Assembly (NCBI GenBank): GCA_934524985.1
Contig: CAKSYT010000015.1
Location: forward strand, 1 to 40,805
DNA: 40,805 nucleotides
Origin: an uncultured Faecalibacterium sp.
GTDB taxonomy: Bacteria > Bacillota > Clostridia > Oscillospirales > Ruminococcaceae
Direction of reading: 5' to 3'
Part shown: piece by piece, positions 1 through 40,805 of the stretch
Layout: each line of letters starts with the position of its first letter
How positions within the stretch are numbered: the stretch's first letter is position 1
Translations under genes and position numbers: made by a program
The notes under the pieces: generated by a model
Told to the model about the DNA's origin: nothing
The model's database searches: none
The model's input: only the letters and a program-made list of their open reading frames with translations

Positions 1-186
1 AAGGGCAAGGACGGCAAGACCTATCTGGCCCACACCCTGAACAACACCTGCGTGGCACCTCCGCGTATGCTGATCGCCTTCCTGGAGAACCATCTGCAGG
101 CCGACGGCAGCGTGACCATCCCCGAAGTGCTGCAGCCGTACATGGGCGGCCTGAAGGTCATGGTTCCTACCAACAAGAAGAACTAA
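1..186 (+). CDS. serS: Seryl-tRNA synthetase, C-terminal fragment (cut by window start)
   Basis: The first 61 codons read in frame 1 to a TAA at 184-186. The encoded end contains [20 protein letters not shown] followed by a [18 protein letters not shown] segment. This is the class II motif 3 region and C-terminus typical of bacterial SerRS, where the usual text is close to LNGSGLAVGRTLVAILEN plus Q-A-D-G-S-V-x-I-P-x-V-L-x-P-Y. The enzyme charges tRNA-Ser with serine in the cytoplasm. The motif 3 arginine is retained (PPRMLIA). Only the last part of the protein is visible, so the start and regulation cannot be judged. Two hairpins, one an intrinsic terminator, follow directly. Confidence 0.9.
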
Positions 187-200
187 AACTGCACCGGGTT

Positions 201-268
201 TTCAACATTCGGACAGAAAAATGTTGAAAAAAGCACCGCTTTCCGTAGAGGGAAGCGGTGCTTTTTGC
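201..268 (+). terminator. Tandem hairpins ending serS, second one an intrinsic terminator
   Basis: The first hairpin pairs TTCAACATT (201-209) with AATGTTGAA (220-228). The second pairs AAGCACCGCTT with AAGCGGTGCTT around 231-263 and runs into TTTTT, the usual Rho-independent form. Confidence 0.8.
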
Positions 269-318
269 GTGGGAAGCGGGCTTTTGATTTTGGAATAGCG
301 GTCAGCAGCTGTGTAAAA

Positions 319-421
319 CCCTCTCAGTCACGCCTGACGGCGTGCCAGCTCCCCCGAAGGGGGAGCTTAACTCCCTCAGTCAAAACCTGACGGTTTTGAC
401 AGCTCCCTCGGGGAGGGAGCC
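319..421. repeat. Interspersed repeat family A, copy A1 (two units in tandem)
   Basis: The unit has the frame CTCAGTC, then a small hairpin with arms around a TGAC loop, then GCCAGCTCCC and a G/C-rich hairpin. Here the first unit has arms ACGCC/GGCGT followed by CTCCCCC-GAA-GGGGGAG. The second has arms AAAACC/GGTTTT followed by CTCCCTC-GGGGAGGGAG. Other copies occur near 15064, 19878, 20900, 31608 and 33074. There is no coding potential. The copy lies in the 187-837 gap between serS and the tRNA genes. The bases between it and B1 (422-547) hold one more hairpin, GCAGCGCCGC paired with GCGGCGCTGC near 500-533. Confidence 0.8.
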
Positions 422-547
422 TTTGGCATAGCGGTAAAGTTTCCGGCTCAAACGCAAAGCTTGCGGTAGCGCTATAAGCTTGAGAGGATTCATCCCCGCA
501 GCGCCGCATTTTCGCAGAAAGCGGCGCTGCAAATGCCGTTTTCCTTT

Positions 548-663
548 ACGACCCCTCCCGTGAAAAGGCAATTCTGGAAAATCCGCAGATTTTCCAGAAT
601 TGCGAAATATAAATGATCTTTCCGCTGATTATGGCCAGAGCGTAGCGGAGGCCATTCCAAATC
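548..663 (+). repeat. Interspersed structured repeat family B, copy B1
   Basis: It opens with the conserved lead CCCCTCCCGTGAAAA. A perfect hairpin follows, with a 15-bp stem at 569-583/588-602 and loop CGCA at 584-587. After an A/T-rich linker comes a second part in which CCGCT, ATGGCC, AGCGG and GGCCAT appear in order, so two stems could cross. It ends TCCAAATC. The hairpin arms differ completely from most other copies although the frame is shared. Confidence 0.85.
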
Positions 664-774
664 TTTTTTGCAGCAGAACCCTTGCAAAAATGATAAGAAA
701 AAGCTATATTTTAACGCATCTATGTGGATAAATTGAGTGCATCAAAAAAATGCAAAATTTTTTGAAAATATGTG

Positions 775-803
775 TTGACAAAAGGGGCATCTATGGATAT
801 AAT
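775..803 (+). promoter_or_regulatory. Promoter of the tRNA-Met/tRNA-Glu unit
   Basis: A consensus TTGACA at 775-780 and TATAAT at 798-803 are separated by 17 bp, 35 bases upstream of the first tRNA. The surrounding 664-800 stretch is AT-rich and holds no gene. Confidence 0.9.
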
Positions 804-837
804 AATAAAGCACCGTTCGAGTGCAAGTTAAATATGT

Positions 838-914
838 GGCGGTATAGCTCAGTTGGCTAGAGCATTCGGTTCATACCCGAAGTGTCACCGGTTCAAATCC
901 AGTTACCGCTACCA
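838..914 (+). tRNA. tRNA-Met(CAT), elongator type, CCA encoded
   Basis: A full cloverleaf can be drawn. The acceptor GGCGGTA pairs with TACCGCT. The D arm is GCTC/GAGC, the anticodon stem is TTCGG/CCGAA with loop TTCATAC, and the T loop is TTCAAAT. The anticodon is CAT. The stem lacks the three G:C pairs of initiator tRNA, so this is the elongator form. A lysidine-modified tRNA-Ile2 is not excluded but fits less well. CCA is encoded at 912-914. Confidence 0.93.
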
Positions 915-918
915 CGTT

Positions 919-997
919 ACAGAGTTTCGCTAAGATAAGGGGGACGGTCGTCCGCAATAGTGGATGATGGAAGTCGGAGGTTTTAGCGAAGCTCTGT
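919..997 (+). other. Structured spacer between two tRNA genes
   Basis: ACAGAGTTTCGCTAA at 919-933 pairs with TTAGCGAAGCTCTGT at 983-997 along all 15 positions, one of them G:U. The 49-nt loop contains a smaller hairpin, GGAC paired with GTCC (942-945/950-953). It lies inside the tRNA transcript and has no ORF. It may guide processing or be a small RNA; I do not recognise it. Confidence 0.6.
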
Positions 998-1005
998 ATT
1001 TATAA

Positions 1006-1077
1006 GGCCCGTTGGTCAAGCGGTTAAGACACGGCCCTTTCACGGCTGTAACATGGGTTCGATTCCCGTACGGGTCA
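1006..1077 (+). tRNA. tRNA-Glu(TTC), CCA not encoded
   Basis: The acceptor GGCCCGT pairs with ACGGGTC. The D arm is GTC/GAC and the anticodon stem encloses loop CTTTCAC with anticodon TTC. The T arm is GGG-TTCGATT-CCC. The gene ends at discriminator A1077 without CCA. It is co-transcribed with tRNA-Met from the promoter at 775-803. Confidence 0.93.
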
Positions 1078-1080
1078 TAA

Positions 1081-1118
1081 AAACGCCTTTGCGCAATGCG
1101 CAAGGGCGTTTTTGCTTT
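1081..1118 (+). terminator. Intrinsic terminator of the tRNA unit
   Basis: AAACGCCTTTGCGC and GCGCAAGGGCGTTT form a 14-bp stem around a 3-nt loop, directly followed by a T run. Confidence 0.9.
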
Positions 1119-1147
1119 TTCAGACAGCTGCCGCTTGGGCCTTTAAG

Positions 1148-1265
1148 CCCCTCTCTGTGAAAATGCGTTTGGAGCGGCCCGCAGGCCGCGACAAACGCGA
1201 ATTATTATAAAATGCTTTTCCGCTAAATATGGTCAGAGCAAAGCGGAGACCATTTCAAATCGTCC
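1148..1265 (+). repeat. Repeat family B, copy B2
   Basis: After the lead CCCCTCTCTGTGAAAA, arms GCGTTTGGAGCGGCC and GGCCGCGACAAACGC (1165-1179/1184-1198) enclose the loop CGCA; two opposed bases mismatch. The second part has ATGGTC pairing with GACCAT, a compensated variant of ATGGCC/GGCCAT in B1, and CCGCT with AGCGG. It ends TTTCAAATCGTCC. Confidence 0.85.
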
Positions 1266-1270
1266 CATAC

Positions 1271-1310
1271 ATAAAAGGCCGCTGCACAAAATGCTGTGCA
1301 ACGGCCTCTT
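1271..1310 (-). terminator. Intrinsic terminator of the HAD phosphatase gene
   Basis: Read on the minus strand, AGGCCGTTGCACA pairs with TGTGCAGCGGCCT and is followed by TTTTAT. Confidence 0.85.
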
Positions 1311-1323
1311 GATTTAAAAGTTT

Positions 1324-1986
1324 TTACCCGTTCTGCTCCTGCACATACCGCAGGATATCCTCCGGCACCTCTGCCAGTGCGTCGGCACCGGCGGCGGTCA
1401 GCTCGGCGCGGCCGCGGAAGCCCCACAGCGCGCCCATGGCGGGCAGCTGCGCGTTGTGTCCGGTGAGGATATCCACGTCGCTGTCGCCCACAAAAAGGGT
1501 GGCGGCGGGGTCTGCACCCAGCTCGGTCATCAGGGCGTACAGACCGGTGGGGTCGGGCTTGGTGGGCACGCCCGGGCGGCTGCCCCGCACGGCGTCAAAG
1601 CGGCCGGTGCCAAAGTAGTGGGCAATGATGCCGCCGCACAGCGCGTCAGCCTTGTTGGAGAATACCGCGCATTGGATGCCCTCGGCCTTCAGTGCGTCCA
1701 GCAGCGCCGGAATGCCGGGGTAGGGCGCGGTCTTGTCCTCCTTGTGGGCATCGTACCGGGCGGTGAACTGCGCCAGCGTTGCCGCCAGCTGCGCCGGGGT
1801 GCGGGCGTCGGCGGGGGAGAACCGCTCCACCAGCTTGGGGATGCCGTTGCCCACCATCAGCTTGAACTGCTCCACCGTAAAGGTGGGCCAGCCGTTTTGT
1901 GCGCACACCCAGTTCCCGGCATCGGCAAGGTCGTCGATGGTGTTCAGCAGGGTGCCGTCCAGATCAAATAATACAGTCTTTATCAT
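1324..1986 (-). CDS. HAD-family phosphatase, phosphoglycolate-phosphatase-like
   Basis: This 220-aa soluble enzyme carries the four HAD motifs in order. FDLDGTL holds nucleophile D8 and acid D10. FSNK provides the motif II serine. A lysine sits in the VPTKPDP segment, and GDSDVDI carries the Mg-binding acids. The helical cap between residues 15 and 90 and the size match subfamily IA enzymes such as Gph and PpaX. They hydrolyse phosphoglycolate, pyrophosphate or other small phosphates, so substrate cannot be set from sequence alone. It is a single-gene unit with its own terminator. Upstream, a hairpin terminator separates it from the PH-domain operon. Confidence 0.85.
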   Translation of the reverse strand: MIKTVLFDLDGTLLNTIDDLADAGNWVCAQNGWPTFTVEQFKLMVGNGIPKLVERFSPADARTPAQLAATLAQFTARYDAHKEDKTAPYPGIPALLDALKAEGIQCAVFSNKADALCGGIIAHYFGTGRFDAVRGSRPGVPTKPDPTGLYALMTELGADPAATLFVGDSDVDILTGHNAQLPAMGALWGFRGRAELTAAGADALAEVPEDILRYVQEQNG

Positions 1987-2013
1987 AAAAATAGTCTCCG
2001 TTGGTCTGTGTTA

Positions 2014-2052
2014 CAAAAAAATGCCCCGCCGACCGTAGGTTCAGCGGGGCAT
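2014..2052 (-). terminator. Intrinsic terminator of the RCK/PH-domain operon
   Basis: Read on the minus strand, ATGCCCCGCTGAACC pairs with GGTCGGCGGGGCAT and runs into TTTTTTT. Confidence 0.9.
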
Positions 2053-2065
2053 CGCAAGTATACTT

Positions 2066-3421
2066 CTATATTTCCAGAAAATCAAGAGCCGCCAGCGGTA
2101 CACTGCGCACCGTGACCTTTTCTTTGCCGGGGAATACAAGGGTCAGGTTGGCGCGCTGCACCGTCACCGCCCAAGGGGATTGCAGCGCGGTAAAGCCGGT
2201 GTCCGGGTGGAACACGCACAGTTGGTGCAGGTGGAACTGGTGCTGTCGGCAGAGCAGCAGCTGTCCCTGCTGCTGCCATACGCCCTCCCGGTGCCAGCCC
2301 ACGGCGGCAGCACCCAGCAGGGCGGCAAACACCCCGGTGGGGATGAGCAGCGGCAGGGTAAGGGCGGGCAGGGTGGTGCGGGATACCGCCGTCAGCAGCA
2401 GACAGAGCGCCAGCGGGATGCCCGCCGGCAAAAAGAACACCATGCTGCGGTCGGTGGTGTCGGCGCGGGTGTCCGGGGGCAGCTGCGTCATCTCGGGCAG
2501 CAGCTCCCGCAGCAGCGGGGTGCCCTCCCGCCAGACGAACAACGGCAGTTCCGGGCGGCACGCCCCTGCCGAGACGAATACCGGGCAGTAATGCAGCGCC
2601 CATGTGGCGGGGGAGCGGCGCAGGTCGGCGTAGTTCAGCTGGCTGAGCCGCAGCCGCATCTCGTACCGGCGGATAAGCCCGCCCCGGCTGCCCAGCTGGG
2701 TATCGGTGCGCCAGACGGTATAATGCACCGCCTGCAAAGCGCTGCGCACCAGACTGATGCAGAACAGGGTGCCCGCCAGCACCAGCAGCCATGCCGTGCC
2801 CAGCGGCAGCCAGCGGGCGGCAAGCGCCGCCAGCTGTCCCAACTGCGCAAGGGCAGCAGTCTGGGCGTCCGGGGCGTAGCTCTGGGTCTGGTGGATGGCC
2901 AGCCACCATAAAATCAAAGTGGACAGACCGTTAGCGCCCAGCACCGTAAAGGCCAGCTTTTCGCCGCCCTTGGGCGCGTGCCACAGCGGGTCTGTCACCG
3001 GCAGCAGCACATCGGCAAGCGTTTCAGCCTGCTGCCGGGTGAGATACAGGGTAATGGTCTTTGCCTGTCCCACGGGGTACAGCACCACCCGGCAGGCACC
3101 GGTCAGGCGGTAGACCGGCGGCTGCTCCAGCACCAGCGCCGCCAGACCTTCGGCGCGCAGGGCGCGGTCCAGCCGCACCCCCAGCCGCCAGCTGACGTGT
3201 ACCGTGCCCTCGGCATCCACCTGCCAGCGGCCGCCGTAGTACACCGCCCAGCACATGGCACTGATCAAGAAGAGCAGCACAAGGTCCTGCCGCAGCGCCG
3301 CACGCAAAGCTTCCCAGTTGCGGGCAAAAAGCACCTGTACCAGCGGCAGAAGGTACACAAGCAAAGTCTTGCGCAGCAGATGCAGCGCCGCCAGCGGGTG
3401 GAAGTGCTTTTCCCGGCTCAT
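2066..3421 (-). CDS. Multi-domain bacterial PH (bPH2/DUF304) membrane protein, YdbT-like
   Basis: The 451-aa protein has paired hydrophobic helices near residues 14-62, 165-222 and 330-375. After each comes a beta-rich segment of the bPH2 type, near 65-115, 230-290 and 375-451. That alternation is the architecture of Bacillus subtilis YdbT, whose gene is adjacent to the single-domain ydbS. Here the single-domain partner is likewise directly upstream and overlaps by ATGA (3418-3421), so the two are translationally coupled. YdbS/YdbT proteins have been linked to resistance to antimicrobial peptides made by relatives, but the molecular job is poorly known. Assignment rests on pattern and synteny; individual repeats are divergent. 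Confidence 0.7.
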   Translation of the reverse strand: MSREKHFHPLAALHLLRKTLLVYLLPLVQVLFARNWEALRAALRQDLVLLFLISAMCWAVYYGGRWQVDAEGTVHVSWRLGVRLDRALRAEGLAALVLEQPPVYRLTGACRVVLYPVGQAKTITLYLTRQQAETLADVLLPVTDPLWHAPKGGEKLAFTVLGANGLSTLILWWLAIHQTQSYAPDAQTAALAQLGQLAALAARWLPLGTAWLLVLAGTLFCISLVRSALQAVHYTVWRTDTQLGSRGGLIRRYEMRLRLSQLNYADLRRSPATWALHYCPVFVSAGACRPELPLFVWREGTPLLRELLPEMTQLPPDTRADTTDRSMVFFLPAGIPLALCLLLTAVSRTTLPALTLPLLIPTGVFAALLGAAAVGWHREGVWQQQGQLLLCRQHQFHLHQLCVFHPDTGFTALQSPWAVTVQRANLTLVFPGKEKVTVRSVPLAALDFLEI

Positions 3422-3849
3422 ACGTCACCCTCCATCAGCACAGCCGCCAGCGCGGTAGCCTGCGCGGCGGGGATGCCGGGCAGCACCAATTGCAGCCCCG
3501 GGCTGCGCACAAGCAGCACGGTGCACCCTGCCGCCCACAGCAGCGGGGTGCGCAGCAGCTGCACCCCGGTGACCGCCCGGCGCGGGATGCGGCGCAGCAC
3601 AGGGACAGCCACCCCGGACTGCACCGTGACGCTGTCCGCCGTCAGGGCGGCGACAAAGCTGCAGCAGCGCACCCGGACAAGCGCCACCAGCGCCGCCCAT
3701 ACAACGCAAAAGACCGCCCCCGCCCACACGCTCTGCCAGAAGGCAAAGGGCGCACAGACCAGCCCGGGCACGGCTGCCCAGACGCAGACCACCCGGCGGG
3801 CGCGGGGCGGCAGCACCAGCGCGGTGCGCAGCAGCTCCTGCTCGCTCAT
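3418..3849 (-). CDS. Single-domain bacterial PH (bPH2/DUF304) membrane protein, YdbS-like
   Basis: I start this at the ATG on 3849, giving 143 aa that begin MSEQELLRTA, because this ATG overlaps the stop of the upstream trkA-type gene as ATGA. A longer reading to 3927 would run through that gene. Two membrane helices at about residues 22-60 are followed by a PH-like module: a GVAVPVLRRIPRRAVTGVQL segment, then LRTPLLWAAG and a V-L-L-V-R-S-P-G strand. This matches the bPH2 pattern of a basic I-P-x-x-x-I/V turn and a terminal strand ending in G. It forms a coupled pair with the larger bPH2 gene downstream. Confidence 0.72.
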   Translation of the reverse strand: MSEQELLRTALVLPPRARRVVCVWAAVPGLVCAPFAFWQSVWAGAVFCVVWAALVALVRVRCCSFVAALTADSVTVQSGVAVPVLRRIPRRAVTGVQLLRTPLLWAAGCTVLLVRSPGLQLVLPGIPAAQATALAAVLMEGDV

Positions 3850-4514
3850 TTGTGGGAGGAAAGACCCCACGCATCCATCAGCAGATGCAGGGTGTCGTCC
3901 TGTGTCAGGCAGAGCAGCCGGTCCCACGGCAGCAGCACCGTGCTGCCGTGGGGGATGATGAACTCGGTATCCCGGGTGATGCTGACCAGAATGGCGTCGC
4001 CCGGGATGGGGATCTCCTTGATCTCCTTGCCCGCGAACTGGAAGTCCTCAGGCAACAGGATCTCGTTCAGGCTGGCGGTGCCGCCGCCCAGAGAAAGCAG
4101 CTGCCGGATGGTGTCGGTCTCGATCTCCCGCTCCAGAATGTGGCTCAGGTTGTCGGTGCCGCACACCACGGTGTCCACGCCCAGCGTGTGTAGGATGTCC
4201 CGGTTCTTGGGGTTGGAGGCGCGCGCCACGGTGCGGTTCACGCCGAACTCCCGCTTGGCGATCTGGCAGGCCACCAGATTGGTCTCGTCGGTGTTGGTCA
4301 CCGCCACAAAGGCGTCGCAGCTGGCCACATCGGCGGTGCGCAGGGTGTCAAAGCTCAGAGAGTCGCCGCAGATGACCGGGATATCCAGCGTGTCGGCAAG
4401 GGTGCGGCACAGCGCCTCCTGCGGCTCGATGATGGTCACCTTATGGCGGTGGGACAGCAGGCTCTGGGCAAGATACATCCCCACCCGGCCGCCGCCGGCA
4501 ATACAAACTTTCAT
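3846..4514 (-). CDS. TrkA-family RCK protein (RCK_N plus RCK_C)
   Basis: This 222-aa cytosolic regulator has an N-terminal Rossmann fold with GGGRVG at residues 7-12 and an acidic E at the end of strand 2, which suits NAD(H) binding. From about residue 140 it has a TrkA_C domain (LPEDFQFAGKEIKEIPIPGD and the PHGSTVLLPWDRLLCL strand pair). Such proteins gate TrkH/KtrB potassium channels in response to nucleotides. No channel subunit lies in the window. The gene has a GAGGT ribosome site. It follows a second RCK gene across repeat C1 and overlaps the downstream PH gene by 4 bases. Confidence 0.85.
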   Translation of the reverse strand: MKVCIAGGGRVGMYLAQSLLSHRHKVTIIEPQEALCRTLADTLDIPVICGDSLSFDTLRTADVASCDAFVAVTNTDETNLVACQIAKREFGVNRTVARASNPKNRDILHTLGVDTVVCGTDNLSHILEREIETDTIRQLLSLGGGTASLNEILLPEDFQFAGKEIKEIPIPGDAILVSITRDTEFIIPHGSTVLLPWDRLLCLTQDDTLHLLMDAWGLSSHK

Positions 4515-4575
4515 ATCGTTACCTCGTTCTACTGTTTGTAAAGCGAATACAGGCCGTTTTCACGGAAATCAATTT

Positions 4576-4712
4576 TCCTCTAAAGGCTTCCCCCGGTCGG
4601 GGGAAGCTGTCACCGAAGGTGACTGATGAGGGCGCAGGCAAGCAGCTGCTTGCGGGAAATTACCCCTCATCCGGCGCTACGCGCCACCTTCCCCCCAAGG
4701 GGTGAAGGCTTT
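4576..4712. repeat. Interspersed repeat family C, copy C1, inside the RCK operon
   Basis: About 137 bp are nearly identical to 7632-7762. The element is a chain of hairpins: CTTCCCCC/GGGGGAAG, CACC/GGTG, ATGAGGG/CCCTCAT, and GGCGC/GCGCC. It starts and ends with AAGGCTT-like sequence. It sits between the two RCK genes, its left end 61 bp upstream of one start and its right end abutting the stop of the other, without breaking either. Confidence 0.85.
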
Positions 4713-5126
4713 TTACTTGGAAAGTGCACGGAACACCGCCTGCTCGGTCAGCACGGTGGGGCAGATGGTCTCCAGCTCGTAGGCCTTGTGGTACAAAATT
4801 TGCAGATGCGGGTCGGACACCCGGCAGATGACCTTGTCCCGGCGGAAGATGTTCTTTGCCAGCTGTGCCGCCATCAGGTTCACCGAGTCCTCCTCGGTCA
4901 CCGCCGCCACGGCGTCGCAGTTCTCTACGCCGCCCCGGCGCAGGGTGTCCGGGTCGGTGGGGTCACCCACAAGGGCAGTGCCGTGAAAGGTATAATCGTC
5001 AAAGGCATCCAGACGCTTGAGCTGCTCGGGGTCCTTTTCCACCACCGAGATATCATGGCCGATGCGTTCCAGATCGCGGATCAGTGCCGCACCCACCTGA
5101 TCGCAGCCGATCACCAGTATGTTCAT
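4713..5126 (-). CDS. Short TrkA-family RCK_N protein
   Basis: This is a 137-aa protein with only the NAD-binding RCK_N fold. It has GCDQVG at residues 7-12, an acidic E30 ending strand 2, and a D-A-V-A-A-V-T-E-E-D segment that is the usual strand 4. The C-terminal RCK_C domain of its neighbour is missing, so it may pair with the full-length RCK protein downstream. Its start has a GAGGTG ribosome site. It is the first gene of the minus-strand operon that ends at 2066. A possible TATACT -10 element lies at 5198-5203, between this gene and the divergent uppP. Confidence 0.82.
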   Translation of the reverse strand: MNILVIGCDQVGAALIRDLERIGHDISVVEKDPEQLKRLDAFDDYTFHGTALVGDPTDPDTLRRGGVENCDAVAAVTEEDSVNLMAAQLAKNIFRRDKVICRVSDPHLQILYHKAYELETICPTVLTEQAVFRALSK

Positions 5127-5311
5127 GAAGGTTCACCTCGTTGTTCTCAGTGCTTTCTGCGCCCGGCGCAGAAAGCGGACAGACTTCTTATTTTTATAGT
5201 ATAGCACATTTCCCGGGGCAGATAAATACAGCGCCACCGGTAAAATTTTTATAATCTGTATGCACAGCGGCTCATAGTATGGTATACTGGAACTGCTTTT
5301 GAAAAAACTAC

Positions 5312-5326
5312 GCACCCAACGGGTGC
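5312..5326 (+). promoter_or_regulatory. Short hairpin just before the uppP ribosome site
   Basis: GCACCC and GGGTGC form a perfect 6-bp stem with a 3-nt loop, four bases before GGAGGG at 5331-5336. A likely -10 box TATACT lies at 5283-5288, so the hairpin would be in the 5' untranslated leader. Confidence 0.5.
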
Positions 5327-5340
5327 TGCAGGAGGGATTT

Positions 5341-6174
5341 ATTACGTTTTTCGAGATCATCAAAGCGATCCTGATGGGTATCGTAGAGGGCATTACCGAG
5401 TGGCTGCCCATCTCCTCCACCGGTCACATGATTTTGGTGGAGCAGGTCGTCAAGTTCAATGCCAGTGAAGAGTTCATGTCCATGTTCCGGGTGGTCATCC
5501 AGCTGGGTGCCATTCTGGCCGTGGTGGTGCTGTTCTGGAATAAGCTGTGGCCCTTCGGGCTGCGGCAGGGCAAGGTCATCTCCAAGCCCAGCGTGTGGAA
5601 CCTGTGGTTCAAGGTGGTAGCCGCCACCCTGCCGGTGCTGGTCATCAGCCCGCTGGACGACTGGATGGAGGCGCACTTCTATAACTACATCACCGTAGCC
5701 GCCATGCTGATTTTGTACGGCGTGCTCTTCCTTGTGGTGGAGAACCGCCGCACTACGCCCCGGGTCACAAAGCTGGAACAGATCAGCTACCGGGACGCGC
5801 TGCTCATCGGCGTGTGGCAGTGCCTTGCCATCATCCCCGGCACCTCCCGCTCCGGCGCTACCATCGTGGGCGGTCTGCTGCTGGGGCTCTCCCGCGCCTG
5901 CGTGGCGGAGTTCACCTTCTATCTGGCCATCCCGGTCATGGCGGGTGCATCTCTGCTCAAGGTGGTCAAGTTTGCGGTTTCCGGTACTGCCATCACCGGC
6001 ACCGAGATCGCCGTGCTGCTGGTGGGCTGCGTTGTGGCTTTTGCGGTCAGCCTTGCAGCCATCCGCTTCCTGATGGATTACGTCAAGCGCCACGACTTCA
6101 AGTTCTTCGGCATCTACCGCATCGTGCTGGGTGCTATCGTGCTGGCTGTGGCGGCCATCACCGCGCTGGCATAA
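5341..6174 (+). CDS. uppP: Undecaprenyl-diphosphate phosphatase (BacA/UppP)
   Basis: An integral membrane enzyme that recycles the C55 lipid carrier of cell wall synthesis and gives bacitracin tolerance. Both signatures are present. GIVEGITEWLPISSTGHMIL carries the first catalytic glutamates and serines, and the second repeat is IIPGTSRSGATI. About eight hydrophobic helices span the rest. The only good ribosome site, GGAGGG at 5331-5336, points to ATT at 5341 (or ACG at 5344) as the start and gives 277 aa, the family length. In-frame TTG (5299) and GTG (5323) lack ribosome sites, and TTG would lie almost at the predicted transcription start. The true start is therefore uncertain. A shared two-way terminator follows. 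Confidence 0.9.
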   Translation: MTFFEIIKAILMGIVEGITEWLPISSTGHMILVEQVVKFNASEEFMSMFRVVIQLGAILAVVVLFWNKLWPFGLRQGKVISKPSVWNLWFKVVAATLPVLVISPLDDWMEAHFYNYITVAAMLILYGVLFLVVENRRTTPRVTKLEQISYRDALLIGVWQCLAIIPGTSRSGATIVGGLLLGLSRACVAEFTFYLAIPVMAGASLLKVVKFAVSGTAITGTEIAVLLVGCVVAFAVSLAAIRFLMDYVKRHDFKFFGIYRIVLGAIVLAVAAITALA

Positions 6175-6182
6175 GATATGAT

Positions 6183-6222
6183 AAAACAGGGGCTGTTGCT
6201 TGCGCAACAGCCCCTGTTTTTT
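6183..6222. terminator. Bidirectional terminator between uppP and the CLC gene
   Basis: AAAACAGGGGCTGTTGC and GCAACAGCCCCTGTTTT form a 17-bp perfect stem with loop TTGC, flanked by A and T runs, so it serves both converging genes. Confidence 0.92.
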
Positions 6223-6234
6223 AGCATCAAAAGC

Positions 6235-7512
6235 TTACTCTTTCCCTTTTTTCGCCTTTATGTGCCACTTGTGGGACATATACTCCGAGCGCAGCTTGTT
6301 GGTGACAAAGGTCTGGCTGCTGTACAGGCCGTGGTGGCCGGAGAGCATATAGCAGATGCCGCAGCCCAGCGCGATGAGTTCCAGCCCCGCGCCGCTGAAC
6401 AGCTCAAAGCCCAGCAGAATAGAGGGGATCAGGACGTTGGTAGCACCGCAGAAGATGGACACCAGCCCCACCGCCGCTGCAAATTCGGCGGGCAGACCCA
6501 GCAGCGGGCCGACCACGCAGCCGAAGGTAGCGCCCACAAAAAAGCTGGGCACCACCTCGCCGCCCTTGAACCCGCAGGCAAGGGTCAGCGCAGTGAGGAA
6601 GATCTTGCACAGAAAATCCCACGGCAGCGCCTGTCCCTGCTCCACGGCAGCAACAATGACGCTCATGCCCGCGCCGTTGTACCGCCCCACGCCGAAGAGG
6701 TACGAAAAGCCGATGACCAGCACGCCGCCCGCAAAGACCCGCACCCACGGGTTCGGGAGAAGCTTTGGCACGAAGTGCTCCATGAAGTGGAGGGTGTAGC
6801 AGAACAGCCGGGAGACGGCAGCGCAGGCCACGCCCAGCACGATGACCAGCAGGGCGGTGCGGACATTCAGCTCCGGCGCGGTGAGGGCAAAGTGGGTGGG
6901 GGCGATGCCAAAGGCCAGCGAGCAGCCGTAGGCGATGAGGGCGGAGGTAAAGGCCGGGACAAAGGCAGAGGTAAAGGTCAGGCCCACATCCTCCACCATC
7001 ATGGCAAAGCAGGCCGCCGCCAGCGGGGTGCCGAACAGGGCAGAGAAGAACGCAGCCATGCCGCTGATGGTGGCTGTGCGGCGGTCGTGGTCTTTCAGCC
7101 GCAGCAGGGTGCCAAGGTTCCAGCCGATGCTGCCGCCCATCTGCAAAGCTGCGCCCTCGCGGCCGGCAGAGCCGCCGCACAGGTGGGTGAGCACCGTGCC
7201 CAGAAAGATGGCGGGCACCAGCAGGATGCTGACCGGCTCGCCGCTCTGCACGGCGCGGAGAACGTTGTTGGTGCCCACGCCCTCGCACTTGGTCACCTTA
7301 TAAAGGGCGGTGATGAGCAGACCCGCAACGGGCAGCAAAAACAGCAGCCAGGGCTGCGCGGCGCGCAGCTCGGTGGCGTGCTCGACGGCAAGGTGGAACA
7401 AGGTGCCCAGAAATCCGCAGAGCAGACCCATGGGAACCGCCAGAAAGAACCATTGCAGCGCCACCCGCAGGGCGGCTTCGGCTTCGTGCCGGAATGTATC
7501 AAAATCGTTCAT
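6235..7512 (-). CDS. CLC-family halide/proton antiporter, fluoride-type (CLC-F) features
   Basis: A 425-aa polytopic membrane protein; the start at 7512 is chosen for its AGGAG site, and upstream codons look non-coding. It has the CLC gating glutamate in GGSAGREGAALQMG. Two sites differ from chloride-type CLCs: the GSGIP serine loop is replaced by GVGTNNV, and the GxFxP motif by GFKGGEVVPSFFVGATFG. From family knowledge, such substitutions mark the fluoride/proton antiporter branch (EriC-F). Fluoride export is therefore the best inference, with chloride transport as the alternative. No fluoride riboswitch core was seen upstream. The promoter is TTGACA-17-TATTTT. Confidence 0.82.
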   Translation of the reverse strand: MNDFDTFRHEAEAALRVALQWFFLAVPMGLLCGFLGTLFHLAVEHATELRAAQPWLLFLLPVAGLLITALYKVTKCEGVGTNNVLRAVQSGEPVSILLVPAIFLGTVLTHLCGGSAGREGAALQMGGSIGWNLGTLLRLKDHDRRTATISGMAAFFSALFGTPLAAACFAMMVEDVGLTFTSAFVPAFTSALIAYGCSLAFGIAPTHFALTAPELNVRTALLVIVLGVACAAVSRLFCYTLHFMEHFVPKLLPNPWVRVFAGGVLVIGFSYLFGVGRYNGAGMSVIVAAVEQGQALPWDFLCKIFLTALTLACGFKGGEVVPSFFVGATFGCVVGPLLGLPAEFAAAVGLVSIFCGATNVLIPSILLGFELFSGAGLELIALGCGICYMLSGHHGLYSSQTFVTNKLRSEYMSHKWHIKAKKGKE

Positions 7513-7561
7513 AGAAAAACTCCTGTATATTGACGTCCGTTCCGTTTTTTGGAACCGATAT

Positions 7562-7590
7562 AAAATAACACCGCAGGGCAGGGCTGTCAA
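7562..7590 (-). promoter_or_regulatory. Promoter of the CLC gene
   Basis: On the minus strand TTGACA (7590-7585) is separated by 17 bp from TATTTT (7567-7562), about 50 bases before the start codon. A small hairpin, GTTCC/GGAAC, lies in the leader. Confidence 0.65.
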
Positions 7591-7631
7591 CCCCAAAATG
7601 GGCAGAACTACGGGAATCAATTTTCCGACTG

Positions 7632-7762
7632 AAGGCTTCCCCCGGCCGGGGGAAGCTGTCACCGCAGGTGACTGATGAGGGCGCAGGCAAGCAGCAGCTT
7701 ACGGGAAATTACCCCTCATCCGGCGCTGCGCGCCACCTTCCCCCCAAGGGGTGAAGGCTTCT
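7632..7762. repeat. Interspersed repeat family C, copy C2
   Basis: It is nearly identical to 4576-4712, with a few differences that fall mostly in loops or on both sides of stems. It lies in the divergent space between the CLC and DUF362 genes (7513-7905), which otherwise holds only their promoters. Confidence 0.85.
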
Positions 7763-7817
7763 GTCCCTCCGGGTAAAGCTGCAATAATTGATTCCTGTGG
7801 CTCTGTTCTTTTTTCTG

Positions 7818-7847
7818 TTTACACCGCTCGCCCGGGTGTGCTATACT
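7818..7847 (+). promoter_or_regulatory. Promoter of the DUF362 gene
   Basis: TTTACA at 7818-7823 and TATACT at 7842-7847 are 18 bp apart, with a TGC extended -10 element. Confidence 0.75.
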
Positions 7848-7905
7848 GAACAAAAGAGAGACCGCGCGGCAGACGCCGCCGGAAAGATATGGGAGGAAAA
7901 ACACC

Positions 7906-9030
7906 ATGGAAGCATCCAAAGTCTACTATACGGATTTCCGCTGTCCGGTGGGCACCAGCCTGCTGGACAAGCTGCGCCGGGTGTGCATTGCCGCCGGCAT
8001 CAAGGACATCGACATGGACGGCCGGTTCGTGGCCATCAAGATGCACTTCGGCGAGCTGGGCAATCTGGCCTTTTTGCGCCCCAACTACGCCAAGGTGGTG
8101 GCAGACCTGTGCAAGGAGCAGGGCGGTATGCCCTTCCTGACCGACTGCAACACCCTGTACCCGGGCAGCCGCAAGAATGCGCTGGAACACCTGAACTGCG
8201 CCCAGCTGAACGGCTTCTGGCCCATGACTACCGGCTGTCAGGTGATCATTGCCGACGGTCTGCGCGGCACGGATGAGGTGGAAGTGCCGGTGCCGAACGG
8301 CGAATACTGCAAGACCGCAAAGATCGGCCGCGCCATCATGGATGCGGATGTGTTCATCAGTCTGAACCATTTCAAGGGACACGAGGCCACCGGCTTCGGC
8401 GGTGCCATCAAGAACATCGGCATGGGCTGCGGCTCCCGCGCGGGCAAGATGGAGCAGCACGCTGCCGGCAAGCCCGCCGTGCAGGAGGGGCTGTGCCGCG
8501 GCTGCCACCGCTGCGCCAAGGAGTGCGGCTCGGACGCCATTACTTACAATGCCGAAAACAAGGCGGTCATCGACTACGACAAGTGCAAGGGCTGCGGCCG
8601 CTGCATCGGCGCGTGCAGCTTTGACGCCATCTATTCTCCCAACGACTGCGCCAACGAGCTGCTGGACCGCAAGATGGCGGAGTACGCCGCCGCAGTCTGC
8701 CACGACCGTCCCTGCTTCCACATTTCTCTGGTGCAGGACATCAGCCCCAACTGCGACTGCCACGGCGAGAACGACGCGCCCATTCTGCCGGATATCGGCA
8801 TTTTTGCGTCCTTTGACCCTGTGGCGCTGGATCAGGCCTGCGTGGACGCCTGCCTGAGCGCTACCCCGCTGCCCAACAGCCAGCTGAGCACGAACCTTGC
8901 AAAGCCGGGCTGGAACTGCTACCACGACAACTTCAAGGACTCCAACCCCAACATTGAGTGGAAGGCCACCCTTGAACAGGCCGAGAAGGTGGGCATGGGC
9001 ACCCGCCAGTATGTGCTGAAAAAGGTATAA
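7906..9030 (+). CDS. DUF362-family protein with two 4Fe-4S clusters
   Basis: A 374-aa cytosolic protein. A DUF362 domain covers about residues 1-190 and 240-350, with conserved KMHFGELGN and LNHFKGHEATGFGGAIKNIG blocks. Inserted in it is a ferredoxin-type pair of CxxCxxCxxxC motifs starting at C197 (CRGCHRCAKEC) and C227 (CKGCGRCIGAC). DUF362 proteins are presumed electron-transfer or iron-sulfur oxidoreductase components of anaerobes and have no settled function. The start has a GGAGG site six to seven bases upstream. The gene stands alone between its promoter and a two-way terminator. Confidence 0.88.
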   Translation: MEASKVYYTDFRCPVGTSLLDKLRRVCIAAGIKDIDMDGRFVAIKMHFGELGNLAFLRPNYAKVVADLCKEQGGMPFLTDCNTLYPGSRKNALEHLNCAQLNGFWPMTTGCQVIIADGLRGTDEVEVPVPNGEYCKTAKIGRAIMDADVFISLNHFKGHEATGFGGAIKNIGMGCGSRAGKMEQHAAGKPAVQEGLCRGCHRCAKECGSDAITYNAENKAVIDYDKCKGCGRCIGACSFDAIYSPNDCANELLDRKMAEYAAAVCHDRPCFHISLVQDISPNCDCHGENDAPILPDIGIFASFDPVALDQACVDACLSATPLPNSQLSTNLAKPGWNCYHDNFKDSNPNIEWKATLEQAEKVGMGTRQYVLKKV

Positions 9031-9038
9031 AGACAAAA

Positions 9039-9070
9039 TGGGGCGCTGACCACACGGTCAGCGCCCCATT
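9039..9070. terminator. Bidirectional terminator
   Basis: TGGGGCGCTGACC and GGTCAGCGCCCCA form a 13-bp stem with loop ACAC, between converging DUF362 and lipoprotein genes. Confidence 0.85.
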
Positions 9071-9094
9071 GCGCTTTCAAGTTTAAGGTTGAGT

Positions 9095-9712
9095 TTAAGC
9101 TTCGCCGTTTGTCTCCGGCACGATATCGTCCAGCACGGTCTGCAGCGCCTGCCAGTTTTTCAGGGTGCAGCCGGGCAGGGTGTCAGCGTCCAGCCCTGCG
9201 TCCGCAATGCGGCCGGTCATGCTGTCCTTGTCGCTGAGCAGGTCCAGCGCGGCGTCCTTGATCAGCGGCCAAGCCTCGGCAAAGCCTTCCTGCTCGTTAT
9301 CGGTCAGGCCGTCATACCAGCTGTAAAAGGCTTCCTGAATGGCCTCCGGGGAGCGGCTGGACATCCGTGTGCCCTCGGCCCATTGCAGCAGCGATGCCGC
9401 CGCGATGACCGATTTCAGGGAGCAGCCGGATACCCCGGGCCCCCAGCCCAGACAGGGCGCAAAGGCGTTTGAGGTGCCGGTGATGGAGAACACCGAGTTC
9501 TCGTCAAAGTTGCCGGGGTTCAGCTCTCCGGTGTTAGCCTCTGTGGTGGAGGAGGGCAGCGCGCTGCTGCCGGAAGCGGATGCGCTGTCCGAAGCGGGCG
9601 CAGCGCTGGATGCGGGGCTGCTGCTGGCAGCCCCGCCGCAGGCTGCCAGCAGGCAGCCCAGCAAAGCGGCGCACAGCAGCAGCGCAAGGGGACGGATATA
9701 TTTCGATGTCAT
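9095..9712 (-). CDS. Predicted lipoprotein of unknown function
   Basis: The start at 9712 has a GGAGG site and gives 205 aa. The N-terminus is a lipoprotein signal: KYIRP, a hydrophobic stretch, and lipobox LAAC with Cys25. A Ser/Ala-rich linker of about 35 residues follows, then a globular, mainly helical domain with a G-W-G-P-G-V-S-G-C loop. It would be anchored on the outer face of the membrane. I do not recognise the domain. It has a consensus promoter and stands as a single-gene unit ending at the shared terminator. Confidence 0.8.
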   Translation of the reverse strand: MTSKYIRPLALLLCAALLGCLLAACGGAASSSPASSAAPASDSASASGSSALPSSTTEANTGELNPGNFDENSVFSITGTSNAFAPCLGWGPGVSGCSLKSVIAAASLLQWAEGTRMSSRSPEAIQEAFYSWYDGLTDNEQEGFAEAWPLIKDAALDLLSDKDSMTGRIADAGLDADTLPGCTLKNWQALQTVLDDIVPETNGEA

Positions 9713-9775
9713 AAGAAAAACCTCCGTAACTGGTGCCCCGGCAAGCCGCCGGAGCAATGCGGGATCTACACCCTA

Positions 9776-9804
9776 AGTATACGTTCTGCGCACGGCGTTG
9801 TCAA
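9776..9804 (-). promoter_or_regulatory. Promoter of the 205-aa lipoprotein gene
   Basis: On the minus strand TTGACA (9804-9799) and TATACT (9781-9776) are 17 bp apart. The leader has a small CCGGC/GCCGG hairpin. Confidence 0.85.
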
Positions 9805-9885
9805 TCGTTCCGCGCAGGACGAATTTCAAGCAGACCTGTGCAGGATATACAAAAATGCAGCTTAAATTTCAGGCAGTTCAACGCA

Positions 9886-9914
9886 TTGACATTTTCCGCG
9901 CTGGCTCGTATAAT
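9886..9914 (+). promoter_or_regulatory. Promoter of the alpha-glucoside locus
   Basis: TTGACA at 9886-9891 and TATAAT at 9909-9914 are 17 bp apart, placing the transcript start near 9921, about 140 bases before the antiterminator gene. Confidence 0.9.
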
Positions 9915-9942
9915 CAAAGACAGACAAGTGAATTTATCAGTG

Positions 9943-9969
9943 CGTGTAACTGTTCGATCAGGCATGAGC
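9943..9969 (+). promoter_or_regulatory. RAT (ribonucleic antiterminator) site for a LicT/BglG-type protein
   Basis: The sequence reads CGTGTAACTG, TTCGATCAGG, CATGAGC. This matches the RAT pattern of the BglG/SacY/LicT/GlcT group: GTnACTG, a variable stretch, then CAGGCA. Its 3' part (9961-9968) also forms one side of the terminator below, so protein binding would block termination. Confidence 0.8.
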
Positions 9970-10025
9970 ATCAGAGGGAAGGCGGCAACGGCATCCCTTT
10001 GGTTCTTGTGCCCTTTTTCTTTTTA
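9961..10025 (+). terminator. RAT-controlled leader terminator
   Basis: GGCATGAG (9961-9968, part of the RAT) pairs with CTTGTGCC (10005-10012) using two G:U pairs. Inside lies an imperfect AGGGA...TCCCT hairpin with a GCAA loop. The stem runs into CTTTTTCTTTTT. Confidence 0.75.
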
Positions 10026-10060
10026 TAAAAGCTGCGGCATGGAAGCGGAGGAGTGCGGCG

Positions 10061-10879
10061 ATGCAGGCTGTAAAGGTATTCAATAACAATGCGGTGTCGG
10101 TGGTCATGCCGGACGGCAGGGAAGCCATTCTCGTGGGCAACGGGCTTGGGTTTGGCCGCCGCCCGGGGGACGTGATCGACAAAAGCCGCGTTTCCAAGGT
10201 GTACTATGTGCAGAACGAGCTGCAGACCAAGTTCCTCAGGATGCTGGATAACGTCACCCCGCAGGTGATGCAGGCCGCCGAGCGCATCTCGCTGGCGGCA
10301 GAGGAGCAGGGCATTATGCTCAGCAGCAAAAGCACTATCTCGCTGGTGGATCACATCAGCTTTGCGCTGGAACGTGTAGAAAAGGGCGCCTTTCTGCCCA
10401 ACCTCATGCTCTCGGAGACCCGGATGCTGTACCCGAAGGAGTACGCAGTGGGGCAAAGGGCACTGGAGCTTGTCCGGCAGTTCTGCGGCGTACAGCTGCC
10501 GGAGGACGAAGCGGGCTACATTGCCCTACATCTGGTAGCCGGTGCGGCAGACGGTGCGCTGGCTTACGACACCGTAAAGTTCGTCAAGGCGGTCAAGGAG
10601 ATCATCTGCGATACCTATCACTGCACCTTTGAGGAAGAAAGCCTTGAGACCACCCGCCTGACCGTACACCTCAAGTTTCTGGCGGCGCGCATTCTGCGGC
10701 ACACTCCGTGGCAAGACGCCGGGCTGGAATCCATGTACACGGTGCTTTTGCAGCGCGACAGCCGCAACGAGGTGTGCTTGCAGCGCATCAATGCCTATCT
10801 GCGGCAGGAATTTGATTACGAGCTGGATCATCAGGAGCAGGTCTATCTGCTCATCCACCTGACCAAGATCGTTGGTTAA
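10061..10879 (+). CDS. PRD-domain transcriptional antiterminator, LicT/BglG family
   Basis: 272 aa. An RNA-binding CAT domain (residues 1-55, MQAVKVFNNNAVSVVM plus a G-x-G-x-G-F-G loop) is followed by two PRD domains. The four regulatory histidines are visible: H98 (LVDHISFAL), H157 (YIALHLVA), H203 (TVHLKFLAAR) and H266 (LLIHLTKI). Such proteins bind RAT RNA and prevent leader termination. Phosphorylation by HPr or the cognate EIIB tunes them according to sugar supply. Since the RAT and terminator lie in its own leader and the PTS genes follow on the same strand, it probably controls the whole locus including itself. No terminator separates it from the PTS gene. The start uses a GGAG site. 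Confidence 0.92.
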   Translation: MQAVKVFNNNAVSVVMPDGREAILVGNGLGFGRRPGDVIDKSRVSKVYYVQNELQTKFLRMLDNVTPQVMQAAERISLAAEEQGIMLSSKSTISLVDHISFALERVEKGAFLPNLMLSETRMLYPKEYAVGQRALELVRQFCGVQLPEDEAGYIALHLVAGAADGALAYDTVKFVKAVKEIICDTYHCTFEEESLETTRLTVHLKFLAARILRHTPWQDAGLESMYTVLLQRDSRNEVCLQRINAYLRQEFDYELDHQEQVYLLIHLTKIVG

Positions 10880-10975
10880 GTTGGTTAAAATGTTTCAACA
10901 GGGCGTCCGGAAGCCCTGCGGAATAGAAATCATCCCCCAAAAACAGTCAAGTCAAAAAGTGAGGAGTATTACACG

Positions 10976-12535
10976 ATGAAAGAGAAAGTCATGAATGGCT
11001 TGGAAAAGTTCTCCAAAGCCATGCTCTCACCGCTGTCGTATATCTCGGCAGCAGGCCTGATCCTTGTGCTGGGCGCATTGCTTACCAGCACAAGCCTTAG
11101 CGCGATGATCCTCGTTCTGCAGTGGACCCCCATCAAGCTGCTTGGACAGCTGATCTACAACTGCATCATGGTCATCATCAACAACCTCAGCCTGATGTTC
11201 TGCGTGGGCATCGCAGCAGCGCTGGCCAAAAAGAACAAGCAGCAGGCTGCCATCATCGGCCTGATGAGCTACTTTATGTACCTGACCGCCGGCAACGTCA
11301 CCCTGACCCAGCTGGGTATGCTGGCTGAGGCGGACCCGATGGTGGGTCTGTACGGCACCGGTCAGTCCACCGTGTTCGGCATCCAGACGGTGGATATGGG
11401 CGTGTTCGGCGGCATCCTGCTGGGTCTGGTCTGCGGCTGGGTGTACAACCGCACCTGTGAAAAGCAGTTCAAGGGCATCATCACCCAGATCTACTCCGGC
11501 AACCGCTGGTCCTTTACCTGCATGGTGGTCTTTTCCATCCTGTTCGGCTTCGGCTCCTGCTTCTTCTGGCCGCCGGTGCAGAGCGTTATCAGCGCACTGA
11601 CCGATCTGATCGCCACCTCCGGCAACTTCGGCCTGTTCCTGTACGGCTTCCTGGAGCGCTTCCTCATTCCCACCGGCCTGCACCACCTCATCTACACCCC
11701 CTTCCAGTTCTCTGCACTGGGCAACAGCCTGACCGTGGGCGATGCCACCTACACCGGCTCCTATATCGTCATGATGATGGAGTACAGCATGGGTCTGCCC
11801 TTCTCGGACGGCATCGTGTGGATGTACACCGGCTTCACCAAGACCTTCGGCTACTTTGGCATCGTGGCGGCCTTCATCTTCTGCGCCCGCAAGGAGAACC
11901 GCAAAAAGACCGCTGCCGTTCTGGTGCCGCTGGCCTTTACCGCTTCTCTGGCTTCCATCACCGAGCCGCTGGACTTCATGTTCTGCTTCTCTGCTCCCAT
12001 CCTGTGGGTGGCACACGCCTGCATTTCCGGTCTGTTCATCGTGCTGCTGCACACCTTCCATGTCACCGGCTTTACCACCAACCTCCTCGGCTCGGTGCTG
12101 ATGAACCTTTCTGCCGGTGCAGATAAGACCAACTATCCCACCCTGTACCTGCTGGCGCTGTGCCAGATCGCAGTGTACTTTGTGGTGTTCACCCTGCTGA
12201 TCAAGGCCTTTAACATCCACACCCCCGGCCGGGAAGAGGTGAGCACCGAGACCGCCAAGAGCGATGCCCCCGCCAAGAAGGCAAGCGTGAAGAACGCTGC
12301 CGAGGTGCAGTGCGTCATCGACGGTCTGGGCGGCAAGGAGAACATCCTGTCGGTGGACAACTGCTTCACCCGCCTGCGTGTAAACATCAAGGACCCCGCA
12401 AAACTGGACGAAGCTTCCATCAACAAGCTGCCGAACAGCGGCATCGTGAAAAAGGGAACCGATATCCAGATCGTTTACGGTCTGCAGGTAGCCGATATCA
12501 AGCGTGCCGTGGAGACACAGCTGGAAAACCAGTAA
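10976..12535 (+). CDS. PTS alpha-glucoside-type permease, fused EIIC-EIIB
   Basis: 519 aa. A membrane EIIC domain of the glucose/alpha-glucoside class (about residues 1-410) has the FLERFLIPTGLHHLIYTPFQ block. It is joined by a charged linker to a EIIB domain with the phosphorylated Cys463 in DNCFTRLRVNI. The protein would import and phosphorylate a disaccharide at the 6' position. The next gene, a GH4 6-phospho-alpha-glucosidase, points to maltose or related alpha-glucosides. No EIIA domain is fused or encoded nearby, so a separate glucose-type EIIA must act in trans. The start has a GAGGAG site. Confidence 0.9.
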   Translation: MKEKVMNGLEKFSKAMLSPLSYISAAGLILVLGALLTSTSLSAMILVLQWTPIKLLGQLIYNCIMVIINNLSLMFCVGIAAALAKKNKQQAAIIGLMSYFMYLTAGNVTLTQLGMLAEADPMVGLYGTGQSTVFGIQTVDMGVFGGILLGLVCGWVYNRTCEKQFKGIITQIYSGNRWSFTCMVVFSILFGFGSCFFWPPVQSVISALTDLIATSGNFGLFLYGFLERFLIPTGLHHLIYTPFQFSALGNSLTVGDATYTGSYIVMMMEYSMGLPFSDGIVWMYTGFTKTFGYFGIVAAFIFCARKENRKKTAAVLVPLAFTASLASITEPLDFMFCFSAPILWVAHACISGLFIVLLHTFHVTGFTTNLLGSVLMNLSAGADKTNYPTLYLLALCQIAVYFVVFTLLIKAFNIHTPGREEVSTETAKSDAPAKKASVKNAAEVQCVIDGLGGKENILSVDNCFTRLRVNIKDPAKLDEASINKLPNSGIVKKGTDIQIVYGLQVADIKRAVETQLENQ

Positions 12536-12550
12536 ACCGCTTTTCCGCGC

Positions 12551-12569
12551 CCCGGCGGATTGCGCCGGG
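12551..12569 (+). other. Intercistronic hairpin between PTS and GH4 genes
   Basis: CCCGGCG and CGCCGGG form a 7-bp stem. There is no T run, so it is more likely an mRNA stability or processing element than a terminator. Confidence 0.5.
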
Positions 12570-12604
12570 CTAACCTGAAAATACAAAAAAGGAGCGTTTA
12601 TATT

Positions 12605-13963
12605 ATGGTCATTACCATCGCTGGCGGCGGCAGCACTTTTACCGCCGGTATCGTCAAATCCATCGCCCTGCGCCGGGAAGAACTGGAAGTAGACGAGATC
12701 CGTCTGTTCGATATCAACAAGGAGCGGCAGGACAAGGTTGCCGTTGTGGTGGACTGGGTCCTGCATAAGGAACTGAATACCGACATCAAGCTGGTGGTCA
12801 CCACTGATGTGCAGGAGGCTTACACCGACACCTCTTTTGTGTTTGCCCAGATGCGCGTGGGCGGCTACGCCATGCGGGAACAGGACGAAAAGATCCCCCT
12901 GCGCCACGGCTGCGTGGGACAGGAGACCTGCGGCTGCGGCGGCATGGCCTACGGAATGCGCACCATCTTCCCCATGATCCAGTTGATCGACGACGTGGAA
13001 AAGTATGCCAAGAAGGACTACTGGATCCTGAACTACTCCAACCCCGCCGCCATCGTATCCGAAGCCTGCCGCAAGCTGCGCCCGAAGGCACGGATCATCA
13101 ACATCTGCGATATGCCCATCGCTATCATTGACGTGGTGGCAGCTGCCATGGGCATCCAGAACAAGAAGGAGATCGTTTACGATTACTTTGGCCTGAACCA
13201 CTTCGGTTGGTTCACCTCCATCCAGTACCACGGCGAGGACCTGATGCCCAAGCTGCGCGCCTACATCAAGGAGAACCAGATCCTTCTGCCGGAAAGCTAC
13301 CTCAAGGGCATGGGCGCACTGACCTCCTCCGGCAGCCAGAACCGCCACACCAAGGGCAGCTGGTACTATGTGTGGAAGGGCGAGTACGAGATCATGGAAA
13401 ACTTCCCGGAGTACCTGCCCAACACCTACCTGAACTACTATCTGCAGGCCAAGGAGTTCGTGGAGCACTCGGACCCGAACCACACCCGCGCCAACGAGGT
13501 GGAGGAGACCCGCGAAAAGAACCTGTTCGACGGCATCGACCACTACCTCAAGACCGGCGAGGTGGACGCCAACACCTTCTATGCCGGCAGCCACGGCGAC
13601 TGGATCGCAGATCTTTCCGCTGCGCTGAAGAACGACACCAAGGCACGCTTCCTCATCATCACCGAGAACCGCGGCGCGATCCCCAATATGCCCTATGACG
13701 CAATGGTGGAGCTGCCCGCCTACATCGGCAAGAACGGCCCGGAGGTCATTGCCCGGGACAACATCCCGCTGTTCCAGCAGGGCCTGATGATGCAGCAGCT
13801 CAACAGCGAAAAGCTGCTGGTGGAGGGCTGCGTGGAAGGCAGCTACGAGAAGGTGCTGCAGGCCTTTACCCTGAACAAGACTGTGCCCAGCATGAACGTT
13901 GCCAAGGCCATTCTGGACGATATGATCGAAGCCAACAAGGGCTACTGGCCGGAGCTGCACTGA
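12605..13963 (+). CDS. 6-phospho-alpha-glucosidase, glycoside hydrolase family 4
   Basis: 452 aa, starting at the ATG ten bases after a GGAG site. GH4 hallmarks are an N-terminal NAD-binding loop (ITIAGGGSTFTAGI), a LNYSNPAAIV block, the metal-binding Cys motif NICDMPIAI, and YFGLNHFGW with the catalytic-site histidine. The enzyme uses NAD and Mn to hydrolyse 6-phospho-alpha-glucosides by a redox-elimination route. The CDMP form of the Cys motif, rather than CNxP, and the linked alpha-glucoside PTS favour alpha over beta specificity. It is the last gene of the licT-like/PTS/GH4 unit. Confidence 0.92.
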   Translation: MVITIAGGGSTFTAGIVKSIALRREELEVDEIRLFDINKERQDKVAVVVDWVLHKELNTDIKLVVTTDVQEAYTDTSFVFAQMRVGGYAMREQDEKIPLRHGCVGQETCGCGGMAYGMRTIFPMIQLIDDVEKYAKKDYWILNYSNPAAIVSEACRKLRPKARIINICDMPIAIIDVVAAAMGIQNKKEIVYDYFGLNHFGWFTSIQYHGEDLMPKLRAYIKENQILLPESYLKGMGALTSSGSQNRHTKGSWYYVWKGEYEIMENFPEYLPNTYLNYYLQAKEFVEHSDPNHTRANEVEETREKNLFDGIDHYLKTGEVDANTFYAGSHGDWIADLSAALKNDTKARFLIITENRGAIPNMPYDAMVELPAYIGKNGPEVIARDNIPLFQQGLMMQQLNSEKLLVEGCVEGSYEKVLQAFTLNKTVPSMNVAKAILDDMIEANKGYWPELH

Positions 13964-13978
13964 GCAGCCGGCTTTCCC

Positions 13979-14014
13979 GCCGCCGCAGGCATTGCCGCCT
14001 GCGGCGGCTTTTTT
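13979..14014 (+). terminator. Terminator of the alpha-glucoside locus
   Basis: GCCGCCGCAGGC and GCCTGCGGCGGC form a perfect 12-bp stem, followed by TTTTTT. Confidence 0.95.
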
Positions 14015-14021
14015 GTGCGCA

Positions 14022-14050
14022 TTGACCTTTGCAGGGCAAGGGCTTATAAT
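14022..14050 (+). promoter_or_regulatory. Promoter of gluQ
   Basis: TTGACC at 14022-14027 and TATAAT at 14045-14050 are 17 bp apart, 36 bases before the start codon. Confidence 0.85.
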
Positions 14051-14086
14051 GAGTAAAAACCATTGGAAGCGAAAGGAAGCACACCC

Positions 14087-15058
14087 ATGCAAAACAAAGC
14101 CCCTGTCCCCACCAGCCGCCCGGTCACCGGGCGCTTTGCGCCCAGCCCCAGCGGACGGCTGCATCTGGGCAATCTGGCCTGCAGCCTGCTGGCATGGCTC
14201 AGCGCAAAAAGTCAGGGCGGGCGCATCGTGCTGCGCATCGAGGATCTGGACGCCGAGCGCTGCCCCCGCGTTTACGCCGACCTGCTGGAGCAGGACCTTG
14301 CGTGGCTGGGGCTTACATGGGACGAGGGCGGCAGCACCGGCGGCGCACACGCGCCCTATTACCAGAGCGAGTGCGGGGACATCTATACCGAAAGCTACCG
14401 CAAGCTGGAGCAGAGGGGGCTGGTGTACCCCTGCTTTTGCTCCCGTTCCCAGCTGCACGCCGCCAGCGCACCCCACACCTCGGACGGCAACGTCATCTAC
14501 CCGGGCACCTGCCGGGGACTGACGCCGGAGGAAATTGCGGAAAAGCGCAAAAAGAAAGCCCCTGCCTATCGTCTGATGGTGCCGGATGAGGAGATTACCT
14601 TTGCGGACGGCTGCATGGGCACCCACACCGAAAACCTGCTGCGGGACTGCGGCGACTTCTATCTGCGCCGGGCAGACGGGGTGTTTGCCTATCAGCTGGC
14701 GGTGGTGGTGGATGATGCCCGCATGGGCGTCACCGAGGTAGTGCGCGGGGCAGACCTGCTATCCTCCACGGCGCGGCAGCTGTACCTGTACCGTCTGCTG
14801 GGCCTGCAGCCGCCCCACTTTGCCCACTGCCCGCTGCTGCTGGCGGCGGACGGGCGGCGGCTGTCCAAGCGGGACGGCGACCAGAGCCTTGAAAACCTGC
14901 GGGCAAAATACACCGCGCCGGAGATCATCGGCAAGCTGGCGTATGCCTACGGCTTGCAGCCGGAGCCTGCCCCCCGCACCCCGGAAAGCCTTGTGCCGGA
15001 CTTTGCGTGGACGAAAGTCCCCAAGCAGGATATCTGCCTGCCCGAGGGGCTGTTCTGA
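14087..15058 (+). CDS. gluQ: Glutamyl-Q tRNA(Asp) synthetase (GluQRS)
   Basis: 323 aa, starting at the ATG preceded by AAAGGAAG. It is a truncated GluRS-like catalytic core without an anticodon-binding domain. It has the HIGH-type motif SPSGRLHLGN (residues 20-29), the RIEDLD block, a zinc-type CFC plus YPGTC pair typical of GluQRS, and the KMSKS counterpart RLSKRDG. The enzyme attaches glutamate to queuosine in tRNA-Asp. Length and zinc motif separate it from GltX. It is a single-gene unit; repeat cluster A2/B3 follows and no clear T-run terminator is seen. Confidence 0.9.
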   Translation: MQNKAPVPTSRPVTGRFAPSPSGRLHLGNLACSLLAWLSAKSQGGRIVLRIEDLDAERCPRVYADLLEQDLAWLGLTWDEGGSTGGAHAPYYQSECGDIYTESYRKLEQRGLVYPCFCSRSQLHAASAPHTSDGNVIYPGTCRGLTPEEIAEKRKKKAPAYRLMVPDEEITFADGCMGTHTENLLRDCGDFYLRRADGVFAYQLAVVVDDARMGVTEVVRGADLLSSTARQLYLYRLLGLQPPHFAHCPLLLAADGRRLSKRDGDQSLENLRAKYTAPEIIGKLAYAYGLQPEPAPRTPESLVPDFAWTKVPKQDICLPEGLF

Positions 15059-15063
15059 CGAAA

Positions 15064-15199
15064 GAACCCTCTCAGTCTGCTCACTGCGTTCGCATCCAGC
15101 TCCCCCGAAGGGGGAGCTTTTGGCATCTGCCGGTTTGCGCCGACAAAGCTCCCCCTTCGGGGGAGCTGGCACGCCGTAAGGCGTGACTGAGAGGGTTAC
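15064..15199. repeat. Repeat family A, copy A2 (inverted pair)
   Basis: Two A units face each other: CCCTCTCAGTC ... CTCCCCC-GAA-GGGGGAG and CTCCCCC-TTC-GGGGGAG ... GACTGAGAGGG. The whole is a long imperfect palindrome with an AAGCTC/GAGCTT core. It lies directly before B3. Confidence 0.85.
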
Positions 15200-15313
15200 C
15201 CCATCCGTGAAAAAAGGCTTCCAAAAAGTCCGCAGACTTTTTGGAAGCCAAAATAAAAATAAATTTTCCTTGAATTATGCCCAGAGCGGAGCGGAGGGCA
15301 TTTCAAATCGTCC
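15199..15313 (+). repeat. Repeat family B, copy B3
   Basis: Arms GGCTTCCAAAAAGTC and GACTTTTTGGAAGCC (15216-15230/15235-15249) enclose CGCA. The second part has ATGCCC paired with GGGCAT, again a compensated variant; the CCGCT arm is replaced by CCTTG. It ends TTTCAAATCGTCC, next to the end of the PAP2 gene. Confidence 0.85.
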
Positions 15314-15333
15314 TACGCTGCCGAAAAAAGGTT

Positions 15334-15990
15334 TTATGCTCTCCGCACCTGCGGCAGTTGGCTGCGCTCGAGAGCGGTAAAGGCGCTGTCCAGCGCCAGT
15401 GCCAGCAGTGCACCCAAGGCTACATCAATGCAGCTGTGCTGCTTGAGCAGCACGGTGGAGCAGACGATGGAAACGCACAGCACAGCGGCTGCGGGACGCA
15501 TCCAGCGGCGGCGCGGTGCATCAAAGATGCGGCTGTGGTAGTACGCCAGCAGCAGCGTTACCGAGTTGAACACATGGATGGAGGGGCAGACGTTGGTGGC
15601 GGTGTCGGTGCGGTACAAAAAGCGCACGGTCTGCGCAAAGACGTCGCTGCCCGGCACCCAGTAGGGGCGCAGGTCCAGCGCCGTGGGCAGCACCGCGTAG
15701 CACGCCAGTGCAATGGTCATGCCGGAGAACAGCGGCAGGCACAGCCGCCAGAAGTCCTCACGCGGGGCTTTCCACAGCAGATAGAACAGGGTGAAGGGGA
15801 TCCACAAAAACCATGCAAAGTAGGGGATCACCGCATATTTGCAGAAGGGGATCACATCGTCCAGACGGCAGTGCACCAGAATGCTGCGCAGGGGGACGTT
15901 TGCCTCCAGATGGTGAAAAACGGAAAGATAAAATATAGTATACAGCGCCATAAACCCGACAGGGTGGCGCGCAAGCCAGCTGCGTTTCAT
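15334..15990 (-). CDS. PAP2-superfamily membrane phosphatase-like protein
   Basis: 218 aa with five or six hydrophobic helices. The C-terminal half has the PAP2 catalytic features: PSIHVFNS, with Ser-x-His, and LKQHSCIDVALG, with the His and Asp of motif 3. Family members dephosphorylate lipid phosphates or diphosphates, or transfer head groups, at the outer face of the membrane. The spacing resembles the inositol-phosphotransferase-like branch, but substrate is open. The start has an AGGAGG site and a promoter TTGCAA-17-TATAAT. On the minus strand the transcript runs into repeats B3 and A2, and no classical terminator is seen. Confidence 0.82.
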   Translation of the reverse strand: MKRSWLARHPVGFMALYTIFYLSVFHHLEANVPLRSILVHCRLDDVIPFCKYAVIPYFAWFLWIPFTLFYLLWKAPREDFWRLCLPLFSGMTIALACYAVLPTALDLRPYWVPGSDVFAQTVRFLYRTDTATNVCPSIHVFNSVTLLLAYYHSRIFDAPRRRWMRPAAAVLCVSIVCSTVLLKQHSCIDVALGALLALALDSAFTALERSQLPQVRRA

Positions 15991-16037
15991 AGAATAGCCT
16001 CCTTTTGCAGAAGAGCAAGGTCTGATAGCATTGAGAA

Positions 16038-16066
16038 ATTATACGCCCGAACGATGAAGATTGCAA
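16038..16066 (-). promoter_or_regulatory. Promoter of the PAP2 gene
   Basis: On the minus strand TTGCAA (16066-16061) and TATAAT (16043-16038) are 17 bp apart. Confidence 0.8.
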
Positions 16067-16189
16067 GAACGAAAGGTGAAAACTTTGTCAAGTGCTAAAA
16101 AAATAATTTGTGGAACTTGTAAAAAAATACCAGCGCTCTTCTGTTGATAATACGAATCAGAACGGCGTTTTCCTGCAAAAAAAGAAAAA

Positions 16190-16236
16190 ATCCACCCCTT
16201 CACCGGTCTGTAAGGAGCGGCAAAGGGATGGATGCT
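16190..16236 (-). terminator. Terminator of the first MATE gene
   Basis: On the minus strand ATCCATCCCTTTGCCG pairs with CGGTGAAGGGGTGGAT and is followed by a T-rich tract. Confidence 0.75.
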
Positions 16237-16242
16237 AAAAAA

Positions 16243-17601
16243 TCAGATCACACTCTGCTCCAGCCAGCTGCCCCGGCGGAAGCGCAGATAGAAGCACAGC
16301 GAGCGGAACACCCAGTCCAGATACATCCCCATCCAGATGCTCAGCAGCCCGCCGCCGAAGCACAGCACCACCAGATAGCAGAAGCCCACCCGGAACGCCC
16401 ACATGGACACGATGCTCACGGTCATGGTGAACCGGGCGTCACCGGCGGCGCGCAGGATGTTAGGCAGGGTAAAGCTGGACGGCCACACGAACAGGGAAAC
16501 GATGTTGAACCACACCATGATGTCCAGTGCCATGGCCTGTGCCTCCGGCGAGAGGTTGAACAGGGACACCGCGAACCGGTTGGCGAAGAAGAACGCCGAC
16601 AGGTTCATCACCCACGCGCCGCAGTAGGCGGTCAGCATCAGGCGGCGGGAGTAGTATACCGCCTGCTCCTTTTCGCCCGCGCCCAGACACTGGCCCACCA
16701 CAGTCAGGGCAGCCATGCCCACGGCGTTGGCGGGGATGTTCAGGAAAGTGGTGGTGGTATTGGCCACCGCGTTGGCGGCAATGGCTGCCGTGCCAAGGGT
16801 GGAGGTCAGGCTGGAAACCGACAGCTTGCCGATCTGGAACATACCGTTCTCAATACCGGCGGGGATGCCCACCCGCAGGATGCGCCGGATCAGCCCGCCA
16901 TTCGGTGCCATCGCCCGCAGGCTGTCCACCCGCAGGGCGCAGCCCGGCTTTTGCAGCAGATACAGCACCACCGCGCAGGCAATGGCGCGGGACACAAGGC
17001 TGGCCAGCGCCGCGCCCATGACCCCCATGCCGAAGCCGTAGATCAGCACCGCGTTGCCGCCGATGTTCACCACGTTCATCACCAAGCTGGACAGCATACT
17101 GATCTTGCTGTTGCCCTGCGCCCGGAACAGCGCCGCACCGGCGTTGTACAGGCCGATGAAGGGGTAGCTCAGCGCCGAAAGCAGAAAATAGGTCTCGGCG
17201 TAGTGCATCACGTCCGCATCAATAGAGCCGAAGATGCCCCGCAAAATGACGTGCCGCCCGCCGATGACCACCGCCGCCACCAGCACGCTGAAGCTGGACA
17301 GCACAAATAAGATCTGTGCTGCCGCCGCCTTGGCGTTTTTTGGCTCCTGATGGCCAATGTACTGGCTGGTGACCACCGCGCCGCCGGTGGCCAGTGCGCT
17401 CATGATCTGGATCATCAGGGTGTTGAAGCTGTCCACAAGGCTCACGCCGGACACGGCGGCTTCGCCCACCGAGGATACCATTAAGGTATCAGCCAGACCG
17501 ATGGTCACGCTTAACGCCTGCTCCGCGATCAGCGGCAGCAGCAGCGCCACCAGCGCCTGCCGTGGAAACAGGGGAGTGGATGTAAATTTGGACGATTTCA
17601 T
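16243..17601 (-). CDS. MATE-family efflux transporter (first of three)
   Basis: 452 aa, starting at the ATG with a GGAGG site. Twelve hydrophobic helices fall in two halves, with MATE landmarks such as PLIAEQALSVTIGLADTLMV in helix 1, a VTSQYIGHQEPKNA loop and QCLGAGEKEQA in the second half. Such exporters use Na+ or H+ gradients to expel cationic drugs or metabolites. It is divergent from the pyrophosphatase gene, with promoters about 60 bp apart. The other two MATE genes here (29253 and 38096) are not close copies. Confidence 0.9.
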   Translation of the reverse strand: MKSSKFTSTPLFPRQALVALLLPLIAEQALSVTIGLADTLMVSSVGEAAVSGVSLVDSFNTLMIQIMSALATGGAVVTSQYIGHQEPKNAKAAAAQILFVLSSFSVLVAAVVIGGRHVILRGIFGSIDADVMHYAETYFLLSALSYPFIGLYNAGAALFRAQGNSKISMLSSLVMNVVNIGGNAVLIYGFGMGVMGAALASLVSRAIACAVVLYLLQKPGCALRVDSLRAMAPNGGLIRRILRVGIPAGIENGMFQIGKLSVSSLTSTLGTAAIAANAVANTTTTFLNIPANAVGMAALTVVGQCLGAGEKEQAVYYSRRLMLTAYCGAWVMNLSAFFFANRFAVSLFNLSPEAQAMALDIMVWFNIVSLFVWPSSFTLPNILRAAGDARFTMTVSIVSMWAFRVGFCYLVVLCFGGGLLSIWMGMYLDWVFRSLCFYLRFRRGSWLEQSVI

Positions 17602-17643
17602 GCTGTCCTCCGTTGCAAATGACAAAAAAGCTCGAATACTCCT

Positions 17644-17672
17644 ATCATACAGCGGAAACGGTTGAAATGCAA
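17644..17672 (-). promoter_or_regulatory. Promoter of the first MATE gene
   Basis: On the minus strand TTGCAT (17672-17667) and TATGAT (17649-17644) are 17 bp apart. Confidence 0.65.
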
Positions 17673-17726
17673 TAGATTGTATACAAGAAAGTGTCAAAAA
17701 GCAACAGCCCGCCGCGTTCAGCGCCC

Positions 17727-17755
17727 TTTACCCCCGGGCGCAGTTGTGTTAAAAT
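17727..17755 (+). promoter_or_regulatory. Promoter of the pyrophosphatase gene
   Basis: TTTACC at 17727-17732 and TAAAAT at 17750-17755 are 17 bp apart, giving a leader of about 90 bases. Confidence 0.65.
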
Positions 17756-17853
17756 AAGGTTGCAGCCCGCCCCGCTGTGCAGGAGAGGGGCACTGCTTTT
17801 GATAAATGATAAGATATATGATAAGAAGGTAAAAACCCATAAGGGGGTACACT

Positions 17854-19509
17854 ATGCAGCAAACTGCGCACAAGGTCGTGGTCATCGGGCATCGCAACCC
17901 GGACACCGACTCCATCTGCTCTGCCATTGCCTATGCAGAGCTGAAAAACAAGACCAGCGATCTGGTCTGCGAGGCCCGGCGTGCGGGCAAGATGAATCAG
18001 GAGACCGAATTTGTACTGAAAAAGTTCGGGGTCACGCCGCCCCGGATGTGCACCGACGTCAACCCGAAGATCCGGGATGTGGACTACCGGCAGATCCCCG
18101 GCATTCCCGGTTCTACCAGCCTGCGCAAGGCGTGGGAGATCATGCGCGACCAGAAGATCGACACCCTTGCCGTGACCAGCGAGGAGAACGAATTGCAGGG
18201 TCTTATCACGGTGAAGGATATCGCCACCGCCAACATGGACCTGTTCGACACCGGCATCCTTGCCAAGAGCCGCACCAGCTACCGCAATATTCTGGAAACG
18301 CTGGGTGCTACCATGGTGGTGGGCAGCGAGGACGCGGTGTGCACCACCGGTCACATCCGCATTGGCACCGCCACCCCGGAAATGCTGGAAAGCAACATGG
18401 AAAAGGGTGATATCGTCATCCTGACCAACCGCTACGAAAGCCAGCTCTGCGCCATCGAGAAGGAAGCTTCTCTTATCATCATCTGCAACGGCGCAAAGGT
18501 GGGCCGCACCATCCAGCACATCGCCGCCGAGACCGGCGTAGCCATCATGAGCGCCCCCTGCGATACCTACGCGGCGGCAAAGCTCATCAGCCAGTGTGCG
18601 CCCATCTCCTATTACATGACCCGGGACGATATCATGAAGTTCACCCTCGTCACCCCGGTGGCAGACGTCACCCGCGTGATGGCAAAGGTGCGCCACCGGT
18701 ATTTCCCCATTCTGGACGCAGACGGCAAGTACTGCGGTATGATCAGCCGCCGCAACATCATCAACCTGCGCAAGCGCCGCATCATTCTGGTGGACCATAA
18801 CGAGGCCACACAGGCGGTGGAGGGCTTCGATCAGGCCGAAATTCTGGAGATCATCGACCACCACCGCATCGGCAGTCTGGAGACCAGCGGCCCGGTGTAC
18901 TTCCGCAACCAGCCGGTGGGCTGCACCGCCACCATCGTCACCCAGATGTACGACGAAAACGGCGTGACTATCCCGCAAAAGACCGCCGGTCTGCTGCTGG
19001 CCGCCATCCTGTCGGATACGCTGGTGTTCCGCAGCCCCACCTGTACCCCCATCGACGTGAACGCCGCCAACCGTCTGGCGAAGATCGCCGGGGTGGACAT
19101 CAACGAGTTTGCCAACGAGATGTTCGAAGCCGGCGAAAAGCTGGACGGCAAGACCGCCGAAGAGGTCTTTTTGCAGGACTTCAAGGTGTTCATGTGCGGC
19201 GATATCCGCTTTGGTGTGGCGCAGGGCAGCTACATGACCCGTAAGAACCTGACCGCCGCCGAGGCGCTGCTGAAGCCCTATCTCGAGGAAGCACGCAACA
19301 AGCAGAACGTGGAGGATATCTACATGCTGCTGACCGATGTGCCAAAGGAGGAGAGCGTGGTTATCTGCAACGGACGCTACGCCGCCGGGGTGCTGACGGA
19401 TGGCTTCGAGACCCAGCCCGCCGCCGATGCCAGCTGGACGCTGCCGGGCGTGGTGAGCCGCAAAAAGCAGTTCATCCCCGCCCTGATGACCGCTTATCAG
19501 GAACTGTAA
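17854..19509 (+). CDS. ppaC: Mn-dependent inorganic pyrophosphatase, family II, with CBS-DRTGG-CBS insert
   Basis: 551 aa, against about 310 for the simple form. The DHH core starts with GHRNPDTDS (H13, D17, D19) and continues after a large insert with VDHNE, IDHHRIG and SDTL. A C-terminal DHHA2 domain ends with the substrate-binding RKKQ. The insert (about residues 70-310) holds a CBS domain, a DRTGG domain and a second CBS domain. In characterised relatives these bind AMP, ADP or diadenosine polyphosphates and regulate activity. The enzyme hydrolyses diphosphate in the cytoplasm. The ribosome site is AGGGGG. An acylphosphatase gene follows within 12 bases. Confidence 0.93.
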   Translation: MQQTAHKVVVIGHRNPDTDSICSAIAYAELKNKTSDLVCEARRAGKMNQETEFVLKKFGVTPPRMCTDVNPKIRDVDYRQIPGIPGSTSLRKAWEIMRDQKIDTLAVTSEENELQGLITVKDIATANMDLFDTGILAKSRTSYRNILETLGATMVVGSEDAVCTTGHIRIGTATPEMLESNMEKGDIVILTNRYESQLCAIEKEASLIIICNGAKVGRTIQHIAAETGVAIMSAPCDTYAAAKLISQCAPISYYMTRDDIMKFTLVTPVADVTRVMAKVRHRYFPILDADGKYCGMISRRNIINLRKRRIILVDHNEATQAVEGFDQAEILEIIDHHRIGSLETSGPVYFRNQPVGCTATIVTQMYDENGVTIPQKTAGLLLAAILSDTLVFRSPTCTPIDVNAANRLAKIAGVDINEFANEMFEAGEKLDGKTAEEVFLQDFKVFMCGDIRFGVAQGSYMTRKNLTAAEALLKPYLEEARNKQNVEDIYMLLTDVPKEESVVICNGRYAAGVLTDGFETQPAADASWTLPGVVSRKKQFIPALMTAYQEL

Positions 19510-19521
19510 AGGGACACTGCC

Positions 19522-19848
19522 GTGTTTGATTTTCTTTCCAAAAAGGACCGCACCCCGCCCGCGCTGCCGGAAGGCACGGTGCGGCGGCGCTACACCATCA
19601 CCGGGCAGGTGCAGGGGGTGGGCTTCCGCTACCGGGCGCGGTACGCCGCGCAAGCGCTTGGTCTGACCGGCTGGGTGCAGAACGAGGATGACGGCAGCGT
19701 GACGCTGGAAGTGCAGGGCGACCCGGATAAGTTCATGTCCCTATTCGCCATGATCCAGAAAAGCGACTATATCCAGATCACCGGCATCCGCCAAAAGGAT
19801 ATCCCGCCCGACCCGTGGGAGCGCGGCTTCTCGGTAAAGGGATATTAA
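19522..19848 (+). CDS. acyP: Acylphosphatase
   Basis: 108 aa from a GTG start with an AAAGGGA site. The core matches acylphosphatase: GQVQGVGFRYRA with catalytic Arg36, and GWVQNEDDGSVTLEVQG with Asn54. It hydrolyses acyl phosphates such as acetyl phosphate or carbamoyl phosphate. A charged 18-residue N-terminal extension precedes the domain. It lies 12 bp after the pyrophosphatase gene and is probably co-transcribed, which groups two small phosphate-anhydride hydrolases. Confidence 0.9.
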   Translation: MFDFLSKKDRTPPALPEGTVRRRYTITGQVQGVGFRYRARYAAQALGLTGWVQNEDDGSVTLEVQGDPDKFMSLFAMIQKSDYIQITGIRQKDIPPDPWERGFSVKGY

Positions 19849-19877
19849 GAAAGACAATTTGGAATGGCTGTCAGGCG

Positions 19878-20012
19878 TGACCCTCTCAGTCAAAGCCTGA
19901 CGGCTTTGCCAGCTCCCCCGAAAGGGGGAGCTTTGTCAGCGCAAACCGACAGATGCAAAAAAGCTCCCCCTTTCGGGGGAGCTGGCGAGCGTAGCGAGAC
20001 TGAGAGGGTTCG
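19878..20012. repeat. Repeat family A, copy A3 (inverted pair)
   Basis: The first unit has arms AAAGCC/GGCTTT around TGAC, then CTCCCCC-GAAA-GGGGGAG. The facing unit has CTCCCCC-TTTC-GGGGGAG, then GCGAGCG-TA-GCGAGAC and GACTGAGAGGG. It is followed directly by B4. Confidence 0.85.
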
Positions 20013-20019
20013 TTCCAAA

Positions 20020-20133
20020 CTCCTTCCGTGAAAATAGGACAGCGGAACGCCCGCAGGCGTTCCGCTGTCCTGAAATTTAAAAAGAAATTCCTTGATTTAT
20101 GGCTAGAGCGAAGCGGCAGCCATTTCAAATCGT
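20020..20133 (+). repeat. Repeat family B, copy B4
   Basis: Arms GGACAGCGGAACGCC and GGCGTTCCGCTGTCC (20037-20051/20056-20070) enclose CGCA. The second part has ATGGCT paired with AGCCAT. It ends TTTCAAATCGTT right at the 3' end of the following minus-strand gene. Confidence 0.85.
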
Positions 20134-20135
20134 TT

Positions 20136-20807
20136 TCACCCCAGCACCTTGAGGGGAGAGTTCTCCACCCACAGGGTATTGTCCAGCAGGCGGGTGACGG
20201 CAAGACGTCCGTTTGCCGTTACCCGGGCGGGGTCGAGGGCGTAGAAGTCGCTCTCGGTCAGGTTTTCCGGGTCGGCGGTGGGGGAGATGCCCGCCACGCA
20301 TACCCAGTGCCCGTAGGTGCTGCTGGTGGCAATGTGGGGGTAGTTCACCTCGTCCCAGCCGGAGCCGGTCAGGTGGTATTCATAAGTAGAGGTGCGGTTC
20401 GTGTGCTTTTTGACCCCGCTGACCGTGGTGTTTTTCAGGTGCACGATCACCGGACGCCCGGCGGAAAGCTCGCTGTACAGCTTTTTCAGGCACTCGGCGC
20501 GGGTGCCGGAGTACCCCGTGTAGCCCGCAGCCGACCACACCGCCCCGTTCGACCACATCCCGCTGCCGGAGCACACCTTGCCGTCCAGAATGGTGCGGGC
20601 GTAGCGCAGCGCGTACAGGCTGCACTTACCGGAGGTCTGGTTGCCGATGGAAAGGATGTGGCTGGTGTCGAAGCTGAGCAGCCGGATGCCGTTTTTCTCT
20701 TTCAGCTCAGCGGCGTGGGCACGGGGCAAAAAGGCGCACAGCAGCAAAACCAGCGCCAGAACTGCCGCCGCCAGCCGCTGTGCCGCGCGGGCGGGACAGT
20801 GTTGCAT
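20136..20807 (-). CDS. Secreted papain-like (peptidase C39 type) protein
   Basis: 223 aa with a signal peptide (hydrophobic core at residues 11-26, cleavage likely after AHA at 30-32). A papain-like triad can be placed at Cys62 (SGKCSLYALRYA), His167 (YGHWVCVAG) and Asp192 (YALDPA). Order and spacing match C39-like peptidases, but with no bacteriocin ABC transporter nearby it is not a processing-export protease. It may act on peptides or cell wall at the surface. It is a lone gene with a GGAGG site and no clear promoter; B4 abuts its 3' end. Confidence 0.7.
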   Translation of the reverse strand: MQHCPARAAQRLAAAVLALVLLLCAFLPRAHAAELKEKNGIRLLSFDTSHILSIGNQTSGKCSLYALRYARTILDGKVCSGSGMWSNGAVWSAAGYTGYSGTRAECLKKLYSELSAGRPVIVHLKNTTVSGVKKHTNRTSTYEYHLTGSGWDEVNYPHIATSSTYGHWVCVAGISPTADPENLTESDFYALDPARVTANGRLAVTRLLDNTLWVENSPLKVLG

Positions 20808-20899
20808 GGGTACTTCCTCCGAGTTCGTTTCAATTCGGACATGATTTTACCACCAAAACGTGGTGAAAATGTGTAAAAAGGCAAAATAAGGGGGAAATA

Positions 20900-21128
20900 C
20901 CCTCTCAGTCTCGCTTCGCTCGCCAGATTCCCCCTTTTGTCGCTGCGCGACATCTTCCCCCGACCGGGGGAAGTCTTTCCTCTCAGGGGGAGCTTTTTGC
21001 ATCTGCCGATTTGCGCCGACAAAGCTCCCCCCTTCGGGGGAGCTGGCAAAGCCGTCAGGCTTTGACTGAGAGGGTTGGCTCCCTCCCAGAGGGAGCTGGC
21101 GCGGCGCAAGCTGCGTCTGAGGGGGTTC
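20900..21128. repeat. Repeat family A cluster, copy A4 (several units)
   Basis: At least three A-type units and a C-like piece (CTTCCCCC-GACC-GGGGGAAG) are joined here. The arms vary: CGC-TTCG-CTCG, GTCGC-T-GCGAC and AAAGCC/GGCTTT. The gap 20808-21440 otherwise holds only the promoter of the next gene. I see no gene or clear structure in 21130-21320. Confidence 0.8.
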
Positions 21129-21323
21129 ACACCCGCCAACACAACATATATCCAAATTTAAGTAACCCCGCACCCGGCAAAACCGCGCCGCCGGGGCAGG
21201 GAAACGGGGATTCCGTAGACTGTCGACAAAACCGGCCCCGAAACATTTCAGCAGTGCAACAAACTTGACCTGTTTTCATCCTTTTTCACGAAACTGCTTC
21301 AGGAAGTTTAGCGATATTCCCGA

Positions 21324-21353
21324 TTGACAAAACCGTCTCTTGTCGGATATAAT
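21324..21353 (+). promoter_or_regulatory. Promoter of lipoprotein gene 1
   Basis: TTGACA at 21324-21329 and TATAAT at 21348-21353 are 18 bp apart. Confidence 0.85.
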
Positions 21354-21440
21354 CAGGGCAGAAAGGCAACAACGGTTGCGCAAAGCCTTTCAAGAAAAAA
21401 GAAACATAACCACAAAAACGCTGATTGGAGGGATACCCTT

Positions 21441-21944
21441 ATGAAGAACCTGAAAAAATTCGTAGCCCTGCTGCTGGCAGGTGTGATGGCTATGGTACTG
21501 TTCACCGCCTGTTCCGGCGGCGGTAACAGCAGCAATCTGAAAGAGGACACAACGGCTGAGGCTAAGGTTTTGGGCAAGTATAGCACCAGCGCTGCAAGCG
21601 TAGATAATAACAAAGCCCTGAAGGCTGAAGCAGAAAAGTTCTTGGACGAGAAGATCAATGCTTCTGGCAGCATCTTTGGTTATAAGTTCGTTCTTGGCGG
21701 CGAAGTAAAGGGTAAGGACAAAGAGTATCTGACGGTTCTCGTGGCGACGAACTTCTCCTATGAGGATACGATACTGGGTCTCATTCTGAACGAGATTTCG
21801 AAGAAGGTCAATACCGATGCGAATGTCAATATTAACCAGAATGGCGCTTGGACAGACATTGGCGTTGTTGTCAAGGGAGATAGCAAGCATAGCTACATGG
21901 CAATTGCGTTCAAGGTCAAGAACCCCAACTACAAGGGCAAATAA
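21441..21944 (+). CDS. Small predicted lipoprotein 1
   Basis: The ATG at 21441 follows GGAGGG and gives 167 aa. The signal MKNLKKFVALLLAGVMAMV plus lipobox FTAC (Cys24) is nearly the same as in the next gene. The mature part is lysine-rich and ends with a strand pair (GAWTDIGVVVKG, then YMAIAFKVKN). I do not recognise the domain. The codon use is more AT-rich than in flanking genes. It has its own promoter and terminator. Confidence 0.8.
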   Translation: MKNLKKFVALLLAGVMAMVLFTACSGGGNSSNLKEDTTAEAKVLGKYSTSAASVDNNKALKAEAEKFLDEKINASGSIFGYKFVLGGEVKGKDKEYLTVLVATNFSYEDTILGLILNEISKKVNTDANVNINQNGAWTDIGVVVKGDSKHSYMAIAFKVKNPNYKGK

Positions 21945-21968
21945 GTAAAGAATAATCAGTCCTTTCTT

Positions 21969-22005
21969 CCCCGGAGAGCACCCGCCCTCCGGGGCTTTTT
22001 GTTTT
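21969..22005 (+). terminator. Terminator of lipoprotein gene 1
   Basis: CCCCGGAG and CTCCGGGG form the stem and CTTTTTGTTTT follows. Confidence 0.85.
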
Positions 22006-22023
22006 GATTGCAGTAAATGCCGT

Positions 22024-22152
22024 TTGCCTTTACGATCCCTCCCGTGAAAATGGGCTAGCGGAGCGTCCGCAGACGCTCCGCTAGCCCGAAAATAAAAATA
22101 ATTTTTCCGCTGAATATGGCTAGAGCGCAGCGGAAGCCATTTTCAATCGTCC
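22024..22152 (+). repeat. Repeat family B, copy B5
   Basis: The extended lead TTTGCCTTTACGATCCCTCC is followed by 16-bp arms GGGCTAGCGGAGCGTC and GACGCTCCGCTAGCCC (22052-22067/22072-22087) around CGCA. The second part has CCGCT/AGCGG and ATGGCT/AGCCAT. It lies between the two lipoprotein genes. Confidence 0.88.
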
Positions 22153-22220
22153 CGCCTTGCCCTCCGGGGCTTTTTTGCGCCCTGCCCAAAAATCCCGGCA
22201 AAAAACAGGCACACTTGCCA

Positions 22221-22250
22221 TTGACGAACACTGCCGCGCTGCTGTAAAAT
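22221..22250 (+). promoter_or_regulatory. Promoter of lipoprotein gene 2
   Basis: TTGACG at 22221-22226 and TAAAAT at 22245-22250 are 18 bp apart. Confidence 0.7.
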
Positions 22251-22311
22251 GAAAGCAGAATGCCCTGTGCATCCGCACGGGAACCCCTGCATTTTATAAA
22301 AGGAGCATTGC

Positions 22312-22860
22312 ATGAAAAAGTTAAAGCGTCTTGCGGCTGTTCTGCTGGCCGGTATCATGGCACTGGCACTGTTCACCGCCTGCAGCGACAGCAGCGACCC
22401 CGGCAACCCGGAGTTTGATACCAAGGTGGAAAGAGCCTATCTGGAGGCGCTGAATAAGGCGTTTAAGACGAGCTTTGAAAACGATGACGCCATCCGGGCG
22501 CTGGCGGTCACCCACATCACCGAGAAACACGGCGCGGACAGCCTGACCGGCAGTGCACGCTGCAAAACAGAAGGCGACGAAAAGACCGTGGTGCGGCAGG
22601 TGCAGCTCTGCTATGATACAAAAAGCAGCAAGCCGGATGCCTTTGTGCCGCTTTTCTATCAGGCCGCAGCCGCGCAGACCATCACGGCGAACCGGCTCAA
22701 TGTTCAAGCCCTGCTCCGCACCGTGAAAGATGAGTGTGGCGGCGCAGAGGAAAACAGCATAACGCTGGAGCTTACCGCGCTAGGTGTCGGCGCAAGGACC
22801 ATTGGCGGCAAGACCTATGTTGCCATCGGCTTTGAACTGACCAACATCACCGCACAGTAA
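22312..22860 (+). CDS. Small predicted lipoprotein 2
   Basis: 182 aa with an AGGAG site. The signal MKKLKRLAAVLLAGIMALAL plus lipobox FTAC (Cys24) mirrors lipoprotein 1. The ending is also alike: a TALGVGARTIGG turn, then TYVAIGFELTN against YMAIAFKVKN. The middle parts differ, so the genes look like diverged paralogues. Function is unknown. It would sit on the outer membrane-facing surface as an anchored protein. It is a single-gene unit with its own promoter and terminator. Confidence 0.8.
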   Translation: MKKLKRLAAVLLAGIMALALFTACSDSSDPGNPEFDTKVERAYLEALNKAFKTSFENDDAIRALAVTHITEKHGADSLTGSARCKTEGDEKTVVRQVQLCYDTKSSKPDAFVPLFYQAAAAQTITANRLNVQALLRTVKDECGGAEENSITLELTALGVGARTIGGKTYVAIGFELTNITAQ

Positions 22861-22870
22861 TTGCATCCCG

Positions 22871-22903
22871 CCCCGAGGAGCACCCGCTCCCCGGGGCTTT
22901 TTG
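22871..22903 (+). terminator. Terminator of lipoprotein gene 2
   Basis: CCCCGAGGAG pairs with CTCCCCGGGG (one slip) and is followed by CTTTTTG. Confidence 0.8.
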
Positions 22904-22909
22904 CGTGAA

Positions 22910-23027
22910 CCCCTCCCGTGAAAATGGGATAGCGGAGCGTCCGCAGACGCTCCGCTATCCCGAAATTTAAAATAATAATTCCGCTGAATATGGCTAGAGC
23001 GCAGCGGAAGCCATTTTCAATCGTCCC
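22910..23027 (+). repeat. Repeat family B, copy B6
   Basis: Lead CCCCTCCCGTGAAAA and arms GGGATAGCGGAGCGTC and GACGCTCCGCTATCCC (22926-22941/22946-22961) around CGCA. Compared with B5, the change C-to-A in one arm is matched by G-to-T in the other. The second part is identical to B5. Confidence 0.88.
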
Positions 23028-23050
23028 GCCCTCCCGGCGGGCTTTTTTTC
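23024..23050 (+). terminator. Terminator-like hairpin at the end of B6
   Basis: CCCGCC and GGCGGG form a stem followed by CTTTTTTT, upstream of the jet promoter. Confidence 0.6.
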
Positions 23051-23058
23051 GCCTTTTT

Positions 23059-23087
23059 GTGACAAACTCCGCCCGCTGTGGTACAAT
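23059..23087 (+). promoter_or_regulatory. Promoter of the jetABC operon
   Basis: GTGACA at 23059-23064 and TACAAT at 23082-23087 are 17 bp apart, 36 bases before jetA. The AGAAAGG ribosome site precedes the ATG. Confidence 0.65.
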
Positions 23088-23123
23088 AAAAGGGTATCGA
23101 ACTTACACAGAAAGGACGTTTCC

Positions 23124-24554
23124 ATGCAGCTGTTTGAACTGGTCAGCCCACGGCTGTTCCGCCCGCTGGCGGGGCCGAACCGGGCGTTTTATGCAGAGCT
23201 TTTGCTGCTGCTCTGGGAGGAGTGCCGCCATACGGCAGATTACAGCATTTCCCGCGCCGAAGCCGTCTCCCGCGCCGAGGATTATTTTGCCGCGCTGGCA
23301 AAGCCGCTGGCGCTGGATGCCGACGGCGCGGGCGATGAGGACGAGCAGCCCACCCGCGACCCCCACACGCTGGCGGTGGGCTTTCTGCTGCGTCTGCGCC
23401 GCACCGGCTGGCTGGAGGAGCAGCCCGGCAGCTACGAAAGCGAGCCCACCCTTGCCTTTATGCCGGAGGTCACCCCGCTGCTGGACGCGCTGGAAGAAAT
23501 ACTGAACCCCCGGGTGGTCACCTATACCGGCAAGCTGTATAAGGCGTGGCAGCTGCTGGGCAGCATCGGACAGGAAAAAAGCCCCTACGAGAACGTGCTG
23601 CGGGAGGTGGCGGCAGACCTTGAGACTTTGAACAAGTCCCTGCGCGCCCTCAACGCCTCCATCGGGCATTACATCGACCGCCTGACCCATAACCGCACCC
23701 CGCAGGAGGTGCTGGAACTGTTCGACCAGTATGAGGAAAAGGTGGTGGCGGCGGCGTACCACCGCTTTAAAACCAGCGATAACCTGTTCAATTATCGCGC
23801 CTATCTGGAAGAAGAGCTGGACGACTGCGAGCAGAACCAGCTGCCGCGCTTAGCGCTGGATTACGCCCGGGTGGAGCGCTGCGCCCCCGGCGAGGCGGCA
23901 CCCCGGGTGCGTGCCCTTATCCAGCAGCAGCGGGACGCGCTGGAAGAGATGAGCACCCTGATGAAGGAGATCGATGCCAGCCACATCCGCTACCGCAAGC
24001 GTGCGGTGCAGCGGGCACAGTTTTTGCTGCTGAGCGACCGCTCGGCGCAGGGCAGCGTCACCGCCCTGCTGCGCCGCTATGCGGAGGACATCCGCAGCCC
24101 GGAGCAGCTGTTCGAGCCGGACGACGGCCCGGTGGCGGCGCGGCTGCACCTGTACCCGGCGGCAGTGTTCGGCGCAAAGCCGCTGTATCCCCCCGCCGCG
24201 CCCCGCACCGAAGCACCCCTTGCCCCGGTGCGCACCGAGCCCCTCGACCCCGACCGGCTGCGGCAGGAGCAGCAGCTGCTGCTGGACTACGCCCGCCTTG
24301 CCGTCACCGAGGAAAACGTGGCGCTGCTGGCGCAGCAGGCATTGGCTGCCCGCCCGCAGGTGAACGCCTCCACCCTTGTGGAGGAATACCCGGGCGATTT
24401 TACAGGCATCATCGGCCTGCACACCTATTCCCAGTCGCCGCACCGGGAGTATGATATCACCCTGACCGGAAACTGGGTGGAGCGCGGCGGCTTCCGGTTT
24501 CAGGATTTTGTCCTGACCCGCCGCAAGGAGGTAAACACGGATGGCAACCATTGA
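23124..24554 (+). CDS. jetA: Wadjet-like condensin subunit JetA (DUF5716 type, kleisin/MukF-like)
   Basis: 476 aa. The N-terminus (LFRPLAGPNRAFYAELLLLL, then LAVGFLLRLRRTGWLEEQPG and a SYESEPTLAFMPE segment) follows the winged-helix pattern of the JetA family. Residues about 150-310 are helical and rich in heptads, as expected for a kleisin linking SMC heads. In Wadjet and Mks complexes this subunit bridges the ATPase dimer with JetB. The operon context supports the call: jetB overlaps its end by 14 bases and the SMC-like jetC follows. Known Wadjet systems restrict plasmids by extruding and cutting circular DNA; without JetD this one may differ. Confidence 0.85.
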   Translation: MQLFELVSPRLFRPLAGPNRAFYAELLLLLWEECRHTADYSISRAEAVSRAEDYFAALAKPLALDADGAGDEDEQPTRDPHTLAVGFLLRLRRTGWLEEQPGSYESEPTLAFMPEVTPLLDALEEILNPRVVTYTGKLYKAWQLLGSIGQEKSPYENVLREVAADLETLNKSLRALNASIGHYIDRLTHNRTPQEVLELFDQYEEKVVAAAYHRFKTSDNLFNYRAYLEEELDDCEQNQLPRLALDYARVERCAPGEAAPRVRALIQQQRDALEEMSTLMKEIDASHIRYRKRAVQRAQFLLLSDRSAQGSVTALLRRYAEDIRSPEQLFEPDDGPVAARLHLYPAAVFGAKPLYPPAAPRTEAPLAPVRTEPLDPDRLRQEQQLLLDYARLAVTEENVALLAQQALAARPQVNASTLVEEYPGDFTGIIGLHTYSQSPHREYDITLTGNWVERGGFRFQDFVLTRRKEVNTDGNH

Positions 24555-25149
24555 TCTGCTGGAAGAAACCGCAAACTATCTGCTCAACCACTGCTTTGTG
24601 CTGGGCTGCGTAGAGGAACAGCGGGCAAAATATCTGTATATTCAGGATCACCTCAACGAGGTGCGTGCGGTGTTCAAACCGCTGGGCTATGCGGTGCTTT
24701 TGTACCCCGCACCCATGCAGGCGGCGGCGCTGGTCAACGAGCACGAGGGCAGTCAGGCACGGCTGCTCAAGTACGAAAGCATCCTGCTGCTGGTGCTGCG
24801 GCTTTTGTACCTGCAAAAGCGGGAAAGCCTTGCCGCCAGCGCGGACGAGGTGCTGGTGACCGTAGAAGAAGTACAGGCCGAATTGCAAAAGATGAACCTG
24901 CCCCGCAAACTGGATCAGCAAACGCTGGAAAAGCTCATGCGCACCCTGCGCCGGTACAATCTGGCGCGTCCGGTGGGACGGCTCTCCGGGCTGGACAGCC
25001 GCATCGAGGTATTTCCCACGGTGCTGCTGGCGCTGCCGGACGCTGACCTTGCGGATGCCGCCGCCGAGAGCGCCCGCACCCGCACCGAGCTTGGCCTGTA
25101 CGAGCGCCCGGAGGGCGCAGACATGGAAGCAGGGGAGGGTGAAGCATGA
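24541..25149 (+). CDS. jetB: Wadjet-like condensin subunit JetB (DUF4194, MukE/MksE-like)
   Basis: 202 aa, overlapping jetA by 14 bases and jetC by ATGA. The pattern matches DUF4194: an early FVLGCVEEQRAKYLYIQDHL segment, then a YESILLLVLRLLYLQKRESL helix, a LPRKLDQQTLEKLMRTLRRY winged-helix stretch and a terminal acid-rich tail. The protein would dimerise and bind the kleisin JetA as the KITE subunit of the complex. It is a small, entirely cytosolic protein with no membrane segment. The tight overlaps indicate coupled translation and fixed stoichiometry. Confidence 0.87.
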   Translation: MATIDLLEETANYLLNHCFVLGCVEEQRAKYLYIQDHLNEVRAVFKPLGYAVLLYPAPMQAAALVNEHEGSQARLLKYESILLLVLRLLYLQKRESLAASADEVLVTVEEVQAELQKMNLPRKLDQQTLEKLMRTLRRYNLARPVGRLSGLDSRIEVFPTVLLALPDADLADAAAESARTRTELGLYERPEGADMEAGEGEA

Positions 25150-28100
25150 TCGAACTCAAGCGCCTGAAACTTATCAACTGGCACAACTTTGAAAATACTA
25201 CCTTCGACTGCGCCCGCCTGACCTATATGATCGGCGTGAACGCCGTGGGCAAGACCACCATTCTGGACGCCATCCGCTACTGCCTGACCACCAACCGCAA
25301 CTTCAATGCGCTGGGCAATAAAAAGAGCGGACGCACCCTGCAGGGCTCTGTCCACGCCAAGCAGCGCGGCGAAAACGCCTACCGCCGCCCGGGGCACACC
25401 GTGGCGTATATCGGGGCGGAGTTCTGGGACAGCGTAAAACACACCAGCTTTGTCATCGCGGTGCGGGTGGAGTCCGAGGGCCCCATGCAGGAACTGCACC
25501 CCGGCGACCAGACATGGTATATCTCGGAGGACGGCATCACGCTGGAACAGCTGCCCTTTATTGACCCGCGCACCGGTGCGCCCAGCGCCAAGGAGGACTT
25601 CAAGCCCGCCGAGGGGCGGCTTTCCTACACCCGCAGCCCCAGCGAAGCGCGGGACCGCATCTGCCGCGCACTGGGCATCGGGCGCGCAGCCAGCCCGCTG
25701 GGTAAAAAGTTCAACGAGGTGTTCCAGATGGGCACCAGCATGGACGAGATCCCGAACTTCCGGGAGTTTCTGTACCAGTACATCCTCCCGCAGCCGGAAC
25801 TGGACTTGGAAGCCTTGCAGGGTGACCGTTTGGAGCTGGAAAACCTGCACGCCGTGCTGGCGGAAGCCCAGACCCGCGCCGATGCGCTGGACGAGATCGT
25901 GCGTTTTGGCCGCGAAGCCACCGAAAAGCAGACCGAAGCCCTTGTGAACCGCGGTGCCGCCCTGCTGGCGCGGGCTGCTGCCGATGCCGGGGAAAAGGCT
26001 GTCTGGCAGGAGCGGGTGGAAGCCGGACGCCGCCAGCAGGAGACGCTGCGCACCCGCTACGCCGAGGCCAAGACCGCCGAAGCGGAAGCCCGCCGCGCCT
26101 ACCTGACCGCCCACAGCGCCGCCGGTGCCAGCGGCGAGGGCCGCGCACTGGACGCCCTCAGCGAGGAACTGGCGCACCGGCAGACCGCACTGGATGCCGC
26201 CGCCCGCAAGGCCGACACCGCTGAAAAAGCTGCCGAAAAGACCGGCAACCTGCTGGCGGTGCTGCGCCGCAGCGGCTTTGCTGCCGGGCAGAAGATGGCC
26301 GACCTGACCCCCGACACCCTGCCCGCCCTGACCGACTGGCTGACCGCACAGGAAAAGCCGCTGGAAGAAGCCTATTTTGCCGCCCGGCAGCACACCGCCG
26401 CTTTGCAGCGGCAGCAGACCGAGAAGCGCGCCGAGCTGGACGCCGTGTCCGGCGGCAAGTGGGTGTACCCCCACGGCGACGCTGCCACCCGGGTGCGGGA
26501 TGCCGTGAACGCCGAGCTGAAAAGCCGGGGCATGGAGCCGGACGCCCGCATCTTCTGCGAACTGCTGAACGTGGAGGACGAAAGCTGGCAGGACTGCGTG
26601 GAAGCCTGTCTGGGCGACCGCCGGTTCGATATCCTTGTGCCGCCCGCCCACTACGCCGCCGCAAAGAGCGCCTTTGTGGCGCTGAAGGATAAGGTGGGGC
26701 CCATCAGCCTGCTGGACACCCCGGGTCTGCGCAAGGCCAACCGCCGCGCCGACACCGCCCCCGCCGACAGTCTGGCGGCACAGGTCACCAGCGAAAACCC
26801 GCTGGCCGCGCAGTACGCCGACACCATTCTGCGCCGCATCGTCTGCTGCGACACCCCCGACACGCTGGAAAACTACCCCGACAGCGCCACCCGTGACCTG
26901 TTGCGCCACCATCCCTTCCGCTTGGAGCGTCTGCGCACCCCGCAGCGCTATATCGGCTTGGAAGCCCGCCGCGCCCGCGCCGGGGCACTGGCAGGGGAGA
27001 TGAACGCCCTTGCCGAGGAGGTGCGCGCCGCCGCACAGGCAGAGCAGAACCTGAAAGCCGCATACAGCCAGTACCAGACCCTTTTGCGCGGCACCACGCT
27101 GGAAGAGCTTGCCGCTTTGTGGGACGCCCGCGCCGCCCTGACCGCCGCTCGCGCGGCGGCGGAGGAACAGGCCGCAAAGCTGGCGGAGTGCCGCGAGAAC
27201 CCCCTGCTGCAGCAGCTGTACAAGGAGGAAGAGGTGCGCGAAGCCGCATGGGAAGCCGCCCGCACTGCCGTGGAGCAGACCGGCGGCGACCTGCGCGTGT
27301 GCGAAAAACAGATCACCTCCTGCGAGACCGAGCAGCAAAAAGCAGTGGACACCGCCGAAAAGAGCGCACAGGCCGCCGAGAGCTTTTTTGCCGCCCACCC
27401 GCTGGTGGAGCCGCTCTCCCGCAGCCGTCAGCAGGCGCTCACCGGGCCGGATAAGTCTCCCCGCGCCGCCGCGCAGGCCGCCGAAAAGGCACAGGCCAAG
27501 CTGGACGATGCCCTGACCGTCTACCTGAACAGCACGCTGGAACCGGCGCAGAGAGCCTATAACCAGCGCTATGTCTGCGATTACCCCTTGGGGCTTGCCG
27601 GGCTGGAGCAGTACCGCGCCCAGCACGAAAGCCTTGTGCGCATCGATTTGGAGCGCTACGCCGCCCGTCTGGAGCAGGCGCAGCGGGACTGCAAGGACCG
27701 CTTCCGCAAGGATATCCTGTTCCGCATGAAGGACGATATCTTCAACGCCCGGCGGCAGTTCCGGGAACTGAACAAGGTCATGGAGCAGCTGACCTACGGC
27801 GAGGAGGTCTACCGCTTTGAACTGGAGCCCAGCCGCGACCCGCAGCTGGCGGCGTTCTATCAGGTCATTGTGGATAAGGGCAACCAGCAGATGACCGAGG
27901 GCGATTCTCTGGACAATCTTGCCGCTACCGCCGACCCCGCCTACGAGCGTCAGGTGGACGAACTGATGGAAAAGATCATGGCAGACGTGGACGAGAACAC
28001 CCGCGCCCGGCAGGAGGGACGCACCGCTGCCGGTGCCACCCTTTCGGACTATGTGGACTACCGCACCTATCTGGACTACGATATCAAGGTGACCAATCAG

Positions 28101-28445
28101 GTCACCGGGCAGCAGGCGTATCTTTCCCGCGTCAGCCGCGATTCCTCCGGCGGCGAGAATCAGGCGCCCTTCTATGTGGCCATCTGCGCCAGCCTTCTGC
28201 AAATTTACCAGAAGAGCGAAAACAGCATCCGTCTGGTGCTGCTGGACGAAGCCTTCAGCAAGATGACCAGCGACCGCATCCGCCCCATGATGGAGCTGTT
28301 CCGCCGCCTGCAATTGCAGGTGCTGCTCATCTCCACCGTGGAAAAGAGCACCGCCATCCAGCCCTATTGCGATATCACCTACTCCATCGTCCGCCACGGC
28401 GACGCCAACGCCATCGCGCCCTTTGTCCGCCTTACGGAGAAATAA
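25146..28445 (+). CDS. jetC: Wadjet-like SMC ATPase JetC (MukB/MksB-like)
   Basis: 1099 aa. Walker A is GVNAVGKTT at residues 30-38. Long coiled coils rich in Ala/Glu lie at about 245-460 and 600-870, separated by a hinge-like globular part (about 465-590, ARIFCELLNVEDESWQDCVE onward). The ABC signature SSGGENQ is at 1000-1006 and Walker B is LLLDEAF with D1034/E1035. All ATPase motifs are intact, so the motor should work. The protein would form a dimer that loops DNA using ATP. It overlaps jetB by 4 bases. GC content is high, as in the rest of the chromosome. After its TAA only 15 bases separate it from the nuclease-like gene; no jetD follows. Confidence 0.92.
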   Translation: MIELKRLKLINWHNFENTTFDCARLTYMIGVNAVGKTTILDAIRYCLTTNRNFNALGNKKSGRTLQGSVHAKQRGENAYRRPGHTVAYIGAEFWDSVKHTSFVIAVRVESEGPMQELHPGDQTWYISEDGITLEQLPFIDPRTGAPSAKEDFKPAEGRLSYTRSPSEARDRICRALGIGRAASPLGKKFNEVFQMGTSMDEIPNFREFLYQYILPQPELDLEALQGDRLELENLHAVLAEAQTRADALDEIVRFGREATEKQTEALVNRGAALLARAAADAGEKAVWQERVEAGRRQQETLRTRYAEAKTAEAEARRAYLTAHSAAGASGEGRALDALSEELAHRQTALDAAARKADTAEKAAEKTGNLLAVLRRSGFAAGQKMADLTPDTLPALTDWLTAQEKPLEEAYFAARQHTAALQRQQTEKRAELDAVSGGKWVYPHGDAATRVRDAVNAELKSRGMEPDARIFCELLNVEDESWQDCVEACLGDRRFDILVPPAHYAAAKSAFVALKDKVGPISLLDTPGLRKANRRADTAPADSLAAQVTSENPLAAQYADTILRRIVCCDTPDTLENYPDSATRDLLRHHPFRLERLRTPQRYIGLEARRARAGALAGEMNALAEEVRAAAQAEQNLKAAYSQYQTLLRGTTLEELAALWDARAALTAARAAAEEQAAKLAECRENPLLQQLYKEEEVREAAWEAARTAVEQTGGDLRVCEKQITSCETEQQKAVDTAEKSAQAAESFFAAHPLVEPLSRSRQQALTGPDKSPRAAAQAAEKAQAKLDDALTVYLNSTLEPAQRAYNQRYVCDYPLGLAGLEQYRAQHESLVRIDLERYAARLEQAQRDCKDRFRKDILFRMKDDIFNARRQFRELNKVMEQLTYGEEVYRFELEPSRDPQLAAFYQVIVDKGNQQMTEGDSLDNLAATADPAYERQVDELMEKIMADVDENTRARQEGRTAAGATLSDYVDYRTYLDYDIKVTNQVTGQQAYLSRVSRDSSGGENQAPFYVAICASLLQIYQKSENSIRLVLLDEAFSKMTSDRIRPMMELFRRLQLQVLLISTVEKSTAIQPYCDITYSIVRHGDANAIAPFVRLTEK

Positions 28446-28460
28446 AAGAAAGGGTGTAGA

Positions 28461-28829
28461 ATGGAAAAAACAAGACGAGTTGGAGTTCTGACAAAACGTG
28501 TGATCGAACTGCTGGAATTGGAGTTGCCGGAAGGAAAAGATATTCTTCTTGGCGATTCCAACATTGGGCACATGACAACACGCCATCCTGAGGACTTTGC
28601 ATTATATGGAGAGTACATCCCGGATATTTTAAGAGAACCGGATTATGTGGCGCAAAATAAAAAGGATAACTCCATTGAATATGTCCGAGAAGTAGAAATA
28701 GACCATGTGTTTGTCAAAGTTGCGGTACGGGTGTCTACAAAAGGACAACTTTTTGCAAGGTCGGTTTACAGATTAAATCCAAATCGTGTCCGCAGCTTTA
28801 TCGACAAGGGAAATTTGAAAAAATATTGA
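28461..28829 (+). CDS. Small PBECR-type (Barnase/EndoU/ColicinE5-D/RelE-fold) nuclease-like protein
   Basis: 122 aa beginning 15 bp after jetC, with GAAAGGG as ribosome site. From memory of the family, the layout fits PBECR domains: IGHMTTRHPEDFALYGEYIP with the conserved H-P, then ILREPDYV, then strands V-F-V-K-V-A-V-R-V and a Q-L-F-A-R-S-V-Y-R-L stretch with a possible catalytic Ser/Tyr. These folds include ribonucleases and toxins. The gene is far richer in A and T than jetABC (TTA, AGA and AAA codons), which suggests separate acquisition. It occupies the place of jetD, but it lacks the Toprim-like nuclease of JetD. No immunity or antitoxin protein is adjacent. Confidence 0.65.
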   Translation: MEKTRRVGVLTKRVIELLELELPEGKDILLGDSNIGHMTTRHPEDFALYGEYIPDILREPDYVAQNKKDNSIEYVREVEIDHVFVKVAVRVSTKGQLFARSVYRLNPNRVRSFIDKGNLKKY

Positions 28830-28843
28830 CGCGTTATCGCGTG

Positions 28844-28871
28844 TTGACATTTTGAATTCCTATGATATAAT
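28844..28871 (+). promoter_or_regulatory. Promoter of a small structured RNA unit
   Basis: TTGACA at 28844-28849 and TATAAT at 28866-28871 are 16 bp apart, 15 bases after the nuclease-like gene. No ORF with a ribosome site follows before the terminator. Confidence 0.8.
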
Positions 28872-28877
28872 AATAGT

Positions 28878-29008
28878 GGATAGAGATGAGCAACGGAGGA
28901 CGGAACAGGCAGCCGTCGCCCATTGTTAGGAGATGTGGGAATCGTCACCCCACCCTTGCTCAAAAAAGAGAACGCCCGCCGCATTCGCAGCGGGTGTTCT
29001 CTTTTTTC
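28878..29008 (+). ncRNA. Candidate structured small RNA, about 130 nt, unrecognised
   Basis: Between a consensus promoter and a strong terminator lies a compact fold. An outer stem GAGCAA/TTGCTC (28888-28893/28956-28961) closes two hairpins, GACGG/CCGTC with loop AACAGGCAG (28899-28917) and GTGGG/CCCAC with loop AATCGTCAC (28935-28953). The terminator (28962-29008) pairs AAAAAAGAGAAC with GTTCTCTTTTTT, plus an inner CCCGC/GCGGG. I do not match it to SRP RNA, 6S RNA, tmRNA or a riboswitch I know. It could be a free small RNA or a regulatory leader that ends early. Confidence 0.65.
28962..29008 (+). terminator. Terminator of the small RNA unit
   Basis: A 12-bp outer stem and 5-bp inner stem end in TTTTTT. 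The A run on the left side makes it potentially two-way. Confidence 0.9.
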
Positions 29009-29047
29009 GTGTTTTACACTTTGCGGCAGAATGATGCAAAACGGAGC

Positions 29048-29076
29048 TTGACATAAAAAATAAACTTTGTTATACT
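29048..29076 (+). promoter_or_regulatory. Promoter of the second MATE gene
   Basis: TTGACA at 29048-29053 and TATACT at 29071-29076 are 17 bp apart. The transcript would start near 29083 and carry a leader of about 170 bases. Confidence 0.85.
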
Positions 29077-29113
29077 GTTTTTCGCTCATCGGAGGGCTGT
29101 TTTAACGTAATTG

Positions 29114-29222
29114 AAAGGCCGGATAAGATGTCACCGTTCGTGCTTCCCGGAGGCTGTGGGCACCGTAGTGCCGCAGCAGAAAAGGGAACGCACCGGAACG
29201 GTGGTTCTTATCCGGCCTTTTT
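29114..29222 (+). terminator. Rod-like hairpin leader ending in a T run (attenuator candidate)
   Basis: One continuous fold: AAAGGCCGGATAAG pairs with CTTATCCGGCCTTT (29114-29127/29207-29220, 14 bp perfect). Then CACCGTTC pairs with GAACGGTG, GTGCTTCCC with GGGAACGCAC (one bulge), and CTG-GGCAC with GTGCC-CAG at the tip. The right side runs into TTTTT. It sits wholly between promoter and start codon, so default termination before the MATE gene is likely, with an unknown signal for read-through. Confidence 0.75.
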
Positions 29223-29252
29223 GCATATACGGATCTCGGAAAAGGAGGATCT

Positions 29253-30602
29253 ATGTCAAAGAAAACCATCCAGTTGTCCGATCATTTCAACTATTCCCGC
29301 CTGCTGCGGTTCGTGCTGCCCTGCATCGGCACCATGCTGTTCACCTCCATCTACGGCATCGTGGACGGGCTGTGTGTTTCCAACTTTGTGGGCAAAACGG
29401 CCTTTGCGGCGATCAACCTTATCATGCCGCTGCCGCAGATGCTGGGCACTGTTGGCTTTATGCTGGGCACCGGCGGCAGCGCCATCGTAGGCATCACGCT
29501 GGGCGAGGGCGACCGGAAAAAAGCCGACCGCTATTTTACCATGTTTATGTGGGCAGCGCTTATCTCGGCCGGTGTGCTGGCCGTGCTGGGCATCCTGTTC
29601 CTGCGGCCGGTCGCCGTGCTGCTGGGCGCAAAGGGCGAGCTGCTGGATTACGCTGTGCGCTACGGGCGCATCCTGATGCTGGCGCTGCCGGGCTTCGCCT
29701 TGCAGAATCTGTTCCAAAGCTTTTTCGTCACCGCCGAAAAGCCGCATCTGGGCTTCTGGTTCACCGTAGGTGCAGGCTGCACCAATATGGTGCTGGACGT
29801 TGTGATGGTGGGCACTCTGCACTGGGGCGTGGAGGGCGCTGCCCTTGCCACCCTCATCAGCCAGCTGGTGGGCGGCGTGCTGCCGGTGTTTTATTTTATC
29901 GACCACAACAACACCAGCTGTCTGCACCTGTGCAGAACGCAGTTTTACGGCCGCGTGCTGTGGGATGCCTGCATCAACGGCTCTTCTGAACTGATGACAA
30001 GCCTTTCCATGTCACTGGTCAATATCCTGTATAACTTCCAGCTGCTGCGGCTGATCGGGGAAGACGGCGTGGCGGCTTACGGCGTCATCATGTATGCCGC
30101 TTTCCTGTTCGTGGCAGTGTTCGTGGGCTATGCGGTGGGCAGCGCACCCATCGTCAGCTTCCATTACGGTGCCCGCAACCACGCCGAGGTGCACAACCTC
30201 TACCAGAAGAGCCTGCGCCTAATCGCCGTGGTGTCTGTGACCATGACGGCGGCGTCTGTGGTGATCATTCCCTATGTGGCGCGCATCTTTGTGGGCTACG
30301 ATGCCCAGCTGCTGGCGCTGACCAGCCGCGCGTTCCGGCTGTATGCGCTGTGCTTCCTCATCAAGGGCTTCAACATCTATGCGTCCTCCTTCTTCACGGC
30401 GCTGGGCGACGGCGTGACAAGCGCCCTCATCTCCTTTCTGCGCACGTTTCTGTTCCAGATGGCCGCACTGTTCCTTCTGCCCGCCCTCTGGGGCCTTGAC
30501 GGCGTGTGGCTGGCCGTCACCGCCGCCGAGCTTGCCACGCTGGCGGTGACCGTGTATATGTTCGTGACAAAGGATAAAACATTCCATTACCGTCATGGTT
30601 GA
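29253..30602 (+). CDS. MATE-family efflux transporter, MepA-like (second of three)
   Basis: 449 aa with an AGGAGG site. Twelve helices and typical MATE blocks: FTSIYGIVDGLCVSNFVGKT, FMLGTGGSAIVGITLGEGD, and in the second half VGYAVGSAPIVSFHYGARN. The MepA-type subgroup usually exports drugs or toxic amines, driven by Na+ or H+. The gene has its own promoter and a long hairpin leader that ends in a terminator, so expression is probably conditional. It ends at a two-way terminator. Confidence 0.92.
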   Translation: MSKKTIQLSDHFNYSRLLRFVLPCIGTMLFTSIYGIVDGLCVSNFVGKTAFAAINLIMPLPQMLGTVGFMLGTGGSAIVGITLGEGDRKKADRYFTMFMWAALISAGVLAVLGILFLRPVAVLLGAKGELLDYAVRYGRILMLALPGFALQNLFQSFFVTAEKPHLGFWFTVGAGCTNMVLDVVMVGTLHWGVEGAALATLISQLVGGVLPVFYFIDHNNTSCLHLCRTQFYGRVLWDACINGSSELMTSLSMSLVNILYNFQLLRLIGEDGVAAYGVIMYAAFLFVAVFVGYAVGSAPIVSFHYGARNHAEVHNLYQKSLRLIAVVSVTMTAASVVIIPYVARIFVGYDAQLLALTSRAFRLYALCFLIKGFNIYASSFFTALGDGVTSALISFLRTFLFQMAALFLLPALWGLDGVWLAVTAAELATLAVTVYMFVTKDKTFHYRHG

Positions 30603-30610
30603 TGCGCCAT

Positions 30611-30649
30611 AACAAGAAAGCCGCCGGAACCCCGGCGGCTTTCTTGGTT
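30611..30649. terminator. Bidirectional terminator
   Basis: AACAAGAAAGCCGCCGG and CCGGCGGCTTTCTTGGTT form a 16-bp stem, between the converging MATE and histidine phosphatase genes. Confidence 0.92.
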
Positions 30650-31187
30650 ATTCAAAGGTATATTCCACCAGCTGGCAGTTTTTGATGCCCGCAGCGGCGT
30701 ATTCCTCGTTGGTCATATCGTAAAAATAGGAGTGCACCACCCGGGCGATGCCGTTGTGCGCCACCAGCAGGTAGGTCTTGCCGGTGTCGGCCTTCAGTTC
30801 GTCCAGCAGGTTGTAGATGCGCTGCGCCAGCTGCATCATGCTCTCGCCGCCCACATAGCGGTCGGCAAAGTGGGTCTTGGAGATGCGGAACTCCGCACCG
30901 TCCCGGGGCGTGCCCTCGTATTTGCCAAAGCACTGCTCCCGCAGGCGGGGCTCGCAGCGGGCAGGCAGACCGGTTGCGGCGGCAATGGCCTTTGCGGTGT
31001 CGGCGGCGCGGGAAAGGGGAGAGTACAAGATCTCGTCAATGTGCAGGCCGCTGTCCCGGACAAGTTCGCCCAGCTGCCGCGCCTGCTGTTGCCCGTGGGC
31101 GGTCAGCGGGCTGTCGGTCATGCCGCAGATCTTGTTTTCCACGTTCCATACCGTCTCGCCGTGGCGGGTGAAATAGATATTATGCAT
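30648..31187 (-). CDS. Histidine phosphatase (phosphoglycerate-mutase-like) family protein
   Basis: 179 aa from an ATG with AGGAG. The phosphohistidine motif is TRHGET (His9), and the later catalytic parts are YSPLSRAADTA, a GES segment and VAHNGIARVV with the second histidine. This is the branch 1 histidine phosphatase fold of GpmB, CobC and PhoE-type enzymes. Substrate is not fixed by sequence, and broad sugar-phosphate or nucleotide phosphatase activity is possible. It is the second gene of a two-gene unit with the 70-aa protein upstream, 11 bases away. Confidence 0.88.
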   Translation of the reverse strand: MHNIYFTRHGETVWNVENKICGMTDSPLTAHGQQQARQLGELVRDSGLHIDEILYSPLSRAADTAKAIAAATGLPARCEPRLREQCFGKYEGTPRDGAEFRISKTHFADRYVGGESMMQLAQRIYNLLDELKADTGKTYLLVAHNGIARVVHSYFYDMTNEEYAAAGIKNCQLVEYTFE

Positions 31188-31198
31188 AAAATTACTCC

Positions 31199-31411
31199 TT
31201 ACAGCTTGTGCAGGGTGCCGTCCGGCAGCAGACAGACGGTGTCCCCCTCGTCGATGCCCAGACGGGTCAGCTCCTTGTCCGGGTAGGGCAGAATGCGGGC
31301 AGCTCCGGCGGCATCGGTCAGGGTCACATCGCACAGCACCGGCTGCCCGGCGGGCAGCTCCTCGCAGCCGTACAGCTGCTCGTCAATGCGCAGCACGCGG
31401 TATTCCGGCAT
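31199..31411 (-). CDS. Small conserved-type protein of unknown function, 70 aa
   Basis: A strong AGGAGGGG site precedes the ATG. The sequence is MPEYRVLRIDEQLYGCEELP, then a P-V-L-C-D-V-T-L-T-D segment and a LGIDEGDTVCLLPDG ending. It looks like a small beta-barrel of five or six strands. I recall similar short proteins in Clostridia but no function. It is soluble and carries three cysteines. It leads a two-gene unit with the histidine phosphatase, 11 bp downstream, from the promoter at 31441-31470. Confidence 0.75.
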   Translation of the reverse strand: MPEYRVLRIDEQLYGCEELPAGQPVLCDVTLTDAAGAARILPYPDKELTRLGIDEGDTVCLLPDGTLHKL

Positions 31412-31440
31412 GGTACAGCCCCTCCTTTGTGTTTTTCCTT

Positions 31441-31470
31441 ATTATATAGCACCCGGGGGCTTTGGTGCAA
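31441..31470 (-). promoter_or_regulatory. Promoter of the 70-aa/histidine phosphatase unit
   Basis: On the minus strand TTGCAC (31470-31465) and TATAAT (31446-31441) are 18 bp apart. Confidence 0.75.
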
Positions 31471-31482
31471 GGGGGGAGAGGG

Positions 31483-31600
31483 GGACGATTTAGAATGGCT
31501 TCCGCTTTGCTCTAGCCATCTTCAGCGGAAGAATTATTTTTAATTTGCAATTCTGGAAAATCTGCGGATTTTCCAGAATTGCCTTTTCACGGGAGGGGTT
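31483..31600 (-). repeat. Repeat family B, copy B7 (reverse)
   Basis: Arms GCAATTCTGGAAAATC and GATTTTCCAGAATTGC (31547-31562/31567-31582) enclose TGCG, the complement of CGCA. The arms match those of B1, 31 kb away. CCGCT/AGCGG and ATGGCT/AGCCAT are present. It is followed on the plus strand by A5. Confidence 0.88.
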
Positions 31601-31607
31601 TGGAACG

Positions 31608-31770
31608 AACTCCCTCAGTCAAAACCTGACGGTTTTGCCAGCTCCCTCGGGGAGGGAGCCTCTGGCGCGCCCGGAGGCTTTGTGCTTTAGCCGGAAACTT
31701 TGCCGCCATGCAAAAAGCTCCCCCTTCGGGGGAGCTGGACGCGACCAACGGGAGCGGACTGAGAGGGTTT
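31608..31770. repeat. Repeat family A, copy A5 (inverted pair)
   Basis: CTCAGTC with arms AAAACC/GGTTTT and CTCCCTC-GGGGAGGGAG faces CTCCCCC-TTC-GGGGGAG ... GGACTGAGAGGG. It lies just upstream of the LysR gene promoter. With B7 it fills the 31412-31782 gap. Confidence 0.82.
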
Positions 31771-31782
31771 GTTCTCCCCCGC

Positions 31783-31812
31783 TTGACAGCAATGCTGGAA
31801 AATTGTTACAAT
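31783..31812 (+). promoter_or_regulatory. Promoter of the LysR-type regulator gene
   Basis: TTGACA at 31783-31788 and TACAAT at 31807-31812 are 18 bp apart. Confidence 0.8.
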
Positions 31813-31845
31813 ACGGTTACGACTGCAAACAACGCGGAGGGGTTC

Positions 31846-32784
31846 ATGAATATTACGGAACTGCGATATCTGGTAGCCATCATGAAATGGGGGTCGGTGT
31901 CGGCGGCGGCAAAGCAGCTGTACGCGGCGCAGCCCAATGTCAGCAAGGCATTGAAGAACCTAGAAGAGGAATACGGGGTGCGCATTTTCGAGCGCTCCTC
32001 CACGGGCATGATCCCCACCGAGCAGGGCAAGCGGTTCATCCGGCAGGCGCAGCGGGTGCTGCAGCAGGTGGACGAGCTGGAACAGGAGGCGCACCAGCAG
32101 CAGCGCAGCTGCGCCGAACTGCGGGTGGTGCTGACCCATGCCACCTACGCCTCCTATGCGGCGGTGGACTTTTTGCAGCAGGCCGCGCGCAGCGAGCAGC
32201 TGCGGGTGCATATCCGGGAGAGCGGCGCCATTGAAGCGTTGGACTTTGTGCTGCGGCAGGGCTATCACATGGCGCTGCTACGCTACGCCGCCGAGGACGA
32301 GGACTACTATCTGCGTTACTGCCAGCGCCACGGCCTGCGGCAGGAGCCTATCATGGAGTTTTCCTACCTGCTGCTCACCAGTCAGGACAGCCCGCTGGCG
32401 CGGCGGCAGGTGCAGAACCTTGACGAGCTGAACGACTACATCGAGGTGCTGCACGGCGACACCCATCTGCCCGGGGAGGAGAGCACCGCTTCCCGCTGGG
32501 AGGTGAACCCCAACCGCCGCGTCCATGTGTACGAGCGATGCAGCCAGTTCTCCATTCTGCAAAACCTGCCCACGGCCTATATGTGGTCGTCTCCCATGCC
32601 GCAGCGCGCGCTGGAGCAGTACCATCTGGCGCTGCACGGCTGCCCGGCGCAGAAGCAGCAGATGCGGGACGTGCTGGTGTACCCGGAGCGGGAACCTTTG
32701 CAGCCGGAGGAGCAGCTGTTTGTGCAGCTGCTGCACAAGCAGGCGGATGCCACCATCAAGGACAGCGGGTGGAAGAAGATTTGA
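31846..32784 (+). CDS. LysR-family transcriptional regulator
   Basis: 312 aa from the ATG after GGAGGGG. The N-terminal winged helix-turn-helix is typical: MNITELRYLVAIMKWGSVSA, then AAKQLYAAQPNVSKALKNLE and ERSSTGMIPTEQG. A linker helix (residues 60-90) leads to a periplasmic-binding-like effector domain. The effector is unknown. No divergent target gene exists here; repeats lie on both sides. It may act on itself or elsewhere in the genome. No clear intrinsic terminator is seen after the stop; repeats B8 and A6 follow. Confidence 0.9.
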   Translation: MNITELRYLVAIMKWGSVSAAAKQLYAAQPNVSKALKNLEEEYGVRIFERSSTGMIPTEQGKRFIRQAQRVLQQVDELEQEAHQQQRSCAELRVVLTHATYASYAAVDFLQQAARSEQLRVHIRESGAIEALDFVLRQGYHMALLRYAAEDEDYYLRYCQRHGLRQEPIMEFSYLLLTSQDSPLARRQVQNLDELNDYIEVLHGDTHLPGEESTASRWEVNPNRRVHVYERCSQFSILQNLPTAYMWSSPMPQRALEQYHLALHGCPAQKQQMRDVLVYPEREPLQPEEQLFVQLLHKQADATIKDSGWKKI

Positions 32785-32914
32785 AATGCGCTCCGCGTCT
32801 TCCGGGTTGCGGCACCCAGCATCCGCATCGTGCCTTGGGCGGCACTTGCGTCTTGCTGGCCGCTGCCCCAACAACTCCTCCCTGTTTCCGCCGCTGGCGG
32901 CGGTCGTCGTCGTT

Positions 32915-33005
32915 GCTAGCCATATTCAGCGGAAGAAATATTTTAAATTTTGGGGTTCAGGAAAGTCTGCGGACTTTCCTGAACCCCTTTTTCACAGGTG
33001 GGGTC
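32915..33005 (-). repeat. Repeat family B, copy B8 (reverse, truncated)
   Basis: Arms GGGGTTCAGGAAAGTC and GACTTTCCTGAACCCC (32952-32967/32972-32987) enclose TGCG. CCGCT and ATGGCT are present but the matching AGCGG/AGCCAT half is lost; the copy ends in CGTCGTCGTCG. It lies in the 32785-33614 gap, where I see no gene. Confidence 0.82.
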
Positions 33006-33009
33006 GTAA

Positions 33010-33282
33010 AGGCAAACGGCAGCTGCCGCGCTTGTTTCCTGCGGAAACAGTCGCGCGGCGGGGAATGTCCTCGCCCTCTCCGTCATCGCTGCGCGATGCC
33101 ACCTCTCCCAAAGGGAGAGGCAAGAGCGCTGCCGGAAACTTTCTTATTGAACCTAACACTTTAGTACCGAGGCTAACGGCTTGGCTCTCCCTTTGAGGAA
33201 AGACTTCCCCCACTCCGGGGGAAGATGTCACCGTAGGTGACAAAAGGGGGAATCTGGCGCGGGAGCGCCTGAGAGGGCACTT
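33010..33282. repeat. Repeat family A cluster, copy A6 with extra hairpins
   Basis: A hairpin GTTTCC-TGCG-GAAAC inside CGCGC/GCGCG arms (33030-33060) again has a TGCG loop. Then come A-type pieces: CCTCTCC-CAAA-GGGAGAGG, CTTCCCCC-ACTC-CGGGGGAAG, TCACC-GTA-GGTGA and CGCGGGAGCG. It ends CCTGAGAGGGC. Confidence 0.75.
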
Positions 33283-33289
33283 TTCGTCC

Positions 33290-33614
33290 CAAATCCCACG
33301 TTTTGGGGAGAAAATCGTAAACGATTAAGCAAAGTGCACAAAAAGGCGGCGCAAAGTTTGGCGGGGGCGGGTCTGACCGTTCCCGGGAGAAATATTCTGA
33401 GAAATTGAGCAACGAATTGAAACGTGCTATCGCCGCAAAATGAAGGTTTGCACAAACAAATAAAATAAGCGGTCATATACTTTTTGATATAGGAACTATA
33501 CCCAAAAAATATTAACACAATTATGAAAAAGGTGTTAACATGAAGCCAGAGATCGGTCATAGCCGCAGTATGGCATAAGCTGCCGCGGCTGAAATTCAAA
33601 AGGAGGTTTCTGGT
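33290..33614 (+). promoter_or_regulatory. Long AT-rich upstream region of cstA with an inverted repeat
   Basis: No gene is seen in these 325 bases. TTAACAC (33512-33518) and GTGTTAA (33532-33538) form an inverted repeat with a 13-bp spacer, an operator-like arrangement. A TATACT box lies near 33474, but no good -35 pairs with it. The strong AAAGGAGG ribosome site precedes the ATG at 33615. Confidence 0.5.
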
Positions 33615-35117
33615 ATGATTAGTTTCTTACTGTGTCTGGCGCTTCTTATCATCGGCTACTTTGTCTATGGTAAGATCGTGGACAACACGTTCGGACCGGA
33701 CGACCGCGAAACTCCTGCTGTGCGCATCAACGATGGCGTTGACTACGTTGTGATGCCCCAGTGGAAGCTGTTCCTCGTCCAGCTGCTGAACATCGCAGGT
33801 CTGGGCCCCATCTTTGGTGCTTTGCAGGGTGCTCTTTGGGGTCCCGTGGTGTTCCTGTGGATCACCTTCGGCACCATCTTTGCCGGCGGCGTACATGACT
33901 ACTTCTCCGGCATGATGAGCGAGCGCAACGACGGCGCTTCCATCGCTGAGGTCACCGGCCGCTATCTGGGCCCCGTGATGCAGAACATCATGCGTGTGTT
34001 CTCTGTGGTGCTGCTGATCATGGTCGGTACCGTGTTCGCAGTGGGCCCCGCAGGCCTGATCGTTACCCTGTGCAAGAACGGCGGTATGTCCGGTGTGATG
34101 ACCACCACTCTGTTCTGGCTGATCATCATTCTGGCTTACTACTTCATCGCAACCTTTATCTCCATTGATGCCATCATCGGTAAGATCTACCCCCTGTTCG
34201 GCATCTGCCTGATCATCATGGCTGTGGGCGTTATCTTCGGTATCTTTACCAACCCCGCCTACACCATCCCCGAGATCTGGGCAAACTTCAGCAATATGCA
34301 CCCCTCCAACACTCCGATCTGGAGCTTCATGTTCATCACCGTTGCCTGTGGTGCTATCTCCGGTTTCCACTCCACCCAGTCGCCTCTGATGGCTCGCTGC
34401 ATGAAGAGTGAGAAGCAGGGTCACTTCGTGTTCTACGGTGCAATGGTCAGCGAGGGCATCATCGCTCTGATCTGGGCTGCTGCCGGCTGCGCACTGTACA
34501 CCATCACCGATGGCAAGATGGTCGGTCTGGCCGAGGCTCTGGCTGCCGGTCAGTCTGCCGCTATCTACGACGTCTGCCTCAAGACCATGGGTAAGGTTGG
34601 CGTGGCACTGGCTATGATCGGTGTCGTTATCTGCCCCATCACCTCTGGTGATACCGCCTTCCGTTCCGCTCGTCTGACCCTGTCCGACTGGCTCAAGATC
34701 GATCAGGACAGCTACGCAAACCGCCTGAAGCTGTGTGTCCCCGTGCTGGGCGTTGGTGCCTTCCTTGGCATCGGCAACGCACTGGGCTTCATCAACTACA
34801 CCGTCATCTGGCGTTACTTCAGCTGGACCAACCAGACGCTGGCTATGATCGTCCTGTGGGCTGCTTCCATGTACCTGTTCAAGGAGAAGAAGAACTTCTG
34901 GATCACCGCCGTGCCTGCTACCTTCATGAGCGCTGTGTCCTGCACCTACTTCGTGCTGGCTCCCGAGTGCCTGGGCAAGATGATCAACACCTATGCGGAC
35001 GGCAAGCTGGTGGCTTACAACACCGCCGTTGCTTACCCCATCGGCATCGTCTTTGCCATCGCAATGCTGGCTCTGTTCCTCCATGCTACCAAGAAGCACT
35101 CTGCTTCCAAGGCATAA
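33615..35117 (+). CDS. cstA: Carbon starvation protein CstA, peptide/pyruvate transporter family
   Basis: 500 aa, almost wholly hydrophobic with about 14-16 helices. CstA blocks are clear: GPIFGALQGALWGPVVFLWI, FAGGVHDYFSGMMSERNDGA, GFHSTQSPLMARC and ICPITSGDTAFRSARL. Length fits the short Firmicutes form that lacks the C-terminal extension of Escherichia coli CstA (about 700 aa). Relatives import peptides or pyruvate under nutrient limitation. Codon use is strongly biased to optimal codons (GGT, CGT, GCT mixed with C-ending codons), unlike neighbours, which suggests high expression. It is a single gene with a strong terminator. Confidence 0.92.
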   Translation: MISFLLCLALLIIGYFVYGKIVDNTFGPDDRETPAVRINDGVDYVVMPQWKLFLVQLLNIAGLGPIFGALQGALWGPVVFLWITFGTIFAGGVHDYFSGMMSERNDGASIAEVTGRYLGPVMQNIMRVFSVVLLIMVGTVFAVGPAGLIVTLCKNGGMSGVMTTTLFWLIIILAYYFIATFISIDAIIGKIYPLFGICLIIMAVGVIFGIFTNPAYTIPEIWANFSNMHPSNTPIWSFMFITVACGAISGFHSTQSPLMARCMKSEKQGHFVFYGAMVSEGIIALIWAAAGCALYTITDGKMVGLAEALAAGQSAAIYDVCLKTMGKVGVALAMIGVVICPITSGDTAFRSARLTLSDWLKIDQDSYANRLKLCVPVLGVGAFLGIGNALGFINYTVIWRYFSWTNQTLAMIVLWAASMYLFKEKKNFWITAVPATFMSAVSCTYFVLAPECLGKMINTYADGKLVAYNTAVAYPIGIVFAIAMLALFLHATKKHSASKA

Positions 35118-35152
35118 GGAACTGACGGCTCTATTTCTCCGTAAGTAAACTT

Positions 35153-35196
35153 GCGCCCGCCGCTGCCTGACCGTACAGCGGCGGGCGCTGTTTTTT
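35153..35196 (+). terminator. Terminator of cstA
   Basis: GCGCCCGCCGCTG and CAGCGGCGGGCGC form a perfect 13-bp stem, followed by TGTTTTTT. Confidence 0.95.
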
Positions 35197-35274
35197 AAAA
35201 AACAAGGCTTGCAATTGCCCCCGCCCCGTGGGAAAATAGGGGCGTAGAATTTATAGCAAAGAAGGGAACTACCC

Positions 35275-36291
35275 ATGATTTTCAAACCCGCACAGCTGGG
35301 CATGGCAAAGCTTGACCCGCAGGAGCTGGAGGCAGACAAAAAGGCCTGCCGGAAGATCGGCCCCTGCGGCGTTGGCAAAAAGGCGCTGTACCTGAACAGC
35401 TTTTACATCGACCGCCGCTATTATCTGCCTTACGGCAGCATCACCCGGGTGTTCAAGCGGGTGGCTATGAGCTCCGGCGGTTTTTCCGGCAAGGGCGTGT
35501 TTGCCTCCATGGCGTATCTGGTGGTGGAGTACGACGGCGGCAAGCAGAAGCAGTGCAACTTCAAAGACGAGCGGGACGTGGACGCCCTGCTGGAGGTGCT
35601 TGCCAAGGAGCAGCCGCAGCTGCATCTGCTGAGCGCCGCCGGTGAGCAGGCGCTGGAGAAAAAAGCCGCCGAAAAGGCCGCCCGCAAGCTGCCGGAGCTT
35701 TCCGAGGATGCACAGCACAGCCTTACCGTGCTGCGCCGGGCAAAGGAGTATCTGGACGCAAAGCCGGAGCTTTCCGCGGAGCTGAGCGCTGCCGAGCGCC
35801 GCAAGCGTGCGCAGCTGCAAAGCAAGCCGGTGTACCGGTATGTGGCGCTGGCCATCTTTGTGCTGGGCGTTGCGGCGGCGGCCTACGGCCTGTATTCGGT
35901 GTTCAGCCACACCGGCAGCTACGGCGTGTACTTTGCGCTGTTCGGCTTTGCCGCCATCTTCCTGTTTTCCAGCTACAATATGCTGCCCACCGCCCACAAT
36001 AACAACAGCGCCATCATGAAGCGTGCAGACAAGGCCGAAGCCGCCATGGCAGAGTATGTCAAGCACTACCCCCACGGCGCTTTCCCGGTGGCAAGCTGGT
36101 ACGCTCACCCTATCGTGCTCAAGCAGATGATGGACGCCGTGGAGGAGGGCCGCGCCGTCACCGTGCCGGAAGCACTGGATGCGGTCAAGGCACGCCTGAA
36201 GAGCCTGAACGCGGACGTGCAGGTGGAGCAGGAGGAATACGACGAGGTGGTGGTCATCAAGGCCCTGTTCCTCAACCACGATTATCAGTAA
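35275..36291 (+). CDS. Unrecognised membrane protein with cytosolic N- and C-domains
   Basis: 338 aa. Residues 1-115 form a soluble beta-rich domain, with YYLPYGSITRVFKRVAM and YLVVEYDGGKQKQCNFKDER segments, reminiscent of PH-like folds. A charged helical stretch (120-180) may be coiled coil. Two adjacent helices (about 188-210 and 215-235) make a membrane hairpin, and an acidic alpha-helical tail follows. I do not recognise the family. It has a GAAGGGA site, a weak TTGCAA-17-GAAAAT promoter (35209-35237) and its own terminator, so it is a single-gene unit. Confidence 0.75.
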   Translation: MIFKPAQLGMAKLDPQELEADKKACRKIGPCGVGKKALYLNSFYIDRRYYLPYGSITRVFKRVAMSSGGFSGKGVFASMAYLVVEYDGGKQKQCNFKDERDVDALLEVLAKEQPQLHLLSAAGEQALEKKAAEKAARKLPELSEDAQHSLTVLRRAKEYLDAKPELSAELSAAERRKRAQLQSKPVYRYVALAIFVLGVAAAAYGLYSVFSHTGSYGVYFALFGFAAIFLFSSYNMLPTAHNNNSAIMKRADKAEAAMAEYVKHYPHGAFPVASWYAHPIVLKQMMDAVEEGRAVTVPEALDAVKARLKSLNADVQVEQEEYDEVVVIKALFLNHDYQ

Positions 36292-36306
36292 AATATGTGA
36301 TAGCAC

Positions 36307-36340
36307 AAAACCGGACAGCCTGCGGGCCGTCCGGTTTTTG
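36307..36340 (+). terminator. Terminator of the 338-aa protein gene
   Basis: AAAACCGGAC and GTCCGGTTTT pair, followed by TTG. Confidence 0.9.
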
Positions 36341-36392
36341 CTTTTACAGGAACGTTATGCACACCGGCCTTCGGATAGTGCGGTATAGAATG

Positions 36393-36496
36393 TTGCACAA
36401 TAAAAGGGGAAGCTGCGTTGTGCAATCTATACAGTAAAAAATGATACTATTTTGAAACTTTTGCAGATTGTGCAGTGAAAACGACAGATTGTGAAA
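36393..36496 (+). promoter_or_regulatory. Cluster of repeated operator-like sites upstream of the Tat hydrolase gene
   Basis: TTGCACAA (36393-36400) faces TTGTGCAA (36418-36425). The half-site recurs as ATTGTGCAG (36467-36475) and again as ATTGTGAAA (36488-36496), 21 bp apart. AAAAAATGATA also recurs at about 36437 and 36494. A -10-like TATCCT or TATGCT lies near 36520-36530. The spacing suggests a multi-site regulator. Confidence 0.5.
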
Positions 36497-36591
36497 AAAA
36501 TGATATTTTTCTCTGGAATATGCTATCCTAGCATCAGGATATGGAGCTTCGGGCTCCGCAGCAGGGAGAACACCGAAAAAAGGAGATTATC

Positions 36592-37959
36592 ATGAACAAA
36601 ATTTCTCGTCGTCAGTTTCTTCGCACCGGCACAGCTGCCGGTATGCTGGGTGCAGCAGTGGTAAGCGGCGCTACCTCTGCCAGCGCTTGTTTTGAGCCGG
36701 AGTTGGCTCTTACCTGCACGCAGACCGCTGTGGTGGAGGGTTACGATTGGGGCCCCGGCGTCAAGGCGACCATTCTTACCTTCGACCGGTTACTGGATCC
36801 TCGCAGCGTCCGGGCAGAGGATATCGCCTCTGTGGTGGAGCACAAGGAGTCCATGGATTGGGGCAACTTTGGCGGCCCCCACATCGTGGCCAGCGCGCCC
36901 CGCACGGTAACAGCGGCCTATACCTGCTCTAAAACCGGTAAAAAGCTGGAGGTCCCCTCCAAGTATGTCTGTCTGGAAATGTCCTGCGACCCCAACACCG
37001 GCAGTCCCTTCTGCTACGACTTTCTGGTAGGCATGAATACATGGTGCAAGCCCTATGAGCTGGAGATCAACATGAAGGAAAACTCCGCTCTGGCTACCAT
37101 TTTTGGGCAGAAGATCACCGCTGCTGTGGACCCGGTAGTGGACCACGAGGATGCTCTGATCCCTCAGATGAAGCAGTTTGTCACCGACGGAGTGTTCCGC
37201 GGCACCGATGGCAAAGAGCTGACCTATGGCTACTACGCACCTAAGGGTCAGAAGCTGCCTCTGGTCATCTGGCTCCACGGTGCGGGAGAGGGCGGCAAGG
37301 ATCCTTCTATTGCTTTTCTGGGCAACAAAGCCTCTGCGCTCCTCAGTGACGAGTTCCAGCAGGCCATGGGCGGGGCTGCCTATGTGCTGCTGCCCCAGAC
37401 CCCCACGTTCTGGCTGCAATATAATGAAGCCGGGGACTGGGGCGGCAATCCGGGCGTGCCCTCGGTGTACACCCAGACCCTGAAGGAGCTCATTGATGCC
37501 TTTGTGGCAGAGCATCCCCAGATCGACACGAACCGCATCCTTATTGGCGGCTGCTCCAACGGTGGTTATATGACCGTGAACATGGCGATCCAGTATCCCG
37601 GGTACTTTGCAGCGGCTTACCCCATCTGCGAGGCCTACAAGGACAGCGGCATTACCGAGGAGCAGTTGGCAACGCTGAAGGAACTGCCCATGTGGTTCGT
37701 CTATGCAGAGAACGACACGACTGTGGACCCGGCGGTCTTTGAGGCACCCACATTGGCGCGTTTGAAAGCGGTGGATGCCAAGGTGCACACCAGCATTTTT
37801 GCCGATGTTCATGATACCACCGGTCTGTACAAAGGCACGGATGGTGAACCCTACCAGTATATGGGTCACTGGAGCTGGCTGTATTTCTTCAACCGGGAAT
37901 GCAAGGATGATATCACCGGCGAGGATCTGTGGACTTGGCTGGGCAAACAGAGCAAGTAA
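36592..37959 (+). CDS. Tat-exported alpha/beta hydrolase (esterase or prolyl-oligopeptidase-like)
   Basis: 455 aa, starting at the ATG after AAGGAG. The leader KISRRQFLRTGTAAGMLGAA has the twin-arginine motif RRxFL. A beta-sandwich-like domain (about residues 40-200) is followed by a hydrolase domain. That has an oxyanion strand VIWLHGAGEGG, nucleophile Ser322 in GGCSNGGYM, acid Asp375 (YAENDTTVDP) and His426 (MGHWSW), though His in FADVHDTTG is an alternative. The layout resembles secreted feruloyl/acetyl esterases and PHB-depolymerase-type enzymes. Substrate is unknown. No Tat translocase genes lie in the window. Codon use differs slightly from neighbours, and the upstream region is AT-rich. 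Confidence 0.85.
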   Translation: MNKISRRQFLRTGTAAGMLGAAVVSGATSASACFEPELALTCTQTAVVEGYDWGPGVKATILTFDRLLDPRSVRAEDIASVVEHKESMDWGNFGGPHIVASAPRTVTAAYTCSKTGKKLEVPSKYVCLEMSCDPNTGSPFCYDFLVGMNTWCKPYELEINMKENSALATIFGQKITAAVDPVVDHEDALIPQMKQFVTDGVFRGTDGKELTYGYYAPKGQKLPLVIWLHGAGEGGKDPSIAFLGNKASALLSDEFQQAMGGAAYVLLPQTPTFWLQYNEAGDWGGNPGVPSVYTQTLKELIDAFVAEHPQIDTNRILIGGCSNGGYMTVNMAIQYPGYFAAAYPICEAYKDSGITEEQLATLKELPMWFVYAENDTTVDPAVFEAPTLARLKAVDAKVHTSIFADVHDTTGLYKGTDGEPYQYMGHWSWLYFFNRECKDDITGEDLWTWLGKQSK

Positions 37960-37975
37960 TCACTAAAAAGTAAGA

Positions 37976-38008
37976 GGGCTGCTGCACGGTTTGTGCAGCA
38001 GCCCTTTT
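37976..38008 (+). terminator. Terminator of the Tat hydrolase gene
   Basis: GGGCTGCTGCAC and GTGCAGCAGCCC form a 12-bp stem and TTTT follows. Confidence 0.9.
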
Positions 38009-38019
38009 GTGTGCGGGGA

Positions 38020-38077
38020 CGCCCCCTTTCGTAAAAAGTCCCCCGGGAAAATCCGCGGATTTTCCCGGGGGACAATT
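38020..38077. repeat. Repeat family B remnant B9, probably also a terminator
   Basis: Arms GTCCCCCGGGAAAATC and GATTTTCCCGGGGGAC (38038-38053/38058-38073) enclose CGCG, with a partial lead CCCCCTTTCGTAAAAA. The second part is missing. On the minus strand the hairpin is followed by TTTTTAC, so it likely terminates the third MATE gene. Confidence 0.7.
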
Positions 38078-38095
38078 TTTATATCATATTGCCTC

Positions 38096-39457
38096 TTACG
38101 CCGCCGCCTGCTTGCGGAAAATAGCCATGGCACGCTTGTAGCACTTGGCAAAATAGGCGATCTCTGCCAGCGCGGTCAGCGTCCAGCTGCACGGATACAG
38201 CAGATACAGCGCCGGGATGGTGTGGAAGTGGGCAAAGATGGTGTACACCCAGATCACCCGGAACACACAGGAACCCAGCACCACGATGACGGTGGGCACC
38301 ACCGTCTTGCCCAGCCCGCGGGAGGCGGCGATGGTGCAGTCCATAAAGGCCGAGATGCAGTAGGCAAAGGCCATCACGGCTACGCGCTTCATGCCGGCGT
38401 CAATAACGGCGGTCTCGGTGGTGAACAGCCCGAGGAAGGCCGGCCCGCAGAAGAACAGCGCCGCGCCCAGCACAAGCCCCACGCCGAAGGAGTAGCCCAG
38501 ACTGATGAAGTAGCTCTTCTTCACCCGGTCAGGCCGTCCCGCGCCGTAGTTCTGGCTCATAAAGCTGGCGCAGGCCATGTAGAAGGCCGCCATGCAGTCG
38601 TAGATCAGCGCATCCGCGTTGGCGGCGGCGCTGTTGCCCTTGACCATCAAAGAGTCGAAGGAGTTGACACCCGCCTGAATGAACAGGTTGGCGATGGCAA
38701 AAATAGCGTTCTGCAAACCGGCGGGCACGCCCAGCGCAAGGATGCTCTTGGCCTGCGCCGAGTCCAGCTGTAATTTGTGCACATCCAGCGCGTAGCAGTC
38801 CTGCACCCGGGTCAGCGCCCGCAAAATCAGAAAGGCGGAAACGCACTGGCTGATGGCACTGGCCAGCGCCACGCCCACCACGCTCAGATCGCACGCGATG
38901 ACAAAGAACAGGTTCAGCAGAATGTTCAGCGCACCGGCAATGGACAGATACATCAGCGGCTTTTTGGTGTCGCCGATGGAGCTGAACACCGCGTTGCCGA
39001 AGTTGTACAGCGCCAGCGCCGGCATACCCAGAAAATACACCCGCAGATACAAAATCGCGCCGGGCAGCAGATCCTCCTTGGTGTTCAGCAGCCGCAGCAT
39101 GGCAGGGGAGCCCAGCAGGCCGATGAGCAGCAGCACCACACCGGCAACGGCGCTGATGATGGCCGCCGAGTGGACGGTCTTTTCCACGTCCTTGGGGTGG
39201 CGTGCGCCGTAAAAACGCGCCACCAGCACGTTGATGCCGTTGCTCAGGCCGATGAGAAAGCCGGTAAACAGGGTCACCAGCGTGCTGGTGGAGCCCACAG
39301 CGCCCAGCGCCGTAGACCCGGCAAAGCGCCCCACCACCGCCACGTCCGACATGTTGAACAGCACCTGCAGCAGGTTGGAAAGCGCCAGCGGCAGACTGAC
39401 CAGAAAGATCTGCTTGGCCAGAGGGCCTTCCGTCAGCGTATTCGTTTGAGAACTCAT
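38096..39457 (-). CDS. MATE-family efflux transporter (third of three)
   Basis: 453 aa. MATE blocks include SLPLALSNLLQVLFNMSDVA in helix 1, FLIGLSNGINVLVARFYGAR and the second-half FMSQNYGAGRPDR. Twelve helices are predicted. It is closest in pattern to the DinF/NorM-like Clostridial group, distinct from the other two here. The ribosome site is a weaker AAGGAAAAAAG. The leader has a GTGCCC/GGGCAC hairpin downstream of a TTGCAA-16-TATAAT promoter. Substrate is unknown. Confidence 0.92.
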   Translation of the reverse strand: MSSQTNTLTEGPLAKQIFLVSLPLALSNLLQVLFNMSDVAVVGRFAGSTALGAVGSTSTLVTLFTGFLIGLSNGINVLVARFYGARHPKDVEKTVHSAAIISAVAGVVLLLIGLLGSPAMLRLLNTKEDLLPGAILYLRVYFLGMPALALYNFGNAVFSSIGDTKKPLMYLSIAGALNILLNLFFVIACDLSVVGVALASAISQCVSAFLILRALTRVQDCYALDVHKLQLDSAQAKSILALGVPAGLQNAIFAIANLFIQAGVNSFDSLMVKGNSAAANADALIYDCMAAFYMACASFMSQNYGAGRPDRVKKSYFISLGYSFGVGLVLGAALFFCGPAFLGLFTTETAVIDAGMKRVAVMAFAYCISAFMDCTIAASRGLGKTVVPTVIVVLGSCVFRVIWVYTIFAHFHTIPALYLLYPCSWTLTALAEIAYFAKCYKRAMAIFRKQAAA

Positions 39458-39521
39458 ACTCTTTTTTCCTTTATCCTATATATCCCTAAACCGTGCCCGC
39501 GCACACCGGGGCACAGCCTCT

Positions 39522-39549
39522 ATTATAAGGCACTGCGCTGCTTTTGCAA
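39522..39549 (-). promoter_or_regulatory. Promoter of the third MATE gene
   Basis: On the minus strand TTGCAA (39549-39544) and TATAAT (39527-39522) are 16 bp apart. Confidence 0.7.
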
Positions 39550-39566
39550 GATGGATTCGATAAAAT

Positions 39567-39608
39567 AAATAAAAAGGACTGCTGCACAAAACCTGTGCAG
39601 CAGTCCTT
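39567..39608 (-). terminator. Terminator of tRNA-Arg
   Basis: AAGGACTGCTGCACA and TGTGCAGCAGTCCTT form a perfect 15-bp stem. On the minus strand it is followed by TTTATTT, and it begins at the CCA end of the tRNA. Confidence 0.92.
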
Positions 39609-39684
39609 GGTGCGACCGGGAGGATTCGAACCTCTGGCCTTCCGGGTCGGAGCCGAACGCTCTATCCAGCTGAGCTACGATCGC
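39608..39684 (-). tRNA. tRNA-Arg(CCG), CCA encoded
   Basis: On the minus strand the acceptor GCGATCG pairs with CGGTCGC. The D arm is GCTC/GAGC, the anticodon stem TTCGG/CCGGA has loop CTCCGAC (anticodon CCG), and the T arm has TTCGAAT. CCA is encoded at 39610-39608. The promoter is TTGCAT-17-TATACT at 39744-39716. Confidence 0.92.
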
Positions 39685-39715
39685 AAATGCCGTACCCCTT
39701 TGGTGGGTACAACAC

Positions 39716-39744
39716 AGTATAACACATCGGGATGCAAAATGCAA
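39716..39744 (-). promoter_or_regulatory. Promoter of tRNA-Arg
   Basis: On the minus strand TTGCAT (39744-39739) and TATACT (39721-39716) are 17 bp apart, 31 bases before the tRNA. It lies close to the end of coaX. Confidence 0.75.
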
Positions 39745-39754
39745 ACGAAAATCG

Positions 39755-40531
39755 TCAACCCTTCCGGTTTCGCAGCCAGATGCGGTGCAGGCCGTCGGTG
39801 ATCAGGGTCTCGCGGTAGTGGATGGGGGTGCGGCAGGCCTCCCGGATGGAGCGGGGCAGGTCGCCGGTGGCGTAAAAAGCAGTCTGCGCGCCCAGCTCGG
39901 CGCAGAAACGGTCAGCCAGACCGTCCAGCAGGCTGGCGGTGCCCAGCACGAAGCCGTTTTGCAAACAGGCCGAGGTGCTCTTGCCCAGCACCGAGTCCGA
40001 GGCGCGGGCGGCAGGGTCGATCTGGGGCAGCTGGGCGGTTTTCTGCACCAGCGCATTCATGGAAAGCTGTGGCCCGGGCAGGATCACGCCGCCCACAAGC
40101 TCCTGCCTGGCGTTCACCGCCATCAGGGAGATGGCAGTGTCTGCCGAGATGAGCACCAGCGGCCCGGAGCACTCTGCCAGCGCCGCCACCGCGCCGCACA
40201 GCAGCTCTGCGCCCAGCTGCGCGGGGTTGTCCAGCCGCAGCTTGATGCCGCTTTTCAGCCCCGGCCCCACGGTCAGGATGCGTGCCTTGCATAAGAGCTG
40301 TAAAGCCGCCAGCACCCGCCCGCTGAGCATGGGCACCACGCTGCCCAGAATGCCACCCTCGATCTGCGCCGGGGATGCCCCGTACAGCTGTAACAGATTC
40401 ACCAGCCGGATGGCGTATTCCTCCACCGTGGCAGCGGGGTCGGAATGCAGCCGCCCGCAGAAGATAAGGGTGTCTTGTTCGTAGCCGCCCACGGTGATGT
40501 GGGTGTTGCCGATATTGACGGTGAGGATCAT
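39755..40531 (-). CDS. coaX: Type III pantothenate kinase (CoaX) homologue with altered active site
   Basis: 258 aa with a GAAAGGAG site. The fold and length are CoaX-like throughout: a GNT loop at the N-terminus, ILTVGPGLKSGIKLRLDNPA, and GGVILPGPQLSMNAL. CoaX makes 4'-phosphopantothenate for coenzyme A. Three acidic positions conserved in the family are changed. DxGNT reads NIGNT (N6), GADR reads GAEL (E109), and the D-F-G-T-A-T block reads SADTAI (S129 in the Asp place). Catalysis may therefore be lost or altered. The gene lies alone between tRNA-Arg and the rRNA-like promoter, with an AT-rich TATA-containing region upstream. Confidence 0.85.
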   Translation of the reverse strand: MILTVNIGNTHITVGGYEQDTLIFCGRLHSDPAATVEEYAIRLVNLLQLYGASPAQIEGGILGSVVPMLSGRVLAALQLLCKARILTVGPGLKSGIKLRLDNPAQLGAELLCGAVAALAECSGPLVLISADTAISLMAVNARQELVGGVILPGPQLSMNALVQKTAQLPQIDPAARASDSVLGKSTSACLQNGFVLGTASLLDGLADRFCAELGAQTAFYATGDLPRSIREACRTPIHYRETLITDGLHRIWLRNRKG

Positions 40532-40649
40532 GGGTCAGGGCTCCTTTCGCGGCGCTTTATAATGTATATAATATATAATAGCGCACCCGCCGCCGATACG
40601 CAAGGCTTTTGCCTCCGCAAAGAAATTGGAAAAAAGATGTCAAAAAGTG

Positions 40650-40805
40650 TTGACAAGCGCAGCGGGGTGTGGTATTATACTTGAGCGCCAAGCGCTGAGA
40701 CAAAAGAATGACTTCTGAAAGCTCAGCGGGAAGCCCTTGAAAAGAACCAATAGACGCTGAAAAGTTCCGGTTAGCACCGAGAAACCTGAAGCGCTCCAAG
40801 TTCAC
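40650..40805 (+). promoter_or_regulatory. Strong promoter and rRNA-operon-like leader (cut by window end)
   Basis: TTGACA at 40650-40655 and TATTAT at 40673-40678 are 17 bp apart. The transcribed part has AGCGCCAAGCGCT, a GCTCAGC element and CCTTGAAAAGAACC. In Firmicutes such CTTGAAAAC-type sequences occur in rRNA operon leaders and spacers. No ORF is seen. A 16S gene is expected beyond the window, but none is visible. Confidence 0.55.

Follow-up and report, generated by a model that had tools for sequence, protein, structure and literature searches.

A PBECR nuclease-fold gene and its skipping-rope RNA partner: a probable mobile toxin and RNA antidote module inserted behind jetC in Faecalibacterium

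The window analysed here, a stretch of 40,805 nucleotides from an uncultured Faecalibacterium sp., carries the three genes jetA, jetB and jetC, followed by an inserted segment with a gene for a PBECR nuclease-fold protein and a small structured RNA (Table 1). As the initial annotation claimed, the jet genes are intact and overlapping, with open frames spanning positions 23124-28445 and Pfam and PADLOC matches for all three, so that the JetA, JetB and JetC components of a Wadjet (JetABCD) system are present in the window. The start of the 122-aa PBECR gene 15 bp past the jetC stop was likewise confirmed. The inserted segment has its insertion point at the jetC 3' end: in blastn comparisons with the loci of three sister genomes (L039; L040, the same locus as L001; and L042, the same as L008), homology ends near 28437-28445 and restarts at 29021.

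Table 1. Features of the jetABC locus and of the segment inserted behind it
Feature	Position	Strand	Evidence
jetA (kleisin)	23124..24554	+	PF18982 JetA 1.4e-79; PADLOC JetA1 4.7e-245
jetB (KITE)	24541..25149	+	PF13835 (DUF4194) 4.5e-17; PF21980 MksE 4.1e-6; PADLOC JetB1
jetC (SMC ATPase)	25146..28445	+	PF13558 1.3e-22 (SbcC_Walker_B/SMC), PF13555, PF06470; PADLOC JetC1 E=0
Inserted module	28446..29020	+	missing from sister loci; GC 43% vs 65% for jetABC
PBECR3 nuclease-fold protein, 122 aa, predicted RNase toxin	28461..28829	+	PF18812 2.1e-23; AlphaFold2 pLDDT 94.5
RNA promoter TTGACA-16-TATAAT	28844..28871	+	sigma-70-type, 12/12, TG before -10
Skipping-rope RNA (RF02924), type A, proposed RNA antitoxin	28889..28960	+	55.4 bits
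Terminator hairpin with T-run	28963..29006	+	RNA folding and sequence signals

The inserted protein matches PF18812 (PBECR3) with 82.9 bits against a cut-off of 30, and also PF18810 (PBECR2) with 41.5 bits against a cut-off of 27.1, and so belongs to the same Pfam families as the PBECR2 and PBECR3 domains of phage polyvalent proteins. These domains have been described as predicted RNases with a His plus a Thr or Ser residue, in solo forms and in forms fused to MuF or portal proteins; the accessible part of that report predicts their RNase activity and names no RNA partner (PMC5512222). In the PBECR alignments H37 is invariant, and S101 occupies the PBECR Ser/Thr position. A fold search with the AlphaFold2 model gave no match at E <= 0.001, the structure matches to the RNase toxins 7m5f and BrnT being weak (best E 0.035 and 0.084, TM ~0.4), and a PDB sequence search returned nothing useful. 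Its prediction as an endoribonuclease rests on the PBECR family and on the modelled fold.

The RNA downstream is a member of the RF02924 family, its 55.4 bits lying well above the gathering cut-off of 36.7 (E=1e-10). Skipping-rope RNA has been reported as a structured RNA with a pseudoknot (PMC7779021) and accounts for about 1% of the phage ncRNAs employed by a host predictor (PMC8501573); in the searchable literature, as represented by the accessible text of these two papers, no partner or role is reported for it. The window holds one copy and no repeat array, the promoter places the start just ahead of the RNA structure, and the RNA folded jointly with the terminator has a z-score of -4.49. 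It begins 60 nt past the interval covered by the initial annotation and was not mentioned there.

The remaining Wadjet component, a linked JetD Toprim nuclease, has no counterpart at this locus: no ORF of JetD length (416-430 aa in the genus) lies beside jetABC in the window, and the reported absence of a linked jetD was borne out on the jet strand, where the longest ORF from jetC to the MATE gene at 29253 encodes 122 aa. Eight JetD_C matches were found in the 31 genus genomes, each beside another jetC copy; by comparison of positions by eye, seven adjoin a divergent jetC (27-38% identity by aligned piece) and the eighth a 45%-identical jetC copy of genome G021. The initial annotation had proposed that PBECR is the substitute effector of a new, JetD-less Wadjet subtype, in which JetABC would extrude plasmid DNA and PBECR would cut it. 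This proposal, favoured by the shared strand, the short gap to jetC and the lack of a linked jetD, fails. The initial annotation had named absence of the small gene from most related jetABC loci as a refuting outcome, and a count of PBECR genes in the available flanks of genus jetC orthologs with at least 68% identity gave 0 of 15 (nine of the 15 genomes were additionally viewed as named loci), and the insertion sites at the sister loci are empty; for these two reasons the effector reading is refuted and PBECR is ruled out as a conserved replacement subunit of Wadjet. Moreover, the PBECR family consists of predicted RNases, its genes elsewhere follow thiC, fhs, and phage and plasmid genes, and they are almost always accompanied by skipping-rope RNA, so that the chance of the proposal being right is close to nil.

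The fallback of the initial annotation, in which a condensin-like complex without JetD has an unrelated gene next to it, fared better: the ortholog counts, the empty sites and the occurrence of JetD_C only at other jetC copies support the view that the jetABC of the window is a separate complex of this kind. Its lack of jetD is a trait of its clade, comparable to that of the known JetD-less MksBEF of Pseudomonas, likewise a JetABC-type complex without a nuclease; in contrast to MksBEF, the present complex comes from Faecalibacterium, where jetC orthologs occur in 15 of the 31 species genomes. The jet genes are neighbours of the nuclease-RNA pair, not its members.

That pair recurs far beyond the locus. 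PF18812 proved a poor probe in the genus (one of 31 genomes, with a score under the cut-off), since the RNA-linked genus copies are too diverged, and an alignment profile was used in its place. Searched from the RNA, a PBECR ORF or fragment lay upstream at 7 of 14 places in the genus; searched from the protein, the RNA followed PBECR at 4 of 6 places, the other two ending near contig edges. In the family set (297 genomes) the RNA was directly downstream of 19 of 20 PBECR genes, and the search from the RNA gave an upstream PBECR ORF in 12 of the 29 loci examined, from 42 rows. In the class set (391 genomes) it was downstream on the same strand of 45 of 48 PBECR genes (30/30 loci in one batch and 15/18 in another), with a gap of 33-147 nt and no RNA row within 300 nt on the PBECR 5' side or the opposite strand. 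Such conservation rules out chance as the cause of the pairing. PBECR and the RF02924 RNA are thus partners nearly everywhere examined, and the pairing is asymmetric: only three of the 48 class-set nucleases lacked the RNA, as against 26 of 72 RNA rows without the nuclease. This frequency of RNA-only places and rarity of nuclease-only ones is as expected of a toxin and its antitoxin. Against that reading stand G391 and G570, where no RNA was recognised for the PBECR gene. At L011, L016, L088, L100 and L179, promoter and RNA have been kept after decay of the toxin. Some orphan RNAs sit right behind housekeeping genes (SPOUT methyltransferase, dehydratase, tRNA-Pro, jetC), a placement that an antitoxin need not have and that speaks against a pure antitoxin.

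On mobile elements, a first protein scan of viral contigs for PBECR found no relative, and BLASTN of a single RNA against a phage collection gave no matches. Among 92 viral loci picked by the RNA, a PBECR ORF ended <=200 nt upstream in 53, and these represent 53 of the 55 PBECR ORFs among the 6011 ORFs of such loci. The protein alone retrieved 20 plasmid or phage records, and all eight of those examined had an above-cut-off RF02924 beside PBECR. In three of the eight, all plasmids, PBECR and the RNA lie on opposite strands and the RNA has a promoter-like site scoring 10-11 of 12; the RNA is thus an independent gene and no part of a 3' UTR. For three of the eight (L210, L213, L215), the promoter scan of 85 nt gave scores of only 8-9 of 12. 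Among ten long PBECR proteins tested, drawn from 21, nine carry PBECR as the C-terminal domain of Phage_Mu_F, Phage_min_cap2 or SPP1_portal proteins, whereas the solo protein of the window has no MuF or portal N-terminal part. The fusions share with the MuF polymorphic toxins of temperate phages a C-terminal, putatively toxic domain on MuF or portal proteins and a candidate protection element directly downstream. According to the accessible part of PMC5576092, a small immunity ORF follows 89.4% of 191 MuF toxin genes; the element downstream of PBECR is, in contrast, an RNA.

Promoter signals follow the nuclease as well. Where the PBECR ORF is full, 67 of 70 loci reach a score of at least 10/12 ahead of the RNA, versus 20 of 65 others (the latter including the fragment-only loci L012, L021 and L088), 45 of these 65 having no 10/12 promoter; 27 of 30 class loci reached the same score. 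LYK-type PBECR C-termini use the codons CTT TAC in 47 of 47 cases (background CTT 135/648, TAC 119/453), and a -10 box (>=5/6) lies 17 nt after CTT TAC in 41 of the 47. In many cases the predicted RNA promoter is situated partly inside the toxin ORF.

The candidate RNA was shown by comparative analysis to keep a covarying fold with a loop-loop pseudoknot. In type B (n=48, that is, 48 of 49 sequences, L090 with its longer insert being dropped and one more L084 copy not picked up), 98.8% of cells were paired versus 29-42% when the structure was slid, and four of six pseudoknot pairs had changed on both sides; the structures were hand-written on single types and are thus partly derived from the same sequences that were counted. 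In type A, that of the window, the pseudoknot is paired in 22 of 22 rows with a single pair varying, on one side, and further pair types did not exceed those of shuffles (7 vs 8.3; 500/500 as high) in a count that excluded the outer stem, whose 3' ends were unaligned. RNAalifold recovered one helix only from the mixed-type alignment, owing to misaligned 3' ends. A minority of loci, such as L081, L084, L105, L161, L176 and L255, have 2-3 tandem copies.

The type of the RNA was also shown to follow the clade of the predicted nuclease. Mapped onto the PBECR tree built for 71 pairs (from 86 non-redundant PBECR hits, the 15 left out being fragments or lacking the searched RNA), RNA type changes four times, which is the minimum, against a shuffled mean of 33.8. 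PBECR and RNA distances are correlated overall (Mantel r 0.79, 0/2000 permutations as high), much of which linkage by itself would yield; within type C alone (14 pairs) they are uncorrelated (r 0.03, 732/2000).

Judging from these sequence comparisons, the PBECR gene and the skipping-rope RNA probably represent a mobile two-part module that was inserted behind jetC and is akin to type III toxin-antitoxin systems, with a toxin and an RNA antidote. PBECR would be a putative RNase that cuts cellular RNA, and the RNA, produced in surplus by a strong promoter of its own, would bind PBECR and block it; the nuclease would be freed once the module is lost or an insult halts RNA synthesis. In phages with PBECR-tailed minor-capsid, MuF or portal proteins, the RNA would shield the lysogen or producer, amounting to RNA immunity to a virion-borne toxin. 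We lean slightly towards a broader proposal, namely that skipping-rope RNAs are immunity elements neutralising BECR-fold RNases, both in stand-alone modules on plasmids and chromosomes and in phage capsid and portal toxins, and that toxin-less phages and hosts keep the RNA as protection.

Other roles of the RNA would account for part of these data. It could be a substrate or guide of PBECR, for example a specificity factor for the cutting of foreign or host RNA, and not an inhibitor; the pairing, covariation and clade matching would be the same, and the loop-loop helix includes a variable stretch of 3-4 nt. However, these variable bases pair internally and are therefore not free to guide, orphan RNAs are common and lone nucleases rare, and the survival of promoter and RNA after toxin decay at some orphans is expected of protection, not of a cofactor. 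We regard this role as unlikely. Less likely still, the RNA might act in cis on the nuclease mRNA, as an attenuator, a terminator or a stabiliser of its 3' end. Its usual position 30-100 nt behind the nuclease gene, on the strand of that gene, and the terminator following the RNA in the window might suggest such a role, but the RNA has its own promoter sites, and orphan and tandem copies (the latter in L255, L084 and L081) exist. As a general rule, a 3' UTR or terminator role is ruled out by these promoter sites and the opposite-strand records. The discrete insertion in the window and the several copies directly behind host genes could also mean that the RNA is a site at which a mobile cassette recombines, comparable to an integron attC, with pairing due to mobility only. 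This is similarly far-fetched, given that compensatory changes preserve an RNA fold with a pseudoknot, promoters set the start just before the structure, the 575-bp insert is too small for a recombinase gene, and a single protein family recurs as the neighbour.

The toxin and antidote reading can be compared with type III systems (ToxIN, CptIN, TenpIN) as described in the accessible part of PMC5086642. Shared with them are a predicted endoribonuclease adjoining a small, structured and pseudoknotted RNA (the covariation coming from type B, and the antitoxin role being proposed), the occurrence on plasmids, phages and chromosomes, and the tracking of toxin clade by RNA type. On the other hand, the toxin here is a PBECR protein of the BECR fold, not ToxN/AbiQ, and also occurs as a fusion to capsid and portal proteins of phages. 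In place of upstream antitoxin repeats with one promoter and a terminator between, an arrangement absent from the window, the toxin comes before the RNA, which has its own promoter-like site and is sometimes convergent; RNA copy number is usually one, and the window lacks tandem repeats. This gene order and promoter layout, and the single copy in the window, weigh against the antitoxin view.

A false lead has been removed, as the jetABC described here is a condensin-like complex that lacks JetD and not a Wadjet with a novel effector. In its place, a functionally uncharacterised Rfam RNA family gains a partner and a testable role, and a nuclease family annotated only by fold gains a likely control element. 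Should the RNA prove to be the antidote, RNA antitoxins that neutralise proteins would extend to BECR-fold toxins, with the gene order reversed and the promoter in the last codons of the toxin gene, and to phage-borne polymorphic toxins too; there would then be RNA-based immunity where, in the accessible part of the literature, only protein immunity has been described.

The PBECR gene behind jetC belongs to a 575-bp insertion that also carries a skipping-rope RNA, an RNA reportedly described by Weinberg et al. in 2017. This is seen from three sister genomes, L039, L040 (the same as L001) and L042 (the same as L008), in which the end of jetC joins directly the position equivalent to 29021 of the window; the GC content of the insert is 43%, against 65% in jetABC. 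The RNA matches Rfam family RF02924 with 55.4 bits (cut-off 36.7), a sigma-70-type promoter (12/12) lies between it and the PBECR stop, and a strong terminator follows on its 3' side. In the genome G031 this site carries the RNA with its terminator, at 90% identity, and no PBECR. No promoter-like site was found in the window between 28400 and the nuclease gene, so that PBECR would be expressed as part of the jetABC transcript, and the RNA would be made separately. The region of the MATE gene contains a promoter-like site (11/12), then a long stem (AAGGCCGGATAAG...CTTATCCGGCC) with a terminal T-run; this stem, kept in L001 and L008, has no Rfam match and is a candidate attenuator or riboswitch.

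The coordinates and gene calls of the initial annotation stand: jetA, jetB and jetC overlap and are each intact, none of the adjoining ORFs has the length of JetD, and a PBECR3 gene of 122 aa begins 15 bp past jetC. The same annotation had raised the PBECR gene as a possible new Wadjet effector, and in relatives this association fails. Orthologs of jetC (at least 68% identity) are present in 15 of the 31 genus genomes, and none of the 15 has a PBECR gene in the examined flanks of about 1.5 kb (shorter in L053, where only about 330 nt of contig follow jetC). Every one of the eight JetD_C matches in the genus adjoins another jetC copy, seven of them a divergent one (27–38% identity by aligned piece); the remaining one, in G021, adjoins a copy of 45% identity, which suggests an ancestral locus with jetD and its later loss in this jetABC clade. 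The jetABC locus is a matter separate from the PBECR/RNA pair, and its recurrent small neighbour is an ORF of 77–79 aa rather than PBECR. This conserved ORF, with no Pfam family above cut-off, lies 3' of jetC in four of nine named JetD-less relative loci, which share identical stretches with nine of the 15 jetC orthologs and are likely the same genomes. Upstream of jetA stands a pair of lipoprotein-like ORFs that resemble each other; by eye each has an LFTACS-type lipobox, and neither has a Pfam family above cut-off.

Coordinates of the features in the window and in other records
Feature	Record	Position
Lipoprotein-like ORFs	window	21324-21944; 22312-22860
jetA (+)	window	23124-24554
jetB (+)	window	24541-25149
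jetC (+)	window	25146-28445
PBECR gene (+)	window	28461-28829
Sigma-70-type promoter	window	28844-28871
Skipping-rope RNA (+)	window	28889-28960
MATE gene region with promoter-like site and stem	window	29048-29222
77–79 aa ORF after jetC	L002	11347-11580
77–79 aa ORF after jetC	L004	11312-11545
77–79 aa ORF after jetC	L007	8004-8237
77–79 aa ORF after jetC	L009	11332-11571
Weakly HTH-like gene	L210	2742-2984
Weakly HTH-like gene	L211	4051-4968
Weakly HTH-like gene	L212	2068-2970
HigBA-like pair and RF02924-like match	L094	690-1586

The pairing of nuclease and RNA recurs across genomes. Among 391 class genomes (49 PBECR rows, counted as 48 genes), the RNA lies downstream on the same strand at 45 of 48 genes, with a gap of 33–147 nt, and a span of 300 nt on the other side of PBECR, or on the other strand, is free of RNA rows. 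The exceptions are G391, G570, where an RNA-like but unrecognised stretch is seen by eye in the expected place, and a 47-residue PBECR fragment in G519. In the 297 family genomes the count is 19/20 (exception G133), including G057, with its RNA cut by the contig end, and G194, with a 35-residue PBECR piece; both sets, which have G094 in common, give 63 of 67 distinct genes. RF02924 stands above cut-off beside PBECR in all eight records examined of the 20 plasmids and phages with PBECR (6/14 plasmids, 2/6 phages). Starting from the RNA, four pattern scans of viral contigs gave 92 loci, some near copies of each other, and 53 of them have a PBECR ORF on the same strand whose end lies no more than 200 nt upstream (type B 28/39, A 7/15, D 4/14, C 14/24); only 2 of 55 PBECR ORFs, among 6011 ORFs, lie away from this place. 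The relation is asymmetric, with 3/48 nucleases lacking the RNA in the class set versus 26/72 RNA rows lacking the nuclease, four of these 26 scoring below Rfam's cut-off.

The skipping-rope RNA is a separate gene. Three plasmids (pTA1060, one of B. velezensis and the Planococcus plasmid) have it convergent on the opposite strand, with a promoter-like site of 10–11/12. Upstream of the RNA, a promoter scoring 10/12 or better is present at 67/70 loci with a full PBECR ORF versus 20/65 other loci, in 27/30 class loci and in 5/8 plasmid or phage records (85 nt scanned). In the large LYK-type group, named by the PBECR C-terminus, the -35 box TTTACA lies inside the last codons of the nuclease gene: CTT TAC is used in 47/47 C-termini, which include related loci and are not 47 independent events (background in the same domains, CTT 135/648 Leu and TAC 119/453 Tyr), and the -10 box follows 17 nt further on in 41/47. 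Some orphan loci, namely L011, L016, L088, L090, L100 and L179, still have this promoter together with a remnant of the toxin's end.

The RNA type tracks the nuclease, not the host, since type A includes both the window and plasmids of Bacillus, Planococcus and Fusobacterium. When 71 paired PBECR domains are placed on a tree, four changes account for the five RNA types, which is the minimum (shuffled mean 33.8). The Mantel r reaches 0.79 over all types, with 0.63 in type A, 0.27 in B and 0.80 in D, and the correlation is absent in C (0.03). In 48 type-B RNAs, standard pairs fill 98.8% of pair cells versus 29–42% when slid; both sides change in 15/26 pairs, and in 4/6 pairs of the loop-loop helix between hairpins 1 and 3. 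In type A (22 rows), 13 pairs hold in every cell and five change on both sides; pair types are no more numerous than in shuffles, and little variation is seen in the 3-bp helix between the loops.

Besides jetC, modules stand behind genes for ThiC (L013) and formate-tetrahydrofolate ligase (L017), and orphan RNAs lie 3' of SPOUT methyltransferase (L010), dehydratase (L014) and tRNA-Pro (L015) genes. Phage RNAs are found behind MuF genes with a non-PBECR C-terminus (L093, L099, L102, L115; DUF6883 in L102 and L115), and two RNAs of different type stand in tandem, by eye, without PBECR in L121 and L128; these arrangements recall the orphan immunity genes of polymorphic toxins. A weakly HTH-like gene (below Pfam cut-offs) directly precedes PBECR in three plasmids, one from Fusobacterium, one from Bacillus and that of Planococcus, so plasmid modules may include a regulatory gene as a third component. 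In L094, two genes, Gp49-like and HTH_3, form a HigBA-type pair, and behind them lies a weak match resembling RF02924 (28 bits, under the cut-off).

In the nuclease itself, both alignments show H37 as invariant; P60 is invariant in one of them and reaches at least 90% in the other, and S101 is invariant in A1 (16 rows), not in A5 (34 rows). This agrees with the arrangement of His plus Thr/Ser that PMC5512222 describes for PBECR. AlphaFold2 gives a confident model (pLDDT 94.5), and its two best PDB matches, 7m5f, a contact-dependent inhibition system chain, and 3u97, the RNase toxin BrnT (E 0.035 and 0.084, TM about 0.4; nothing at E 0.001), support the fold class weakly. In phages, PBECR forms the C-terminus of Phage_min_cap2, Phage_Mu_F or SPP1_portal proteins in 9 of 10 tested, from 21 long ones.

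By title, abstract or passages, the open-access literature, a scope that excludes the RNA's original description, yielded no paper linking skipping-rope RNA with PBECR; PBECR, type III and RNA antitoxin are all absent from the main text of a 2025 survey of BECR toxins (PMC11980606). The features seen here, namely the pairing, the separate promoter, the conserved pseudoknot, the match of RNA type to nuclease clade, the occurrence on plasmids, the tandem RNA copies at some loci and the asymmetry, are those expected of a toxin and its RNA antitoxin. In such a system the skipping-rope RNA would bind and silence the PBECR protein.
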